In this document: positions 1-64,000 of the stretch, one piece after another
Numbering within the stretch: the stretch's first letter is position 1
Layout of the letters: every line of letters starts with the position of its first letter
DNA from: Enterococcus faecium
Lineage (GTDB): Bacteria > Bacillota > Bacilli > Lactobacillales > Enterococcaceae
Assembly: GCF_029023785.1 (NCBI RefSeq)
Contig: NZ_CP118955.1
Coordinates: 804,501-868,500, forward strand
Length of the DNA stretch: 64,000 nt
Direction: 5' to 3'
Notes under the pieces: generated by a model
What the model saw: only the letters and a program-made list of their open reading frames with translations
Told to the model about the DNA's origin: nothing
Databases searched by the model: none
Program-made: the position numbers and the translations under genes

Positions 1-1007
1 TTCGCAACGACAAAAGAGACAAAAGTCGTTAACCGCAGCCATGTCATATAACTGACTTTAGGGAACAGTTTATGGAAATCTTGTGCAAAAGAAACAACGA
101 GTCCCATAGCAGTAGTGAAGACACCTAATGTGACCATTACCCCTAAGAAGCTAGCACCGAAGTTACCTAAATAAAAATTAGTGATCTGAGAAAGTGCAGT
201 TCCGCCATTTTCTGATAAAGACATCTTATTCAAACTCATCGCACCGAGAAGGACCAGACCAAAATAAATCATGACTTCTAACGCAACGCTCAGGCTACCA
301 GCTTTTGCTGTTAATTCTGTGACTTTTTTATCTTTAAAACCAAGATCACGAACTGCATGGACAAAAGTGACACTTAAAGCAAGTAAAGCTACTGCATCAA
401 CCGTGTTGTATCCTTCTAAAACGCCATTTGTCAAAGCGTTCGTCTGATAAGAATCTGCAGCAGATTGGTTTAGATTCCCCATGGGTTGGAATAAAGAAAC
501 GACAAAAATGATAGCTAATAATGCAAGAAACAAGGAGTTTAAATACTTTCCGACATATTTGACCAAACGTGTTGGATGTACAGTAAGGAAATAAGCAAGT
601 AAAAAGAAAAGAGCAGAGAATAAAAACATACCTAATGAATCATATTTTTCAGGCAAAAAGGGTTTAGCAGCCATTTCAAAAGCAGTTGCTGCTGTCCGCG
701 GTGTACCAAAGAATGGTCCGATCGTTAAATGAACAAGGATCAAGAACAAGGCAGCATACCATTTTCCGACAGGTTTAGCTAAGTCATACAGACCATCACT
801 TTTTGTCACTACTACAGCTAAGATAGCTAATAATGGGAAAAGAGCGCCTGAGATGGCAAATCCTACACCAGCGCTGATCCAGTTTGATCCAGCCATTTGA
901 CCTAAGTGTACAGGAAAGATCAGATTACCTGACCCGAAGAACATCCCGAAGATAAGTGAACTGACCATCAATAATTGCTTCCATGAATAAGTTTTTGTTT
1001 CTTCCAT
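1..1007 (-). CDS. brnQ: BrnQ branched-chain amino acid carrier (partial, 3' end outside window)
   Basis: This is a multi-spanning membrane protein of the LIVCS family, which imports leucine, isoleucine and valine with a coupling cation. The visible part is about 335 residues and starts MEETKTYSWKQLLMVSSLIF; the GSGNLIFP stretch near the N-terminus is typical of BrnQ. The ATG at 1007 is preceded by a strong GGAGGAAA ribosome site. Several hydrophobic helices follow. The C-terminal end lies beyond base 1. Upstream lies a T-box leader, which fits control by charging of a branched-chain tRNA. The family assignment is recognition of sequence pattern and is firm; the preferred substrate is inferred. 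Confidence 0.93.
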   Translation of the reverse strand, partial: MEETKTYSWKQLLMVSSLIFGMFFGSGNLIFPVHLGQMAGSNWISAGVGFAISGALFPLLAILAVVVTKSDGLYDLAKPVGKWYAALFLILVHLTIGPFFGTPRTAATAFEMAAKPFLPEKYDSLGMFLFSALFFLLAYFLTVHPTRLVKYVGKYLNSLFLALLAIIFVVSLFQPMGNLNQSAADSYQTNALTNGVLEGYNTVDAVALLALSVTFVHAVRDLGFKDKKVTELTAKAGSLSVALEVMIYFGLVLLGAMSLNKMSLSENGGTALSQITNFYLGNFGASFLGVMVTLGVFTTAMGLVVSFAQDFHKLFPKVSYMTWLRLTTFVSFVVA

Positions 1008-1108
1008 AAATTTTTCCTCCAATAATTATCATTTTGAGTAACAAAATAAACGTTGCAGAAACTAGAAATACCACTAATATCAGATTCCATGAAAACCACC
1101 ACCTTAAA

Positions 1109-1391
1109 ATATAAAAAAAGCCCTTTTCCACTTGGGAAAAGGGCTCTAGATTCTAGAACGGTACCACCTTTTTTCGCTTAAAAAAGCTTCTTCATTCACG
1201 GACGCTTTTCGATAAAGTTATCCGCTAGCCTGATAATGGAGGCAGCCACAATGATCTACGTTTTCGACATTGACTCGGAAATGATGTTCGTCTATTCGAT
1301 TTATTGTCATTTCTCACTTACATGACTCACTGGGAATAAATCACTGAATAGCCTACTGTTTTCCTCGACGCTTTGCTGTATATTTATTTGT
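1109..1391 (-). promoter_or_regulatory. T-box leader of brnQ, with terminator
   Basis: Read on the minus strand, the leader carries the T-box core AGGTGGTACCGTTCTAG (about 1151-1172). It ends in an intrinsic terminator whose arms AGCCCTTTTCC and GGAAAAGGGCT (1119-1145) precede a T run. The 5' part starts with AGCAAAGCG...GAGGA as in T-box stem I. A candidate specifier is ATC (isoleucine) in GAACATCA near 1290, but I could not fold stem I, so this codon is tentative. Uncharged tRNA would stabilise the antiterminator and allow brnQ transcription. Confidence 0.88.
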
Positions 1392-1398
1392 TGACGTT

Positions 1399-1427
1399 AT
1401 AATACACCTGTTTTTTTTGAAATGCAA
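1399..1427 (-). promoter_or_regulatory. Promoter of the brnQ T-box transcript
   Basis: On the minus strand TTGCAT (1427-1422) is separated by exactly 17 bases from TATTAT (1404-1399). This predicts a start near 1391, which matches the 5' limit of the T-box. Confidence 0.75.
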
Positions 1428-1440
1428 GAATATTTCAAAT

Positions 1441-1666
1441 ATTTTGTTTTCTTTTTTTGAAACAAGAAAAATACCCAGAGAATACTTGCTAAGTTAGACG
1501 GAATACTTGTCCTCTATCTTATGCATAGCTTACATGATCAGCTTTTTTTATTCAAACGAGACCTTTAGAGAATGGAAGCGGCTAGTTTTTTAACGTTTCT
1601 TGGTACTTATGGTTAAGCAACTCTTTTAGAACCTTTTCTTATTTGCTATATAGTTTCTTCTGAGTA
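1441..1666. other. Intergenic region between the divergent brnQ and phoH transcripts
   Basis: AT-rich spacer. I see no gene and no convincing hairpin terminator here. It separates the brnQ promoter from the phoH promoter. Confidence 0.5.
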
Positions 1667-1675
1667 TGGTAAAAT
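1667..1675 (+). promoter_or_regulatory. Possible extended -10 promoter of the phoH operon
   Basis: The sequence TGGTAAAAT is an extended -10 element about 38 bases before the phoH start. The best -35 (TTGCTA at 1643) has a 21-base spacer, too long, so the call rests on the extended -10 only. Confidence 0.4.
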
Positions 1676-1712
1676 AGGAAAGAATTAATCGAAAAAAAGG
1701 GGATGTCTATTT

Positions 1713-2684
1713 TTGACGGAAGAGTCTAGTTCTTTAGAGATTAGATTGACGGCTGCTGATGATGTCAGCATGCTTTTAGGTGCACACGACAAGCATATAA
1801 AACTGATTGAGGAAACAACGGAAACAACCATCCATACACGTGGAGAAATCATTCAGATCATTGGTGAGCAATCCCAGATTTTCTTGGCTGCCTCAGTCAT
1901 TCGGACATTACAGGAATTGATCAAACGAGGAATCCACGTAAGTACGCCCGATGTTGTGACGGCATTGAAAATGGGGCAAAAAGGTACATTAGATTATTTT
2001 GTTGAGATGTATGAGGAAGAGATCGTCAAAGACCGTAATGGAAAACCTATACGGGTAAAAAACAGCGGCCAAAAGAAATATGTCGAATCGGTAGCCAAAC
2101 ATGATATCGTATTTGGCGTAGGACCAGCCGGGACAGGAAAAACTTTTCTTGCAGTAGTATTAGCAATCGCTGCCTTGAAAAAAGGTGAAGTGCAAAAAAT
2201 CATTTTGACGCGGCCTGCTGTGGAAGCAGGTGAAAATCTAGGCTTTCTTCCCGGGGATCTAAAAGAAAAAGTGGATCCTTATCTGCGGCCTGTTTATGAT
2301 GCTTTATACCAAATTTTTGGATTGGATCATACGAACCGATTGATGGAACGAGGCGTAATCGAAATCGCACCTTTAGCTTACATGCGGGGGCGAACATTGG
2401 ATGATGCATTCGTTATCTTGGACGAAGCACAAAACACGACAGTCGCTCAGATGAAAATGTTCTTGACCCGTCTCGGTTATCAATCAAAAATGATTGTCAA
2501 TGGGGATACAAGTCAGATAGACTTGCCTCGAGGGACGACAAGTGGTCTTGTTCATGCAGAACGAACATTAAAGCAAATCAAGAAAATCGATTTTGTTAAT
2601 TTTGAAGCAAGTGACGTTGTTCGGCACCCTGTAGTTGCCGAAATCATCAAAGCTTATGAAAAGGCAGATCTCCATCAAGAATAA
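1713..2684 (+). CDS. phoH: PhoH-like ATPase (PhoH/YbeZ family)
   Basis: Cytoplasmic P-loop ATPase of 323 residues. The N-terminus has a KH-like/PhoH-N region; the Walker A motif GPAGTGKT is at residues 137-144 and Walker B VILDEAQ at 234-240. The gene starts at TTG 1713, nine bases after AGGGGA; the nearby ATG at 1703 is out of frame and stops quickly. The family is tied to RNA metabolism, and its constant neighbour YbeY supports a role around ribosome maturation. It is first in a tight co-directional cluster with pgpH, ybeY, dgkA and era, as in other Firmicutes. Function in this organism is inferred from the family. Confidence 0.93.
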   Translation: MTEESSSLEIRLTAADDVSMLLGAHDKHIKLIEETTETTIHTRGEIIQIIGEQSQIFLAASVIRTLQELIKRGIHVSTPDVVTALKMGQKGTLDYFVEMYEEEIVKDRNGKPIRVKNSGQKKYVESVAKHDIVFGVGPAGTGKTFLAVVLAIAALKKGEVQKIILTRPAVEAGENLGFLPGDLKEKVDPYLRPVYDALYQIFGLDHTNRLMERGVIEIAPLAYMRGRTLDDAFVILDEAQNTTVAQMKMFLTRLGYQSKMIVNGDTSQIDLPRGTTSGLVHAERTLKQIKKIDFVNFEASDVVRHPVVAEIIKAYEKADLHQE

Positions 2685-2707
2685 GCTTTGCTTAGGAGGA
2701 TAAGCAC

Positions 2708-4900
2708 ATGTTGAATAAAACACTGCAGAAACTACAAGAAAAACTTGGAAAGGCAGCATTGCCTTTCCTGCTGTTCTTGTTTTTTATCATTATCTGCGGC
2801 GTTACATTTAGTAGTGTCAAACAAAAGGTCAATGATTTCAGAGAAGGCCAAGTAGCAGAAGAAAGTATCCGTGCGAACAAAACGATCGAGAACACGGAAG
2901 AAACCGAACAAAAAAGAAAACTGGCAGCAGAAGCAGTCACTCCAGAATACACTTACCAAAAAGATCTTGCAGATGACCAGAACAATCGGATCAAGCAACT
3001 ATTTGAATTGATCGATAAGACGAATGATGCCATCAACAAATCTTATGACGAAAAGATTGATAAGGCAAAGGAAGATGAAAATATCCCAAAGCCTACTACA
3101 GAAGAGCGGATCGCCGCGCTGAAGAAAAATTTTGAAAATGTGAATGCAGAAAATGTTGTGTTTTATCAAAAACTACCGAACAATTTTTATTCGACGATAT
3201 TTGAAATGACTGAAACTGAGATTCATACTGTGAGGGATGAGAGTCTGAAGCTCATTGACGAACAGATGAGCAAACAAGTTCGTGAAAGTGAATTGGAAGC
3301 TTTTAAACAAGAAGCAGAAGAGCAAATCCAATATTTGAATGTCACACCAGCACAACAACAAATGATTCGCTACTTAGTGGATCAAGGTATCGTAGTGAAT
3401 GACGTATTGAATGAGAAAAAGACAGAAGAATTGAAACAATCCGCACGAGAAGCTGTACAGCCAGTGATGATCTTCCAAGGAGAAATCATTGTTCGTGAAG
3501 GTAATCAAATCGATGCTTCAGCTATGAAAAAATTGGAATTACTAGGACTGACTAATCAAACAACTTCGATTTTTCCGCTAATTGCCATGGTTTTAGCTGT
3601 TTTGCTTCAAATCGGCGTACTGATTTATAATTCACTTCAATTCCAAAATGCAGGAGAAAGAACAAAATACGTGCTTTTCTATGTGACAGCTATGTCAGTC
3701 AGCATAGTGCTGATGAAATTTTTCCAATTATTCCAAACGGAACAAGCTACTTATATCCCGCTGTTTTATCCCGCTGCTTTTGCACCACTTGTTTTAAGCT
3801 TTTTCTTGAATCGAAGAGCAGGGATCATGGCTGGTATTTTCCAAGCAGTATCCGCACTTTTCATTTTTTATGATTCGATTGGCACGAACTTTCTAACGAT
3901 TATCTTGATGTCTTATGTTTTCTCTGGGCTCATGGCAACGATTGTCAGACGCAAACGGATCTCAGAACAAGGATTATCTGCTGCCATGTGGGTCATTATT
4001 TTTCCTGTGATGATGGATGTCATTTTGATCGTCTATCAAGGAATGAGCTTTGGTGATGCAACGACTTGGTTAATGCTCGTCTGCGGGTTCACTGGTGCAC
4101 TCTTCTCATTCTTGCTGACGATCGGTCTACACCCATATATTGAATTGATGGTCAATGATGACAGTGTAATTGTATTAAATGAACTCAGCAATCCAAATCA
4201 TCCTTTATTGAAACAGTTGCTGGAAGAAGCGCCAGGTACTTATCATCATAGTATGATGGTAGCTAATCTAAGTGCTAACGCTGTAGCAGAAATCGGCGGA
4301 CGTTCTTTGCTAACTCGAGTAGCTTGCTATTATCATGATATCGGCAAGATCAAACATGCTAGCTTTTTCGTTGAAAACTTGCCTTCAGGAGCGGAAAACC
4401 CGCACAATTTCTTATTGCCAGAAGACAGTAAACATATTATCTTTGGACATGTGACAGATGGAGCCAAAATATTGGAAGATTATAATATGCCGCAAATGGT
4501 GATCGATATTTGCAAACAGCATCATGGAACCACGCTAATGCGTTATTTCTACATCAAAGCGAAAGAACGCAATCCGGAAGTAACAGAAGAGCAATTCCGT
4601 TATCCTGGACCAAAACCGCAAAGTCGTGAAGCAGGGATCGTCAATATTGCTGACAGTTGTGAGGCTGCAGTACGGGCAATGGATCATCCGACGAGCGAAA
4701 AAATCGAAAGTTTTGTCCATAATCTTATCGAAGAGCGTATTTCCGATGGTCAATTAGACGATAGTGGACTGACCTTGAAAGAAATCCGAAAAGTGGAAAA
4801 ATCATTAATCAGCGGTTTAAGTAGCACCTTCCATTCTCGGATCAAATATCCTAAAATGAAAACAGAAGTTGAGAAGATAAAGGAAGAACAAGAAGAATAG
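2708..4900 (+). CDS. pgpH: PgpH, 7TM-HD cyclic-di-AMP phosphodiesterase
   Basis: Membrane protein of 730 residues with the 7TMR-HD layout. There is one N-terminal membrane helix (about 15-35), an extracellular domain to about residue 280, seven membrane helices to about 480, then a cytoplasmic HD domain. HD residues are visible as YHHS at 512-515 and YHDIGK at 542-547. PgpH homologues hydrolyse c-di-AMP to pApA and so affect potassium, osmolyte and cell-wall homeostasis. An AGGAGG-type ribosome site precedes the ATG. It lies between phoH and ybeY, the usual position of yqfF in B. subtilis relatives. The length is normal for the family. Confidence 0.93.
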   Translation: MLNKTLQKLQEKLGKAALPFLLFLFFIIICGVTFSSVKQKVNDFREGQVAEESIRANKTIENTEETEQKRKLAAEAVTPEYTYQKDLADDQNNRIKQLFELIDKTNDAINKSYDEKIDKAKEDENIPKPTTEERIAALKKNFENVNAENVVFYQKLPNNFYSTIFEMTETEIHTVRDESLKLIDEQMSKQVRESELEAFKQEAEEQIQYLNVTPAQQQMIRYLVDQGIVVNDVLNEKKTEELKQSAREAVQPVMIFQGEIIVREGNQIDASAMKKLELLGLTNQTTSIFPLIAMVLAVLLQIGVLIYNSLQFQNAGERTKYVLFYVTAMSVSIVLMKFFQLFQTEQATYIPLFYPAAFAPLVLSFFLNRRAGIMAGIFQAVSALFIFYDSIGTNFLTIILMSYVFSGLMATIVRRKRISEQGLSAAMWVIIFPVMMDVILIVYQGMSFGDATTWLMLVCGFTGALFSFLLTIGLHPYIELMVNDDSVIVLNELSNPNHPLLKQLLEEAPGTYHHSMMVANLSANAVAEIGGRSLLTRVACYYHDIGKIKHASFFVENLPSGAENPHNFLLPEDSKHIIFGHVTDGAKILEDYNMPQMVIDICKQHHGTTLMRYFYIKAKERNPEVTEEQFRYPGPKPQSREAGIVNIADSCEAAVRAMDHPTSEKIESFVHNLIEERISDGQLDDSGLTLKEIRKVEKSLISGLSSTFHSRIKYPKMKTEVEKIKEEQEE

Positions 4901-4916
4901 AAAGAAGCGATGTATA

Positions 4917-5393
4917 ATGGATATTACCTTTATGGATGAAACAAACCAAGTCTCAGAAGAGAAAATGAAAGAAATCGATGACTTGCTGCAATTTGCAGCA
5001 TCTTATTTAAAGCTGCCAGAGGAAACAGAAATGTCTGTTACTTTCATGGACAATGCGGCAATCCAAGTAATCAATCGTGATTACCGTGGAAAAGATGCAC
5101 CGACAGACGTCATCAGTTTTGCTCTGGAAGAAGAAGGCGAAGACGAAATCCCAGTGATTTTTGAAGATGGAGAGAATCCATTACCTCGTGTACTAGGAGA
5201 CATCATGATCTCTATTGAACGTGCTGCTGAACAAGCAGAAGCTTACGGCCATTCATATGATCGGGAACTTGGCTTTTTAGCGGTACATGGATTCTTGCAT
5301 ATCAACGGGTATGACCATATGACACCAGAAGATGAGAAAGAAATGTTTGGTTTACAGAAAGAGATCTTGGATGCCTATGGACTCAAAAGATAA
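4917..5393 (+). CDS. ybeY: YbeY endoribonuclease / rRNA maturation factor
   Basis: Protein of 158 residues with the zinc-binding signature H-x3-H-x5-H as HGFLHINGYDH (H124, H128, H134). YbeY is a metal-dependent RNase needed for 16S rRNA 3' maturation and ribosome quality control. The ATG at 4917 is used because an earlier ATG at 4910 is out of frame. The ribosome site is weak (AAAGAAG), suggesting coupling to pgpH, whose stop is 16 bases upstream. The 3' end overlaps the predicted dgkA start. Confidence 0.95.
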   Translation: MDITFMDETNQVSEEKMKEIDDLLQFAASYLKLPEETEMSVTFMDNAAIQVINRDYRGKDAPTDVISFALEEEGEDEIPVIFEDGENPLPRVLGDIMISIERAAEQAEAYGHSYDRELGFLAVHGFLHINGYDHMTPEDEKEMFGLQKEILDAYGLKR

Positions 5394-5772
5394 AAACGTA
5401 GAGAAAAACAAACATTTCCTGATGTCTGTGGAATTTGCTGTCCAAGGAGTCAAAACCGTTTTTGAGGAAGAACGCAATATGAGGAAACATGTTGCGTTCG
5501 GTATCCTTGCTTTATTTATGGGCGTGATTTTCCAGCTTGATCGGATAGAGTGGTTATGGCTGCTTTTAGCTGTTTTTCTCGTTTGGATAGTAGAGATCAT
5601 CAATACTGTTTTTGAAAATGTAGTGGACATGTTTACGGATTTTCATTTTCATCCGATTGGAAAAAAAATCAAAGATATGGCAGCTGGAGCAGTTTTAGTG
5701 ACCGCTTGTTTTGCTGTCATCATTGGGTTGATTTTATTTGTCCCTAAAATATATCATTTGTTGTTTAATTAA
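5377..5772 (+). CDS. dgkA: Undecaprenol kinase (DgkA family)
   Basis: Small integral membrane kinase. I choose the ATG at 5377 (131 residues), because the usual Gram-positive length is 120-135; an open frame continues upstream to 5332 but lies inside ybeY. Three membrane helices are visible. The family signature appears as [12 protein letters not shown] followed by KDMAAGAVL. Gram-positive members phosphorylate undecaprenol to recycle the cell-wall lipid carrier, while the E. coli relative uses diacylglycerol. The gene overlaps the ybeY end by 17 bases, indicating translational coupling. A cdd gene sits between dgkA and era in B. subtilis but is absent here. Confidence 0.9.
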
Positions 5773-5786
5773 AAAGGAGAACGTAT

Positions 5787-6686
5787 ATGCCAGAACATAA
5801 ATCAGGGTTTGTCGCAATCGTCGGCCGCCCGAATGTAGGAAAATCCACATTATTGAACCGAATCGTGGGTCAAAAAATTGCCATTATGAGTGACAAGGCA
5901 CAGACAACTAGAAATAAAATCCAAGGAGTATATACTACACCAGAAGCTCAGCTGATTTTTATCGATACACCAGGAATCCATAAACCAAAGCATCGTCTAG
6001 GAGATTTTATGGTAGAAGCAGCTTACAGTGCGTTGAAAGAAGTGGATGCAGTCTTATTTATGATCAGTGCTGATCAAAAACGTGGCCGGGGAGACGATTT
6101 TATTATTGAACGTCTAAAAAACGTGCATTCTCCTGTTTATCTGATTATCAATAAAATCGATAAGATCCATCCAGACGAGTTGCTGGGAATCATCGAAGAT
6201 TATTCGACGCAGATGCCTTTTGCACAAGTGATTCCGATCTCTGCTACAGAAGGAAACAATGTCGAACGCTTAATGGATGTATTAGTCAGTGAAATGCCAG
6301 AGGGCCCACAATATTTTCCAGATGATCAAGTGACTGATCATCCTGAATACTTCATCGTTTCTGAATTGATCCGTGAGAAAGTCTTGTTTTTAACACGAGA
6401 CGAAGTGCCTCATTCTGTCGCAGTCGTTGTTGATTCGATGAAGCGAAACGAGAATGATAAAATCCATATCCAGGCCACGATCATCGTCGAAAGAGATAGC
6501 CAAAAAGGAATCATTATCGGCAAAGGCGGAAAAATGCTGAAGCAAGTAGGAACGAAAGCAAGAAAGGATATCGAAAATCTTTTAGGAGACAAAGTATTTC
6601 TAGAACTTTGGGTCAAAGTCCAAAAAGACTGGCGAGACAAAAAAGTCTATCTGCAAGACTTCGGCTACCGAAAAGACGAGTACTGA
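5787..6686 (+). CDS. era: Era GTPase
   Basis: GTPase of 299 residues, the typical length. G1 is GRPNVGKS (residues 13-20), G3 is DTPGI, G4 is NKID, and the C-terminal KH domain has the GKGG loop (IIIGKGGKM). Era binds the 3' end of 16S rRNA and acts in 30S assembly, coupled to growth. A good AAAGGAGA ribosome site precedes the ATG, 14 bases after dgkA. A possible terminator lies between era and recO. Confidence 0.97.
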
Positions 6687-6774
6687 TATTCTGGACTTCT
6701 TATAGGTTAGGTATAGAAATAAACTGGATAAAAATCCGTACGTTGAGAAAAACAGCGGAAGATCGAAACATAAA

Positions 6775-6817
6775 TAATCTGGATCGGCAGAATCTGCTTT
6801 TCCAGATTTATTTTTTA
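6775..6817 (+). terminator. Hairpin with T run between era and recO
   Basis: The arms AATCTGGA (6776-6783) and TCCAGATT (6801-6808) are followed by TATTTTTTA. The hairpin ends just before the recO ribosome site, so it could terminate or attenuate read-through from era into recO. Confidence 0.6.
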
Positions 6818-6828
6818 GGAGGGAGAAT

Positions 6829-7641
6829 ATGAGCCAGCTTGCAGAATCGAAAGGCTTGATTTTATCTAGCCGTAATTACAAAGAAAAAGATAAATTAGTC
6901 AAAATATTTACGGAATCTTCTGGCAAAATGATGTTTTATATCAAAGGAATCCATCGGCAAAATCAGCCATTAGCTCCGGCTTTGCTCCCCTTTACCGAAG
7001 CAGTCTATATCGGTAATTTTCGAAGTGAAGGTTTGTCGTTTTTAAGCAGTGTCAAAGACGTCCATGCGTTTCGGAACATCCAAGAAGATATCTTTTTGAG
7101 CGGTTATGGTACGTATTTGCTAAATCTAGTAGATGCAGCAATCGAAGATCATCAATATGACCCGCATTTATTCCAATTTACGCAACAAGCTCTGCAGCGG
7201 ATGGACCAAGGAGATGATGCAGAAATCATCACGAATATCTTTGAAGTGCAAATACTGCAACGCTTCGGAATCGCGCCAATTTGGACGCACTGTGTCGTAT
7301 GCGGGGAAACAAAAGGAAAATTTGACTATTCTTCCAAATATGGCGGTGTGATATGCGAGAAACACTGGCCAATGGACGAACACCGTTATCATGCAGATCC
7401 TCGCGCTGTTTATTTCGTTCGAATGTTTTCGGCTATTTCTTATGATAAGATCAGTGGAATCCACTTGAAAGAAGAAACGAAGCAGGCAATCCGTGACCTC
7501 ATTGACCAGTTGTATGATGAATATGTCGGTATTCATCTAAAAAGCAAAAAGTTCATTGATCAAATGAAGTCTTGGGCACACGTATTAAAGACGCCAGAGA
7601 AAAATATGCCTGAAAAAGAGATACCTGAAAAAGAAGAATAA
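6829..7641 (+). CDS. recO: RecO recombination mediator
   Basis: Protein of 270 residues with an N-terminal OB fold and a central zinc-binding segment: CVVC at 155-158 and CEKH at 176-179, so the fourth ligand would be His rather than Cys. RecO helps RecR load RecA onto SSB-coated DNA in gap repair. The ATG at 6829 follows AGGAGGG. The extreme C-terminus holds a short repeat-like charged tail (PEKN, PEKE, PEKE). It is placed between era and glyQ as in many Firmicutes. Confidence 0.93.
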   Translation: MSQLAESKGLILSSRNYKEKDKLVKIFTESSGKMMFYIKGIHRQNQPLAPALLPFTEAVYIGNFRSEGLSFLSSVKDVHAFRNIQEDIFLSGYGTYLLNLVDAAIEDHQYDPHLFQFTQQALQRMDQGDDAEIITNIFEVQILQRFGIAPIWTHCVVCGETKGKFDYSSKYGGVICEKHWPMDEHRYHADPRAVYFVRMFSAISYDKISGIHLKEETKQAIRDLIDQLYDEYVGIHLKSKKFIDQMKSWAHVLKTPEKNMPEKEIPEKEE

Positions 7642-7672
7642 ATGAAAGATACAACAAAAAAATCAAAACTAT

Positions 7673-7702
7673 TTGACAAATACAGGGACTTCCGTCTATT
7701 AT
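7673..7702 (+). promoter_or_regulatory. Promoter of the glyQS T-box transcript
   Basis: A consensus TTGACA (7673-7678) is followed after 18 bases by TATTAT (7697-7702). The predicted start is near 7709, just before the T-box. Confidence 0.8.
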
Positions 7703-7708
7703 TAACCG

Positions 7709-7964
7709 TAGATTAAATAGATCGTTCACTGAGAGGATCTATTATACAAACAAGAAAACTGCAAAATGAATACGTACATTGACCAAGATCAGTAAAAAAC
7801 ACGTGGTTTAGCGAGTTCGGGAGAGTGGAAGCCGGACCCAAACGATTTTTGAAGAGGCACTTGCGAGTACGATAAATGAAGCTGCCGAATCTTTATTCGG
7901 AAGTAGGGTGGAACCGCGAAATTATTCGTCCCTATGTCTGTAATCAGACATAGGGACTTTTTGT
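7709..7964 (+). promoter_or_regulatory. Glycine T-box leader of glyQS, with terminator
   Basis: The T-box core AGGGTGGAACCGCGA lies at 7904-7919. The terminator is GTCCCTATGTCTG (7928-7940) with CAGACATAGGGAC (7945-7957) and a T run. The specifier candidate is GGC at 7856-7858 within AGAGGCAC, a glycine codon that matches the downstream enzyme. The stem I part GAGTTCGGGAGAGTGG resembles known glyQS leaders. Uncharged tRNA-Gly would favour antitermination. Confidence 0.93.
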
Positions 7965-8024
7965 CGTTTTCTTTCCTGTATTCTTATTGACAGCAACGCT
8001 TAAAAATTGAAAGGGGCAAAACAG

Positions 8025-8942
8025 ATGAGTAAAAAATTGACCGTCCAAGATATGATTTTAACATTACAAAAATTTTGGTCATCAAACGGCTGCATGCTGA
8101 TGCAAGCTTATGATACAGAAAAAGGAGCAGGTACGATGAGCCCATATACATTCTTACGGGCAATCGGACCGGAACCATGGAATGCTGCTTATGTAGAGCC
8201 ATCCCGCCGACCAGCTGACGGGCGTTATGGAGAAAATCCAAACCGTTTGTATCAGCATCATCAATTTCAAGTCGTAATGAAACCTTCACCTGAAAATATC
8301 CAAGAGCTTTATTTAGAAAGCTTGCGCCTTTTAGGAATTGATCCATTAGAACACGATATTCGTTTTGTTGAAGACAACTGGGAGAACCCATCGATGGGGT
8401 GTGCCGGTGTGGGTTGGGAAGTATGGCTTGATGGGATGGAGATCACACAATTCACGTACTTCCAGCAAGTCGGAGGACTACCTTGTAAACCAGTTACTTC
8501 TGAGATCACTTATGGACTAGAACGTCTTGCTTCTTATATCCAAGAAGTTGAAAGTGTCTATGATCTGGAATGGGCTGATGGCGTGAAATATGGCGAGATC
8601 TTCAAACAACCAGAATATGAACATTCCAAATATTCTTTTGAAGTAAGCGACCAAGACTTACTACTAAGCAATTTTGACCGTTTTGAAAAAGAAGCTAAAC
8701 GCTGTATCGATGAAAATCTTGTTCATCCAGCGTATGATTATATTTTGAAATGCAGCCATACATTCAATTTATTAGATGCTCGCGGTGCAGTATCTGTAAC
8801 AGAACGAGCAGGTTATCTTTCCCGTATCCGCAACATGGCTCGTGCTGTAGCCAAAATCTTTGTGGCAGAACGCGAAAAATTAGGATTCCCTTTATTGAAT
8901 AAAAACACAGCAAATCCAGAAAACGTGAAGGAGGCTGAATAA
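8025..8942 (+). CDS. glyQ: Glycine--tRNA ligase alpha subunit
   Basis: Class II synthetase alpha chain of 305 residues, which forms an alpha2-beta2 enzyme with GlyS and charges tRNA-Gly. The ATG at 8025 ([18 protein letters not shown]) is chosen, with AAAGGGG nine bases upstream; an in-frame TTG at 8007 lies before that ribosome site. Family blocks such as [20 protein letters not shown] and [10 protein letters not shown] are present. One base separates its stop from glyS. Confidence 0.97.
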
Positions 8943-8943
8943 G

Positions 8944-11019
8944 ATGGCAAAAGACTTATTACTTGAAATCGGGCTGGAAGAAATGCCTGCTCATGTAGTC
9001 ACACCAAGCATGAAACAATTAGAAGAAAAAACAGCAAAATTTTTAGATGAAAACCAATTGACTTATGATACGATCGAAACGTTTTCTACACCGCGCCGCT
9101 TAGCAATCAAAGTAACAAACATTCCAGAACGTCAAGCAGACAGCGAAGAAGAAGTCAAAGGACCAGCCAAAAAAATTGCTTTGGACGCAGATGGAAACTG
9201 GACGAAAGCAGCTGAAGGATTTGTCCGCGGACAAGGTCTGACGACAGATGCTATCACTTTTAGAGAATTAAAAGGCGTGGAATATGTCTATGTAACGAAA
9301 TACACTCACGGCAAAGAAGCAAAAGAAGTATTGACAGGTTTAGCAGATGTCATTAAAAGCCTCACTTTCCCAGTAACGATGCACTGGGCAGAATACGATT
9401 TTGAATATATTCGCCCTATTCACTGGATCGTGGCATTGTTAGATGACGAAATAATCCCGTTTGAGATCTTGGATGTCAAAACAGACAGAGCTTCAAGAGG
9501 TCATCGTTTCTTAGGCGAAGATGTGACATTTACGCATGCAAAAGAATACGAAGAAAAATTAAATGAACAATTTGTTATTGCTTCACCGCAAAAAAGAAAA
9601 GAAATGATCATCACACAAGCAAACGAATTAGCAGAAAAAAATCACTGGATCATTGATCTAGATGAAGATTTACTAGAAGAAGTCAACAATCTAGTCGAAT
9701 ATCCAACTGTCTTTTCTGGCGACTTCGAAGAAAAATATCTATCTGTTCCTGAAGAAGTACTAGTCACTTCTATGAAAGAACATCAACGTTATTTCGAAGT
9801 ACGGAACGATCAAGGTATGTTGCTTCCTCATTTTATTTCTGCTCGTAATGGCGATCGGGTAAAATTGGAAAATGTGGTACGAGGCAATCAAAAAGTATTG
9901 ACTGCTCGTTTAGAAGATGCGGAATTCTTTTATAATGAAGACAAGAAAGCTTCAATCGACCAATACGTTGAAAAATTAAAAACTGTTACTTTCCATGAAA
10001 AAATCGGTAGCATCTATGAGAAAATGCAACGGGTACAAGTCATCGCTCGCATCATAGGCGAACAAGTAGGACTATCTGAGGAAGAATTGATGGATCTGCA
10101 ACGCGCTGCTGAAATCTATAAATTTGATCTAGTAACCAACATGGTAGGAGAATTCCCTGAACTACAAGGGATCATGGGAGAAAAATATGCTCTGCTTAAA
10201 GGCGAGAAACCAGCCGTAGCAACAGCGATCCGTGAACATTACATGCCTATATCCAGTGAAGGAGATTTACCTGAGACTACAGTAGGTTCTGTTTTAGCGA
10301 TTGCTGATAAATTAGATAGTATCTTTTCTTTCTTTGCAGTTGGGATGATCCCAAGTGGCTCAAACGATCCATATGCTTTGCGCCGTCAAGCATATGGTGT
10401 CGTTCGAATCATCGAATCGAAAAAATGGGCCTTTCCTTTGTCTGTTCTGCAAGAAACGATTAGTGAAGTTATCAGTAAAGATACGGATCGTTTTGGCATT
10501 GGCTTGTCAGCGGGACAACAACAGGTGATCGACTTTATCAAAGGCCGTCTGCGCCAATTATTGACAACGAAGAATATCCGTCATGATGTCATCGAAGCTG
10601 TTTTGAATGCAGAACAAAAAGATCTGACAAAAGTATTTGCAGCAGCACAATTGTTCAAGCAGCATCTTGCAGATGAAGACTTCAAACCATCGATGGAAGC
10701 TTTGACACGTGTCGTGAACTTAGCGAAAAAAGCGGAGCTTGAAAAACAATCAGAAGTAGACCCTGAACTGTTCGAAAACGAAGCGGAGAAAGAACTGCAC
10801 AAAGCAGTAGAGGCAATGAAAACAAGCTTTGCTGACCAAACGATCAACGAAAATTATGATCAGCTTGTAAGCCTTCGCCCACTGATCGAAAATTATTTTG
10901 ATCAGACGATGGTCATGGCAGAAGAACCAGCAGTACGTAAGAACCGATTAACGCAATTAAGTCAAATTGCTGCCATGGCTTTGTCACTAGCAAGTTTAGA
11001 TCAAATCATCACAAAATAA
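8944..11019 (+). CDS. glyS: Glycine--tRNA ligase beta subunit
   Basis: Beta chain of 691 residues, the usual length. It starts [19 protein letters not shown], and the conserved TPRRLA and [17 protein letters not shown] blocks are present. The C-terminal anticodon-binding region is alanine rich. It is translated with glyQ (one-base gap) and closed by a strong terminator. Together with glyQ it is controlled by the glycine T-box. Confidence 0.97.
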
Positions 11020-11031
11020 TTTCTAATATGT

Positions 11032-11080
11032 AAATAAACCAGAGAACAGGCACAAAATAGGCTATTTCTCTGGTTTATTT
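11032..11080 (+). terminator. Terminator of glyQS
   Basis: A perfect 15-bp stem: AAATAAACCAGAGAA (11032-11046) and TTCTCTGGTTTATTT (11066-11080). Confidence 0.85.
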
Positions 11081-11285
11081 GTTATAAATATAAATAACTA
11101 TTATTAATTCAATGTTAATTTTTTTGTTATTTTATTTTTTGTGTAACTTTTAAAAACACCTATGAAAATTAAGGAAATAAAAATGAAATCGATTAATTGT
11201 TATCTTATTAATGTTTTATTTACTTTTAAATCGTAAATTGCCCTAGTCAAGAAAACAGTTTGTGGTATGATTATATAGGGAAAAC
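11081..11285. other. AT-rich region upstream of the capsule promoter
   Basis: No gene is visible. It is very AT rich and contains a second weak -10-like box (TATGAT near 11264). It probably belongs to the long 5' regulatory region of the capsule locus. Confidence 0.45.
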
Positions 11286-11314
11286 TTGTTTACAAATATT
11301 TCTGTGAATATATT
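11286..11314 (+). promoter_or_regulatory. Predicted native promoter of the capsule operon, cut off by the IS
   Basis: TTGTTT (11286-11291), a 17-base spacer, and TATATT (11309-11314). The predicted start (about 11321) falls inside the 8-bp target duplication, so the insertion lies at or next to the +1 position and separates this promoter from the capsule genes. Confidence 0.55.
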
Positions 11315-11327
11315 AGTTTAATTATGT

Positions 11328-12652
11328 GAGAGTGTAAAATATTTTGTGTAAATAGAAAAAAGGAAGTCCCTTCTGTAGAATAGAGTTACCACAACACATT
11401 CACAGAAAAGAGGACTTCCATATGAACGATTTTACTACAGAAATTCTAAAGACTCTAGCGAACAAAGGCGATTTGAATGAATTATTCCGTGTCCATTTGG
11501 AAAAAGCTGTCAATACGCTTCTCAAAACGGAGTTAACGGCTTTCCTCGATTACGAAAAGTACGATCGTATTGGTTTTAACACGGGTAATTCTCGTAACGG
11601 CTCCTATGACCGTACGGTCAAGACCGAGTACGGGGAACTTCATCTCCAGATTCCGCGCGACCGCAACGGCGAGTTCAAGCAACAGACTGTTCCTGCTTAT
11701 AGACGGACGAATGATACCTTAGAGGAGACCGTCATTCACCTCTTCCGAAAAGGTATTACCATGTCGGAAATCGCAGACTTGATTGAGAAAATGTATGGGC
11801 ATCACTACACGCCCCAAACCATGTCCAACATGACTAAAGTGCTGACTGAAGAAGTAAATGCATTTAAAGTTAGAACTCTAAATGATAAGTATGTCGCTAT
11901 TTTCATGGATGCTACTTATATTCCTTTAAAACGGCAAACCGTCTCCAAAGAAGCAATCTATATTGCCATTGGTATACGAGAAGACGGCACTAAAGAAGTA
12001 CTAAGTTATGCGATTGCTCCGACTGAATCGACCTACGTTTGGAATGAGTTGTTACAGGACATTTACTCCAGAGGGGTTCATGATGTCTTACTGTTTATTA
12101 CCGATGGCTTAAAAGGCATGAAAGATACGATTCACCAGATTTATCCTAAAGCTAAATACCAACATTGCTGTGTTCACGTTTCCCGTAATATTGCTCATAA
12201 AGTACGTGTCAAAGATCGAAAAGAAATCTGTGATGATTTTAAGGCTGTTTATCAAGCTAGCTCAAAGAAAGAGGCAAATACCTTTTTAGGGAGTATGATT
12301 GAGAAGTGGCAGAAAACTTATCCTAAAGTGACGCAGTCACTGATAAAAAATCAAGATTTATTGACTTTTTATGAGTTTCCGCCTGGTATCCGCCGAAGCA
12401 TTTACTCAACTAATTTAATCGAATCTTTCAATAAACAAATCAAGAAATACAGCCGCAGAAAAGATCAGTTTCAAAATGAAGAATCACTAGAGCGTTTCCT
12501 AGTATCCATCTTTGATACATACAATCAAAAATTCTTAAATAGAAGCCATAAAGGCTTCCAACAAGTGACGGATACATTAGCTTCAATGTTTACTGAGTAA
12601 CCCATTATTTTGCAGAAGGACGAGTTATTTACACAAAATTATTGACGCTCCC
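11328..12652 (+). mobile_element. IS256-family insertion sequence (1325 bp, complete)
   Basis: The two ends form imperfect inverted repeats of about 27 bp sharing ATTTTGTGTAAATA. They are flanked by a perfect 8-bp direct repeat AATTATGT (11320-11327 and 12653-12660), the expected target duplication. The length and single transposase gene match IS256-type elements. The exact IS name was not determined. Confidence 0.93.
11422..12600 (+). CDS. IS256-family transposase (Mutator-like, DDE)
   Basis: Intact 392-residue transposase starting MNDFTTEILKTLANKGDLNE. The predicted catalytic triad is D163 (FMDATY), D228 (FITDGL) and E334 (STNLIESFN). The C-x2-H signature characteristic of this family appears as QHCCVHVSRN near 248-257. 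The gene fills almost the whole element, has a strong AAGAGGA ribosome site and shows no disruption, so the element may be active. It reads in the same direction as the capsule genes. The codon composition is slightly richer in GC than the flanks. Confidence 0.95.
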   Translation: MNDFTTEILKTLANKGDLNELFRVHLEKAVNTLLKTELTAFLDYEKYDRIGFNTGNSRNGSYDRTVKTEYGELHLQIPRDRNGEFKQQTVPAYRRTNDTLEETVIHLFRKGITMSEIADLIEKMYGHHYTPQTMSNMTKVLTEEVNAFKVRTLNDKYVAIFMDATYIPLKRQTVSKEAIYIAIGIREDGTKEVLSYAIAPTESTYVWNELLQDIYSRGVHDVLLFITDGLKGMKDTIHQIYPKAKYQHCCVHVSRNIAHKVRVKDRKEICDDFKAVYQASSKKEANTFLGSMIEKWQKTYPKVTQSLIKNQDLLTFYEFPPGIRRSIYSTNLIESFNKQIKKYSRRKDQFQNEESLERFLVSIFDTYNQKFLNRSHKGFQQVTDTLASMFTE

Positions 12653-12670
12653 AATTATGTTTTTTAAAAT
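12642..12670 (+). promoter_or_regulatory. Candidate hybrid promoter at the IS right end
   Basis: TTGACG (12642-12647) lies in the terminal repeat of the IS, and TAAAAT (12665-12670) lies in the target DNA, exactly 17 bases apart. The -35 box therefore comes from the IS and the -10 box from the chromosome. IS256 elements are known to create outward hybrid promoters of this type; that it drives capsule transcription here is inference. Confidence 0.6.
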
Positions 12671-12741
12671 AAAAAGCTGTCATTTTTATGTAAGTGAATT
12701 ATATCTTAATTTATCTATCATCAATACTTAGGAGTGAATCT

Positions 12742-13518
12742 ATGGAAAAGCCATTCGTCAAATCATTGACTGTTGTGGCGGTAGGTGCAGGTGCTATTGC
12801 GATCTGTTTGTTTGGTTACCATATCAATAATCAGCGGCAACATCAGCAACGGATCAATTATGCAGAATCTGCCATCACCAATCAAAAAGACACCTTGACT
12901 TCTTTATCAAAAGAAGTAGACAAGCTGTATAGTACAAAAGAAAAAAATTTTCTAAACCCTGAAATAACAGAAGAAACAATCACAAGTTTGTCAAATAAGC
13001 TATCCTCTGTCAAACTTTCAGCAGATGATTACGACATCAAAGAATCAGAATTGCCTAAAGAAGCTGTTGCAATCCAAGATGAGAAGAAAGCAATCGTGAC
13101 ACAGTTAGATAGTGCAGAATCAAAACTGAAGATCCAGACAGCTGTCAACGATTTATTTACTAAAAATGTATCAAACTGGCAGCAAGCTGTAGACGATGTC
13201 GTCATCAAAGAAAAGGTGACAAGTGCAGATGTCGCTCGTGTACGTGAAAATATGAGCTTTTTTAAAGATAGTCCTTGGAAAACGGTTGTTATGCAATATC
13301 TAGGATTCGCTGATACTCAGATCGCGCAAGTCTCGCAACTAGATCAGTTATTCGATACGATGTTGAAGGATGGTCAAGTGACTGCCACCGCTACTTACGA
13401 TCAATATTTGACGGTGCTCAGTCAAATAGAGCAGATCCGGAATGAAAAAATACGCGCAGCATACGCAACAAAAGCACAAACTGTTGCTCAGCAAATGGGC
13501 TATAGCAATATAAGTTAG
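12742..13518 (+). CDS. Membrane-anchored protein of unknown function, first gene of the capsule operon
   Basis: I do not recognise a family. The ATG at 12742 (258 residues) follows TTAGGAGTG; an in-frame GTG at 12694 has no ribosome site. There is one N-terminal membrane helix (about residues 8-25), then a long extracytoplasmic, highly charged alpha-helical region with glutamine-rich and heptad-like stretches (coiled-coil likely). There are no cysteines. It is followed after 36 bases by the LCP protein. Its position suggests a role at the cell surface in polysaccharide assembly or its control, but no activity can be named. Confidence 0.75.
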   Translation: MEKPFVKSLTVVAVGAGAIAICLFGYHINNQRQHQQRINYAESAITNQKDTLTSLSKEVDKLYSTKEKNFLNPEITEETITSLSNKLSSVKLSADDYDIKESELPKEAVAIQDEKKAIVTQLDSAESKLKIQTAVNDLFTKNVSNWQQAVDDVVIKEKVTSADVARVRENMSFFKDSPWKTVVMQYLGFADTQIAQVSQLDQLFDTMLKDGQVTATATYDQYLTVLSQIEQIRNEKIRAAYATKAQTVAQQMGYSNIS

Positions 13519-13554
13519 TAACAATTAAAGCAAAGCTAGCAAACGGAGGAAACT

Positions 13555-14499
13555 ATGGCAAGACGAAGAAGAAAATCAAGAGGGAAAAAAATATTTCTGA
13601 TTATTTTAGCAGTTCTTATCGTATTAGTATTAGCAATTGTAGGAGTAGGAGCAAAATTATATCTGGATCTCTCACATTCTATTGAGAAAACTTACGAGTC
13701 AGTGGAACGAACCCAAGGAGAACGAACGAAACCAGTTGATCTGAACAAACAAGAATCTTTCTCTGTTCTATTGATGGGGATTGATACTGGAGATTTAGGT
13801 CGGGTCGATCAAGGAAGATCAGATACGATGATGGTTGCCACAGTCAGTCCTGAAGACAAACAGACAACGATCGTCAGCATTCCTCGAGATACGTATGTCG
13901 ACATCGTAGGTCGTGACACAAAAGACAAGATCAACCACGCTTACGCATTCGGCGGAGCTGCCATGGCGATGGATACCGTACAAAAATATGTAGACATCCC
14001 AATCGATCACTATGTCTCTATCAATATGAAAGGGCTAAAGGAACTCGTTGATGCAATTGGTGGTATCGAAGTCAATAATGACCTCACTTTCTCACAAGAT
14101 GGCTATGACTTTCCAATCGGTAAAATTACATTGAACGGGGTTCAGGCATTATCTTATTCTCGTATGCGTTATGAAGACCCAAATGGTGATTACGGTAGAC
14201 AAGGGCGCCAAAGAAAGATCGTAGAAGGCGTAGCAAAAAAAGTATTGAGTCTAAATGGTGTCAGCAACTATCAATCCGTTTTGAATGCTCTAGAGTCGAA
14301 TATGAAAACAGACATGAGCTTTGATGAAATGAAAAAAATCGCTTTAGATTATCGGGAGGCATTTGGTACGATCAAGCAAGATCAGCTGCAAGGAGAAGGC
14401 TTCATGCAAGATAATATCTCCTATCAAAAAGTCAGCGATCAAGAACTTGATCGTGTGAAAAAAGAATTAAAAGATCAAATGAATCTAGAGAATAAATAG
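13555..14499 (+). CDS. wzg: LytR-CpsA-Psr (LCP) family protein, Wzg/CpsA
   Basis: Protein of 314 residues: very basic N-terminus (ARRRRKSRGKK), one membrane helix (about 13-33), then an extracellular LCP domain. Conserved blocks are GIDTGD, GRSDTMMVATVSP, SIPRDTYVDI and INHAYAFGG. LCP enzymes transfer polymers from undecaprenyl carriers to peptidoglycan. First of four genes (LCP, Wzd, Wze, Wzh) that form the standard capsule regulation and chain-length module of Gram-positive cocci. A CGGAGGA ribosome site precedes the ATG. Confidence 0.92.
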   Translation: MARRRRKSRGKKIFLIILAVLIVLVLAIVGVGAKLYLDLSHSIEKTYESVERTQGERTKPVDLNKQESFSVLLMGIDTGDLGRVDQGRSDTMMVATVSPEDKQTTIVSIPRDTYVDIVGRDTKDKINHAYAFGGAAMAMDTVQKYVDIPIDHYVSINMKGLKELVDAIGGIEVNNDLTFSQDGYDFPIGKITLNGVQALSYSRMRYEDPNGDYGRQGRQRKIVEGVAKKVLSLNGVSNYQSVLNALESNMKTDMSFDEMKKIALDYREAFGTIKQDQLQGEGFMQDNISYQKVSDQELDRVKKELKDQMNLENK

Positions 14500-14514
14500 G
14501 AAAGTGGAGAAAAA

Positions 14515-15294
14515 ATGGAAGAGACAATCAACTTGAAAGAAATTTTTGAAACATTACGCAAACACTTGGTAACAATCATCATCTCAATGTTTGCTGGCTT
14601 GGCCATCTCAGGAATCGTAACATTTTTCATCTTGACACCAAAATACAGTTCACAAGCACAATTGATCGTGACACTGCCACAATCAGACACAGCAAATGTC
14701 AATGATGTCAATACGAACCTGCAAATGATCAATACGTATAAAGATATGATCGTCAGTGATTTAGTGCTAAATGAAGTCAAAGATCGTTTAGAAACAGAAG
14801 ACAATGTGAAAATGACTGCTGAACAAATCAAAGAGGCCATCTCAGTCAATCAGTCACAAAATTCACAAATGTTCTCGATCCAGGCAATAAGCACGAATGC
14901 AGTGACTGCTCAACAGATCGCTAACACAACTTCACAAGTTTTCCAAGAGAACGCAAAAGACGTGATGAATGTCGATAAAATCTCGATTATTTCAGGTGCA
15001 GTTGCCAATACGACACCTGTTTCGCCAAATAATAAATTGAATCTAGTGATTGGCTTAGTATTAGGAATGATGGTAGGCGTAGGTCTGGCATTCTTATTCG
15101 AATTACTCGATCGGACAGTGAAAGATGAAAAATATGTGACGGATACATTAGGATTTCCAATCTTAGGAACAGTTCCAGAAATGTCAGCGAAAGAATTGAA
15201 CGCTGGTATCCGTAAAAAAGGATCAGCTCCTGCACGACCAAAAGCTACAAACGGTAAAACAGCCCCATCACGCAGAAGCCGCTCAAGAGTCTAG
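14515..15294 (+). CDS. wzd: Wzd/CpsC polysaccharide co-polymerase (Wzz domain)
   Basis: Protein of 259 residues with a Wzz domain: short cytoplasmic N-terminus, membrane helix about 20-42, extracellular region, second helix about 176-196 (LVIGLVLGMMVGVGLAFLFE), and a basic cytoplasmic tail ending RRSRSRV. In this family the tail activates the tyrosine kinase encoded next. It controls chain length and export of capsule with Wze. Fifteen bases separate it from the LCP gene, with a GGAGA-type ribosome site. Confidence 0.92.
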   Translation: MEETINLKEIFETLRKHLVTIIISMFAGLAISGIVTFFILTPKYSSQAQLIVTLPQSDTANVNDVNTNLQMINTYKDMIVSDLVLNEVKDRLETEDNVKMTAEQIKEAISVNQSQNSQMFSIQAISTNAVTAQQIANTTSQVFQENAKDVMNVDKISIISGAVANTTPVSPNNKLNLVIGLVLGMMVGVGLAFLFELLDRTVKDEKYVTDTLGFPILGTVPEMSAKELNAGIRKKGSAPARPKATNGKTAPSRRSRSRV

Positions 15295-15305
15295 GAGGAA
15301 GAAAA

Positions 15306-16004
15306 ATGGCACGAACACAGAAACAAAAAGCAGCACAAACTCATGCAGTCAGTTTGATCACATTAACAAACCCATCTTCACCAATCGCCGAACAATATCG
15401 TACGATCCGGACGAATATCCAATTTGCCTCCACAGCTGGTCAGCAAATCAAAACGATTGTCGTGACTTCATCAGGTCCTGGAGAAGGAAAATCCACCACT
15501 GCAGCAAACATTGCAGTCGTTTTTGCTAAATCCGGTCAACGGGTTCTATTAGTCGATGCAGATTTACGTAAACCCGTCGTCTATAAAACATTCCAGTTGA
15601 GCAATGCTAGTGGATTAAGTACAGCACTTAGTTCATCAGGAAGTGTAGCAGATGTGATCCAACGAACGCCAGTCGAGAACTTGTCGATTTTGCCTAGTGG
15701 GCCTAAGCCACCCAACCCATCAGAATTGTTAAGCTCGCCAAGAATGGATCAGATTCTAGCCGAAGCAAGACAGATATTTGACGTGGTGATATTCGATATG
15801 CCACCAGTAGTAGCCGTAACAGATGCACAGATCATGTCTTCAAAAACAGATGGCACTTTATTGGTCGTACGTGAAAATATGTCACGTAAAGAATCCTTGA
15901 CTAAAGCAAAAGAACTGCTGGAGATGGTACAAGCACGAGTCTTAGGTGTTGTATACAACGGAGCAGAACATAGCAAAGATGCTGGTTATTACTACGGAAA
16001 TTAA
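15306..16004 (+). CDS. wze: Wze/CpsD bacterial tyrosine kinase
   Basis: BY-kinase of 232 residues. Walker A is GPGEGKSTTAAN, Walker A' is VLLVDADLRKP, and Walker B is VVIFDMPP. A C-terminal tyrosine cluster (YYYGN at the end) is the autophosphorylation site. It works with Wzd in the membrane and is dephosphorylated by Wzh. The AGGAGGAAG ribosome site is only a few bases from the wzd stop, so the genes are co-translated. Confidence 0.93.
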   Translation: MARTQKQKAAQTHAVSLITLTNPSSPIAEQYRTIRTNIQFASTAGQQIKTIVVTSSGPGEGKSTTAANIAVVFAKSGQRVLLVDADLRKPVVYKTFQLSNASGLSTALSSSGSVADVIQRTPVENLSILPSGPKPPNPSELLSSPRMDQILAEARQIFDVVIFDMPPVVAVTDAQIMSSKTDGTLLVVRENMSRKESLTKAKELLEMVQARVLGVVYNGAEHSKDAGYYYGN

Positions 16005-16042
16005 GGAAAAATTAAGGAATAAGAAGAGAGGAGACAAGGGAA

Positions 16043-16807
16043 ATGATCGATCTACATTGCCATATCCTACCAGGAATCGATGACGGGGCAGAAAACTTAG
16101 AAGCAAGTATTGCAATGGCTGAAAAAGCGATTCAGCAAGGCATCACGCATATTTTATGCACACCACACCATAATAATGGAAAATACAGCAATGAAAAATC
16201 ACAAGTCATTTCTCTAGTCGCTTCGTTACAAGCAGAATTAGAGAAAAGACAATTGCCTTTGACGTTATTGGAAGGACAAGAAGTACGTATTACCGGAACG
16301 CTCATCGAAGACATCCATCGAGATGAAATTTTATTTACAGATTTAGATGATACATATCTTCTGATCGAATTTCCGACACTGGAAGTGCCGTTATATGCGG
16401 AACGGCTTTTTTTTGAGTTGTTAGAACTAGGAAAGACACCAGTGATCGTCCATCCAGAACGTAATGCGCATTTTCGCGAGGACCCGAATCATTTGATTCC
16501 GTTCCTAGATATGGGATGTTTGGCCCAACTTACTGCGCCAAGTTATGTTGGTGTATTTGGCAAAGATATCCAGAAAACAGCCAAAACGATGGTCAAACAT
16601 AATCTTGTGCAGATGGCTGCTTCTGATGCCCATGGGGTCTCTAAGCGCACCTTTTACTTAAAAGAGTGCTATGAACAGATTGCCAAGGACTTTGGTAAGG
16701 AAAAAGTAGTACAGATGAAACAAGTCGCAAAGGATCTGATCAATGGGGATGAAATCAGTTATTCAATCTATGAAGAGGTAAAAAAGAAGAAGTTTGGTTT
16801 ATTTTAG
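16043..16807 (+). CDS. wzh: Wzh/CpsB tyrosine-protein phosphatase (PHP domain)
   Basis: Metal-dependent phosphatase of 254 residues in the PHP superfamily. It opens MIDLHCHILPGIDDGA, with further metal-binding motifs (TPHHNNG, VHPERN and SDAHGVSKR). It removes phosphate from the Wze tyrosine cluster and so sets capsule amount. Good GAGGAGA ribosome site. Last of the conserved module; the base composition becomes sharply more AT rich after this gene. Confidence 0.93.
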   Translation: MIDLHCHILPGIDDGAENLEASIAMAEKAIQQGITHILCTPHHNNGKYSNEKSQVISLVASLQAELEKRQLPLTLLEGQEVRITGTLIEDIHRDEILFTDLDDTYLLIEFPTLEVPLYAERLFFELLELGKTPVIVHPERNAHFREDPNHLIPFLDMGCLAQLTAPSYVGVFGKDIQKTAKTMVKHNLVQMAASDAHGVSKRTFYLKECYEQIAKDFGKEKVVQMKQVAKDLINGDEISYSIYEEVKKKKFGLF

Positions 16808-16870
16808 TTCTTTATTCGTAGATAAAAAGGAAATGAGGAGAGAGTGAGGATAGTGAAAGGGACTGAAAGT

Positions 16871-17560
16871 ATGGAAAGTGAAGATTTATTATCTCGTATT
16901 AGTGAAGTACATCCTAATCAAGTTTTGTTGGATAAAGAAAAAGTAGAAAAACGATGTATCTATTTATTTTTTAAAAGAATGATTGATATTATAGGAAGCA
17001 TTATTGGTTTGATTTTAGCTTCTCCTTTGATGTTTTATGTAGCTTATCGAATCAGAAAAGAAGAGCCAGGAAGTCCAATATTTTTTAGCCATACACGTGT
17101 TGGTAAAAATGGAAAAACATTCAAAATGCATAAATTCCGTTCTATGTGTTTAGATGCTGAAGAAAAATTGGAAGAGTTACTTGATCAAAATGAAATAGAA
17201 GGCGCAATGTTCAAGATGAAAGAAGATCCACGTGTTACCCAAATAGGTAAAATTATCCGTGCTAAAAGTATTGATGAATTGCCACAGCTATGGAATGTTT
17301 TAAAAGGAGATATGAGTCTAATTGGCCCACGTCCACCTTTGGAAAGGGAAGTAGCTGAGTACACGAGATATGATCTTCAACGCTTGTATGTAAAACCTGG
17401 ATGTTCAGGTTTGTGGCAAGTTAGTGGTAGAAATGATGTTAGTTTTCATGAAATGGTTGATTTAGATTTAGAATATATAACTAATCGAAGCCTATTGAAT
17501 GATTTTAAACTAATTATCAAGACAATTTGGATCGTTATAAAACCAAATGGGGCATATTAA
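16871..17560 (+). CDS. Initiating sugar transferase (polyprenyl-phosphate hexose-1-phosphate transferase)
   Basis: WbaP/EpsL-type (bacterial sugar transferase) enzyme that links the first sugar phosphate to undecaprenyl phosphate. One membrane helix is visible (DIIGSIIGLILASPLMF), then the catalytic domain with KMHKFRSM, DELPQLWNVLKGDMSLIGPR and the GCSGLWQVSGRND block. I chose the ATG at 16871 (229 residues, AAAGGG nine bases before); GTG codons at 16853 and 16844 are in-frame alternatives. First gene of the variable serotype-like cassette. The sugar (glucose or galactose) cannot be told from sequence alone. Confidence 0.92.
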   Translation: MESEDLLSRISEVHPNQVLLDKEKVEKRCIYLFFKRMIDIIGSIIGLILASPLMFYVAYRIRKEEPGSPIFFSHTRVGKNGKTFKMHKFRSMCLDAEEKLEELLDQNEIEGAMFKMKEDPRVTQIGKIIRAKSIDELPQLWNVLKGDMSLIGPRPPLEREVAEYTRYDLQRLYVKPGCSGLWQVSGRNDVSFHEMVDLDLEYITNRSLLNDFKLIIKTIWIVIKPNGAY

Positions 17561-17573
17561 GGAGTGTAAGTTA

Positions 17574-18023
17574 TTGAAAATTTGTTTAGTAGGTTCAAGT
17601 GGAGGACATTTGACTCATCTATATTTATTAAAAAATTTCTGGGAAAAAGAAGAAAGATTTTGGGTAACATTTGATAAAGAGGATTCGAGAAGTATGTTGA
17701 AAGATGAACGATTTTTTCCATGCTATTATCCAACAAATCGTAATATAATAAACTTAATCCGTAATTCTTTTCTCGCTATTAGAATACTATTAAAAGAAAA
17801 ACCAGATTTAATCATATCTTCCGGTGCAGCTGTAGCAGTTCCGTTTTTCTATTTAGGTAAATTAATCGGAGCAAAAACTATTTACATTGAGGTTTTTGAT
17901 AGAATTGATGCGCCAACCCTGACTGGAAAATTAGTATATCCTGTGACAGATAAATTTATTGTACAGTGGGATGAGATGAAAAAAGTGTATCCAAAAGCAA
18001 TTAATCTCGGAGGTATATTTTAA
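17574..18023 (+). CDS. Glycosyltransferase accessory subunit, Alg14/Cps14F-like
   Basis: Protein of 149 residues starting at TTG 17574, nine bases after AAGGAG; the in-frame ATG at 17547 overlaps the upstream gene and lacks a site. It has the GSSGGHLTHL motif and a membrane-proximal ISSGAAVAVPFFYLGK segment. Together with the next gene it forms a split GT28-type glycosyltransferase like Alg13/Alg14 or pneumococcal Cps14F/G, where this half anchors and enhances the catalytic half. It overlaps the next start by one base (TAATG). Confidence 0.9.
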   Translation: MKICLVGSSGGHLTHLYLLKNFWEKEERFWVTFDKEDSRSMLKDERFFPCYYPTNRNIINLIRNSFLAIRILLKEKPDLIISSGAAVAVPFFYLGKLIGAKTIYIEVFDRIDAPTLTGKLVYPVTDKFIVQWDEMKKVYPKAINLGGIF

Positions 18024-18514
18024 TGATATTTGTGACTGTGGGAACACATGAACAGCAATTTGATCGTCTAATAAAAGAAATTGATAGATTAAAAGAAAGC
18101 AGATTGATTTCAGAAGAAATCTTCATGCAAACTGGATTTTGCAACTATATACCTAAAACTTGTGATTTCCAACAATTTTTATCTTATGAACAGATGGAAG
18201 AATATATTGATAGAGCTCGTTTAGTAATCACTCATGGTGGCCCCTCTACATTTATGAATGTTTTAAAAAAGGGGAAAAAACCTATAGTTGTTCCTAGACA
18301 AAAACGGTTTAGTGAACATGTAAATGATCATCAATTAGAGTTTGCTGAAGCAGTTAAAAAAAAAGGCTATGATATTTATGTACTTAAAGAGATTAATGAA
18401 CTTTTAAATTTATTAAATAATTCTAAAAATGATATAGAAATTAAGATAAATAGTAATAATTTAAAGTTTTGTGAAAAACTAGAAAGCATTGTAAATAGTT
18501 TGGATATCAAATAA
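18023..18514 (+). CDS. Glycosyltransferase catalytic subunit, Alg13/Cps14G-like
   Basis: Protein of 163 residues resembling the C-terminal half of MurG-type GT28 enzymes. It opens MIFVTVGTHEQQFDRLIKEI and carries the sugar-nucleotide binding block ITHGGPSTFMNVLKKGK. It would add the second sugar with the preceding subunit; in pneumococcus type 14 the pair adds beta-1,4-galactose to lipid-linked glucose, but the specificity here is unknown. Very AT rich (many AAA/AAT codons). Confidence 0.9.
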   Translation: MIFVTVGTHEQQFDRLIKEIDRLKESRLISEEIFMQTGFCNYIPKTCDFQQFLSYEQMEEYIDRARLVITHGGPSTFMNVLKKGKKPIVVPRQKRFSEHVNDHQLEFAEAVKKKGYDIYVLKEINELLNLLNNSKNDIEIKINSNNLKFCEKLESIVNSLDIK

Positions 18515-18541
18515 TTTTTAGAGAAGGAGGAATTTTAAAGT

Positions 18542-19294
18542 ATGATACCTAAGAAGATTCATTATTGCTGGTTTGGAAAAAATCCACTTCCAAACGAAGT
18601 AAAAAAATGTATAGAATCATGGAAGTTGTTTTGTCCTGATTATGAGATTATTGAGTGGAATGAAGAAAATTATGATGTATTCAAAATTGATTATATGGCT
18701 GAGGCTTACAAAGCAAAAAAATATGCTTTTGTTTCTGATTACGCTCGATTGGATATTATTTATAATAATGGTGGCATATATTTAGATACAGATGTAGAAT
18801 TGATTAGACCATTAGATGATCTTTTACATCATTCTTGTTATTTGGGGATGGAGTTACCGGGTAGAGTCAATACTGGATTAGGTTTTGGTGCTGTCAAAGG
18901 CAACAATTTCTTATATGAAAACATGAAATATTATGAACATAATCATTTTTTTTATAAGGGTAGAATGAATCTTACAACTTGTGTGGATATAACGACTAAT
19001 ATTTTAAAGAAACACGGGTTATCTAATGATGATAATATACAAATTATCAAGGATACGATAATTTTTTCAACAGAATATTTTTGTCCCTATGACATTGAAA
19101 AAGGTATTACAAATCTTACATGTAATACTATTTCTATACACCATTATTCTGCATCGTGGTATCAAGGTGGAAATATCATTAAAAATATTAGAAAAAAAAC
19201 TATTCCTATAAAGATTAAAATAAGAAAAATAATTGATAGTTCTTTTGGTATTGGAAGTTATGAAAAAATAAAAAAGATATTAAAGGGATTTTGA
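18542..19294 (+). CDS. Glycosyltransferase, GT32-like (DXD sugar-binding)
   Basis: Protein of 250 residues that begins MIPKKIHYCWFGKNPLP, the typical start of capsular polysaccharide glycosyltransferases of the Gly_transf_sug/GT32 type. The DXD motif is in GGIYLDTDVEL. A GAAGGAGGAA ribosome site precedes the ATG. The acceptor and donor sugars cannot be predicted. Strong AT bias typical of transferred capsule cassettes. Confidence 0.85.
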   Translation: MIPKKIHYCWFGKNPLPNEVKKCIESWKLFCPDYEIIEWNEENYDVFKIDYMAEAYKAKKYAFVSDYARLDIIYNNGGIYLDTDVELIRPLDDLLHHSCYLGMELPGRVNTGLGFGAVKGNNFLYENMKYYEHNHFFYKGRMNLTTCVDITTNILKKHGLSNDDNIQIIKDTIIFSTEYFCPYDIEKGITNLTCNTISIHHYSASWYQGGNIIKNIRKKTIPIKIKIRKIIDSSFGIGSYEKIKKILKGF

Positions 19295-19295
19295 G

Positions 19296-20438
19296 ATGAC
19301 AAATAGATATTCTATAATTAGTGATTTAAGTGAAAAAATTTTTATGGTGTTTTATGTAATAATAGTTTTTAGTTTAATTTTAAGTATGAGCACATATTCC
19401 GTTATATTTCCCAATTTACAATTCAATATAAATAATATTCAGAGAGTATGTTTTAGCTGTTTACTATTAATGTCTCTATTTAATTTAAAAAAGAAGTATA
19501 TATTTTTAGCTTTGCTTATAATATTTTTTGGAATAGCCTCTTTTTATTTTACTAAATCGGCATTATTTTTATATAATATTATATTAGTTTTGAGCTCTAG
19601 TCTTTGTTATTTTAATCGTCTGGTGAAAATCTTTTTCTATACAGCTACTTTTACTACTTCAGCAGTTATAGTTTCATCATTAATTGGTATAATTCCAAAT
19701 CTTATAATGATAAGAGAAGAAAGCTCTGTTTTACGATATGCTTTAGGCTTCAATCACGTTAATAATTTGGGTAGTATACTTACTATTTTATTCTTTTGCT
19801 CTTGGTACTTATTTAGAAAAAAAAATTTTACATTACTAATCATAAATTGTCTTTTTATCTTTTTATCTCAAGCAATTTTAAATAGTAGAACCTCTTTAAT
19901 AATAATGCTTATATTCATATTAATATATGCATTTATAAATAAATACGTATTATCTGATTATTTATTGTTTTTTTATGCTGTAGTTTTATCATTTATAGTA
20001 GGAGCAACAATTTATTTTTCAATACACATAGCAAATGATAAACTTGATTTGTTATTTAGTGGACGCTTAGGTTATTTATATAAGACACATGCATTACATG
20101 GATTCACGTATTTAGGACAATATTTAGGTTTAGATAATCAAATAGCCAAAGAATCCGTTTTTTATGTATCAAAAAATCATATTATTTTAGATAATGCTTT
20201 TGGAAGAATGATGATGGAATACGGTTTTATCTCATTGATAACTTTTTCTTTTACGTTATATTTTTGTATTAAAGAGGCGATAAAGTATGATGATACTATA
20301 TTAGTTTTGATATTTTTATCCATAGTATGTATTAGTTTTAGTGAACTTTATCCTATAGATTTTAGGCTTAATCTATTTCCTTTATTTTTATTAAGCCGTA
20401 AAGCTAATAATATTAAGTTATTGAGAGGGCATTTATGA
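19296..20438 (+). CDS. wzy: Capsule repeat-unit polymerase, Wzy-like
   Basis: Hydrophobic protein of 380 residues with about ten predicted membrane helices and a large extracytoplasmic loop near residues 250-300, the layout of O-antigen/capsule polymerases. Sequence conservation in this family is low, so the assignment rests on topology and on location between glycosyltransferases and the flippase. The start follows the previous stop after one base. This is among the most AT-rich genes in the window. Confidence 0.8.
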   Translation: MTNRYSIISDLSEKIFMVFYVIIVFSLILSMSTYSVIFPNLQFNINNIQRVCFSCLLLMSLFNLKKKYIFLALLIIFFGIASFYFTKSALFLYNIILVLSSSLCYFNRLVKIFFYTATFTTSAVIVSSLIGIIPNLIMIREESSVLRYALGFNHVNNLGSILTILFFCSWYLFRKKNFTLLIINCLFIFLSQAILNSRTSLIIMLIFILIYAFINKYVLSDYLLFFYAVVLSFIVGATIYFSIHIANDKLDLLFSGRLGYLYKTHALHGFTYLGQYLGLDNQIAKESVFYVSKNHIILDNAFGRMMMEYGFISLITFSFTLYFCIKEAIKYDDTILVLIFLSIVCISFSELYPIDFRLNLFPLFLLSRKANNIKLLRGHL

Positions 20439-21322
20439 TAACAATATTTACTCCTACTTATAATAGAAAAAAAGAAATAAAAAAGTTATACGAATCATTA
20501 TTAAATCAAACAAGCAAAGGCTTTGAATGGCTTATAGTCGATGACGGTTCAACTGATAAGACTAAGGAGTTTTTTTTATTATTAGAAAAACAACAATTAC
20601 CATTTAAAATACGGTACATTTACCAAGAAAATAGTGGCAAACATGTAGCTTATAATACAGCTATAAAAAACATGAAAACTGAATGGCATGTTGTAGTTGA
20701 TAGTGATGACATTTTATTTGAAAAATCAATAGAAATATTTGAAATGAGAATTCAAGAAATAGAAAATGATATGATAGGATTAATTTTTCCGAAGAAAAAT
20801 TTAGATTCTATTTATATCTCTCCATGGATTGAAAAAAAAATCCCTATGAATATTCCTGATATCAAGTTTAAGTTTGGATTAAATATTGAAACTTGCATTG
20901 TTATAAACAATAAATATATTAAAAAATTTCAATTTCCAAAATTTAAAGATGAAAAATTTATGAGCGAAGAAAGCCTATATTATTATTTAGCAGACTATGG
21001 TAAATTTTTGCCGTTTAAAGATCAAGTATATGGATATCGTTATCTAGAGGATGGTTGGACAAAGAATTTATTTAGAATTTGGGAAGAAAATCCTTTAAGT
21101 ACACTGTATTCCCTAAAAATGAGAAAAAAATATATACAGAAACATGTAAAAGGATTAAAGAAAACCAAAGAATTAATCAAAGTATCTATGAATATAAATA
21201 GTCTAGAATGGTTAAATGAAAAAAGTTTCAAAAAATATATTAAAGGAAAAAGTATAAAACAGTGGTTTTATGTTCCAATTTTTTTTATGTTTAAAAAGAT
21301 ACGTTTTGAGAGGAAAAAATAG
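20435..21322 (+). CDS. Family 2 glycosyltransferase
   Basis: GT-A fold enzyme of 295 residues. The N-terminus reads ITIFTPTYNRKKEIKKLYES, followed by WLIVDDGSTDKT and the metal-binding VVDSDDILF. It starts inside the end of the polymerase gene (ATGA overlap), so translation is coupled. It lacks membrane segments and would act on lipid-linked intermediates at the inner face. Specificity unknown. Confidence 0.9.
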   Translation: MITIFTPTYNRKKEIKKLYESLLNQTSKGFEWLIVDDGSTDKTKEFFLLLEKQQLPFKIRYIYQENSGKHVAYNTAIKNMKTEWHVVVDSDDILFEKSIEIFEMRIQEIENDMIGLIFPKKNLDSIYISPWIEKKIPMNIPDIKFKFGLNIETCIVINNKYIKKFQFPKFKDEKFMSEESLYYYLADYGKFLPFKDQVYGYRYLEDGWTKNLFRIWEENPLSTLYSLKMRKKYIQKHVKGLKKTKELIKVSMNINSLEWLNEKSFKKYIKGKSIKQWFYVPIFFMFKKIRFERKK

Positions 21323-21323
21323 T

Positions 21324-22190
21324 ATGATGGTTAGCGTAGTAATACCTACTTTTCAACGTAATGATTTCTTGGAGAGAGCAATCAATAGTGTTTTCAAACA
21401 AAATTTTACTGATTATGAAATCTTAATCATTGATGATAATGTAGGAGAAAATGTTTATAGAATTAATAATAGAAATTTAGAAAATAAAATCCAAAACAGC
21501 AAAATACGCTTTATATATAACGAAAAAAACCTTGGAGGAGCTGAAGCAAGAAACATTGGCATTAAAGAAGCACAAGGTAAATATATCGCCTTTTTAGATG
21601 ATGATGATATTTTTTTGCCTGAAAAATTAAAAAAAATGATTTCAGTTCTTGAAGAAAAAAAAGGAGTAATGGCTTATTCTTTTGTCAAATCAAATTTAGG
21701 CCAAGAATGGAAATATGTATATAATGGAAATGCCCTATTTGAACTTTTTAAGGTAGGATCAATTGCTGCTACATCACAATGGATAATTCTTCGAAAAGCA
21801 TTAATAGAGGTCGGAGGATTTGACAATACACCAGCAAAACAAGATTCTATACTAACATGTAAATTACTTGAAAATGGTAATGAGATTATTTGTATAGAAG
21901 AGTTTCTATCAGTTTATTTTGAACACGAATTTACTAGAATAAGTACAAGCGGAAAAACACTTATTGGTGAAATCAATCTTTTTAACAAATATAAATCAAT
22001 AAAAGATAGATTCTCGATTCAGGAGCAAAAAGAGATCGAATTAAATTTCAATTACAGAATATTTAAGTATAAAATTAAAATGAAAAAATACGTTTCTGCT
22101 AGCCAAAACCTTTTCAATATAGTAAGAAACAATCCTTTTAAGGGATATGAATTAATTAAGAAAGATTTTATTAGAGGAGGAATGAAGTAA
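21324..22190 (+). CDS. Family 2 glycosyltransferase
   Basis: Second GT-A enzyme, 288 residues when started at ATG 21324, which has GAGAGG ten bases upstream. An in-frame ATG at 21270 lies within the previous gene without such a site. Motifs: [37 protein letters not shown] and the acid cluster FLDDDDIF. Specificity unknown. The following gene starts two bases after the stop. Confidence 0.9.
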
Positions 22191-22191
22191 G

Positions 22192-23358
22192 ATGCGTATC
22201 GCACTTTTTGGACTCGGCTACGTTGGCTTAGCTAACGCTTTATTACTTGGCCAGCACGAAAATGTTAAAGCATATGATATCGTTGAGGAAAAGATTGATA
22301 TGCTAAGAAACAGACAATCACCTTTAGAGGATAAAGAAGTTCACGAGTTTCTCGAACGGGATGATTTAAATGTGGAATTTACTAAAGATTTCGAGGAAGC
22401 TGTACTTTTTGGTGATTACTTGATCATCGCTACACCGACAGATTACGACGAAAAGAAAAATTACTTTAATACTTCCACAGTTGAAGATGTTATTGAAAAA
22501 GCCCTGATCATTCGACCAGATGCAACTTTTATTATTAAGTCAACTGTTCCTGTGGGATATACATTAGAATTAAAAGCAAAATTTAAAACAGAGAATATTG
22601 TTTTTTCTCCAGAGTTTTTAAGAGAAGGGAAGGCATTGTATGATAACTTGTATCCTTCTCGAATTGTTGTAGGAGAGTGTTCTGATAGAGGGCAAGAAAT
22701 AGCGGATATGTTTGAACGGAACGCTTTAGATAAAGATGTGCCAGTTCTTTTGACACATCCTACTGAAGCTGAAGCAATCAAATTGTTTTCAAACACTTAT
22801 CTTGCTTTACGCGTAGCATATTTTAATGAGTTAGATACTTATGCCGAGTCTCGAGGATTGAACACAAAACAAATCATTGAGGGTGTAGGGTTAGATCCTC
22901 GAATTGGCTCTCACTACAATAATCCCTCATTTGGTTACGGAGGATATTGTTTACCTAAAGATACAAAGCAGCTAAGAGCAAACTATGAAAATGTTCCAAG
23001 CAATATCATCAGTGCAATTGTAGACGCAAATACGACAAGAAAAGATTTTATTGCAGACCAAATTTTAGCGAAAAAACCTAAAACTGTAGGAATCTATCGT
23101 TTAACAATGAAGGCAAATTCTGACAACTTTCGGTATTCATCTATCCAAGGTGTAATGAAACGTATCAAAGCAAAAGGGATCGAAGTCGTAGTTTATGAAC
23201 CAACACTAGATAAAGAAGCATTCTATCATTCACGGGTGATCAAAGATTTTGACGAATTCAAGAATATGTCAGATGTGATTGTATCAAATCGTATGGAGCC
23301 AGCTTTAGCTGAAGTAAAAGAAAAAGTTTATACGAGAGATATTTTTAGACGGGATTAA
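22192..23358 (+). CDS. ugd: UDP-glucose/UDP-sugar 6-dehydrogenase
   Basis: NAD-dependent enzyme of 388 residues oxidising UDP-glucose to UDP-glucuronate, so the capsule probably contains a uronic acid. The Rossmann motif is [10 protein letters not shown] at the N-terminus and the active-site Cys is in [15 protein letters not shown]. Its length matches the short UGD class. Its base composition is visibly less AT rich than the transferase genes on either side, suggesting a different origin within the cassette. Confidence 0.93.
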
Positions 23359-23360
23359 CC

Positions 23361-24773
23361 ATGAAAAATTTAGCTAGAAATTTTTTTTATCAGAGCTTGT
23401 TTCAAATTACTAAAATCATTATCCCTATAATTACTATTCCAATAGTATCGAATGCGCTAGGGCCAAGTGGAATCGGTATTTATAATTATACTTTTTCAAT
23501 TGCTCAATATTTTGTTTTAGTTGCTGGATTAGGTGTCGCAATTTATGGAAATAGAGAAATTACTTTAATACTTAACAGAAATAAAGAAGAATTATCAAAA
23601 GTATTTTGGGAAATACTGATGTTTAAAGCAATGACAACTATTTTTGTTCTTATGTTTTATTTTGCTTTAACTTTCTTCTTAGAGAATAAAATTTATTTAT
23701 TGATACAATCCTTGACGATTATAGCCGTATTTTTTGATGTTTCGTGGTTTTTTATGGGGATTGAAGATTTTAAAAAAACTAGTATTTCTAATTTATTGGT
23801 ACAAATTGTTACGTTTGTTTTAATTGTTTTCTTGATTAAAAATGAAGGAGATGCATTAAAATATACACTTATTCAAGCGTTAGGTTTAGTATGTTCGCAA
23901 ATAAGTGTTTGGCTGTTTATTCCTAAGTATATTCATTTTGTAAAAGTAAGTATAAGAAATAGCTTTAATCACTTAAAGGGATCATTTGAATATTTTATAC
24001 CGCAAATAGCTATTATGTTGTATACAAATTTGAATAAAACGCTTTTAGGATTTACTATGGGCAGCATGGCGGTTGGATATTTCACTAACTCATTACAATT
24101 GAATACCGTTTTTATAACCATTATTACTACGTTAGACTTAGTGTTATTACCTCATATGACTGGCTTTTTTGCAAAAGAAAATGTGACTAGAATCGTTCGA
24201 ATGATGGAGAAAACTATACATTTACAATTATACTTTTCAATACCTATTATGTTTGGCATGCTAACTGTTTATGACAAATTAGTGCCGTGGTTTTTTGGAG
24301 AAAAATTTATATACATTAATAATGTTATTCCTTATTTTTCAGCTCTAATAATAATTATTCCGTTAGGTATGTCAATTTCCAGACAATATTTAATGCCGAT
24401 AGGGCACGTCAAGGAATATAACAAATCAGTAATTGTTGGGGCCATCATCAATATCGTAGCCAATTTAATATTGTTACCAACTATTGGTTTTTTTGGTGTA
24501 GTTTTTTCGAATATTTTAGCAGAATGCTTTGTAACTTTTGTAAGGACAAGATCTTTCTTAAAGAGTACAGATTTTAAATTTGAATATCGTAAAATTGGAA
24601 TCTTTTTGCTAGGCGGAATACTTATGTGCATAGTAACACGTTCTTTAACAAGTAATTTATCAAGTAGTATTTTGACTAATTTGATACAGTTTGCTATTGC
24701 TTTGCCTATTTATTTAACCATTACTACTCTATTTAAGGCAAATCCGTTCCTTGATTTATTAAGGAAAAAATAG
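23361..24773 (+). CDS. wzx: Wzx-type polysaccharide flippase
   Basis: Membrane protein of 470 residues of the MOP superfamily with 12-14 predicted helices. The N-terminus (FFYQSLFQITKIIIPIITIP) and GIYNYTFSIAQYFVLVAGLG are typical of the RfbX/Wzx class. It would flip the undecaprenyl-linked repeat unit outward for the polymerase. It starts two bases after ugd and is the last gene before a strong terminator, so it ends the capsule operon. Confidence 0.9.
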   Translation: MKNLARNFFYQSLFQITKIIIPIITIPIVSNALGPSGIGIYNYTFSIAQYFVLVAGLGVAIYGNREITLILNRNKEELSKVFWEILMFKAMTTIFVLMFYFALTFFLENKIYLLIQSLTIIAVFFDVSWFFMGIEDFKKTSISNLLVQIVTFVLIVFLIKNEGDALKYTLIQALGLVCSQISVWLFIPKYIHFVKVSIRNSFNHLKGSFEYFIPQIAIMLYTNLNKTLLGFTMGSMAVGYFTNSLQLNTVFITIITTLDLVLLPHMTGFFAKENVTRIVRMMEKTIHLQLYFSIPIMFGMLTVYDKLVPWFFGEKFIYINNVIPYFSALIIIIPLGMSISRQYLMPIGHVKEYNKSVIVGAIINIVANLILLPTIGFFGVVFSNILAECFVTFVRTRSFLKSTDFKFEYRKIGIFLLGGILMCIVTRSLTSNLSSSILTNLIQFAIALPIYLTITTLFKANPFLDLLRKK

Positions 24774-25077
24774 TTTTTACAAGTAAGTTGATAATTAGAA
24801 CTTTGTTCAATAAAAAAGTGATTTAAATAGCTTATAAGAATTGAAAAATGTGAATTTTCATCATCCCTAATCTGGAACAGAAAGCACAAGCTTCTGTTCC
24901 AGATTTTTTTATTATTTCCTTTTGTTTATTTATTTTGTAGTATTTTTAGCCATGCTAAAGTACACGATAGCTTTTATCTAAAATGGGAAATGAAACTAAT
25001 AAATTATAGTAGCGAGATACGTAAGGCATTTTTTACAGTTTTTCTAGCAATTGTTATCAATTGTAAATCAAATACCC
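24774..25077. other. Intergenic region after the capsule locus
   Basis: Contains the capsule terminator (24869-24910) and otherwise AT-rich sequence. No further gene is visible. The converging rpiR gene ends at 25078. Confidence 0.5.
24869..24910 (+). terminator. Terminator of the capsule operon
   Basis: AATCTGGAACAGAA (24869-24882) pairs with TTCTGTTCCAGATT (24892-24905), followed by TTTTT. Confidence 0.88.
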
Positions 25078-25749
25078 TCAATTCTCCCCCATACGCAATA
25101 CATAGGCGTCAAGCAAGATTCTCGCGATGATCTGGAGAGGCAAACGCGACCGTACTTCATAATCAGGGAAATAAGAACCTTCTGATTTGAAACCTACGAG
25201 ATTGATCTCGCAATAGTCTTTCAGTGTAGAGGAATGATTGGCTGTAACTAGAATCGAACCAATCTCTGCATCATAGCAATTCTTTGCGGCGGTGATGAGT
25301 TCTTTTGTCTCGCCGTTCAAAGAAACAAAAATAACGCTGTCTTTCTTAGTCAGTTTCTGACTGATGCTTTTGATAATTTCTGGATCAGTATGCATTTGAC
25401 AATTTTTTCCTGTTAATTGAAGTTTTACCAGCATTTCTTGGCCAATCATTTCTGAAAATCCTCGGGCAAAGACAAAAACCCGGTCAGCAAATTTGATTCT
25501 TTGTATCGCATCCTCAATATTTCCGATTTCCAACATATTGATCGTACGTACCACTTCTTGTTCATTTTTTAGAATGGCTCGGCGGATACCTTTGTCTACT
25601 TTATCTAAGAAAGAAAAATTGATGTTCTTGTTTTCTCCTTCTTTTAGATGATGCTTAAACGAAGTAAACCCTTCATAGCCTTTCTTTTTCATTGTCCGCA
25701 CAATGGTGGCTGTTGAGACATTTGCTGTTTCACTTAATTTGTGATCCAT
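25078..25749 (-). CDS. RpiR/MurR-family regulator with a shortened N-terminus
   Basis: SIS-domain sugar regulator of 223 residues from the ATG at 25749 (AAGGAA ribosome site). The recognition part of the helix-turn-helix is present (KLSETANVSTATIVRTMKKK), but the roughly 35-40 residues that normally precede it (helix 1 and the linker) are missing. A stop closes the frame 33 bases upstream, and I found no lost N-terminus in the other frames. The SIS domain (FVFARGFSEMIGQEML, SLNGETKELITAAK) would bind a phosphosugar. It is divergent from the PTS operon and probably controls it. Confidence 0.82.
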   Translation of the reverse strand: MDHKLSETANVSTATIVRTMKKKGYEGFTSFKHHLKEGENKNINFSFLDKVDKGIRRAILKNEQEVVRTINMLEIGNIEDAIQRIKFADRVFVFARGFSEMIGQEMLVKLQLTGKNCQMHTDPEIIKSISQKLTKKDSVIFVSLNGETKELITAAKNCYDAEIGSILVTANHSSTLKDYCEINLVGFKSEGSYFPDYEVRSRLPLQIIARILLDAYVLRMGEN

Positions 25750-25812
25750 ATTCTTTCCTTCTTTCACCAAAAGTTAGTTAAAAAATAGCACGACGAGTTT
25801 ATGAATGTAAAG

Positions 25813-25850
25813 GTTTTCTTTGTGTTGGGACGATTAAGAAAACATTTTCA
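25813..25850. promoter_or_regulatory. Dyad and weak cre-like site between rpiR and the PTS operon
   Basis: GTTTTCTT (25813-25820) and AAGAAAAC (25836-25843) form a perfect inverted repeat, a candidate RpiR operator. Overlapping it, AGAAAACATTTTCA (25837-25850) matches 12 of 14 positions of the CcpA cre consensus but lacks the central CG. Both are predictions. Confidence 0.4.
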
Positions 25851-25891
25851 CTTTCGCGTATTTCATAATAGAGTCAAGGAGGTCATTGGTT

Positions 25892-26842
25892 ATGTCTATC
25901 TACACATGCACGATGAATTTGGCAATTGATCTATTTATTGAAACAGATGAGATGCATCCTTTTATGGTAAACCGCACAAAAGAGGATGACATTCAGGCAA
26001 ACGGAAAAGGAGTGAATGTGTCACTAGTATTAAAGATGCTAGATTTCCCAAGTACGGCATTAGGTTTTTCTGCTGGGTTCACAGGAAAGTATATAGAAGA
26101 CTATTTACAGCAGAAACAAATCCAAACAGAGTTTATTGAAGTGCCTGTTATGACGCGTATCAATGTATTTACACAAGTCAATCAAACGAAAGAAGAATAC
26201 AAATTAGTGAATCAAGGACCTGAAATACCGCAGACAGCTGTCCATAATTTTTTAAATCAAATAAGAGCATTACAAGCAGAAGATTATCTTTGTGTTTCTG
26301 GGAGTTTACCAAGAGGGCTGTCTCCAAAGGTTTTAATAGAAATCAGTCGGATTTGTCAGGAAAAGGGGATTCATTTGATTATTGATAGTAGTGATCAAGA
26401 AGTCATGGATTGTTTACCCTATCGACCGTTTTTGCTGAAACCGAACGAGGAAGAACTTTCTTCTTGGTTCGGACGAAAAATGGTTACAGATGAAGATTAC
26501 TTTGTTTATGGACAACGACTAGTAGAGTTAGGTGCAGAAAATGTTTTGTTATCCCTCGGTGAGAAAGGAGCAATTCTTTTTACGAAAGACAGGGTGTTTC
26601 GAGGAAACTCGCCCAAAGGAAAAGTTGTCAATACAGCATGTGCAGGTGATACCATGTTAGGCGCTTTTTTATCAGGATACATGAATCGACGACCGCTTGA
26701 TGAAACGTTACGTAAAAGCATAGCAGCAGGCAGCTCAACCGCTTTTCGCAAAGGATTAACAGATTTTTTAGATGTGGAGGGATTAAGTAAACAAATCAAA
26801 ATCAGGGAAGAGAGGTTCGAAAGATGGGAAAATATCAACTAA
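25892..26842 (+). CDS. PfkB-family sugar-phosphate kinase (1-phosphofructokinase / tagatose-phosphate kinase type)
   Basis: Carbohydrate kinase of 316 residues, ATG at 25892 nine bases after AAGGAGG. The N-terminal block IYTCTMNLAIDLFIE and NGKGVNVSLVLKMLDF are typical of FruK/LacC. The C-terminal anion-hole motif is ACAGDTM, where the first Gly of the usual GAGD is a Cys; the catalytic Asp is kept. With a fructose-type PTS and a tagatose-bisphosphate aldolase downstream, the product is probably a ketose 1,6-bisphosphate. It overlaps the next gene by 19 bases. Confidence 0.88.
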   Translation: MSIYTCTMNLAIDLFIETDEMHPFMVNRTKEDDIQANGKGVNVSLVLKMLDFPSTALGFSAGFTGKYIEDYLQQKQIQTEFIEVPVMTRINVFTQVNQTKEEYKLVNQGPEIPQTAVHNFLNQIRALQAEDYLCVSGSLPRGLSPKVLIEISRICQEKGIHLIIDSSDQEVMDCLPYRPFLLKPNEEELSSWFGRKMVTDEDYFVYGQRLVELGAENVLLSLGEKGAILFTKDRVFRGNSPKGKVVNTACAGDTMLGAFLSGYMNRRPLDETLRKSIAAGSSTAFRKGLTDFLDVEGLSKQIKIREERFERWENIN

Positions 26843-28287
26843 TTGCAGCAACCGGTTGTCCGACAGGAATTGCGCATACCTACATGGCGCAAGAGGCATT
26901 AGAACAAGCAGCTAGGAAAAAAGGCATCACGATCAAAGTAGAGACCCATGGACAAATTGGGATCGAAAATGAATTAACGGCTGAAGAAATCAAACAGGCT
27001 GATGCTGTCATTATTGCCGCAGACAAAGATGTCCATTCAGAAAGATTTGCGGGAAAACGAGTCATTGATGTTTCTGTCAGTACAGGAATCAAGGATGCAC
27101 AACGGCTGATTGACGAGGCATTGGCAGGAAAAGGTACTGTCTTAGCAGATAAGGAAGCTGTTGATACTTTAGAACCAGAAGTGATGAGTGGTGCTAATTT
27201 TGGTCGTAGCATCTATAAAAATTTGATGAATGGTGTCTCTCATATGTTGCCTTTCGTGGTAGCTGGCGGAGTATTGATTGCTATTTCATTTGCCGTTTGG
27301 GGAATCTATTCTTTTGATCCAGATCATGCACAATACAATGCTACAGCGGCAATGGTAAAAGTAGTTGGCGATGCAGCAATGGGAATGATGGTTCCAGTTT
27401 TAGCAGCTTATATTGCAGAAGGGATCGCGAAACGTCCAGGGTTAGTCGTTGGATTTGTTGGTGGACTCGTGTCCATGAATGGCGGTACTGGATTTTTAGG
27501 AGGCATTTTAGCTGGGTTCTTAGCAGGTTATTTTATCTTATTTTTGCAAAAGCTACTGACAATTTTACCTAAACAACTAGATGGCTTGAAGGCAATCTTC
27601 TTATATCCAGTTATTGGTGTAGCATTTATTGGCATCGTGATGTCTTTGCTGGCAGGTCCAATGAAGGCTATAAATGAAGGAATGATGAGCTTTTTAGCTG
27701 GATTTGAACATTCGAATCCACTTGTTCTTGGCGTGATTGTTGGCTGCATGTGTGCGTTTGATATGGGAGGACCGGTTAATAAGGCGGCATATGTAACAGG
27801 AACAGCTCTTTTGGCACAAGGAAACACGACTTTTATGGCTGGTGTGTCAGCAGCTTGTATTGCACCACCGTTGATTACTGGTTTTGCTACTTTATTGTTT
27901 GGTAAATATTTTGATACCAATGATCGTAATGCAGGTTTGGTTAATTTTATTTTAGGATCAACTCATATTACGGAAGGAGCTATTCCGTTTGCTGCGAAAG
28001 ACCCGATCCGAGTGTTACCCACGATGATGTTAGGCTCATCAATTGCTGCTGTCTTAATTTATTTGTTTGGCGTCCAAGTTCCAGCACCACATGGTGGTTT
28101 TTTAGTGTTACCTGTAGTGACGGGAAAAATCCAATGGGTTACAGCGATTCTTATTGGTTCGATCGTTGGTGGAGTGATACTAGGATTAATCCAAAAGAAA
28201 AGAGTAACTGATGAAGACAAGAAGATGGATAATAAAGCAGCAAATCGTACAGTTATCGAAGAAGGAAGAGCAGGAGGCTTATCATGA
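26824..28287 (+). CDS. PTS fructose-family IIBC component
   Basis: Membrane transporter of 487 residues. The EIIB domain (about 1-100) carries the phosphocysteine C12 in TGCPTGIAHTYMAQ. It is followed by an EIIC domain with about eight to ten membrane segments and the conserved FDMGGPVNKAAY and HITEGAIPFAAKDP blocks. It imports and phosphorylates a ketose, usually giving the 1-phosphate. The gene is embedded between the kinase and the IIA gene with overlaps at both ends. Confidence 0.93.
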   Translation: MGKYQLIAATGCPTGIAHTYMAQEALEQAARKKGITIKVETHGQIGIENELTAEEIKQADAVIIAADKDVHSERFAGKRVIDVSVSTGIKDAQRLIDEALAGKGTVLADKEAVDTLEPEVMSGANFGRSIYKNLMNGVSHMLPFVVAGGVLIAISFAVWGIYSFDPDHAQYNATAAMVKVVGDAAMGMMVPVLAAYIAEGIAKRPGLVVGFVGGLVSMNGGTGFLGGILAGFLAGYFILFLQKLLTILPKQLDGLKAIFLYPVIGVAFIGIVMSLLAGPMKAINEGMMSFLAGFEHSNPLVLGVIVGCMCAFDMGGPVNKAAYVTGTALLAQGNTTFMAGVSAACIAPPLITGFATLLFGKYFDTNDRNAGLVNFILGSTHITEGAIPFAAKDPIRVLPTMMLGSSIAAVLIYLFGVQVPAPHGGFLVLPVVTGKIQWVTAILIGSIVGGVILGLIQKKRVTDEDKKMDNKAANRTVIEEGRAGGLS

Positions 28288-28742
28288 CAATCATTCATGA
28301 AGAGAACATTTTTTTACAACAGCCATTAGATAGTCAAGAAGAAGCATTTAAGTTTTTAGCAAAGCAAACATTCTGTTTAGGAATCGCTCATGACGAAAAA
28401 GAAGTATATCAAAAACTTCTAGAAAGAGAAAAAGAAGGTACTACAGGAATAATGTCAGGTTTTGCTATCCCTCATGCGAAGTCTCAAACAATCAACGAAC
28501 CTAGTATGATTATCGTCACACTGAACAAAGGAATTGAATGGAACAGTTTAGATAGACAGTCAGTTGATTTTATTTTTGCGTTATTTATTCCAGATTCAGA
28601 AGCAGGAACGACTCATTTGAAATTATTGTCTCTTGTTGCACGATCATTGATGCGAAAAGAGGTTACAGAACAGTTGAGAAAAGCAAAATCAAAAACAGAA
28701 ATAGCCACAATATTAACTAAAGAAATAGGTGAAGATCTATGA
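28284..28742 (+). CDS. PTS fructose-family IIA component
   Basis: Soluble EIIA of 152 residues. The phosphorylated His is H64 in GFAIPHAKSQ, with the family block TTGIMSG just before. It passes phosphate from HPr to the IIB domain encoded upstream. ATGA overlaps with both the IIBC gene and the aldolase gene indicate tight coupling. Confidence 0.93.
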   Translation: MTIIHEENIFLQQPLDSQEEAFKFLAKQTFCLGIAHDEKEVYQKLLEREKEGTTGIMSGFAIPHAKSQTINEPSMIIVTLNKGIEWNSLDRQSVDFIFALFIPDSEAGTTHLKLLSLVARSLMRKEVTEQLRKAKSKTEIATILTKEIGEDL

Positions 28743-29713
28743 AGAAGATGAGTATAGAAAAGCAGGAACGTTTGAAGCGATTGACGGATGAAGCTGGAAT
28801 TATTAGCGCGTTAGCAATCGACCAGCGTGGTGCTTTGAAGAAAATGATCAACCAATATAAAGAAGCTACATCAGAAGACATCATCCAATTTAAACAGATG
28901 GTTTCTCAATACCTGACTCCCTATGCCTCAGCTATTTTACTTGATCCAGAATACGGCCTGCCTGCAGCAGCGCTTCGAGAGAAAGAATGTGGCTTGCTGC
29001 TAGCTTATGAAAAAACCGGCTATGATACGAAAATGCCGGGAAGATTACCTGATTTATTGAATATTTGGTCGGTGAAAAGGTTAAAAGAAGCTGGTGCGGA
29101 TGCTTGTAAATTTTTATTGTACTATGACGTTGATGAACCAGCAGAGATTAATGTGCAAAAACAAATAGTTATAGAACGGATTGGTTCAGAATGCGAAGCA
29201 GAAGGCATACCTTTCTTTTTAGAGATCCTTTCTTATGATGCAACTATTGGCGGTCCGTCTTCTCTTGCCTATGCAAAAGTAAAACCACATAAAGTTATTG
29301 AAGCCATGCGAGAATTTTCAAAAGAACGTTATCAAGTGGATGTATTGAAAGTAGAAGTGCCAGTGAATATGAGATTTGTGGAAGGATATGGGCAAGAGAC
29401 TTGTTATAGTCAAGCAGAGGCATCCGCGTATTTCTATGAACAATCGAAAGTGACTGAACAACCGTTTATTTTTTTTAGTGCGGGAGTCAATGCTACGCTA
29501 TTTCAAGATACATTACGTTTTGCAAAACAATCAGGTTCGACATTCAATGGTGTCTTATGTGGGCGAGCAACATGGGCGAAGGGAGTGGCACCTTTTGTTA
29601 CCGAAGGCGAAGAAAAAGCGAGTAGTTGGATGTTAGAAGAAGGAAAACAAAATATTAAGGAATTAAGTACACTATTAAAAGAAACAGCAACACCTGTCTA
29701 CGTTGATAGATAA
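28739..29713 (+). CDS. lacD: Tagatose 1,6-bisphosphate aldolase, LacD family
   Basis: Class I aldolase of 324 residues. The Schiff-base lysine lies in DVLKVEVPVN, and the early block IISALAIDQRGALKKMI is diagnostic. LacD cleaves tagatose 1,6-bisphosphate to dihydroxyacetone phosphate and glyceraldehyde 3-phosphate and is known to accept other ketose bisphosphates. No lacAB isomerase or lacC genes are adjacent, unlike a lactose operon. Last gene of the PTS operon. Confidence 0.93.
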   Translation: MKKMSIEKQERLKRLTDEAGIISALAIDQRGALKKMINQYKEATSEDIIQFKQMVSQYLTPYASAILLDPEYGLPAAALREKECGLLLAYEKTGYDTKMPGRLPDLLNIWSVKRLKEAGADACKFLLYYDVDEPAEINVQKQIVIERIGSECEAEGIPFFLEILSYDATIGGPSSLAYAKVKPHKVIEAMREFSKERYQVDVLKVEVPVNMRFVEGYGQETCYSQAEASAYFYEQSKVTEQPFIFFSAGVNATLFQDTLRFAKQSGSTFNGVLCGRATWAKGVAPFVTEGEEKASSWMLEEGKQNIKELSTLLKETATPVYVDR

Positions 29714-29796
29714 GAAAAAGTTGTTTCTTCATAAAAAGATGCTGCTGCAATTAGATAGCGATCAATCGATGATTCAAATTATACATTCACTTAAAT

Positions 29797-29845
29797 AAAA
29801 ATATCGACCAGATTTCTTTTTCAAAAATCTTGGTCGATATTTTTA
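29797..29845. terminator. Bidirectional terminator between lacD and yidC
   Basis: AAAAATATCGACCA and TGGTCGATATTTTT form a long stem with A/T runs on both sides, so it can serve both converging genes. Confidence 0.88.
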
Positions 29846-29891
29846 ATTGCTAAAACTGTTAATGAATTTTTATTACACTCTTATTTACTAT

Positions 29892-30842
29892 CTACTTCCG
29901 CTTCTGCTGCTTTCCTGCGTTGCGGCCTTTGTTATTTGTACTGTTTTTTGGTTGTTTGATTTGTTTTGTTGCTTGTTTGTTGTCAGCTGGCTTTGCTGAT
30001 TCTGTCACGTCTTTTCTTGGAGTGACGACTTGTTTTGGCGGGTTTTGTTTCAACTCTTCTGCCACTTGTGCTTTCAAACGTGGTTTCATCATAACGTTTG
30101 TGATGAATGTTTGCAGACAGCTGAACACACCACCGACTACCCAGTAAAGTGTAACGCCGGCTGGCGCACTGATCGACATGAAGACGATCATAGCAGGAGA
30201 GACGATCAGCATCGTACGCATCGTCTTTTTCTGTTCTTCAGGAATACCGATTGTTGAAATATATCCTTGAAGCAGATAAGCGACCCCTGCAATGGCAACA
30301 AGCACCATACTTGGTGAGCCTAGATCGATGCCGTAAAAAGATGATTCACGGATACCTTCTGTGTAGCGAGCCGTAAAATACAAGGCAGAGAAGATCGGCA
30401 TTTGGATCAATAGAGGCAGACAGCCGATTCCGCCGGTCATACTCAATCCGTTTTCGCGATATACTTGCTGCATTTCTGCTTGTGCTGCCATTTGTTCTTC
30501 ACGTGTTGTTGCAGCTTTTAGCTTTTGTTGTGCTGCTTCAACTTGTGGTTTTAACGCTTGCATTTTTTCAGATTGGATCATTGTTTTTTTCGATTGACTG
30601 ATACCTAGTGGCAAGATGATGATACGAACGATCACAGTCATTGCAATAACTGCCCAGCCGTAAGACCAATTGAAATTCTCAACTAGATATGTAATCGCTT
30701 GGCCCATAGGATGGACGAGTACTCGATAAACGATTCCTGAAGTGTCAGGGTTTCCGTTTGAATCCATCCGCACACAGCCAGATAAAAAGAGCAGGATACT
30801 GACAAGTCCGGATCCCAATAACCAGTTTTTCCATTTATTCAT
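29892..30842 (-). CDS. yidC: YidC/OxaA membrane protein insertase
   Basis: Protein of 316 residues. The N-terminal lipoprotein signal has the lipobox LSGC (Cys at residue 22), followed by five membrane segments of the 60KD_IMP domain. The C-terminal tail is long and basic (ending KNSTNNKGRNAGKQQKRK), which is usual for ribosome contact in the YidC2 type. It inserts membrane proteins with or without SecYEG. Good AGAGGAAG ribosome site. Confidence 0.95.
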   Translation of the reverse strand: MNKWKNWLLGSGLVSILLFLSGCVRMDSNGNPDTSGIVYRVLVHPMGQAITYLVENFNWSYGWAVIAMTVIVRIIILPLGISQSKKTMIQSEKMQALKPQVEAAQQKLKAATTREEQMAAQAEMQQVYRENGLSMTGGIGCLPLLIQMPIFSALYFTARYTEGIRESSFYGIDLGSPSMVLVAIAGVAYLLQGYISTIGIPEEQKKTMRTMLIVSPAMIVFMSISAPAGVTLYWVVGGVFSCLQTFITNVMMKPRLKAQVAEELKQNPPKQVVTPRKDVTESAKPADNKQATKQIKQPKNSTNNKGRNAGKQQKRK

Positions 30843-30879
30843 AGAATACTTCCTCTTCTATAATTTTTACACAAACTTA

Positions 30880-30908
30880 ACTATACTAAAAAAGCGCATG
30901 GAATTCAA
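30880..30908 (-). promoter_or_regulatory. Promoter of yidC
   Basis: On the minus strand TTGAAT (30908-30903), a 17-base spacer and TATAGT (30885-30880). Confidence 0.65.
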
Positions 30909-30983
30909 TCAACTTCATAGAAATTTCATATAAATATTCTTTCTTTTTCGTAGCGAAAAATTTTGAAAAAAAGACAAAAAATC

Positions 30984-31033
30984 AAGAAAGAAATACTTGG
31001 AAAGAAAAGAGTAATTCCAAGTGTTTCTTTCTT
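30984..31033 (-). terminator. Terminator downstream of acyP and its repeat element
   Basis: AAGAAAGAAATACTTGGAA (30984-31002) pairs with TTCCAAGTGTTTCTTTCTT (31015-31033) with a single wobble. The T run lies on the minus-strand side, so it ends the acyP transcript. Confidence 0.8.
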
Positions 31034-31063
31034 ATTTAAAAAACTAAAAACTTTTTTGTTCTG

Positions 31064-31166
31064 TCTGGAAAATATGGGTTAAGCAAATTCATTGCAAGTT
31101 ATAGATCAGCTTTTTTACTACCTATCTTTAATACTTGAGGCAAAGCGCCTCAAAAACAACCTGATC
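31064..31166 (-). repeat. Possible degenerate copy of the terminator-associated repeat
   Basis: Read on the minus strand it starts AGGTTGTTTTT, contains CAAGTATTAA like the left arm of subfamily E, and ends near CTTAACCCATATTTTCC. The arms no longer pair well. It directly follows the clear copy at 31169-31281. Confidence 0.35.
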
Positions 31167-31168
31167 GA

Positions 31169-31281
31169 CGGTGCTCAAAAGTCAATTTCTTGGTATTAAG
31201 TCAAATTTATGCAAAAATGTGGAAAGCCATTTTCACAAAATTTTCCTTAATACTCAAAACTCAGCGACCTTTTCACAACCT
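31169..31281 (-). repeat. Terminator-associated palindromic repeat, subfamily E, directly after acyP
   Basis: On the minus strand it begins at the acyP stop (TAAGGTTGTGA) and ends GAGCACCG. The left-arm segments GTATTAAG and AGTTTT face CTTAATAC and GAAATT on the right. It has the same orientation as acyP. Confidence 0.8.
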
Positions 31282-31556
31282 TATCCCACCACATCAAATT
31301 TCTTTCGTTCCTCAATCATCGGATCTTCTTGGACATCCACATACTGCACTCGTCCACTTGGGCTCGGAGACTTCTTGACTTCTTCGATAAATTTTTGGAT
31401 GATGTCGTCATTTCCGATTGCTTCGATTGTGACTGAGCCGTCGTCTTCGTTTTTTACCGTTCCGGTCACGCCTAACTGATCAGCAACCATCTTGGTCATA
31501 TAGCGAAATCCCACGCCCTGGACACGTCCTTGGACATTCATTTTAACTTTGCGCAT
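31281..31556 (-). CDS. acyP: Acylphosphatase
   Basis: Small enzyme of 91 residues hydrolysing acyl phosphates. The signature is GRVQGVGFRYMT near the N-terminus, with the catalytic Arg in GFR and the later GTVKNEDDGSVTI block. The ATG at 31556 has AAAGG eight bases upstream; an in-frame GTG at 31565 is too close to it. A repeat element starts exactly at its stop codon. Divergent from the rRNA methylase gene. Confidence 0.93.
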   Translation of the reverse strand: MRKVKMNVQGRVQGVGFRYMTKMVADQLGVTGTVKNEDDGSVTIEAIGNDDIIQKFIEEVKKSPSPSGRVQYVDVQEDPMIEERKKFDVVG

Positions 31557-31663
31557 GTTCGTCACCTTTCTTTCCTGTTTTATAAATCAATGATACCGAT
31601 TTTTTTAGGATGAAACAAGCTCAAGCACCTATTCCATGATATAATCAGGTGAGGTGAAGGAAT

Positions 31664-32428
31664 GTGAAAGAGATCCAATCAGCAAAAAATCCAAGAATCA
31701 AAGAATTAAAAAAACTACATAAAAAGAAATACAGAGAAGAAAAGGCAGAATATCTTTTGGAAGGGTTCCATCTGATTGAAGAAGCTGCGTCGTCTGATGC
31801 AGAAATAAAAGAACTTTTTGTGACACAGAGAGGTATGAAAGAATGGGGAGACTGGCTGGCTGTAAACAAAGAGATTTCTACTTTTCTAGTTTCAGATGAG
31901 GTCATGACCGCTATGTCAGATCTACCTACACCGCAAGGGATCTTAGCAGTGATGATGTTAACATCTAAAGATACGCCAGATTTTTCAGGAGGCTGGCTTT
32001 TACTAGATAATGTACAGGATCCTGGAAATGTGGGAACGATGATCCGTACGGCAGATGCGTTTGGTATGGCTGGTGTTTTATTAGGTAAAGGAACGGCAGA
32101 TATTTATAGTACAAAGGTGCTGCGAAGCATGCAGGGAAGCAATTATCATTTGCCTGTGTTACAAAAAGATTTGGCAGAAGTGATCCCTGTAATGAAAGGC
32201 AAAGGGTTTACGGTGTACGGTACAGAATTAAATGAAGAAGCACATGCATTAGACAAAGTAGAAAAAACAGAGGATTTCGCTATAATCATGGGAAACGAAG
32301 GTCAGGGAGTAAGTCAGGAAATCTTGTCTTTGACTGATCAGAACGTATATATCCCAATGAAAGGAAATGCGGAATCATTGAATGTCGGAGTCGCAGCAGG
32401 GATCGTTCTTTATCATTTTTCTTTATGA
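31664..32428 (+). CDS. SpoU/TrmH-family RNA 2'-O-methyltransferase
   Basis: Protein of 254 residues with an N-terminal substrate-binding domain (EIQSAKNPRIKELKKL) and a C-terminal SPOUT domain. The knot motifs are LDNVQDPGNVGTMIRTADAF, IIMGNEGQGVS and PMKGNAESLNVGVAAG. It methylates a ribose in rRNA or tRNA with SAM; the exact site is unknown. It starts at GTG 31664 after a GAAGGAA ribosome site. A -10-like TATAAT lies about 25 bases upstream of the start. Confidence 0.92.
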   Translation: MKEIQSAKNPRIKELKKLHKKKYREEKAEYLLEGFHLIEEAASSDAEIKELFVTQRGMKEWGDWLAVNKEISTFLVSDEVMTAMSDLPTPQGILAVMMLTSKDTPDFSGGWLLLDNVQDPGNVGTMIRTADAFGMAGVLLGKGTADIYSTKVLRSMQGSNYHLPVLQKDLAEVIPVMKGKGFTVYGTELNEEAHALDKVEKTEDFAIIMGNEGQGVSQEILSLTDQNVYIPMKGNAESLNVGVAAGIVLYHFSL

Positions 32429-32492
32429 TTAAGGAACTATTAAGCTTTAGCTATTTTATCTAGAGCGACTAGAATAATCCGAACACTGGTGG

Positions 32493-32498
32493 TATACT
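32493..32498 (+). promoter_or_regulatory. Possible extended -10 promoter of the HD gene
   Basis: TATACT preceded by TGG (extended -10), with a weak TAGAAT 17 bases upstream. Confidence 0.4.
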
Positions 32499-32550
32499 TA
32501 GATCAATTTCAGAAGAAAATGAAATTCAAAAAGGTGGCAGATCGATAATT

Positions 32551-33054
32551 ATGACAGAAAAATGGCGTGAAGACGAAGAATATATGTCTTATGTACAAGA
32601 TCTTTTAGAAACAGAAGCAGTGAAAAAATTAGCGAATTACACACAGCATGTTCATTCCACTCGTTTGGAGCATTCCATCAGTGTTTCTTACTATAGTTAT
32701 CTGCTCGCAAAAAAATGGGGTGGCAATGCTAAAGCAACAGCGCGTGCTGGACTTTTGCATGATCTGTTCTACTATGATTGGCGTACGACGAAATTTGACG
32801 AGGGGACACATGCGTATATCCATCCAAGAATTGCTGTAAAGAATGCAGAAAAAATCACCGATTTGTCGGATCTTGAGCGAGATATCATTTTGAAGCACAT
32901 GTGGGGTGCAACGATCGCACCGCCTAAGTACAAAGAAGGATATATCGTGACATTCGTGGACAAATACTGCGCAGTCAAAGAAGCGGCTCAGCCCATGTCT
33001 GCAAGTATGCGTAAGAGATGGCAACGTTACTTTGGGAAAGAATCCTCGATTTAA
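32551..33054 (+). CDS. HD-domain phosphohydrolase
   Basis: Protein of 167 residues with the metal-binding HD pattern: EHSISVSYYSYLLAKK gives the first His, AGLLHDLFYYDW the HD pair, and a late Asp in IVTFVDKYCAVKE. Such small proteins hydrolyse phosphate esters, often nucleotides, but the substrate is unknown. AAAGGTGG ribosome site. Its 3' side carries a repeat element and terminator. Confidence 0.87.
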   Translation: MTEKWREDEEYMSYVQDLLETEAVKKLANYTQHVHSTRLEHSISVSYYSYLLAKKWGGNAKATARAGLLHDLFYYDWRTTKFDEGTHAYIHPRIAVKNAEKITDLSDLERDIILKHMWGATIAPPKYKEGYIVTFVDKYCAVKEAAQPMSASMRKRWQRYFGKESSI

Positions 33055-33081
33055 TAGGTAAAACCAATAATAGACCATATT

Positions 33082-33195
33082 GAGGTTGTGACAGAAGTGG
33101 TCAGCTTCAAGAAATAAGAAGGAATTTACGAAAATTGCTTCTCAAATTTTTGTGAAGTTTCGGCTTATTACCGCAGATGCCAGCTTTTGAACACC
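33082..33195 (+). repeat. Terminator-associated repeat, chimera of subfamilies A (left) and B (right)
   Basis: The left half (CAGAAGTGGTCAGCTTC, GAAATAAG) is subfamily A; the right half (CTTATTACCGCAGATGC, AGCTTTT) is subfamily B. The outer helices therefore no longer pair. It begins GAGGTTGTGAC and ends GAACACC. It lies 27 bases after the HD gene stop. Confidence 0.88.
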
Positions 33196-33210
33196 ATTCA
33201 TTCGAAACAA

Positions 33211-33247
33211 GGGACTTTGACACGACTTTTGTCACAGTCCTTTTTTC
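33211..33247 (+). terminator. Terminator closing repeat copy I
   Basis: GGACTTTGAC and GTCACAGTCC pair with one mismatch, followed by TTTTTT. The same terminator, with the same ATTCGAAACAAGGG lead-in, closes the array at 54 kb. Confidence 0.8.
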
Positions 33248-33256
33248 TGTTTGCAG

Positions 33257-33285
33257 TTGACTATCTGTTCAAGATACGGTTTACT
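33257..33285 (+). promoter_or_regulatory. Possible promoter of the FusB-like gene
   Basis: TTGACT (33257-33262) with a 17-base spacer and a poor TTTACT. The -10 is weak, so the call is tentative. Confidence 0.35.
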
Positions 33286-33345
33286 TTTATTTATCGAATG
33301 AATCATGTACATAGAATAATAAGCATTAAAGGGGGTGATGATAAG

Positions 33346-33390
33346 ATGCAAAACGTATCTTATTTAAAAGAGTCCGGGATCTTCAGGTAA
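33346..33390 (+). CDS. 14-residue leader peptide upstream of the FusB-like gene
   Basis: The reading frame encodes MQNVSYLKESGIFR and then TAA. It has an exceptionally strong ribosome site (AAAGGGGGTGAT) at a normal distance. A hairpin follows immediately, with arms CATACTTTG (33393-33401) and CAAAGTATG (33422-33430), and then the ribosome site of the main gene. This is the arrangement of translational attenuators such as those of fusB- or erm-type genes. The peptide itself is predicted to be regulatory only. Confidence 0.7.
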   Translation: MQNVSYLKESGIFR

Positions 33391-33461
33391 CACATACTTT
33401 GCAGAAGATCACTTTTTTCTACAAAGTATGCACTTTGGTTAGAAGAAAGGACTTTAAAATC

Positions 33462-34109
33462 ATGGAACAAACAATAAAACCATACCAATATTTTTTTATA
33501 AAAAGAGAAGTAGAACAGTTATTAAATGCGTACTCATCTGTCAATGATCCAAAAACGGTACAAACAGTTCAGGCACTAGCAGCTGAAAAGATTCGAGACA
33601 TATTAGAACACGAACTGCCAGAAATCGATACATTTTTAACGACAGTTTTAGACGTAAAACTGACAAAAGCGCAAGCAGAAAGAGCATTGGAGGAGCTGAA
33701 GCAAATCGTCCAGCCGTTTATGCAGCCTAGCAAACCACAAATCGAGAAATTATTCCGAAAAGTGAAAAAACTCAAACAACCAGCTTGGAATGAAATCGAC
33801 TTGCAAGAACATACGTACATCGGCTGGAATGATCCAGGTACGCAGAAAAAATTCATGGTCTATTACGAAGATGAAAAATTAAAAGGGATTAGCGGTACTT
33901 TATCACCAACGATAAATAAGGGAATCTGTGCAATCTGTCAGAAAACATCGAATGTTTCGCTTTTTCTTTCTACAACGAAAGCAGGTTCTGATGGCACGTA
34001 TACGAAAAAGGGGAATTATATTTGTCATGATAGTGACCAATGTAATCAACAGTTAACGAAATTGGCTCCTTTCTATGAATTTGCTGAACGTGTAAAGAAA
34101 GAACGATAA
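33462..34109 (+). CDS. FusB-like EF-G-binding protein (treble-clef zinc finger)
   Basis: Protein of 215 residues, matching the FusB/FusC family length. The N-terminal half is a helical bundle (YQYFFIKREVEQLLNAYSSV). The C-terminal half has the four-Cys zinc finger, CAIC then CHDSDQC, that contacts EF-G. Family members free stalled EF-G from the ribosome and some give fusidic acid resistance; chromosomal enterococcal members may have a housekeeping role. The ATG at 33462 follows AAAGGA; an upstream in-frame start at 33399 lies inside the leader hairpin and is unlikely. Probably controlled by the leader peptide. Confidence 0.86.
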   Translation: MEQTIKPYQYFFIKREVEQLLNAYSSVNDPKTVQTVQALAAEKIRDILEHELPEIDTFLTTVLDVKLTKAQAERALEELKQIVQPFMQPSKPQIEKLFRKVKKLKQPAWNEIDLQEHTYIGWNDPGTQKKFMVYYEDEKLKGISGTLSPTINKGICAICQKTSNVSLFLSTTKAGSDGTYTKKGNYICHDSDQCNQQLTKLAPFYEFAERVKKER

Positions 34110-34114
34110 TTTTA

Positions 34115-34143
34115 TTGTTTTTTACAGAAAAATATGCTATCTT
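34115..34143 (+). promoter_or_regulatory. Promoter of the fluoride riboswitch transcript
   Basis: TTGTTT (34115-34120), a 17-base spacer and TATCTT (34138-34143) with an extended TGC. The predicted start is near 34150, right before the aptamer. Confidence 0.6.
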
Positions 34144-34153
34144 TTAATGGAAG

Positions 34154-34253
34154 TGAATAGGTGATGGTGTTCGCCTTTAAATGCTAACGAAAGATAGCTA
34201 ATGACGCCTACTAAAGTCTGGGGACAGCCCCTTTCTTTAGTAGGCGTTTTTTT
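34154..34253 (+). promoter_or_regulatory. Fluoride riboswitch (crcB motif) with terminator
   Basis: The aptamer hallmarks are GGTGATGGTGTTCGCC (34160-34175) and GCTAATGACGCCTAC (34197-34211). The terminator arms ACGCCTACTAAAG (34204-34216) and CTTTAGTAGGCGT (34235-34247) are followed by T8. The GCCTAC end of the aptamer is also the 5' arm of the terminator, so ligand binding would block termination and switch the downstream antiporter on. Confidence 0.93.
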
Positions 34254-34271
34254 ATTGAGGAGGAATTTTTT

Positions 34272-35540
34272 ATGGAAAAACAATTACCGAGTCCAGTACG
34301 CATTTTAGTGTACATGCTGAAGTGGCTGGTGATCACAGCGATTCTCGGTATATTCATGGGGAGCTTATCTGCTTTTTTCTTAAATAGCTTGACAGTTGTG
34401 ACAGATATCCGACTATCACATCCTTGGCTCCTTTATCTACTACCAGTTAGTGGTGCGCTTTTTGCTTATCTCTATGCGTATCACGGCGGTCTTTCTAGTC
34501 GTGGAAACAACTTAGTGATCGATCAAGGAAATGGTGGAGAAGAAAAAATCCCGTTGCGACTTATTCCACTTACACTGTTTGGAACCATAACTACCCATTT
34601 ATTTGGGGGATCTGTTGGCCGTGAAGGAACAGCAGTCCAAATGGGGGGAGCGTTAGCAGATAATATATCACGTTTGTTCCGATTGGATAAATCAGAACGG
34701 GAAATCTTGATTATCAGTGGAATCAGTGCGGGTTTTAGTTCTGTATTTGGCACACCTTTAGCTGGAACATTATTTGGATTAGAAGTGTTGGCAATCGGGA
34801 AAGTCCGAACAGAAGCGATCTTCCCTAGCTTCTTTGCTGCACTGTTTGCAAATTTCATGACAGAAAGCTATGGTGTTTCTCATCTACATTACCAAATGGG
34901 TGTGATTCCTGAATGGAGTATGTTGCTGTTCTTCAAAGTTTTTGTTGCTGGGATTGCTTTTGGTTTGATTGGTTGGGTATTCAGCCGTTCGATCGTCTTT
35001 TTAAAAGCGCGATATGCACAATGGATTCCTCATCCTGTTTGGCGAAATACGATAGGTGGAGCTGTAGTTGTGGCAGCAGCATTGATTTTGCAAACACAAC
35101 GTTATCTCGGTTTGAGTCTTCCGTTACTTCAAGAATCATTTAATGGACAGACACATGTCTATGATTTTATTGGGAAGTTATTCTTCACAGTTTTGTCTTT
35201 AGGCGCGGGATATCAAGGGGGAGAAGTGACACCATTGTTTGAAATTGGTGCAACGCTTGGTGCAGCACTAGCGCCTTTGCTCCATGTTTCTGTTCCTTTT
35301 CTCGCAGGATTGGGCTTTATCGGAGTATTTTCTGGTGCGACAAATACACCGATTGCCTGCTTTGTGATGGGGATCGAATTGTTCGGTTCACAAGCGGCAG
35401 TATACTTCTTTATGATCTGCTTGATCAGCTTTATGTGTTCAGGCAACAGCGGTATTTATTCTGCTCAGCAAGTAGCGGTCAAAAAAGGGATACTCTTTTT
35501 GCCAATAGTTAAGAGAATGAAAGAAAAAAACAAGGTGTGA
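34272..35540 (+). CDS. clcF: CLC-F type fluoride/proton antiporter
   Basis: CLC-family membrane protein of 422 residues. The selectivity motif is GGSVGREGTAVQMG, with GREGT as in the fluoride-exporting CLC-F branch instead of GKEGP. The GSGIP motif of chloride CLCs is replaced near residue 77 (SSRGNNL). The fluoride riboswitch directly upstream makes the fluoride assignment strong. It exports cytoplasmic fluoride in exchange for protons. The stop codon lies inside the 5' arm of the terminator. Confidence 0.92.
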   Translation: MEKQLPSPVRILVYMLKWLVITAILGIFMGSLSAFFLNSLTVVTDIRLSHPWLLYLLPVSGALFAYLYAYHGGLSSRGNNLVIDQGNGGEEKIPLRLIPLTLFGTITTHLFGGSVGREGTAVQMGGALADNISRLFRLDKSEREILIISGISAGFSSVFGTPLAGTLFGLEVLAIGKVRTEAIFPSFFAALFANFMTESYGVSHLHYQMGVIPEWSMLLFFKVFVAGIAFGLIGWVFSRSIVFLKARYAQWIPHPVWRNTIGGAVVVAAALILQTQRYLGLSLPLLQESFNGQTHVYDFIGKLFFTVLSLGAGYQGGEVTPLFEIGATLGAALAPLLHVSVPFLAGLGFIGVFSGATNTPIACFVMGIELFGSQAAVYFFMICLISFMCSGNSGIYSAQQVAVKKGILFLPIVKRMKEKNKV

Positions 35541-35570
35541 CATATGTTTTGTCACACCTTGTTTTTTTAG
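35525..35570. terminator. Bidirectional terminator between clcF and the DUF218 gene
   Basis: AAAACAAGGTGTGACA and TGTCACACCTTGTTTT form a long stem with A and T runs at both ends. It overlaps the 3' ends of both converging genes. The core resembles the GGTTGTGAC terminators elsewhere in the window. Confidence 0.88.
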
Positions 35571-36766
35571 AAAAGTAAAGTAATCAGCGATAAGAATGCG
35601 GAGCCTGCGAAAAGCAATCCGCAAATGATCATATGTCTTTTTTTGTTCATCATCAAGATGGCGATGTATTCTCTTAAAAACGCATTAGGCAAGTAGTAGA
35701 AAGCTGTTTTTGCACCAATACCATTTGCTTTCAATTTGGCTTGCCGCGCATAAAGACCGGCTCTAAAAATGTGGTAATTGTTGGAACTAAAGATCGCGCG
35801 GTATGGCCCTTTCATTTGCTGATCCATGATTTCCTTTGAATAGAGCATGTTCTCCAAAGTGGTTGTCGAATTGGTTTCGACAAGAATGTCTCTTTCAGGG
35901 ATTCCTTGTTCCATGGCATATTGTTTCATCGCAATGGCCTCTGGTACTTTTTCGTCTGCTCCTTGCCCGCCAGACATCAATAAGATGGGCGGATTTAATG
36001 TAGCACGGCTTTGAGCCCGATAAAAAGCAATTGCCTTATTGATTCGCTTGGCTAGAAGAGGAGACACTGTTTCTCCATTGATCAACCCAGCGCCTAACAC
36101 AACGATGAAGTCTTGATTGTATCGAGGTCGGTTGAACTGATACAAGAATGAGACAGTCAAAAAGTTGTAGAATACGATAAATAGATAGATCAAGATCAGG
36201 GGAACGCAGAAAAACAAAGCATTTATCCATTGCGGCAAATATTTTAACAAGAAAAAGTCAAAAACAAGAAACAGTGTAAGAAAAATGGCTAGTATCAACG
36301 TTAAAAGATTAGCTAATGAATGCGATTCTCTACGTAAAACTGTGACCCCGTTCCAAAAAAGAAAAACAATCAATCCATAAATACCAAATAAAAGGACAAG
36401 TAGCAATGGAATCGTGATCAAGGCGATCAGTCCGCCAAGGAAAATATTTTGCGTTTCATACAGCAAGACAAACAAGTAGATGCCGAAACTGATGAGGAAA
36501 ACATTGAATAAAAGACCATTCAGCAGCCTTCGTTTTTCTGTGAAATAAGAAAAAGCAAAGATACTAAAGAACAACAATGGAATCAAAAAATAAAAGGTCG
36601 AATAAAAAATTTCCAACACGACAAAATAAGTTAAGATTACCGTAAATGTCCACGTACTGCCGTAAAAGAACAAGGAAGGATCCTTCTTCTGTTTTCGCCA
36701 ATAAACGATAGAGAATACCCCAATAAGATAGAGAACTAAAAAGATCAGATCTCTGGTTAGATTCAT
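35567..36766 (-). CDS. YdcF-like DUF218 membrane protein
   Basis: Protein of 399 residues with about eight to ten membrane segments, then a C-terminal DUF218 (SanA/YdcF) domain of about 150 residues starting at FIVVLGAGLINGETVSPLLA. A conserved LLMSGGQGADEKVPEA block and the acid/asparagine patch VETNSTTTLENM are seen. The family is linked to envelope functions and vancomycin sensitivity in E. coli, but the reaction is unknown. GGAGTTG ribosome site. Confidence 0.85.
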   Translation of the reverse strand: MNLTRDLIFLVLYLIGVFSIVYWRKQKKDPSLFFYGSTWTFTVILTYFVVLEIFYSTFYFLIPLLFFSIFAFSYFTEKRRLLNGLLFNVFLISFGIYLFVLLYETQNIFLGGLIALITIPLLLVLLFGIYGLIVFLFWNGVTVLRRESHSLANLLTLILAIFLTLFLVFDFFLLKYLPQWINALFFCVPLILIYLFIVFYNFLTVSFLYQFNRPRYNQDFIVVLGAGLINGETVSPLLAKRINKAIAFYRAQSRATLNPPILLMSGGQGADEKVPEAIAMKQYAMEQGIPERDILVETNSTTTLENMLYSKEIMDQQMKGPYRAIFSSNNYHIFRAGLYARQAKLKANGIGAKTAFYYLPNAFLREYIAILMMNKKRHMIICGLLFAGSAFLSLITLLF

Positions 36767-36835
36767 AAATTCAACTCCTTTTTCTTATACAGTATAACGA
36801 AAATAGATGAAAAAAGCTGTTATTTAAACTAGAAA

Positions 36836-36869
36836 AAGCAAAAAAACATCTTTCCGATGGAAAGATGCT
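36836..36869 (-). terminator. Terminator of dacA
   Basis: On the minus strand GCATCTTTCC and GGAAAGATG form the stem, followed by TTTTTTTG. Confidence 0.85.
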
Positions 36870-36884
36870 TTTCTTATTGTTCAA

Positions 36885-38192
36885 TTAAAACAAGTTGCCG
36901 AAAAATTCTGCGACGCGTCGCCAGCCAATCACGAACATATTCGCTTTTTCCACTGTTTTATCCGTAATGATCTCTGTTGATGGCGCATTGTTGTCTTCTA
37001 AATAACCTAATTTATCGTCTGCCAAGGTGATCGTAGCGGTACCGATTTTTGTACCTTTATCCATAGGTGCTTGGATCTCGTTGTCAGTGACTTGCTTCTT
37101 GTCAAGTGTTGGTGTGATCGTTAATTTGCCAGTATCCATATCGTTTCGTACCCATACTTTTACAGGGCTTTTAAGCACAACAGGAACTGTTGATTCTTTT
37201 CCGTCTTTTACATCAATGGTTTTTAGGCTAGGAATACTTGCGTTAGCTTTTCCGAGCTCTTTTTCTGACCAATTGTCATAGCAGTAGTCCATCAAACGGT
37301 CTGTTTCATTGAAGCGGGCACTCGGGTTTTCCGCATGGCCGTCCGCATTCAATACGACAGTGATGATCCGTTGATCGTTTTTAGTGATCGTACCAACGAA
37401 ACAAGCACCTGCAAGCTCAGTCGTACCAGTTTTTAATCCGTCCACGCCTTCCTTGTAATTAACGAATCCTGGGAGCATCCAGTTCCAGTTGACCATTTCC
37501 ACTGGTGATTGCGTATTTTCGCCAAACATTTGGGTCGTAGTACTTGATACATCCAGTATTTCTGGGAAATCCAAGATCAAATGGCGGGCAACGATGGCCA
37601 CATCTTGAGCAGACATTTGATTTTCGTCGTTTTCTCCAGTGCCTTCTGGTCGGTTTTCGCCAAGATAAGAGTTATTCAGTCCTGATGCATTAACGATTGT
37701 TGCATCTTTGATTCCCCAATCTTTCAATTGTTCTTTCATTCGTTCAGTGAATTTAGCTTCGCTGCCAGAGATTTTTTCTGCCAAGGCCACCATTGAAGCA
37801 TTGGCTGACTGGATGATTGCAGAGTCGAATAATTCTTTGACAGTGTAGGTGTTTTCTTTATGCAAAGGAACATTCGATAAATCTGGGGTGATACTCAAAT
37901 TTTCTGCATAATCTGAAATCGAAACTTTATCATCCCATGACAGTTTTCCTTCTTTTACTTGATCAAGAACGATGTAAAGACCGATGATTTTTGTGATTGA
38001 AGCGATCCCCATGGTTTTTTCTCCATCTTGATCATAAAGAATCTTACCGCTTTGCGCATCTACAGCAAAAGCTGCTTTTGCATTTACTTTGAACGTATCT
38101 TCAGCTTGCACAGCAACAGCTGGTAGAAAAGAAGCAAGGCAAAGAATGAGACTAGCCAATAATAGGACTAGACGTGTTTTTTTTATGGACAT
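36885..38192 (-). CDS. dacA: D-alanyl-D-alanine carboxypeptidase (PBP5/DacA family)
   Basis: Low-molecular-mass penicillin-binding protein of 435 residues. A signal peptide ends near VQA (residue 30). The three active-site motifs are S65-I-T-K68, S129-A-N131 and K254-T-G256. A C-terminal beta domain (PBP5_C) and an amphipathic tail for membrane attachment follow. It trims the terminal D-Ala of stem peptides and so limits cross-linking. An AAGGAGAT ribosome site precedes the ATG. Confidence 0.94.
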   Translation of the reverse strand: MSIKKTRLVLLLASLILCLASFLPAVAVQAEDTFKVNAKAAFAVDAQSGKILYDQDGEKTMGIASITKIIGLYIVLDQVKEGKLSWDDKVSISDYAENLSITPDLSNVPLHKENTYTVKELFDSAIIQSANASMVALAEKISGSEAKFTERMKEQLKDWGIKDATIVNASGLNNSYLGENRPEGTGENDENQMSAQDVAIVARHLILDFPEILDVSSTTTQMFGENTQSPVEMVNWNWMLPGFVNYKEGVDGLKTGTTELAGACFVGTITKNDQRIITVVLNADGHAENPSARFNETDRLMDYCYDNWSEKELGKANASIPSLKTIDVKDGKESTVPVVLKSPVKVWVRNDMDTGKLTITPTLDKKQVTDNEIQAPMDKGTKIGTATITLADDKLGYLEDNNAPSTEIITDKTVEKANMFVIGWRRVAEFFGNLF

Positions 38193-38210
38193 ATCCGATC
38201 TCCTTGTAAT

Positions 38211-38232
38211 TAATTTGTTTCGCTACAAATTA
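38211..38232. promoter_or_regulatory. Operator-like dyad over the dacA transcription start
   Basis: TAATTTGT and ACAAATTA form a perfect 8-bp inverted repeat with a 6-base spacer. It covers the predicted +1 of dacA (about 38228). Confidence 0.45.
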
Positions 38233-38234
38233 AA

Positions 38235-38263
38235 ATTTTATCAGAGAGGGGAGAGAGTTTCAA
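38235..38263 (-). promoter_or_regulatory. Promoter of dacA
   Basis: On the minus strand TTGAAA (38263-38258), a 17-base spacer and TAAAAT (38240-38235). Confidence 0.7.
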
Positions 38264-38307
38264 TGTTTCTGAAAAAACTTTAGGATAAGAACGCACGTTA
38301 TGGAAGG

Positions 38308-38430
38308 TTAGCGGTCGTTTTTACGTACTTTTACAGGAATAGGCTGTGTTTCCGCATCTAATAAGCGGGAAGCGCTGAAAGCAAATAAACTGATAATACT
38401 TAATAAACTGAAAATCATAATCAAATGCAT
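38308..38430 (-). CDS. Predicted 40-residue membrane peptide
   Basis: Small gene upstream of dacA on the same strand. It encodes one hydrophobic N-terminal segment (MHLIMIFSLLSIISLFAFSA) and a short polar basic tail ending VRKNDR. The AGAGGTGG ribosome site at a proper distance from the ATG supports translation. I recognise no family. It may be a membrane regulator or a small transmembrane protein; a chance open frame cannot be excluded. Confidence 0.6.
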   Translation of the reverse strand: MHLIMIFSLLSIISLFAFSASRLLDAETQPIPVKVRKNDR

Positions 38431-38662
38431 AAGATCCACCTCTTTTATTCTTTTTCTTAGTTTATCAGCATTTCATGAAGAATAGTTGAAGACTGGGGCT
38501 AAATAATTGAGGAAATTATGAAGATAACTTAAAAAAATAGCTAAATTTAAAACCGTAGAAACCGTTTTATTTTTTTAGATACGTTTTATTGTATGGAAAA
38601 ATAGTGTTGTGGTAGACTTTAGATAGAAACAAAGGAATGATTTTTTTAGGAGGGGTACGTTT

Positions 38663-39781
38663 ATGGCAAAAAAGGATAAAGAATTATTGTCACAATTGAC
38701 TTCAGAAGGCGCTAAAGGACCATTCGTCACGATCATGCTGAATACGCATGTCGCCCATCAAGATGTGGAAAAAGATCAGATCAAATTCAAAAATTTTGCG
38801 AAAGAAGCAAAGAAACGTTTTGAGAAAAAATATTCCGAACATGACTGGTCCCCGTTCCAAGAAAAAATTGAAAATTTGTTAGGAGATCCTTCGTTTTGGC
38901 GTAGTGCAACTACGAGTGTAGCGGTCATTATAACTGCTGACCAAACCTATATCCATCGTTTGAGTATCCCGGTAGACGATCAATACTATGTAAGTGATCT
39001 TCCTTATTTACTGGCTATTATCAAAAATGGGCAGTTCAACTATTCTTATTATTTATTGGGATTGAACCGCGACTCCATGAAATTGTATGAAGTCAGCAAC
39101 AAACAAGTAAAAGAAGTATCTCTACCAGAAGGGGCACCGGTTGATGTCGTTACTGCATTGGGATCTGAACTGACAGGTGGCGGTTTGAACTTCTCTTCTA
39201 ATGGAGGAGGCGGAGCCCGAGATGGAGTAACTTTCCATGGCGTAAATCCAAAAGATGAAGAAGTAGAGATCGATTGGGTCAACTATTACCAAGCAGTTGA
39301 TACGTACTTGAAGGATTCTTTCGAAAATCCAGAACAATGGCCGATTTATTTATTCGCTCTACCAGAAAATCAGACGATGTTCAAAAAAATTGCTAAAAAT
39401 CCCTATTATTGTGCAGACGTTGCGATTTCTGCTTCTCCTGCGCAGCTATCCTTTAGAGATATCGAAGAAGGGGCGAAGAAGCTGTCAAGTGAACTCGCAG
39501 CTCAAGAATCAAAAGAATACAATAAACTCTTAGATAAGAAATTCATCGATCAGTTAGTTGATATCGTTCCAGCTGCGAAAGAAGGAAAAGTGTCGCATCT
39601 ATTTATCGCTACGTCAAACTTAGCTGATGGTTTCGGTGAAGATCCTGAAACAGAATATGATCGGCGTCAAGTGTTGAATGCATTAGCAGATGATGTGATC
39701 ATTAATGGCGGGAAAGTGTTTATTTTGGATCAAAAAGATGCGCCAGATGAAAAGAGTCTGACAGCGATTCTTCGTTATTAA
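38663..39781 (+). CDS. baeRF-like protein (bacterial eRF1-related)
   Basis: Soluble protein of 372 residues that resembles the bacterial archaeo-eukaryotic release-factor-like families. The N-terminal region is KGPFVTIMLNTHVAHQDVEK, the middle contains LLGLNRDSMKLYEV, and the C-terminal block is KEGKVSHLFIATSNLADGFG. These families are proposed to act on ribosomes or to counter ribosome-targeting factors; no reaction is established. Strong AGGAGGGG ribosome site and monocistronic context. It is followed three bases later by a repeat array. Confidence 0.7.
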   Translation: MAKKDKELLSQLTSEGAKGPFVTIMLNTHVAHQDVEKDQIKFKNFAKEAKKRFEKKYSEHDWSPFQEKIENLLGDPSFWRSATTSVAVIITADQTYIHRLSIPVDDQYYVSDLPYLLAIIKNGQFNYSYYLLGLNRDSMKLYEVSNKQVKEVSLPEGAPVDVVTALGSELTGGGLNFSSNGGGGARDGVTFHGVNPKDEEVEIDWVNYYQAVDTYLKDSFENPEQWPIYLFALPENQTMFKKIAKNPYYCADVAISASPAQLSFRDIEEGAKKLSSELAAQESKEYNKLLDKKFIDQLVDIVPAAKEGKVSHLFIATSNLADGFGEDPETEYDRRQVLNALADDVIINGGKVFILDQKDAPDEKSLTAILRY

Positions 39782-39784
39782 AAG

Positions 39785-39896
39785 AGGTTGTGAAATCAGT
39801 GTTTTGACCTGAGTATTAGAGAAACAAACGGAAAAATAGTTTCACATATTTTGCCGTTTGTTGAGCTAATACCGAAGGTCAGCTGATTAAACACCG
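39785..39896 (+). repeat. Terminator-associated repeat, subfamily C (array II, unit 1)
   Basis: Begins GAGGTTGTGA three bases after the baeRF-like stop and ends AACACCG. Pairing arms: AATCAG/CTGATT, TGACCT/AGGTCA, GTATTAG/CTAATAC, and the inner AACAAACGG/CCGTTTGTT. Confidence 0.92.
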
Positions 39897-39903
39897 TGTA
39901 TGA

Positions 39904-40016
39904 GAGGTTGTGAAAAAGCTGTTCTGCATCAAGTAATAAGAACAGCAAGCAAAAATAGCTCTTCATATTTTTTGTTTGGTGGGCTTATTACCGCAGATGC
40001 AAGCTTTTGAACACCG
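39904..40016 (+). repeat. Terminator-associated repeat, subfamily B (array II, unit 2)
   Basis: Arms: AAAAGCT/AGCTTTT, TGCATC/GATGCA, GTAATAAG/CTTATTAC. Same head GAGGTTGTGA and tail GAACACCG as the neighbours. Confidence 0.92.
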
Positions 40017-40025
40017 TTTAAGGAA

Positions 40026-40140
40026 GAGGTTGTGACAGAAGTGGTCAGCTTCAAGAAATAAGAAGAGATTGACAAAAATTATTTCTCAAATTTTTGTGAA
40101 ATTTCGGCTTATTTCCGAAGAAGCTACTTCTGGAACACCG
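40026..40140 (+). repeat. Terminator-associated repeat, subfamily A (array II, unit 3)
   Basis: Arms: CAGAAGT/ACTTCTG, AGCTTC/GAAGCT, GAAATAAG/CTTATTTC. Followed by a TTTA linker and the terminator. Confidence 0.92.
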
Positions 40141-40143
40141 TTT

Positions 40144-40180
40144 AAAAAAGAGGTTGTGACGTGGTCACGACCTCTTTTTG
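40144..40180 (+). terminator. Terminator closing repeat array II
   Basis: AAAAAAGAGGTTGTGAC and GTCACGACCTCTTTTT. Its 5' arm is the same GAGGTTGTGAC that heads every repeat unit. Confidence 0.9.
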
Positions 40181-40283
40181 ACGATTATGATACAAAAAAC
40201 ATCATTTATGAACAAAATGTGAATAACGGGCGTTCTTGAGATATGATTTTAATTGGGAAAAACTTATCGATAAGGAGGTCTTT

Positions 40284-40604
40284 ATGAAAAAAAGACTGTT
40301 ATGGTGTTTGCTGTTTCTATCCCTAAGTTTAACAAGTCAGCCAGTTTTTGCTGAAGAAACACAGCGGTCTCCTATTACAGGCACACGTCTGTACAAAAAT
40401 GTTTATGTACAGACAACAGATCTTGATTCTGCGATTCCTGAAACAGAAGAACGGTCTTTGCAGCCAAGATTTGGTTACTTTTGGTACTGTCCGACCTGTG
40501 ATTATGAAAGTTGCTGGCATTTCTTACATTCTACAGCTGCAGCTTTTGCTTTTACTCATACTCAGAAATATGATGGACATCATCCTGTTATTTATGAGGT
40601 ATAG
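40284..40604 (+). CDS. Small secreted protein of unknown function
   Basis: Protein of 106 residues from the ATG at 40284, eight bases after AAGGAGG. A clear signal peptide (MKKRLLWCLLFLSLSLTS, cleavage likely after VFA) leaves a mature part of about 83 residues. This has three Cys in WYCPTCDYESCWHF and a His-rich end (THTQKYDGHHP). I recognise no family. It forms a pair with the 54-residue membrane peptide two bases downstream. A TATGAT box near 40240 could be its -10. Confidence 0.72.
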   Translation: MKKRLLWCLLFLSLSLTSQPVFAEETQRSPITGTRLYKNVYVQTTDLDSAIPETEERSLQPRFGYFWYCPTCDYESCWHFLHSTAAAFAFTHTQKYDGHHPVIYEV

Positions 40605-40606
40605 AT

Positions 40607-40771
40607 ATGAGCAAAAAAGAAAAACTAATCTCGTTGATCGTATTGGTTTGCCTTGTTCTTCTGGTAACTGTCATAGGCTATCAGAAATACCATGAGAACA
40701 TCAGACCTACTAAAGAATCTTCCCCAGCCTCGACCGTTGAAACAGAACCGATAAGTAGTCAGAAAGAATAA
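40607..40771 (+). CDS. Predicted 54-residue single-pass membrane peptide
   Basis: Starts two bases after the stop of the secreted protein. It begins MSKKEKLISLIVLVCLVLLV, giving one membrane helix, and continues with an acidic serine/proline-rich tail ending PISSQKE. The ribosome site is poor, so translation is probably coupled to the gene before it. No family recognised. Confidence 0.6.
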   Translation: MSKKEKLISLIVLVCLVLLVTVIGYQKYHENIRPTKESSPASTVETEPISSQKE

Positions 40772-40929
40772 TTTTTTTAGTTTAAAAAAGAACATCAGAG
40801 CAAAAAAACACCAACTGAACAATATGTCGTTTATTTTAAAAAAAGTTCGGTTTTTCGCTTTATGTAATCGCTGAGAAAACTTTTTTTAATAAAAAAAGTC
40901 GAAAAACTCTAGCTTTTTTGTAAACGGTA

Positions 40930-40938
40930 TGATATACT
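40930..40938 (+). promoter_or_regulatory. Extended -10 promoter of the cold-shock gene
   Basis: TGATATACT is an extended -10; the -35 is weak. The predicted start near 40945 leaves a 5' untranslated region of about 110 bases, the length typical of cold-shock mRNAs. Confidence 0.55.
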
Positions 40939-41055
40939 AGAGGAGTAGTTTTTGTTCGGTAATCTGTGGTAGCTTGTTTCAAATAAACATCTTCCAGATA
41001 TACACCATTCAAGTAATTGCAAAATATGTGTTGATACACAAGGAGGATTTTTATT

Positions 41056-41256
41056 ATGGAAACAGGTACAGTAAAATGGTTTAACTCAGAAAAAGGATTT
41101 GGATTCATCACTGCAGAAAACGGAAACGATGTATTCGTTCATTTCTCAGCTATCCAAGGCGACGGATTCAAAACTTTAGAAGAAGGCCAAGCAGTAACTT
41201 TCGATGTTGAAGAAGGCCAACGCGGACCTCAAGCAACAAACGTTACTAAAGCTTAA
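41056..41256 (+). CDS. csp: Cold-shock protein, CspA family
   Basis: RNA/DNA-binding OB-fold protein of 66 residues. RNP1 is KGFGFIT and RNP2 is VFVHFSA. It starts [18 protein letters not shown], the typical opening. An AAGGAGGA ribosome site and a long untranslated leader precede it. It acts as an RNA chaperone. Monocistronic, ended by a strong terminator. Confidence 0.97.
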
Positions 41257-41276
41257 TTAACCTATACTAAAAAATA

Positions 41277-41310
41277 AACGCCCAGACATTTGCGTGTCTG
41301 GGCGTTTTTG
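41277..41310 (+). terminator. Terminator of csp
   Basis: AACGCCCAGACA (41277-41288) with TGTCTGGGCGTT (41295-41306) and a T run. Confidence 0.92.
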
Positions 41311-41402
41311 TCTATTTTCTTTAAAAAGCGATGAGAGTATTTTTCTGCACTTTGTAGTATAATTTCAAAAGAACATTAGAGGCAGGAGAAGAGGAAGATA
41401 TT

Positions 41403-44192
41403 TTGAAACCAAGAACTTATGCAGTCGTTGATATCGAAACGACTGGGACGAATCCAAAAGAAGATCGGATCATCCAATTTGGCTGCGTCATGATTGAATC
41501 AGGTCGGATCACTTCACGTTTTTCGATCGATATTCATCCAGGGCGGAAGATTTCAAAACAAATCCAGCATTTAACAGGGATCACGAATCAACGCGTCCAA
41601 AAAGCGCCTTATTTCGAAGATGTCGCCCAAACGATTTACAATCTTTTGGCAGACACCATATTTGTCGCGCATAATATTTATTTTGATTATAATTTTTTGA
41701 ACCATGAACTCATGCGATGCGGACTTCCTAGTTTGAAGATACCAGGCATCGATACAGTAGAACTTGCACAAATTTTCTTGCCGACGGAACCAAGCTTTCG
41801 CTTAGCTGATTTGTCAGAAAGCCTTGGATTTATTCATGAGAATCCTCATCAGGCAGATAGTGATGCCGAAGTGACAGGTCAACTTCTTTTGCTGATCGAA
41901 GAACGGATGAGAAAATTGCCAATCATCACGTTAGAGCAGATTGCGCGATTAAGTAGACACACAGGTATGGATACGAGTCGTTTCATTTATCATGTGATTG
42001 AAGAAATGAAAGAAAAACCAGAGCCACTTGATCCCTCGTTAGAAATCGTCGATGGGCTAGCTTTACAGAAAAAAGAAGTGGAACTATTCACATCCGTCCA
42101 TTATGGCGAGCGGACATATCCAAGAAAAAAACAAGCAAAAGAAAAAATGTTTGGTAAAACACTGATGTATCGAAAAGAACAGAACAGACTGATGAATGCG
42201 GTCTACGACCATTTCACAAAAGATGAATCAAAAGATTTGATGATCGAAGCAGCTACAGGAATGGGTAAAACAATCGGTTATCTGCTACCATTGAGTTATT
42301 TGGCTACACCTGAAAAACCCGCTGTCATCAGTACCGTTTCGCTAGTTTTGCAGCAGCAGATCATAGAAAAAGACATTCCATTGCTGAATCAATTGCTAGA
42401 TCAGCCCATACAACCTGTAATTATCAAAAGCTATCGCCACTATATCGACCTGCAACGATTTAAAGGAACACTTGTGGAACCGCCAGAACAAAAACAATAT
42501 GCTTTGTATCAAATGGCGGTCTTAGTTTGGCTGACGCAAACGAAGACCGGTGATTTGGATGAATTACATTTAACAAATTTGAACCATTCATTCTTTGCAG
42601 ATATCGCGCACAGAGGTATTGGATTTTTAGCAAGAAATCAGTCATTTTACGAACAAGACTTTGTTCGTTTCTTGCAAAAGAAAATCAGGCAAAGTAATTT
42701 TTTGATTGTCAATCATGCGTTTTTAGTACAAGAAACACAGCGAAAAGAACCATTGCTTCCAGCTAGTCCATTTTTGTTGATCGATGAAGTACATCATTTG
42801 CCGGAAATCGCTGAAAAAGTAAATGACAAACGATTAAGTATTAACTATTTCCATAAACAAATCCAGCAATTAGAAGAACCAAATCAGCTGTTTGACCGAA
42901 TACAAAGCTATTTACCGAAAGAACATGAAGCCTTACGCTGGTTATCGATTTATCGAGAAGAACTTTCTGCGCTATGCGAAGCACAGATTTGTATGGCAGA
43001 AGGATTAATGAGTTTAGTGAGCGGCAAGCAACCCAACGGACAGTATCCAGAAGAAGTCATGATGACAAAAGAGATGTTGGATCAGCTGCCACTGGAATCT
43101 GGGACAGCCATTGATCACCTGCAGCTTTTTTATCAGGAGATCCAGCAGCTACAGTCACAAATGCGTCTGACTTTTGAGATTATCCAAGAAAGCTGGACAA
43201 ACCAGATGCGGATCGATTTAGCAAGTTTATATAGCCTATTTGATCAATTAGACAAGCAGTACTTGCTGATGGATCAATGGCTGGAAGACTGGCGAGATCA
43301 TTTGATCCATTGGTTCGTTCCTGGGAACACAGCGCAGCAGATGATTTTTCATCTCCATGATTTTCAAGCGGCTATGTTGCCGTCGACTGTTTGGTATCCT
43401 CGATATGATCGTATTCTTTATATTGGAGGAACGCTGAAGATCGGCCCTAATCGACACTATCTCTCTAAGAGGCTTGGCATTGAAGCAGCACCTCTTAAAG
43501 TGATTGCCTCTCCTTATGATTATGAGAAACAGGCAAGGATCTATGTGCCAAAAGAGGCACCTGCCGTCCATCAAGTCAGCAATCAAGCATATATCGATTA
43601 TTTAGAGACAGCACTTACAGGTCTGATCGAACAAGAAGATCGGCCAATACTTGTGTTATTCACTTCTCATGATGTTTTGCAGAAGGTCTATCAGAAAATG
43701 CATCTGTCTATGCTAGAAAAAGGACGAGAAATACTAGCTCAAGGGTTTGGCGGAAGCCGGGAGAAGCTTTTGAAACGCTTCATTTTGTCAGAAAAAAGCG
43801 TATTGTTTGGCGCTGACAGTTTTTGGGAAGGTGTAGATTTGCCTGGAGATGCTTTGCAGATCGTTGTAGTCACACGTTTACCCTTCGATAATCCGCTTCG
43901 CCCGATGGTCAAAGCTAGGAACGCTTATTTAGAATCAGAAGGGATCAATCCTTTTTACCAGGAATCCGTACCTAAAGCAACTTTGAAGTTACGCCAAGCA
44001 TTAGGACGCTTGATAAGGACGGAGACAGATCGTGGCGTATTGCTTATTTTGGATCGAAGACTAGTTACTGCAAAATATGGTGCACGGATCATCCATGCAT
44101 TACCGAAAAAAGTACCGATCAAAGAGCTAGCTATGGAGGAAATCTATCAGGATATCCATGAATTCTTAAAGAAAAATGAAGAAGGAAGTTAG
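41403..44192 (+). CDS. dinG: DinG-type helicase with N-terminal DnaQ-like 3'-5' exonuclease
   Basis: Protein of 929 residues. The exonuclease domain (about 1-165) has VVDIETTGTNP, AHNIYFDYNFLNHEL and HQADSDAEVTG. The XPD/DinG helicase part has Walker A EAATGMGKT, LIDEVHH as motif II, and GADSFWEGVDLPGD plus the QALGRLIR motif VI. The iron-sulphur cysteines of E. coli DinG are not evident, as is usual for Gram-positive members. TTG start at 41403. First of the dinG-ypmB-aspB-asnS run, an order also found in B. subtilis. Confidence 0.94.
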   Translation: MKPRTYAVVDIETTGTNPKEDRIIQFGCVMIESGRITSRFSIDIHPGRKISKQIQHLTGITNQRVQKAPYFEDVAQTIYNLLADTIFVAHNIYFDYNFLNHELMRCGLPSLKIPGIDTVELAQIFLPTEPSFRLADLSESLGFIHENPHQADSDAEVTGQLLLLIEERMRKLPIITLEQIARLSRHTGMDTSRFIYHVIEEMKEKPEPLDPSLEIVDGLALQKKEVELFTSVHYGERTYPRKKQAKEKMFGKTLMYRKEQNRLMNAVYDHFTKDESKDLMIEAATGMGKTIGYLLPLSYLATPEKPAVISTVSLVLQQQIIEKDIPLLNQLLDQPIQPVIIKSYRHYIDLQRFKGTLVEPPEQKQYALYQMAVLVWLTQTKTGDLDELHLTNLNHSFFADIAHRGIGFLARNQSFYEQDFVRFLQKKIRQSNFLIVNHAFLVQETQRKEPLLPASPFLLIDEVHHLPEIAEKVNDKRLSINYFHKQIQQLEEPNQLFDRIQSYLPKEHEALRWLSIYREELSALCEAQICMAEGLMSLVSGKQPNGQYPEEVMMTKEMLDQLPLESGTAIDHLQLFYQEIQQLQSQMRLTFEIIQESWTNQMRIDLASLYSLFDQLDKQYLLMDQWLEDWRDHLIHWFVPGNTAQQMIFHLHDFQAAMLPSTVWYPRYDRILYIGGTLKIGPNRHYLSKRLGIEAAPLKVIASPYDYEKQARIYVPKEAPAVHQVSNQAYIDYLETALTGLIEQEDRPILVLFTSHDVLQKVYQKMHLSMLEKGREILAQGFGGSREKLLKRFILSEKSVLFGADSFWEGVDLPGDALQIVVVTRLPFDNPLRPMVKARNAYLESEGINPFYQESVPKATLKLRQALGRLIRTETDRGVLLILDRRLVTAKYGARIIHALPKKVPIKELAMEEIYQDIHEFLKKNEEGS

Positions 44193-44221
44193 AGGAGCTG
44201 TCTTTTTTCATAATTAAAATC

Positions 44222-44230
44222 TGCTATAAT
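44222..44230 (+). promoter_or_regulatory. Possible promoter of ypmB-aspB-asnS
   Basis: TGCTATAAT is an extended -10. The predicted start near 44237 lies too close to the ATG at 44239 to use that codon, supporting the TTG start at 44263. Confidence 0.5.
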
Positions 44231-44262
44231 GAAAAGGAATGAAGATAAAGGAGCGACGACCC

Positions 44263-44766
44263 TTGAAGAAAAAACAGACAAAGGAAAAAACGATTAATCG
44301 CGTGTTACTTGGCTTGATCGTATTTTTATTAGCGGTCATCGTGATCAGCTCGATTTTTTACTTGCGTTCCAGTCGTCCGGCGGTGCAGGCGAAGAAAGAA
44401 GCAGTAGAAATCGCAAAGAAATATGCAAATCTTGAGGAAGCCGATCATTTTTATTGGTTTACTCGAAAGAAGACATACTTTTCACTGACAGGTACAAATG
44501 ATAAAGGAAAAGAAATCGCCGTTATCATTCCTAAATCTGGTGAAAAAGTAAAAGTATTGGATCAAACAAAGGGACTGACTGAAAATGAAGCAAAACAGAC
44601 AATTGCTGCGGCCCATCCTGAAATCCAAATCGAAAAAGCTGCTTTAGGGATGTATGATGATCAGCCTGTGTGGGAAGTAGTAGGAAAAGAAACAAATGGG
44701 AAACTGAATTATTACCTGATTGGCTATGAATCTGGAGATGAAGTCAAGACAATCAAGGGAATTTAA
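44263..44766 (+). CDS. ypmB: YpmB-like protein (DUF5590/PepSY-like)
   Basis: Protein of 167 residues from TTG 44263, nine bases after AAAGGAG; an ATG at 44239 directly abuts its only possible site. One N-terminal membrane helix (VLLGLIVFLLAVIVISSIFY) is followed by an extracytoplasmic part with PepSY-like repeats (LTENEAKQTIAAAHP, WEVVGKETNGKLNYYLI). Function unknown. Its position before aspB is conserved in Firmicutes. Confidence 0.82.
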   Translation: MKKKQTKEKTINRVLLGLIVFLLAVIVISSIFYLRSSRPAVQAKKEAVEIAKKYANLEEADHFYWFTRKKTYFSLTGTNDKGKEIAVIIPKSGEKVKVLDQTKGLTENEAKQTIAAAHPEIQIEKAALGMYDDQPVWEVVGKETNGKLNYYLIGYESGDEVKTIKGI

Positions 44767-44786
44767 AAGGTAAAGGAATGAATGGG

Positions 44787-45977
44787 ATGGAGTTATCAAA
44801 AAGAACAAAACGATTAGAACCGTCTGTCACTTTGGCAGCTGCGGCAAAGGCCAAGGCATTAAAAGCAAAAGGCAGAGATGTGCTGAGTTTGACTGTGGGA
44901 GAACCGGATTTTGCGACACCAGAAAACATCCAAGAAGCAGCAATCGAAGCAATCCGCAATGGGAAAGCTAGCTATTATACACCAACAGCAGGAATCCCAG
45001 AGCTTCGACAGGCAATCGTTGATTATCTGAAGAAAAACTATGGACTTGTCTATGAACCTTCACAAACAGTCGTAACAGACGGAGCGAAATTTGCTTTGTA
45101 TACCCTTTTCCAAACGATCCTTGACCCGCAAGATGAAGTCATCATTCCTGTGCCTTACTGGGTCAGTTACGGTGAGCAAGTAAAACTGGCAGAAGGACTT
45201 CCTGTCTTTGTGAAAGGGGAAGAATCCAATAGCTGGAAAGTTACTGTTGAACAGCTAGAACAAGCACGTTCAGAAAAAACAAAAGCCGTAATCATCAATT
45301 CTCCATCGAATCCGACTGGAATGATTTATAGCAAGAATGAACTGCAGGCAATCGGTGAATGGGCAGTAAAAAATGATATTTTGATAGTTGCTGATGATAT
45401 TTATGGCCGTTTAGTTTATAATGGCAATGAGTTTACTCCAATTGCAACGATTTCAGAAGCAATCAAAAATCAGACCATCATCATCAACGGCGTGTCTAAA
45501 ACATATGCGATGACAGGCTGGCGCATTGGTTATGCGGTGGGAAATCCTGTGATCATCAATGGAATGATCGCTGTTGCTTCCCAATCAACTAGCAATCCGA
45601 CAGCAGTCAGTCAATATGCAGCTGTTGAAGCATTGAAAGGTGAGCAAGATACAGTAGAAGAAATGCGGAACGCCTTTGAAGAACGCCTGAATACGTTATA
45701 TCCGCTTGTGGCAGAACTGCCGGGTGTTTCTCTTGAAAAGCCGCAAGGAGCTTTCTATCTTTTTCCTAATGTAAAAGAAACGCTACGCATGTGTAAGTAT
45801 GAAAATGTCACACAATGGGTAGAAGATCTTTTAGAAGAAACAGGGGTAGCGCTTGTGACTGGCGAAGGCTTTGGGGCACCAGAAAATGTCCGCATGAGTT
45901 ATGCCACTGATCGCGCTACGTTAGAAGAAGCGGTACGCAGAATCAAGCAATTTATTGAGAGTAAAAGTCAAAATTAA
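44787..45977 (+). CDS. aspB: Aspartate aminotransferase (class I/II PLP enzyme)
   Basis: Aminotransferase of 396 residues; ATG at 44787 chosen, with AAAGGA eight bases before, rather than the ATG at 44778. The PLP lysine is in GVSKTYAMTGWR, with SPSNPTG and the substrate-binding Arg in ENVRMSYA. It interconverts aspartate and oxaloacetate with glutamate/2-oxoglutarate, feeding the asparaginyl-tRNA synthetase substrate pool. Confidence 0.92.
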   Translation: MELSKRTKRLEPSVTLAAAAKAKALKAKGRDVLSLTVGEPDFATPENIQEAAIEAIRNGKASYYTPTAGIPELRQAIVDYLKKNYGLVYEPSQTVVTDGAKFALYTLFQTILDPQDEVIIPVPYWVSYGEQVKLAEGLPVFVKGEESNSWKVTVEQLEQARSEKTKAVIINSPSNPTGMIYSKNELQAIGEWAVKNDILIVADDIYGRLVYNGNEFTPIATISEAIKNQTIIINGVSKTYAMTGWRIGYAVGNPVIINGMIAVASQSTSNPTAVSQYAAVEALKGEQDTVEEMRNAFEERLNTLYPLVAELPGVSLEKPQGAFYLFPNVKETLRMCKYENVTQWVEDLLEETGVALVTGEGFGAPENVRMSYATDRATLEEAVRRIKQFIESKSQN

Positions 45978-46016
45978 TCCTGAAGAAATTCAAGGAATAT
46001 AAAAGGAGAGTCATAC

Positions 46017-47315
46017 GTGGAACAAATTCAAATCATCGATTCGAAAAACCATGTGGGAGAAACAGTAACAATCGGCGCTTGGGTCGCAAATAAGCGATCA
46101 AGCGGAAAAATCGCATTTTTACAATTAAGAGACGGAACAGCCTTTTTCCAAGGTGTAGTTGTAAAAAGCGAAGTGTCGGAAGAAGTTTTCCAAACAGCTA
46201 AAAATCTACACCAAGAAACATCCGTGTTAGTAACTGGAGAAATCCGTGAAGACAGTCGTTCAAAATTTGGTTATGAAATCGGAATTACAAATGTGGAAGT
46301 GGTAAGCGAGAGCCACGATTATCCGATCACACCAAAAGAACACGGAACAGATTTCTTGATGGATCATCGTCATTTATGGCTGCGTTCTTCAAGACAACAT
46401 GCGATTATGCAGATCAGAAATGAAATCATTCGTGCAACGTATGAATTCTTTAATCAACATCATTTTGTCAAAATCGATCCGCCGATCTTGACTGGTTCTG
46501 CACCAGAAGGCACTACGGATCTATTCGAAACAAATTACTTTGATCAAAAAGCTTATTTATCTCAAAGTGGCCAATTATACATGGAAGCTGCTGCTATGGC
46601 TTTCGGAAAAGTCTTTTCATTCGGTCCGACTTTCCGTGCTGAAAAATCAAAAACACGACGTCATTTGATCGAATTCTGGATGATCGAACCAGAAATGGCT
46701 TTCACTCATCAAGAAGAAAGTTTAGAAGTACAGGAACAATATGTAGCATTCTTAGTACAAAATGTTTTAGATCATTGCGAATATGCATTAGATGTACTAG
46801 GACGAGACAAAGAAGTCTTAAAAACTTATACAAAATTGCCATTCCCTCGTATTACTTACGATGATGCAATCGAATTACTGAAGAAAAATGGATTTGATGA
46901 CATCGAATGGGGCGAAGACTTTGGTTCACCTCATGAAACGTTCATTGCGAATTCATTCGAACAGCCTGTCTTTATCCTAAACTATCCAAAAGCCATCAAG
47001 CCATTCTACATGAAACCACATCCAACAAGAGAAGACGTGGTAATTTGTGCAGATATGATCGCACCAGAAGGTTACGGTGAAATTATTGGCGGAAGCGAAC
47101 GGGCAACAGACTATGATTTCTTGCTAGAACAAATCCGTAATCACGGTTTGGATGAAAAAGAATATTCATGGTATCTTGATCTACGTAAATACGGTTCTGT
47201 TCCGCACTCTGGTTTTGGTCTAGGCCTTGAACGAACAGTCACTTGGATTGCTGGTATCGACCATGTACGTGAAGCTATTCCATTCCCACGTTTGTTGAAC
47301 CGAATTTATCCATAA
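46017..47315 (+). CDS. asnS: Asparagine--tRNA ligase
   Basis: Class IIb synthetase of 432 residues with an N-terminal OB fold ([20 protein letters not shown]) and a catalytic core. Motif 2 is [20 protein letters not shown] and motif 3 is [13 protein letters not shown]. It starts at GTG 46017 with AAAGGAGAG upstream. The stop codon merges with the head of a repeat array (TAAGAGGT). dnaD and nth, which follow asnS in B. subtilis, are not here. Confidence 0.96.
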
Positions 47316-47429
47316 GAGGTGATGAAAAAGCTGTTTAGTTTCGAGTATTAAGAAAAATTTTGTGGAAATGGCTTTCCACATTTTTGCATAAATTTGGCTT
47401 AATACCGAGAAACTGGCTTTTGAACACCG
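47316..47429 (+). repeat. Terminator-associated repeat, subfamily E (array III, unit 1)
   Basis: Starts at the base after the asnS stop. Arms: AAAAGC/GCTTTT, AGTTTC/GAAACT, GTATTAAG/CTTAATAC, and an inner GTGGAAA/TTTCCAC hairpin. Confidence 0.92.
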
Positions 47430-47438
47430 TTTAAGGAA

Positions 47439-47552
47439 GAGGTTGTGAAATCAGTGCCTTGACCTGAGTATTAGAGAAACAAAACGGAAAAATAGCTTCT
47501 CATATTTTACCGTTTTTTTAGCTAATATCGAGGGTCAGCTGATTGAACACCG
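47439..47552 (+). repeat. Terminator-associated repeat, subfamily C (array III, unit 2)
   Basis: Arms AATCAG/CTGATT and TGACCT/GGGTCA as in the other C units. Head GAGGTTGTGA, tail GAACACCG. Confidence 0.92.
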
Positions 47553-47562
47553 TTTATATCAA

Positions 47563-47676
47563 GAGGTTGTGCGCCTGCCGTTCAGCTCCGAGTCACAAGG
47601 AGTAATTTCAAAAAACAGTTTTTCATGTTTGATGACTATTGTGACTTGTGACCGAGGAGTTGGCCGGAGAGCAACG
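47563..47676 (+). repeat. Terminator-associated repeat, subfamily D (array III, unit 3)
   Basis: Key arm GTCACAAG/CTTGTGAC, with AGCTCC/GGAGTT. The tail is altered to GAGAGCAACG. Confidence 0.88.
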
Positions 47677-47683
47677 TTTATTT

Positions 47684-47721
47684 AAAAAAAAGAACTGCGA
47701 ACTCTCGCAGTTCTTTTTTTA
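47684..47721 (+). terminator. Terminator closing repeat array III
   Basis: AGAACTGCGA (47691-47700) and TCGCAGTTCT (47706-47715), flanked by A7 and T7. Confidence 0.9.
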
Positions 47722-47844
47722 AAATACGGGATAAAGGAAGTTTCCAGCAGACAAGAGAAGAAAGCAAAAGAAATTGCTATTTGATTCACAAGGTTCTATA
47801 ACGAAATCGCAATCAATCAAACATATACAAAGAAGGTTATTCAA

Positions 47845-48197
47845 ATGGAAATCTGATTTGATGATGCTTCTGCTGTTGAAATAAAGCAGCATCTAGTACC
47901 TGAAAACAAACTAATAGTAACATTCGAAGATGGAGTAGGTCCGTATTTTCAGCATGCAATGATCCATATGTAAGTTTAATTCATCCTTGAAATCATCGGA
48001 CCAGATAAAGTTATGACCAATCTATCCCAAGCAATCTAGAAGAGATATTAGTAAAAGAACATTTACTGGAAGTCTTAGATGAGCCTATAAATATATGTTC
48101 TGATGGCGTCATCAGTGGTCTGATTGACGGAAGCTTAGGTGTGATCGATTTCTCTGGACCAAACAACGAAGGAATCAAGGGGAATCCGGCACGTTAA
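47845..48197 (+). pseudogene. Relic of an iron-sulphur cluster biosynthesis (HesB-like) gene
   Basis: Translated pieces resemble the small HesB/YadR-like iron-sulphur biosynthesis proteins: FDDASAVEIKQHLVPENK, then LIVTFEDGVGPYFQHAMIHM, then later GLIDGSLGVIDFSG. An in-frame TGA occurs at the fourth codon, with more stops after IHM. The last third is in another frame, so at least one indel and several nonsense changes are present. The preceding 120 bases (47722-47844) show no gene. Its order after the asnS repeat array suggests a region of decay. Confidence 0.7.
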
Positions 48198-48366
48198 GAA
48201 AAAAAGTATAAAAAACTAGACACTTGATGAGCGTTCATTCAATTGATTGAAGGGACTAGGCTGGTGTCATTTTTTATACATATATTTTCTCTTTCGTCTT
48301 GATAGGGCTTATGGGATAATATAAGGAAGAAAATCATCGTTTTATTCAAAAAGGAGTTTTTGACAA

Positions 48367-49041
48367 ATGAAAAAACGTATATTATTTATCGGTGACAGCA
48401 TTACAGACGCAGGAAGAGACCGAGCAGAAGCAACTGATCTAGGTAAAGGTTATCCACTTTTGATTGCCGGAAAACTAATCTCCCAATATCCAACGATGGA
48501 ATTTGAATGCATGAACCGTGGGATAGGAGGAGACAAAATTGCAGATCTGCAAGTACGCTGGCAAGAAGATTGTTTAGCTTTACAACCTGACTATGTATCG
48601 ATTTTGATCGGAATCAATGATACCTGGCATAATACTAGCGATCAGGCTATATTCGGAACTGAGAAATCTGCGCAGCAATTTGAATCCGTTTATCGAAAAT
48701 TACTAAATGAACTTCAAACAGCGGAAATCTGCAACATCATCTTGATGGAGCCGTTTGTACTTCCTATAACCGACGACCGTCATGGCTGGCGTAAAGACTT
48801 AGACCCTAAAATCCAAATTGTTCGTAAACTTGCTAAGGAATATGGCGCATTGCTGGTTCCTTTAGATGGCATATTCAATGCTTTAGGGATTGCTTATGGT
48901 TTTTCGAAATATACAAGAGAAGATGGGGTCCACCCAACGATTGGCGGACATGAGATCATTGCACAAAGCTGGATAGATGCAATTGCCGCAGTCGATTTTT
49001 TTAGTGGAGATAAAAATGAGCGAAAGAAAAGTGAGAAATGA
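48367..49041 (+). CDS. SGNH/GDSL-family hydrolase
   Basis: Esterase/lipase-like protein of 224 residues. Block I is ILFIGDSITDAGRD (catalytic Ser), block II has NRGIGGDKI, block III is LIGINDTWHN, and the C-terminal block has DGVHPTIGGHEIIAQ with the catalytic Asp and His. There is no signal peptide, so it is probably cytoplasmic. Substrate unknown; relatives deacetylate sugars. AAAGGAG ribosome site. It overlaps the next gene by four bases. Confidence 0.9.
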   Translation: MKKRILFIGDSITDAGRDRAEATDLGKGYPLLIAGKLISQYPTMEFECMNRGIGGDKIADLQVRWQEDCLALQPDYVSILIGINDTWHNTSDQAIFGTEKSAQQFESVYRKLLNELQTAEICNIILMEPFVLPITDDRHGWRKDLDPKIQIVRKLAKEYGALLVPLDGIFNALGIAYGFSKYTREDGVHPTIGGHEIIAQSWIDAIAAVDFFSGDKNERKKSEK

Positions 49042-49379
49042 TGGAAATACGGTGGGCAGTAAAAGAAGATTTACCTCAAATCAATCAGCTGATTACTGAT
49101 CATCCAGAATCATTCGTAAAAGCAAAAACGGCAGCTGACCTAAATGATAAGAATAAACTATTGCTCGTTGCTGTAACAAAAGAAAAACGGATTATCGGAT
49201 TTGCGCAAGCGGACGTGCAACAGTCAGAAGAACGGGTGGATCAGCGACCATCAGGAAAACTAATCCAACACACATTAGTAACAAAAGAAAATACGGAAGA
49301 AATCCAAAAAAAATTTGCAGAATACTTGATGCTGGAAGCTAAAAAAAGAAGAATAAAATCAATTTTTGCCCAGTTTTAA
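49038..49379 (+). CDS. Short GNAT-like acetyltransferase protein
   Basis: Protein of 113 residues whose start (EIRWAVKEDLPQINQLITDH) and core (LLLVAVTKEKRIIGFAQADV) resemble the first half of GNAT acetyltransferases. The acetyl-CoA loop (R/Q-x-x-G-x-G/A) is not evident, so it may be a degenerate or truncated member. The ATG is embedded in the SGNH stop region (ATGATGG), so translation is coupled; ATG 49041 is an alternative start. Confidence 0.6.
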   Translation: MMEIRWAVKEDLPQINQLITDHPESFVKAKTAADLNDKNKLLLVAVTKEKRIIGFAQADVQQSEERVDQRPSGKLIQHTLVTKENTEEIQKKFAEYLMLEAKKRRIKSIFAQF

Positions 49380-49408
49380 TCAAAAACAGTAATAGAAGGA
49401 GAAATACA

Positions 49409-49768
49409 ATGAGTTGTTTAGGAAATGTCATCTGGTTTATATTCGGCGGACTAATCGGTGGTCTTAGCTGGTTAGCAGCGGGGATACTTTGGTGTATCAC
49501 GATCATAGGTATCCCAATCGGTATGCAATGTTTTAAGATCGCCTCCCTTTCTTTTGCGCCTTTTGGCAAAGAAGTAATTTATCACCAGTCTGGCATGTCA
49601 TTGATCGTTAATATCATCTGGCTGATCGTTTCAGGCCTACCAATTGCTCTCGCACATGTCGTCAGCGGCATCCTTCTATGTATCACGATCATAGGGATAC
49701 CTTTTGCCAAGCAATCTTTCAAACTTGCTCGATTGGCGTTGATGCCATTCGGTGCAGAAATTGTATAA
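49409..49768 (+). CDS. YccF-family inner membrane protein
   Basis: Protein of 119 residues built of two similar halves. Each half has a glycine-rich hydrophobic helix followed by the hallmark CITIIGIP (GILWCITIIGIPIGMQCFK and GILLCITIIGIPFAKQSFK). Function unknown. AGAAGGAGAA ribosome site. Possibly in an operon with the SGNH gene; a strong terminator follows. Confidence 0.92.
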   Translation: MSCLGNVIWFIFGGLIGGLSWLAAGILWCITIIGIPIGMQCFKIASLSFAPFGKEVIYHQSGMSLIVNIIWLIVSGLPIALAHVVSGILLCITIIGIPFAKQSFKLARLALMPFGAEIV

Positions 49769-49790
49769 AAAGAGAATAATAAAGGTTAGA

Positions 49791-49843
49791 AAACGCATAG
49801 AGTCAGGTGGGATACATGTATTTCACCTGACTCTATGTGTTTT
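49791..49843 (+). terminator. Terminator after yccF
   Basis: AAACGCATAGAGTCAGGTG and CACCTGACTCTATGTGTTT form a long stem ending in T4. Confidence 0.88.
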
Positions 49844-49950
49844 CCTGTATAAGTTCTCCCATGTGACTTTTACGTCTTTTATTTATATGGGATTACTGTT
49901 TATGGAAAGTTGAAATAATTTTCATTAAAGAACTCTTTCTATATTTTTGA

Positions 49951-50151
49951 AAGCGTAGTGGAGCTTCGAATATCTGGGAAGGACATTTTGCAGGGATTGA
50001 AAAAAGATATTGTCCTATCGAAAAATTAATGAATTTAGACAAATTGCCAGCAACAGGCTTCAAACTTAGTTGCTATCCTGTCAAGATCAAGAAGGCAAGT
50101 GCGGGTTGGATAAGAGCAGGGGCAATGATCGAAGAGAAAAAGAAAGAATAA
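49951..50151 (+). pseudogene. C-terminal relic of a cyclase/kynurenine-formamidase-like gene
   Basis: An open frame of 66 codons without a start encodes SNIWEGHFAGIEKRYCPIEK, then LPATGFKLSCYPVKIKKASA and GWIRAGAMIE. This resembles the C-terminus of cyclase-family (PF04199) metal-dependent hydrolases. Everything upstream of residue 1 of this fragment is missing, with a TGA just before it. No start or ribosome site is present. Probably the remains of a deletion. Confidence 0.62.
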
Positions 50152-50154
50152 GCC

Positions 50155-50196
50155 AAAACATCTGTATGGAAGAAATTTTCCGATGCAGATGTTTTT
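50155..50196 (+). terminator. Terminator after the cyclase relic
   Basis: AAACATCTG and CAGATGTTT arms with an imperfect inner stem (ATGG/CCGAT), followed by TTTTT. It has outlived the gene it served. Confidence 0.75.
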
Positions 50197-50216
50197 CATT
50201 TTTTCTTTCGGATACC

Positions 50217-50246
50217 TTGACATATGAATAACCATTCATTTATAAT
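50217..50246 (+). promoter_or_regulatory. Promoter of the P-type ATPase with an ArsR/SmtB-type operator in its spacer
   Basis: TTGACA (50217-50222), an 18-base spacer and TATAAT (50241-50246). Between them TGAATAACCATTCA (50225-50238) is the TGAA-N6-TTCA palindrome of ArsR/SmtB metal sensors (CzrA, CadC, SmtB). A further ATATTCATATG lies at 50260-50270, near the +1. Binding there would block RNA polymerase until metal releases the repressor. Confidence 0.75.
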
Positions 50247-50292
50247 TAGTTATGAAGAGATATTCATATGTTGAGGCGAGGAGGTCATTAAA

Positions 50293-52374
50293 ATGAAAAG
50301 TTACAGATTAGAAGGTTTAGATTGTGCGAACTGTGCAATGAAAATCGAAAAAGGAGTTCAGAAGATCAATGGAGTCAAGGAAGCAACGGTAAACTTCACT
50401 TCTGGAAAACTAACGATTGACGCAGAGGAAGATCATTTGGCTACGATTGAACAAGAAACAAAAAAAGTAGTGAAGGAATTAGAACCAGATGTCAAAGTAA
50501 CAGAAATAGATAAGGAAAAAGTATCTGAACATGGAAATGAAAAAGAGAGAAATACGCTGTTCCGGATTTTATTTTCCCTTGCAGGTATCGCTTTATTGCT
50601 ATTATTTGATTTTAATGAACCAATTCGCTTGATAGGGTATTTATTGATTTATCTGCTGATAGGATATGATGTAGTGAAGAAGGCAGTGATGAATATCGTC
50701 AAAGGAAAAATCTTTGATGAGAATTTTCTTATGTCTGTTGCTACGATTGGCGCTATGTTGATCGGTGAATATCCAGAAGCCGTAGCAGTGATGCTATTTT
50801 ATCAAATCGGCGAGTATTTCCAAGGATTGGCAGTCAGTCATTCAAGAAAATCGATTCGCGAATTGATGGCGATCCGTCCAGAAACAGCTCACGTGCAGAC
50901 GACGGAAGGATTGATGACCGTGAACCCTGAAGACGTGCAGATCGGTCAGTTTGTACTTGTGAAGCCTGGTGAACGTGTACCGTTAGATGGAACGATCATC
51001 GAAGGAGAATCATTAGTCGATACGTCAGCACTTACAGGAGAATCAGTCCCTAAATCTGTATATGTTGGTGAAACAGTATTAAGCGGATTTATCAATAAAA
51101 ATAAACCATTTTTAGTTCAAGTAGAAAAATCTTATGAAAATTCTACTATCAGCAAATTATTAGAATTAGTAGAAAATGCCAGCAGTAAAAAAGCACCAGC
51201 TGAAAATTTCATTACTAAATTCGCGCGCTATTACACACCAGTCGTTGTAGGATTGGCCGTTTTATTAGCTGTTTTACCTCCACTTGTTGTTTCTGGAGCG
51301 GCGTTTTCTGAATGGATCTATCGAGCATTGACATTTTTAGTGATCTCATGTCCATGTGCATTAGTGATTTCCGTGCCACTTAGTTTCTTTGGCGGTATCG
51401 GAGGCGCAAGTAAAATCGGTGTATTAGTAAAAGGTTCAAATTACTTGGAGTTGCTTGCGCAAACCGAGACAGTGGTATTCGATAAAACCGGCACATTAAC
51501 GAAAGGTGACTTTTCGATCCAGACGATCGATACAAAAATCGATCCAAAGAAATTCATGCAATATATTGCGAGTGCAGAACAGTTTTCTACACATCCGATT
51601 GCTCAATCTGTTTTAGAAGGCTACGCAGGTCCGCTTTTACCAACAACTAATATCCAGGAATTTGCAGGTGAAGGGATCTTAGCTGAAGTTGATGGCAAAC
51701 AAGTATTAGCAGGTAATCACAAATTGATGGAAAGATTTGAAATCTCTTTTCCTTTAAGTCAAGAAATCGGTACATTGCTTTATCTAGCGATCGATCAAAG
51801 TTACAGTGGTTATCTTGTTATTGCAGATACCTTGAAAGAAGATGCCGTAGACGCATTGGTTCAATTAAAACAGGCTGGTGTGAAGAACACAGTCATGTTG
51901 ACGGGCGACTCGAAAAAAATTGCTGATCATATCGGGAAGCAAGTAGGCGTGGACAAGATATATAGCGAATTGCTTCCTGAAGATAAAGTGCAGCGGTTAG
52001 AGGAAATCTTACAAAGAAACAATAAAAAGACCGCATTTGTCGGAGATGGAATCAACGATGCACCGGTGCTAGCAAGAGCAGATGTAGGAATCGCAATGGG
52101 TGGATTGGGAAGCGATGCTGCAATTGAAGCAGCAGATGTAGTCATCATGAATGATCAACCATCGAAGATTGCAGAAGCAATCCATTTAGCAAAGAAAACA
52201 TTGAAAATCGTCAAACAAAACATTGTCTTTGCTATTGGGATAAAAATTTTGGTACTTGCCTTAGGTGCTTTTGGTTTTGCATCAATGGGAGATGCAGTAT
52301 TTGCAGATGTTGGGGTGACAGTATTAGCTGTTTTGAATGCCATGCGAAGCTTGCATGTAAAAAATAAACGTTGA
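50293..52374 (+). CDS. Heavy-metal P1B-type ATPase (Zn/Cd/Pb class, CadA/ZntA-like)
   Basis: Exporter of 693 residues. One N-terminal HMA domain has the metal-binding LDCANCAMKI (CxxC). The membrane CPC motif is VISCPCALVISVP, the type found in Zn/Cd/Pb pumps and distinct from the CPCALGLA of copper pumps. The phosphorylation site is FDKTGTLTKG, and [20 protein letters not shown] is the hinge. Regulated by the ArsR-type operator upstream; no regulator gene is adjacent. It stands alone between terminators. Confidence 0.93.
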   Translation: MKSYRLEGLDCANCAMKIEKGVQKINGVKEATVNFTSGKLTIDAEEDHLATIEQETKKVVKELEPDVKVTEIDKEKVSEHGNEKERNTLFRILFSLAGIALLLLFDFNEPIRLIGYLLIYLLIGYDVVKKAVMNIVKGKIFDENFLMSVATIGAMLIGEYPEAVAVMLFYQIGEYFQGLAVSHSRKSIRELMAIRPETAHVQTTEGLMTVNPEDVQIGQFVLVKPGERVPLDGTIIEGESLVDTSALTGESVPKSVYVGETVLSGFINKNKPFLVQVEKSYENSTISKLLELVENASSKKAPAENFITKFARYYTPVVVGLAVLLAVLPPLVVSGAAFSEWIYRALTFLVISCPCALVISVPLSFFGGIGGASKIGVLVKGSNYLELLAQTETVVFDKTGTLTKGDFSIQTIDTKIDPKKFMQYIASAEQFSTHPIAQSVLEGYAGPLLPTTNIQEFAGEGILAEVDGKQVLAGNHKLMERFEISFPLSQEIGTLLYLAIDQSYSGYLVIADTLKEDAVDALVQLKQAGVKNTVMLTGDSKKIADHIGKQVGVDKIYSELLPEDKVQRLEEILQRNNKKTAFVGDGINDAPVLARADVGIAMGGLGSDAAIEAADVVIMNDQPSKIAEAIHLAKKTLKIVKQNIVFAIGIKILVLALGAFGFASMGDAVFADVGVTVLAVLNAMRSLHVKNKR

Positions 52375-52380
52375 TCAATG

Positions 52381-52411
52381 AAGAGGACGAATGAACGTCC
52401 TCTTTTTTTTA
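52381..52411 (+). terminator. Terminator of the Zn/Cd ATPase gene
   Basis: AAGAGGACG and CGTCCTCTT, followed by T8. Confidence 0.9.
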
Positions 52412-52614
52412 TATCCTTTTCTTAATGAAAAATGTAAAGAAAATAGATAGGATTATAAAATAACTAATGTTTTTAATTTTGCAGAAAATTCAAAATAGCT
52501 TGAAATTCAATAAGGTCAATGAAATAAAAGAAAATAACTTATTTTTTTGATGGAAAAAATATGAAAAAACGATGTGTATTAAATAAAAGAATACACACAT
52601 AAAATAACACTGTC
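52412..52614. other. AT-rich intergenic region before the permease
   Basis: No gene visible. A hairpin-like GTGTATT (52574-52580) and AATACACAC (52589-52597) may be an operator or a weak structure just upstream of the promoter. Confidence 0.4.
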
Positions 52615-52643
52615 TTGTAAGTTTGTTAAAAATTGAATATGAT
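52615..52643 (+). promoter_or_regulatory. Promoter of the amino-acid permease
   Basis: TTGTAA (52615-52620), a 17-base spacer and TATGAT (52638-52643). Confidence 0.6.
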
Positions 52644-52684
52644 TACATCTGGATAACAAATTTTTATCATAAAGGAGAGAACGA

Positions 52685-54151
52685 ATGAACAACAAACAAT
52701 TACGCTGGTTTACTGTTGCGTTAATTGCATTTAACATGGTTTGGGGCATGGGGAATGTAGTTAATAACTATGCTCAGCAAGGAGTATCAGTTGTCACCTC
52801 TTGGCTATTGATTTTGGCCATTTATTTTATTCCATACGCATTGATCGTTGGACAATTAGGATCAGCCTTCAAGGATAGTAAAGGAGGCGTCAGTTCATGG
52901 GTCGAAAATACGACATCTAATAAACGACTGGCATACTATGCCGCTTGGACTTACTGGGTCGTCCATATTCCTTATTTGGCACAAAAGCCTCAAGCAATTC
53001 TGATTGCTGGTGGTTGGGCAGTCCAAGGAAATGGAAATATCGTAAATACGATGTCAGTACAAATGGTAGCAGTTATTTCACTTATTATATTTCTTGCCTT
53101 TTTATATTTATCAACAAAAGGACTTTCTACTTTGAAAGTGATTGGCGGACTGGCCGGAACAGCGATGTTCGTCATGTCGATCTTATTTATTCTTTTAGCT
53201 GTAACGGCACCGTTCATCAATCCAACGATGGAATTTGCCACACCACATATGAATCAAGTGAAAACATATATTCCAACATTTGATTTCAGTTATTTCACAA
53301 CCGTTTCGATGCTAGTATTTGCAGTTGGAGGGGCGGAAAAAATATCCCCTTATGTCAACTCTACAAGAAATCCTGCAAAGGAATTTCCTAAAGGGATGAT
53401 CTTCTTAGCAGCAATGGTAGGGATTTGTGCTGTATTAGGCTCAGTCGCAATGGGTATGCTGTTTGCTAGTGATAATATTCCTAAAGACTTGATGGCAAAT
53501 GGGGCATACAGTGCTTTTCAAATTTTAGGTAATTACTATGGTATCGGTAACTCATTGATGATCATTTACGCATTGACAAACATGATTGGACAAATCTCCG
53601 CATTAGCCTTTTCAATTGATGCACCACTAAAAATCTTGTTAGCAGATGCGGATCCAGAATTTGTACCAAACTGGCTACGTAAACGTAATCGTAAAGGTAC
53701 ATTGGTGAATGGTTATCTTCTGACAGGTATACTAGTAGGAATCATTATTTTGTTGCCGATTTTTGGTATCAAAGATATGAATGAATTAGTAAAATGGTTG
53801 ACGAACTTGAACTCAGTTGTCATGCCAATGCGTTACCTATGGGTGTTCTTGGCATATATGATGTTGAATAAAGCTTATAAGAAATTCAATTCTGAATATA
53901 AATTTGTTAAAAATCCAAAAATCGGTTTTATCTTTGGTGCTTGGTGCTTTGCCTTCACTGCGTTTGCATGTATCCTAGGAATGGTGCCAAAAGTAGATTA
54001 TACTGCTGATCCTAAAGCATGGTGGTTCCAATTATTTACGAATATCATCACACCAATCGTCTTGATCTTATTAGGTATGATCTTGCCAGCAATTGCTCGT
54101 CGAGACAAAAACAAAGAAATCACTGAACCAGAAACAGTGGTTCAGCCTTAA
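52685..54151 (+). CDS. APC-superfamily amino-acid permease (YjeM/GadC-like)
   Basis: Membrane protein of 488 residues with 12 predicted helices. The start MNNKQLRWFTVALIAFNMVW and VNNYAQQGVSVVTSWLL are typical of the YjeM/glutamate-GABA antiporter branch of the APC family. The GGAEKISPY segment resembles the helix 6 core of these antiporters. The substrate is unknown. AAAGGAGAGA ribosome site. Monocistronic and followed by the largest repeat array. Confidence 0.87.
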   Translation: MNNKQLRWFTVALIAFNMVWGMGNVVNNYAQQGVSVVTSWLLILAIYFIPYALIVGQLGSAFKDSKGGVSSWVENTTSNKRLAYYAAWTYWVVHIPYLAQKPQAILIAGGWAVQGNGNIVNTMSVQMVAVISLIIFLAFLYLSTKGLSTLKVIGGLAGTAMFVMSILFILLAVTAPFINPTMEFATPHMNQVKTYIPTFDFSYFTTVSMLVFAVGGAEKISPYVNSTRNPAKEFPKGMIFLAAMVGICAVLGSVAMGMLFASDNIPKDLMANGAYSAFQILGNYYGIGNSLMIIYALTNMIGQISALAFSIDAPLKILLADADPEFVPNWLRKRNRKGTLVNGYLLTGILVGIIILLPIFGIKDMNELVKWLTNLNSVVMPMRYLWVFLAYMMLNKAYKKFNSEYKFVKNPKIGFIFGAWCFAFTAFACILGMVPKVDYTADPKAWWFQLFTNIITPIVLILLGMILPAIARRDKNKEITEPETVVQP

Positions 54152-54171
54152 AATAGAAATACTTGTTACAA

Positions 54172-54287
54172 GAGGTTGTGACAGAAGTGGTCAGCTTCAA
54201 GAAATAAGAAGGAATTTACGAAAATTGCTTCTCAAATTTTTGTGAAGTTTCGGCTTGTTTTTCGAAGAAGCTACTTCTGGAACACCG
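54172..54287 (+). repeat. Terminator-associated repeat, subfamily A (array IV, unit 1)
   Basis: Arms CAGAAGT/ACTTCTG and AGCTTC/GAAGCT are preserved; the inner helix partner is changed to CTTGTTTTTC. Confidence 0.92.
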
Positions 54288-54294
54288 TGAATCA

Positions 54295-54409
54295 GAGGTT
54301 GTGAAAAAGCTGTCCTGCATCAAGTAATAAGAACAGCCAAACAAAAATAGCCCCTCATATTTTTCGTTTGGCTGGGCTTATTACCGCAGATGCAAGCTTT
54401 GGAACACCG
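54295..54409 (+). repeat. Terminator-associated repeat, subfamily B (array IV, unit 2)
   Basis: Arms AAAAGCT/AGCTTT, TGCATC/GATGCA, GTAATAAG/CTTATTAC, plus a perfect inner CAGCCAAAC/GTTTGGCTG stem. Confidence 0.92.
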
Positions 54410-54418
54410 TTTAAGAAA

Positions 54419-54532
54419 GAGGTAGTGAGCCTGCCGTTTAACTCCGAGTCACAAGGAGCAATTTCAAAAAACAACTTCTCATGTTTGTTGACTATTGTGA
54501 CTTGTGACCGAGGTGTTGGCAGGAGAACACCG
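54419..54532 (+). repeat. Terminator-associated repeat, subfamily D (array IV, unit 3)
   Basis: Arms CCTGCC/GGCAGG, AACTCC/GGTGTT and GTCACAAG/CTTGTGAC. The head is GAGGTAGTGA. Confidence 0.92.
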
Positions 54533-54541
54533 TTTAAGGAA

Positions 54542-54654
54542 GAGGTTGTAAAATCAGCGATTTGACCTGAGTATTAGAGAAACAAACGGAAAAATAGCTC
54601 CTCATATTTTGCCGCTTTTTGAGCTAATGCTGAAGGTCAGCTGATTGAACACCA
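54542..54654 (+). repeat. Terminator-associated repeat, subfamily C (array IV, unit 4)
   Basis: Arms AATCAG/CTGATT, TGACCT/AGGTCA and GTATTAG/CTAATGC. Head GAGGTTGTAA, tail GAACACCA, then ATTCGAAACAAGGG as at 33 kb. Confidence 0.92.
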
Positions 54655-54662
54655 TTTATTCG

Positions 54663-54709
54663 AAACAAGGGACTTTGACACGACTTTTGTCACAGTCCCT
54701 TGTTTTTTT
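54663..54709 (+). terminator. Terminator closing repeat array IV
   Basis: AACAAGGGACTTTGACA and TGTCACAGTCCCTTGTT pair with one mismatch, followed by T7. Almost identical to the terminator at 33211-33247. Confidence 0.88.
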
Positions 54710-54765
54710 GCGGCGTTATAAGTGGTATGATCGAACCAAATTCCAAAGAGAAGTGAGGGAGAAGA

Positions 54766-55305
54766 ATGAAGATCATCGTGATTGGACAAAGTGGGTCGGG
54801 AAAATCGACCCTCGCAAGGAAGATCAAAGAAATCACCGACTTTCCGCTACTGCCGCTAGACCTTTTATGGCATACAACAGACTACAGTATTCAGGCAAAA
54901 AAGTGGTTTTTGCAAGAACAGCAATTGTTTATGGTATCTAATCCGTCATGGATCGTTGAAGGAAATTATACTTCTACATTAGAGGAAAGGATTAAAGAAG
55001 CAGATAAGATCATTTGGCTTAAAGTGCCGCGTTATCTCGCCATCTACCGAGTAGTTTGGCGTTCTCTAAAAAGAAAGATAAACAAAAAATCTCGGCCAGA
55101 TATGCCTGAATCATTTTCGGAGAAACTAAACAGGGAATACTTAGAATTTTTATCTTTTATCTGGCATTTTGAAGAAAACAATGAACCGAAAATACAGCAG
55201 CTGATCCAAGTAGCTAATGCAAGAAATAAACTGATCATCCTTAAAACAAGACGAGAGAAACAAGAATTTTTAACTAAATTGAAAATAGAGAGCAAAAATA
55301 ATTGA
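54766..55305 (+). CDS. P-loop nucleotide kinase-like protein (topology-modulation/AAA family)
   Basis: Protein of 179 residues with Walker A GQSGSGKSTLA at the N-terminus and an adenylate-kinase-like fold; WIVEGNYTSTLEERIKEADK and IIWLKVPRYLAIYRVVWRSL are typical of proteins often named FlaR or DNA topology modulation protein. True activity is not established; a small-molecule kinase is more likely. Its stop (TGA 55303-55305) lies inside the -35 box of the copY promoter. Confidence 0.85.
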   Translation: MKIIVIGQSGSGKSTLARKIKEITDFPLLPLDLLWHTTDYSIQAKKWFLQEQQLFMVSNPSWIVEGNYTSTLEERIKEADKIIWLKVPRYLAIYRVVWRSLKRKINKKSRPDMPESFSEKLNREYLEFLSFIWHFEENNEPKIQQLIQVANARNKLIILKTRREKQEFLTKLKIESKNN

Positions 55306-55330
55306 CAGTTTTTGTTTACAAGTGTAATCT
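55302..55330 (+). promoter_or_regulatory. Promoter of copYZAB
   Basis: TTGACA (55302-55307), a 17-base spacer and TAATCT (55325-55330). The first cop box overlaps the spacer and the -10. Confidence 0.65.
55317..55326. promoter_or_regulatory. Cop box 1 (CopY operator)
   Basis: TACAAGTGTA fits the TACAnnTGTA consensus bound by CopY. Confidence 0.9.
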
Positions 55331-55349
55331 GTATTCATAAGATAATGAT

Positions 55350-55359
55350 TACATTTGTA
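55350..55359. promoter_or_regulatory. Cop box 2 (CopY operator)
   Basis: TACATTTGTA fits the TACAnnTGTA consensus. It lies 33 bases from box 1, so the two boxes bracket the transcription start, as in E. hirae. Confidence 0.9.
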
Positions 55360-55378
55360 AACGAAAGGTGTGAAATAA

Positions 55379-55819
55379 ATGGAAAAAGTCAAAACGCCAG
55401 TAAAGATCAGTGATTCAGAGTGGGAGATCATGCGTGTTATTTGGACACTTGGACAGACGACAGCCCAAGAAATCACGCAGATCTTAGCTGATTCGATGGA
55501 TTGGAAACCAGCAACGATCAAAACTTTGCTGGGTCGTTTGGTAAAAAAAGAAGTGATCTGGACAGAACAAGAAGGAAAAAAATTCATTTATCATCCAGCT
55601 GTCTCGGAGATGGAAACAGTTCGCAGTGCGACGGAAAATCTTTTTTCCCATATCTGTGCAAAAAGGATTGGAGAGACGATTGCGGATCTAGTAGAAGAAG
55701 CCACTTTGACTCAAGAAGATATCAATGAGATTTTGAAACAACTGGAACAAAAGCAACCAGTAGATACGATCGAATGTAACTGTATCCCAGGTCAATGTGA
55801 ATGTAAACAACATCAATAG
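55379..55819 (+). CDS. copY: CopY copper-responsive repressor
   Basis: BlaI/MecI-type winged-helix repressor of 146 residues. The DNA-binding part ([20 protein letters not shown]) is at the N-terminus. The metal-sensing C-terminus has the CxCx4CxC motif as [10 protein letters not shown]. Zinc-loaded CopY binds the two cop boxes; Cu(I) delivered by CopZ displaces zinc and releases it. First gene of the copYZAB operon. Confidence 0.95.
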
Positions 55820-55831
55820 GAGGAAGAAAAA

Positions 55832-56041
55832 ATGAAACAACAATTTTCAATCGAAGGTATGAGCTGCAATCATTGTGCAGCAAGAGTAGAAGAAACAGTA
55901 AGCGCACTTGACGGCGTGCAAAAAGTGAAAGTAAATTTGAAAAAAGCAAACGGTACGGTCAAGTTTGATGAAACAAAAGTTCAATCCGAAAAGATTTGTC
56001 AAGCAATCAATGGATTGGGTTATAAAGCAGAGGTGATTTGA
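55832..56041 (+). CDS. copZ: CopZ copper chaperone
   Basis: HMA-domain protein of 69 residues with the Cu(I) site [12 protein letters not shown] (CxxC). It hands copper to CopY and possibly to the pumps. AGGAGGAAG ribosome site. Its stop overlaps the copA start (TGATG). Confidence 0.95.
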
Positions 56042-58227
56042 TGGCAACAGCAGAAACCAAAATGGATACGTTCGTCATTACAGGTATGACTTGTGCAAAT
56101 TGTTCTGCTAGGATCGAAAAAGAGCTGAACGGACAACCTGGTGTGGTCAATGCCACAGTCAACTTGGCCACTGAAAAAGCAAGTGTCAAATATGAAGGGA
56201 CGACCACTGAAAAATTAATCCAAAGCGTAGAAAACATCGGCTATGGTGCAATTTTGTACGATGAAGCCCACAAACAAAAAATTGCAGAAGAAAAGCAAGC
56301 GTATTTGAAAAAAATGCTATTCGATCTTATATTGAGTACGGTTTTGACTTTGCCGTTGATGTTGTCAATGATTGCTATGATGTTAGGAAGCCATGCGGCG
56401 ATTGTTCACTTTTTTCATTTTCCAATCGTCCAGTTAGTGCTGTCTGCTCCTGTCCAATTTTATGTCGGTGCTCGTTTTTATAAAGGTGCGTACCATGCAA
56501 TCAAGACGAAAGCACCAAATATGGATGTATTGGTAGCAATTGGAACATCGGCTGCCTTTGCATTGAGCATTTACAACGGATTTTTCCGTGGACACCCCCA
56601 AGATCTTTATTTTGAAAGCAGCAGTATGATCATCACGCTGATTTTGCTCGGCAAATATTTGGAACATACAGCAAAAACGAAAACAGGTAATGCAATCAAA
56701 CAATTGATGTCTCTTCAAACAAAAACCGCCCAAGTGATAAGAAACGGGAAAGAAGAAACGTTAGCGATTGAAGAAGTAGTCGTTGGTGATCAACTAGTCA
56801 TCCGTCCTGGTGAGCAGATTCCAGCAGATGGTCGAATTATTTCAGGAAGCAGTGCGATAGATGAAAGTATGCTTACTGGTGAAAATCTTCCTGTAGAAAA
56901 GAATCCGGATGACACGCTCTTTGGCGGGACAATCAATACGAATGGTCTACTTCACATGGAAGTTACACAAGTCGGCAAGCAGACAGTATTAGCGCAAATC
57001 ATTCAAATGGTGGAAGATGCTCAAGGGAGCAAAGCCCCAATCCAAAAAATCGCAGATCGGATCTCAGGGATTTTTGTTCCGATCGTATTAGTCATCGCGT
57101 TTATCACGCTCATAGCTACAGGTTTGATCACTGGTGATTGGCAACTCGCATTGATCCATAGTGTCTCTGTATTAGTCATTGCGTGTCCATGTGCATTAGG
57201 TTTAGCGACTCCAACAGCTATTATGGTAGGAACGGGTGTTGGTGCACGAAATGGAATTTTAATTAAAGGCGGAGAAGCATTAGAAGCAGCTGCTCACTTA
57301 GACAGCATTGTTTTGGATAAAACTGGAACGATTACAGAAGGAAAGCCCAAAGTTACAGATCTAGTCGGTTCTAAAGAAGTCCTATCTATTTTTTATACTT
57401 TAGAACAAGCTTCTGAACATCCACTAGGTAAAGCAATCGTGGAATACGGAAAACTGCAAGAAGCAGCAACATACGATATGATTGATTTTACAGCCCACCC
57501 AGGTGCTGGAATCAGCGGTACGATTAACGGAGTACGCTATTTTGCGGGTACACGTAAACGATTAATTGAATTGAACCTATCATTTGATGAATACCAAGAA
57601 CACGCGTTAGAATTAGAACAGCAGGGAAAAACAGTCATGTTTTTAGCTGATGAAAAGCAAGTGATCGGGTTGATTGCCGTGGCTGATCAAATCAAACTAG
57701 AAGTCAAACAAGCAATCAAGCAGCTCCAGAATAAAGGATTAGATGTTTTTATGCTGACAGGAGACAACAAACTGGCAGCCGAAACGATTGGTAAACAAGT
57801 TGGTATTGATCCAAAGCATATCTTTGCTGAAGTACTTCCAGAGGATAAAGCAGCCTACGTAGAAAAACTTCAGAAAGATGGCAAAAAAGTCGGTATGGCA
57901 GGCGATGGAATCAATGATGCACCGGCCTTAGCATTAGCTGATGTCGGTATGGCAATGGGAAGTGGAACGGACATTGCGATGGAAACAGCCGATGTGACGC
58001 TGATGAATAGCAGTTTGGCATCCATTGCACAAACAATCGAGTTGTCTAGGTTGACATTGAGAAAAATCAAACAAAATCTTTTCTGGGCTTTTGTCTATAA
58101 TACGATTGGTATTCCTTTTGCCGCACTAGGCTTTTTGAATCCAATCATTGCAGGAGGAGCGATGGCGTTTAGTTCCGTCAGTGTATTGTTGAACTCCCTG
58201 AGCTTAAATCGACACATGAAAAAGTAA
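56041..58227 (+). CDS. copA: CopA copper-transporting P1B-ATPase
   Basis: Pump of 728 residues, almost the same length as E. hirae CopA. It has one N-terminal HMA domain with [12 protein letters not shown], the membrane motif [12 protein letters not shown], the phosphorylation site [10 protein letters not shown], and [23 protein letters not shown] 56041 is used (a TTG at 56038 is less likely). It moves Cu(I) across the membrane; in E. hirae CopA was proposed for uptake, but most homologues export. Confidence 0.95.
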
Positions 58228-58246
58228 GAGAAGGGATGGAGTAAAA

Positions 58247-60418
58247 ATGAATGGGAACGATATGGAGAAAAAACATGAGCATAAAAAAGAAGTAGTAAAC
58301 AAAGAAAGTACAGAATCTCATGAAAAACAGATGGAGATGAAACATGACCATAGTCAGATGGATCATTCCATGCACATGGGACATAACCATGGAGATATAG
58401 CAAACAGCAAACAAATGGACCATTCGATGCACATGGATCACGAACACGGCGGCATGGATCATTCCATGCACATGGGGAATTTCAAACAAAAATTTTGGCT
58501 ATCGCTTATCCTAGCTATCCCAATCATTCTTTTTTCACCAATGATGGGAATGGAATTTCCATTTCAAGTAACGTTTCCTGGTTCTGATTGGCTCGTATTG
58601 ATCTTAGCAACTATACTATTTATCTATGGCGGTCAGCCATTTTTAAGTGGAGCTAAGATGGAATTGAAACAAAAAAGTCCTGCTATGATGACACTGATCG
58701 CGATGGGGATTACAGTTGCATATATTTATAGTGTCTATTCGTTTATCGCAAATCTGCTCAATCCACATACACACGTCATGGATTTCTTCTGGGAATTGGC
58801 TACTTTGATCGTTATTATGCTACTAGGTCACTGGATTGAAATGAATGCTGTGTCGAATGCCAGCAATGCTTTACAAAAACTAGCAGAATTACTGCCAGAA
58901 TCAGTGAAACGCTTGACGAAAGATGGAAAAGAAGAGACAGTTTCATTGAAAGAAGTAAACGAAGGTGATCGTTTGATCGTCCGGTCTGGTGATAAAATGC
59001 CAACAGATGGTGTAATCTTGAAAGGTGAAACAATTGTTGACGAATCAGCTGTGACTGGCGAATCAAGAGGAATCAAAAAACAAGCCAATGACAAAGTGAT
59101 TGGCGGTTCTATCAATGGGGATGGAACGATCGAAATCGAAGTAACTGGAACTGGTGAAAATGGTTATCTAGCGAAGGTTATGGAAATGGTGCGAAAAGCA
59201 CAAGGAGAAAAATCCAAGCTAGAGTCATTATCTGACAAAGTGGCAAAATGGCTGTTTTATGTCGCATTAATTGTGGGTATCCTGGCATTCATCGCCTGGT
59301 TGTTCTTGACAGATCTTCCTAATGCATTAGAACGTATGGTAACAGTCTTTATCATCGCCTGTCCTCATGCTCTAGGTTTAGCTATCCCATTAGTTGTTGC
59401 TCGTTCCACATCAATAGCAGCTAAAAACGGATTACTTTTGAAAAACCGCAATGCACTGGAGCAAGCCAATGATCTAGATGTGATCATGCTGGACAAAACA
59501 GGAACACTAACAGAAGGAAAATTTACTGTAACGGGTGTCGAAGTACTTGATGATGCGTTCAATAAAAATGAAATCCTTCAATATCTAGGAGCCTTGGAAG
59601 CGAATGCCAATCATCCATTGGCTGTTGGCATTATGAATTATTTGAAAGAACATGAAATCAAGCCTTATCAAGCTGAAAACCTAAAAAATCTTTCAGGAGT
59701 CGGGCTAGAGGCAACAGTCAAAAAACAACAAGTGAAAATAGTTAATGAAAAAGAAGTTGAGCGTCTCGGATTAAACGTAGAACAAGCATTATTGAAACCT
59801 TACCAAGAACAAGGAAATACCATCAGCTTCCTGATTTTAGAAAATCATCTAGCTGCAATCGTTGCTTTAGGTGACGTAGTAAAAACAGAAGCAAAAGAAT
59901 TTATCCGAACATTGAAAGAAAGAAAAATCACTCCTGTCATGCTTACTGGTGACAATAAAAACGCTGCCCAAGCAGTAGCAGATTATTTAGGGATCGAAGA
60001 ATATTATGGCGGTTTATTACCAGATGATAAAGAAGCTGTTGTCCAGAAATACCTTGACCAAGGGAAAAAAGTAATCATGGTGGGTGATGGGATCAATGAT
60101 GCGCCAAGTTTAGCCCGTGCTTCAATCGGGATGGCAATCGGTGCAGGGACAGATATCGCAATCGATTCTGCGGATGTCGTATTGACAAACAGCGATCCAA
60201 AAGATATTTTGCATTTTCTTGATCTAGCCAAGCAAACGCGAAAGAAAATGATCCAGAACCTCTGGTGGGGGGCAGGTTACAATATTCTTGCAATTCCGCT
60301 AGCAGCCGGAATTCTTGCGCCAATTGGTATCATATTAAGTCCAGCAGTTGGTGCTGTCTTGATGTCGTTAAGTACGGTAGTTGTAGCTCTAAATGCTTTG
60401 ACATTGAAAATCAGATAA
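58247..60418 (+). CDS. copB: CopB copper/silver-exporting P1B-ATPase
   Basis: Exporter of 723 residues. Instead of a CxxC domain the first 80 residues are His/Met rich, with three near-identical repeats (DHSMHMGHNHG, DHSMHMDHEHG, DHSMHMGNF). The membrane motif is CPH (IIACPHALGLAIP), the mark of the CopB class. DKTGTLTEGK is the phosphorylation site and [20 protein letters not shown] the hinge. It exports Cu(I) and Ag(I). GGAG ribosome site. Last gene of copYZAB. Confidence 0.95.
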   Translation: MNGNDMEKKHEHKKEVVNKESTESHEKQMEMKHDHSQMDHSMHMGHNHGDIANSKQMDHSMHMDHEHGGMDHSMHMGNFKQKFWLSLILAIPIILFSPMMGMEFPFQVTFPGSDWLVLILATILFIYGGQPFLSGAKMELKQKSPAMMTLIAMGITVAYIYSVYSFIANLLNPHTHVMDFFWELATLIVIMLLGHWIEMNAVSNASNALQKLAELLPESVKRLTKDGKEETVSLKEVNEGDRLIVRSGDKMPTDGVILKGETIVDESAVTGESRGIKKQANDKVIGGSINGDGTIEIEVTGTGENGYLAKVMEMVRKAQGEKSKLESLSDKVAKWLFYVALIVGILAFIAWLFLTDLPNALERMVTVFIIACPHALGLAIPLVVARSTSIAAKNGLLLKNRNALEQANDLDVIMLDKTGTLTEGKFTVTGVEVLDDAFNKNEILQYLGALEANANHPLAVGIMNYLKEHEIKPYQAENLKNLSGVGLEATVKKQQVKIVNEKEVERLGLNVEQALLKPYQEQGNTISFLILENHLAAIVALGDVVKTEAKEFIRTLKERKITPVMLTGDNKNAAQAVADYLGIEEYYGGLLPDDKEAVVQKYLDQGKKVIMVGDGINDAPSLARASIGMAIGAGTDIAIDSADVVLTNSDPKDILHFLDLAKQTRKKMIQNLWWGAGYNILAIPLAAGILAPIGIILSPAVGAVLMSLSTVVVALNALTLKIR

Positions 60419-60423
60419 TAATG

Positions 60424-60463
60424 AAAAAAGGTTGTGACAAAAAACGTGTCACAACCTTTTTTT
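60424..60463 (+). terminator. Terminator of copYZAB, with the repeat-family head motif
   Basis: AAAAAAGGTTGTGACA and TGTCACAACCTTTTTT. The arm AGGTTGTGACA is the same as the head of the repeat units, but there is no repeat unit here. Confidence 0.92.
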
Positions 60464-60529
60464 CGAGTAATCGATACTCAATCAGCTGGTTCTCGGCATT
60501 CCAGAAGTAGATTCTCCAGAAATTTTATC

Positions 60530-62710
60530 TTATTTTTTGAAGCGGCTCCCTTTTGTCAGAATTTTTTTGTATACCATTTTTCTTATTATATGCGTTATTT
60601 CTAAATAGGTTTTTTTATCGAATTTTACCGGATCTGCTTGTCGTCCATATATTTCTGCTTCATATTGAGTAGTTAATCGAATGAAACGCAGATCTAGCTT
60701 GAATTCTTGTTCTATTCGCAGGCTATATTCCTGCAAAGATTCTGCGGGTTTGCGCGGTACCAATGTTTCCAAAGGGTTAAGAAGTTTTTGATATGCAATC
60801 GTATTAGTAGAAGCAAAAAAATGAAGATAGATAAGATAACTTGTCCAGCGCAGAGATTTTCTGAATAACAATAGAAAGAACAACAAGACGGATAAACACA
60901 CTCCAAGGCTGAATAAGACGATTTTATAAGCTGGTGTGAGTGTTGTTTCTTCTGATGGAATGACCTCAGATCTCTCACTGGAAATAGTTTCTGCCATATT
61001 TTCGCTTTCATTTGGTTGTTCGATAGCAGGCTGGACGGTTTCGGTTGTTTCAGCAACTGGTTGTGAACCCATTGGATTGGCAAATGAAGGGGTTGGTTCA
61101 AATGGAAGCCAGCCAAATCCAGGAAAGTATACCTCTGGCCAAGAATGAGCATGACTATTGAGAATGCTGTATTCCTCATTCCCTTGATTATCTGTGCCTG
61201 TTCTGAGCCCATTTGTAAAACCTTTTGTCCAGCGAGCTGGGATACCAAGTGTTCGAAGAAGGACGACCATAGAAGTTGAAAAGTTGTCACAATAGCCGAC
61301 TTTTGAATCAAAGAGGAAATAATCCACATAATCGTGTTCTTTTGGAGTATGCCCGGTATCCGTTTTGGAATAGCGGAAATTTCCGCTTGTTTTTAAATAC
61401 TGTTAGACAGCTTCGACTTTACGAATTAAAGTTGCTTCATTTTTGGTCAATTCGACCGCCAAGTCCTCAATACGTTTAGGCAAACTTTTTGGCAATTGAA
61501 GATTTGTCTGCTGATTTTCTAAATCATCAGCTTTTAACTGACTGATTTTTAATTCTTCTCTCGTAAAAACTAACCTTTCTGTTTGTAAAGTTGCAGAACG
61601 TGTCGATTCATTCGGGACAGGAATGAATCGCTGGCTTTCAGGCAAATAGTAAAGCGTTTGTCCACTAGCTAATGAAAAATCAGTCAAGGTAGTATTTCCA
61701 TAAGGATAAGGTAAGAAAACTTGTTTTTTTAGGGTCAATGTAATGTTTTCTTTGTCTTCTATAACGGTTTGGTAGCTCGTGATGTCAACAGGGAATTCTT
61801 GGATTGGTTGGATGGGTGCGTCCTGATCTTCTATCCATCCAGAACCGGTGTAATGATTTTTATTTTCGATCTTCCAATAGCCATTTCCTTCTTGGTTCGC
61901 TGTAAAAACAACTTCGCCATTATCATATAAAGGTCCACCAAGCTGTTCATCATTCTCACTGAAGCCTGTTCTTGCACTTCCGGTTAATTGATACTCATGG
62001 AGTGTGTCATAAAGCCCTTCATCATTAAGATATTCTCGGATCGGTTCACTCGTTTCCTCGAGAGATTGGTGTACTTTCGGAAGATATAAAGGCAAGATAG
62101 CGCTAAAAGTTAAGAAACAAATAAGCAGAACTGTAGTCAATGACTGGAATCGAGTGTTTCCCGACAACAACCGGATGGAGAAAAATTGCCTTGCTGCCAG
62201 ATACACGAACAAAACAGTTACTACCGCAATCATTTCGTACAGTAAATCTTTTTTCCGAAAAACGGTAAGCATCATGAAGTAAGCCATCAAAGAAAGAAAG
62301 GGTGCGTACCAATAGTCGTAATCCACGGTCAATGTAATAAATAAATAGATCAGCAACATTATGAGAAAAAAAGCTGTCTTTTCTGGCAAATAATAAAGTT
62401 TACCTTGGGATAGATGGAAGAATTCCTCTGTAACTGACGAAAAAAACTGTAAGATCCATAATATGGAAAATGTCTTCGAAGGAAAATATAAAAACAAACA
62501 ACCTATCATTACTGGCAAAGAAAGCAGCAAACGTACCCATTTTTTAGGAATACAGCAGACAATAAGGCATAGGACACCAATAGTTAGGATAAGAAGGTAG
62601 CTGTTTTGCAATTGATTAGCTACTACAAATATCGGAGCACCTACACTTAGTATCACAAAGGAGTAAACGCCACGCAGCCATTTTTCCCGTTTAATCGTCA
62701 ATCCATTCAC
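60530..62710 (-). pseudogene. TgpA-like transglutaminase membrane protein, interrupted by an internal stop
   Basis: One continuous minus-strand frame of 727 codons holds six or more N-terminal membrane helices, an extracytoplasmic region, a transglutaminase core (GYCDNFSTSMVVLLRTLGIP with the Cys, HAHSWPEVYFPGFGWLPFEP with the His), a further helix and a DUF4129-like tail. A single TAA at 61403-61405 (residue 436) interrupts it: KVEAV-stop-QYLKTSGNFRY. A CAA-to-TAA change would explain it. The stop lies before the catalytic Cys, and the second part (60530-61402) has no convincing start. The gene overlaps DUF58 upstream by 20 bases. Confidence 0.85.
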
Positions 62711-63763
62711 CTCCTGGCAATGAACATATCTTGTCTTTTTCTTGGACCATGAGTTGTTTTTCTACGAAATAAACAAGATAAACCGTTCGATCTTTTGACA
62801 ATGTTTCAATAGCTTCTGAGACTTCAGGAGAATTCTCAGGAACAAAGAGGACGATTTGTTTTTTTGCATATTTTTTCAAGTGTGTGAAAAAAGCTTTCTC
62901 ATCGCCAGCTTCCAAAGAAGCAAAATAGGTATGACCGGGGTCTTTGCCATGAAAGGCGCGGTTGCCTAATATCAGAAGTTCCGGCTGCTTTTCTTTTTTC
63001 AAATGCCATAAAGAAAAATACAAGTCTAGCAGAGGTTCAAATTTTGGACTGGGCGAACCCCAAAAGCAAAAAAGAGGAGAACATTCTTCTTCTTGATAAT
63101 CGTATTCACGGTATAACCACTCTTGAGTATGAGCAGACAATTTCCAATCGATTCGGTTGAAAGAATCACCTGGACGATAAGCGCGATGTTCCCGAAAATC
63201 AAGACCTCTTTGGTACGCGTTCAGCTGCTGTTTTTTTTCCAGAACTCTCTGTAATTTTTCTGCTTGAATCTTACAAAAAGCAGGCAGAACAGTCACAGGA
63301 AAAGAGATCTCTCTTTTTGCACTTTTTCTGAAAAGTCCTAGACTATCATAGGCTGTAAAAATGACAGTTAATGTTTCATGGCATCCTCTTTCTTTTGGCT
63401 GCCAAAGCAATTGGACTTCTTGCGGTTTATTTGTAAGAATCAAAATCTCTTGTTTTTTTCTGCAAAGATTGCTGGGAAGCCGATTTGTAAACGAGGGAGA
63501 AGTAAAGAAAAAGTTCTCTTTTTTGCTATGGAAAAAATAACCTGCATACTTTTTTTGCGATAAACGAGTGGCTGCAATGTACAAGTAACCGAAAGTTTCT
63601 TTAGAAAGCTGCTTAATGAAATCAAGCTCCATGATACATAAAGAGTAAAAAAGGCCAACAAGAACCAGCCTAAAGAATTGTTGAATACAAGAGCAAAAAG
63701 CACAATGATGAAATATACCAGAAATAACACAAAATTAATGAAATAATCTTTGATTTTTTCCAT
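62691..63763 (-). pseudogene. DUF58 protein with a frameshift in a T7 tract
   Basis: The true start is ATG 63763 (SD TGAGGTAG), giving MEKIKDYFINFVLFLVYFII and two membrane helices. That frame ends after FPAIFAEKNKRF, just past a homopolymer (seven T on the plus strand, 63453-63459). The family sequence resumes in another frame as QEILILTNKPQEVQLLWQP and runs to the DUF58 signature FREHRAYRPGDSFNRIDWKL. One extra A (minus strand) would restore AEKKQEILIL. DUF58 proteins are linked to MoxR ATPases and envelope functions. Confidence 0.83.
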
Positions 63764-63776
63764 TGTCTACCTCAAT

Positions 63777-64000
63777 CTACCTCACAGGAATAGGAATTTG
63801 TGCAACAAGAGTATGAATGATTTGTTTCTTTTCGTCTTCCTTCAATGAACGATCGTAAAAAATCAGGCGATGGGAAAACACGTAAGGAACTAAATCCTGC
63901 AAATCTTTGGGCGTGACGTAATTTCTCCCATGGATTAAAGCATAAGCTTTTGCTGCCTGAATAAAGGAAAGGCTTCCTCGTGGACTGATGCCAAGCTGGA
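63777..64000 (-). CDS. MoxR-family AAA ATPase (partial, 5' part outside window)
   Basis: Only the last 74 residues are visible. The segment LGISPRGSLSFIQAAKAYAL and GRNYVTPKDLQDLVPYVFSH matches the lid region of MoxR AAA+ proteins, where GxSPRA is normal. It is followed after 13 bases by the DUF58 gene, giving the standard MoxR-DUF58-transglutaminase order. Confidence 0.88.
   Translation of the reverse strand, partial: QLGISPRGSLSFIQAAKAYALIHGRNYVTPKDLQDLVPYVFSHRLIFYDRSLKEDEKKQIIHTLVAQIPIPVR

Follow-up and report, generated by a model that had tools for sequence, protein, structure and literature searches.

The described repeat family closest to the elements analysed here is EFAR of the enterococci, whose members reportedly measure 42-650 bp, mostly 170 bp, comprise two stem-loops and fall into 16 sequence types. 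EFAR elements are also said to insert at stem-loops, removing most of the stem-loop and keeping part of the stem. The modules of BOX, another clustered repeat, differ from the units described below. EFAR is named among the MITEs in the accessible passages of PMC3733652, which cite De Gregorio et al. 2009 (FEMS Microbiol Lett 292:7-12), a paper that is titled for Enterococci and may include E. faecium in its coverage. In E. faecalis V583, Efa-1 is a pair of adjacent stem-loops listed with the values 163 and 65 (18), which we take as length and members, and Efa elements lie preferentially near gene 3' ends, according to the accessible passages of PMC1590033 and PMC2267715. Both features, the stem-loop pair and the position near gene 3' ends, are shared by our units, but Efa and Efa-1 come from automatic clustering in one species, and the same passages (PMC1590033, PMC2267715) do not describe subfamilies, insertion sites or covariation. 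Efa and Efa-1 are probably the same elements as EFAR. Other families can be set beside our units by description only: the BOX/SPRITE elements of Streptococcus pneumoniae are clustered structured intergenic elements, SPRITE being terminator-like (PMC3049150; passages of PMC10969869), and REP/BIME, ERIC and NEMIS are, like our units, short palindromic intergenic repeats, cotranscribed and with a proposed effect on mRNA stability (passages of PMC3733652), but belong to other organisms and have another architecture. Among the matches listed in a search of the open-licence literature, there was no paper on the repeat family in E. faecium.

The stretch of E. faecium DNA that we analysed (the window) is 64,000 nucleotides long. 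Its plus strand carries 11 units, each of 113-116 nt, in four blocks (33082; 39784-40140; 47316-47676; 54172-54654; Table 1), in agreement with the initial annotation, which had described 11 copies of a palindrome of about 113 bp; the interval that it singled out, 39785-40140, contains three of them. A twelfth unit, which it had overlooked, lies on the minus strand at about 31167-31282, where the covariance model described below matches 31163-31286 with 105.3 bits. With one mismatch or none, the head GAGGTTGTGA is found at 16 places in the window against 3.3 expected, and none of 100 shuffles reaches 16. The outer, middle and inner arms face their complementary partners just as that annotation had written them (CAGAAGT/ACTTCTG and so on), except in the unit at 33082, a chimera with a CAGAAGT-type left half and an AGCTTTT-type right half, whose outer arms are mismatched and whose folding z-score is the weakest. 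RNA folding z-scores of the 12 copies range from -2.5 to -8.2, and an alignment of the 11 copies has two-sided changes at 26 of 36 pairs. The tail of the unit at 47563 is degraded to GCAACG, and this unit is missing in the orthologous array of E. lactis. The four plus-strand blocks start 0-27 nt past the stop codons of genes for an HD-domain protein, a baeRF-family protein, asnS and an amino-acid permease, and all four terminate in a terminator-like hairpin with a T tract. The head found at 40150-40179 was considered as a fourth copy in its block and rejected, as it belongs to a perfect intrinsic terminator that shares the unit head. The possibility that the copies are random local inverted repeats was rejected on the basis of their conserved architecture and the absence of a match at E <= 1e-4, under filters that lose weak matches, in the other 248 genomes of a phylum sample.

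Table 1. Repeat units and terminal hairpins in the window (positions are those of the window; z, RNA folding z-score).
Feature	Position	Strand	Remarks
Unit, subfamily D	31167..31282	-	Apparently divergent intergenic region; z -5.7
Unit, A/B chimera	33082..33196	+	27 nt past HD-domain gene stop; z -2.5
Terminal hairpin with T tract, second hairpin of composite	33211..33246	+	
Unit, subfamily C	39784..39896	+	2 nt past baeRF-family gene stop; z -8.2
Unit, subfamily B	39904..40016	+	z -5.7
Unit, subfamily A	40026..40140	+	z -8.1
Terminal hairpin, intrinsic terminator GAGGTTGTGAC..GTCACGACCTC-T5	40150..40179	+	Head common to units
Unit, subfamily D	47316..47429	+	Abuts asnS stop codon; z -6.5
Unit, subfamily C	47439..47552	+	z -5.8
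Unit, subfamily E by eye, tail degraded	47563..47676	+	z -3.7; outside the 149 parsed units
Terminal hairpin, terminator	47684..47720	+	Unrelated stem sequence
Unit, subfamily A	54172..54287	+	20 nt past amino-acid permease gene stop; z -6.4
Unit, subfamily B	54295..54409	+	z -7.3
Unit, subfamily E	54419..54532	+	z -6.6
Unit, subfamily C	54542..54654	+	z -4.8
Terminal hairpin with T tract	54666..54709	+	92% over 65 nt to the hairpin at 33211

An Rfam scan of the window returned only cspA and fluoride matches above the gathering threshold and no repeat unit; at 39700-40300 there were 12 sub-threshold matches, all far under gathering scores (best E 0.095). The fluoride riboswitch, at 34151-34217, lies upstream of ORF 34272-35540, and the cspA thermoregulator match (40923-41310, 93.6 bits) precedes a DinG-related exonuclease/helicase gene. 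Elsewhere in the window, 33399-34109 matches the FusB-like EF-G-binding protein family, with scores well under the curated cut-offs for resistance names, and at 58330-58476, close to the start of ORF 58247-60418, a pair of coding repeats that look Met/His-rich by eye shares 76% identity over 56 nt-scale stretches.

Searching the 2.67-Mb genome with a covariance model (R1) built from the 11 window copies revealed at least 150 units. From the window and from stretches, mostly of about 5 kb, around the matches, 149 full-length units were parsed by their head/tail pattern, a procedure that misses degraded copies such as the one at 47563. One parse had its arms out of register and was removed; the remaining 148 units fell into five main clusters, or subfamilies (47, 40, 22, 19 and 17 units), and a minor cluster of 3. 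All seven positions of the outer arms are paired in 109 of the 149 units and six of seven in another 24. Seven units, the one at 33082 among them, retain four or fewer outer pairs, which indicates that a broken fold is tolerated, at least temporarily. Five shortened forms of 56-73 nt resemble internal deletions; another two short matches proved not to be units.

After BLAST extension, the copies form about 76 mostly intergenic arrays of one to about seven units, totalling 22,293 bp. Relative to genes called by a crude longest-ORF heuristic, 63 of the 76 arrays lie in sense orientation to the preceding gene, with a next gene that is codirectional for 35 and convergent for 28. Eleven of the 13 antisense arrays are found behind the 3' end of the opposite gene, and two apparently between divergent genes, one of these being the minus-strand copy of the window. 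Sense arrays begin a median of 7 nt past the stop codon (34 of the 63 within 9 nt and 53 within 30 nt). A simple hairpin-plus-T rule, applied to at most 110 nt behind the array, places a terminator after 42 of the 63 sense arrays and 6 of the 13 antisense ones (48 of 76 in all, 28 being without one), compared with 58 of 189 control genes away from arrays, a set that includes operon-internal genes. The linker behind the array is TTTATTC or close to it in 39 of 76 cases, and a hairpin arm of the GTGACA or GACTGYGACA type occurs in the next 60 nt in 32. MITEs are characterised by terminal inverted repeats that a transposase recognises; here, judged by eye only, the head AAGAGGTTGTGACA looks like a rough inversion of TGTCACAGTCCCTT, which is the second hairpin's right arm.

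Within the arrays there are 28 different linkers over 69 junctions, and neighbours belong to the same subfamily as often as chance predicts (14 versus 15.1); simple tandem duplication as the sole source of arrays was rejected on these grounds. Three stretches, each of four similar units joined by similar linkers, nevertheless resemble duplications. A fixed order of subfamilies was also rejected. Across 43 multi-unit arrays, with five subfamilies tested, A units favour the first place (11 first against 2 last, p 0.004) and E units the last (p 0.04). The position of the A type would fit an older age of this type and growth of arrays at their 3' end.

To examine the fold outside this genome, we ran R1 on 55 of 90 loci (L039-L047 and L107-L187) and obtained 72 units, 70 of them distinct, from other Lactobacillales. 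Standard pairs filled 95.2% of the pair cells in the 70 units, compared with 72.6% after shuffling and 40-54% when partners were slid, and two-sided changes were found at 34 of 36 pairs, with 523 cells affected against a shuffled mean of 135. The covariation score was 0.608, against 0.193 for shuffled and 0.06-0.12 for slid partners; the alignment was fitted to the structure and leans towards it, but the slid controls are nonetheless far lower. Even the outermost helix covaries between genera, reading GGU-bulge-GUGA/UCAC-ACC, GGU-bulge-GGGA/UCCC-GCC or GGC-bulge-GAGA/UCUC-GCC. The covariation noticed among the window copies thus persists when more copies are aligned to a covariance model, and the data strongly support the view that a predicted RNA hairpin has been retained in evolution even where the sequence of its arms has changed completely.

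The initial annotation had argued that the fold, and not the sequence, is what is maintained. The first half of that statement stands; the second is too strong, as unpaired residues are conserved as well. A 4-nt bulge separates the outer from the middle helix; its first residue is G in 67 of the 70 units, and the same position is G in 144 of 148 units of this genome. Within the middle helix, one side of the internal loop reads RA in 63 of 70 units and the opposite side has the form YR(N)A in 63 of 70, and the apical octaloop fits (G/A)YNYYYCA in 51 of 70. It could be that these motifs bind a protein or other RNAs and that the units are regulatory RNAs, such as 3'-UTR sRNAs or sponges, but we consider this improbable, because conservation of unpaired columns exceeds that of paired columns only slightly (1.01 versus 0.86 bits, one-sided p 0.07; some columns scored as unpaired do pair in single copies) and because the copies adjoin unrelated genes. 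Transcripts of the units would have been dropped from the E. faecium sRNA study, which, according to the accessible part of PMC5593968, removed candidates found at least ten times elsewhere in the genome.

We next considered selection within the five subfamilies of this genome by counting transitions at subfamily-consensus Watson-Crick pairs that leave G-T or A-C on the head-to-tail strand, excluding units with more than 25 changes from their own subfamily consensus. The two classes should be about equally frequent if the head-to-tail strand is not selected. Counted as distinct events, pair-damaging transitions left 72 G-T and 35 A-C (p 4e-4), whereas matching transitions at unpaired control sites numbered 33 and 50 (Fisher p 2e-4 against paired sites). 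Singletons alone gave 41 versus 23 (p 0.03), and events found only in E. lactis gave 18 versus 8, which is in the same direction and not significant alone (p 0.08). Sense copies had 63 versus 32 and antisense copies 23 versus 4, with inherited variants shared between the two sets; antisense singletons had 8 versus 3. Within the subfamilies, the prevalence of G-U over A-C suggests that folding of the head-to-tail strand is selected. Since antisense copies show the same bias, the head-to-tail strand seems to be the one that folds irrespective of a copy's orientation, which suggests that selection acts while the element propagates, or before it inserts, and not only in place. As to whether the fold is selected or needed for mobility, two options that the initial annotation had placed side by side, the bias in antisense copies therefore leans towards selection during propagation, with hairpin-templated correction as a possible alternative.

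Long palindromes are known targets of hairpin-templated correction, and the complementarity of the arms might be a product of mutation, with correction or template switching copying one arm from the other and so compensating in a single step. Such a process predicts an excess of two-sided changes that keep the pair, as selection does, and among distinct two-sided changes within subfamilies the Watson-Crick pair was kept in 18 and lost in 7, although several of the 18 co-occur in the same copies and are not independent. Templated correction does not predict the strand-asymmetric excess of G-T at paired sites, given the opposite tendency at unpaired sites, nor does it predict conserved unpaired residues such as the bulge G. 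We therefore regard it as quite unlikely to be the origin of the complementarity.

To see how the arrays differ between related genomes, we compared them with a second genome, apparently that of E. lactis CCM 8412. Length differences at 18 orthologous loci were at most 3 nt in 4, 12 nt in 1 and more than 100 nt in 13, and 9 of these 13 amounted to 114-134 nt, or about one unit. Units stand at the same place in E. lactis at 17 of the 18 loci, with one locus empty there, an occupancy that is overstated since 8 of the 18 were matched to E. lactis loci chosen for holding the repeat. In five allele pairs, one genome has the element and the other a plain stem-loop. The element is present in this genome and the stem-loop in E. 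lactis at 2455704, at 2404264 and at the end of the 2515357 array, and E. lactis is the filled side opposite positions 8.7 kb and 2373.9 kb of this genome, the latter with a remnant only (short form, C2:27.8k). All five stem-loop alleles fold well, at -21.3 to -28.3 kcal/mol (z -3.2 to -9.0). Retained stem parts are clear at two of the five sites: one keeps TTGCCCTCTTTTT, the other AGCAAGG/CCTTGCT. The locus at 2404264 has preserved the right arm of the former terminator, and 63 nt of the E. lactis flank before that arm are missing here; at the 8.7 kb pair the outer stem is retained on both sides. The retained stem parts suggest that insertion rather than loss gave rise to the five pairs, and some of the allele differences could be deletions instead. 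At 2515357 an E. faecalis-type composite occupies the place of the array's terminal hairpin in E. lactis, which suggests that the last hairpin of an array can itself take up an element and so lengthen the array.

These pairs come from two sets of displayed loci. The first comprised five loci, two of them empty/filled pairs and three with unit-number or internal differences; for the second, 22 indel loci were listed and eight displayed, namely three empty/filled pairs, one duplicate pair, two unit-number differences and two that were uninterpretable. Three further loci empty on one side were inspected and none was added to the five: one has an insertion that resembles an IS and contains no units, and another has no alignment and shows no unit here. 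On the E. lactis side of the locus at 55227, the same gene is followed by a terminator-like hairpin without any unit; the right flank is unaligned, and this locus was left uncounted. No target-site duplication was noticed in the five displayed pairs, and neither a transposase nor a transposition event came to notice. The reverse transcriptase domain RVT_1 (PF00078) is absent from both this genome and the E. lactis genome, and over 21 genomes it shows no association with the element, which is present in 6 of 13 genomes with RVT_1 and 5 of 8 without; spread driven by a group II intron or reverse transcriptase is unsupported for these reasons.

The repeat occurs throughout the genus and beyond it. 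Counting this genome, R1 matched 15 of 15 genomes of the genus (36 to at least 150 matches per genome), 81 of 105 of the family and 70 of 295 of the order; a wider model, R2, matched 79 of 295. In a phylum sample of 249 genomes, the other 248 had no match at E <= 1e-4 under stricter filters that lose weak matches, and E. coli genomes had no BLAST match to the repeat. One genome of another family contains 126 matches, several of them in runs with a similar spacing of about 123 nt. Matches were also found in 71 plasmid records, 60 from Enterococcus and 6 from Lactiplantibacillus among them. When 18 copies were compared with the A type, 12 from the same genus, other genera, another family and plasmids were 83-97% identical and 6 were 69-78% identical. 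An E. faecalis record has 10 matching places, and the one that we read is a homologous unit, 73% identical to the A type, together with a second hairpin.

Several database records call for separate comment. The E. faecalis copy that we read (L184, 3001-3118) lies antisense between two codirectional genes. In NZ_CP143580.1, a 747-kb E. faecalis 'plasmid', ordinary-looking chromosomal genes flank the element, and the record may be part of a chromosome. An array query matches 222 'Listeria phage' records (LM 4-11-1 and LM 4-14-1, e.g. OR846940.1), the top-ranked at 93% over 99% of the query; these records and Enterococcus phage Efs 1-1-1 resemble enterococcal contigs filed under phage names. CP069367.1, CP069368.1 and CP069369.1, named as Klebsiella pneumoniae plasmids, contain units up to 94% identical to the repeats of this genome, possibly through contamination or misassembly.

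The high identity to the A type of 12 of the 18 compared copies, across genera, another family and plasmids, is more suggestive of spreading than of a role for individual genes. It weighs against the idea that the arrays are chiefly host-serving 3' ends, that is, terminators or mRNA stabilisers comparable to REP/BIME that are kept for the adjoining genes, with mobility being old or minor. The close placement past stop codons, the orientation bias and the terminal hairpins are what such a role would lead one to expect, as is the shared position at 17 of 18 loci in E. lactis, biased upward as that figure is. The number of units nevertheless varies at most orthologous loci, the element is also present on plasmids and antisense copies show the same fold bias, and we therefore judge a chiefly host-serving role somewhat unlikely.

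The features that can be compared agree with those of EFAR. Like EFAR, the units are intergenic palindromic repeats present in many copies, nearly all of the 76 arrays lying between genes, and in the single-unit form two stem-loops lie side by side in a composite of about 165-170 bp (33082-33246 in the window). This arrangement of a single unit, a linker and a second hairpin is also found in E. lactis, in E. faecalis, on an L. plantarum plasmid and in other records. Element size varies through the assembly of several sequence types, here five main subfamilies and a minor one, and the empty sites are stem-loops in all five pairs, with part of the stem clearly kept in two. A homologue exists in E. 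faecalis, and the likeness as a whole is one of architecture and behaviour. The present data differ in coming mostly from the E. faecium/E. lactis clade, in the order-wide distribution, in tandem arrays of up to about seven units and in demonstrating covariation, a strand-asymmetric mismatch bias and conserved unpaired motifs. On the basis of this agreement, the repeats are very probably of the EFAR type and not a new kind.

Our preferred explanation, to which we assign a probability of roughly 0.77, is that the units belong to an EFAR-type non-autonomous mobile repeat that lands in stem-loops, is selected for its head-to-tail fold and forms hairpins in 3' UTRs. The full element would consist of one or more hairpin units of 113-116 nt, followed in many copies by a short TTTATTCGGAAA-like linker and a terminator-like hairpin. 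It would land in stem-loops, mostly transcription terminators just past stop codons, replace most of the stem-loop and bring a new terminator with it. Arrays would gain and lose whole units in register, probably through recombination between near-identical unit ends, and may take a new element into their own terminal hairpin, as one allele pair suggests. The covariation and the G-U bias argue for selection on the head-to-tail fold, the folded molecule presumably being RNA rather than single-stranded DNA. Judging from position and orientation, most copies probably end up as 3'-UTR hairpins in transcripts of the gene before them; there they would bring about termination and protect or process the 3' end.

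A more far-reaching proposal, which we consider unlikely, is that the family is an order-wide mobile structured RNA, the head-to-tail RNA (or single-stranded DNA) itself being recognised for copying into terminator hairpins. Recognition would rely on the octaloop, on the internal loop (RA/CGAA) and on the 4-nt bulge with its leading G, so that the helices could change freely. Selection during propagation would account for the same G-U bias in antisense copies, and each element would supply the next landing hairpin, so that arrays would grow by self-targeting. Under the preferred EFAR-type reading as well, several results are new as far as we could search: how deeply the fold covaries, the asymmetry between strands, the conservation of unpaired motifs, the order-wide range and the array-growth allele.

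The repeats in the window fall under Rfam thresholds, and the E. faecium sRNA survey, in the accessible part of PMC5593968, filtered out repeated candidates. The allele pairs lead to a testable claim, namely that a mobile element can swap one gene terminator for another. The order-wide covariation, together with the conserved unpaired residues, defines a precise RNA target with which to find the factor that moves or binds the element. The repeats open the presumed 3' UTR of roughly sixty genes of this genome (63 sense arrays) and may therefore set the ends and the stability of their transcripts.
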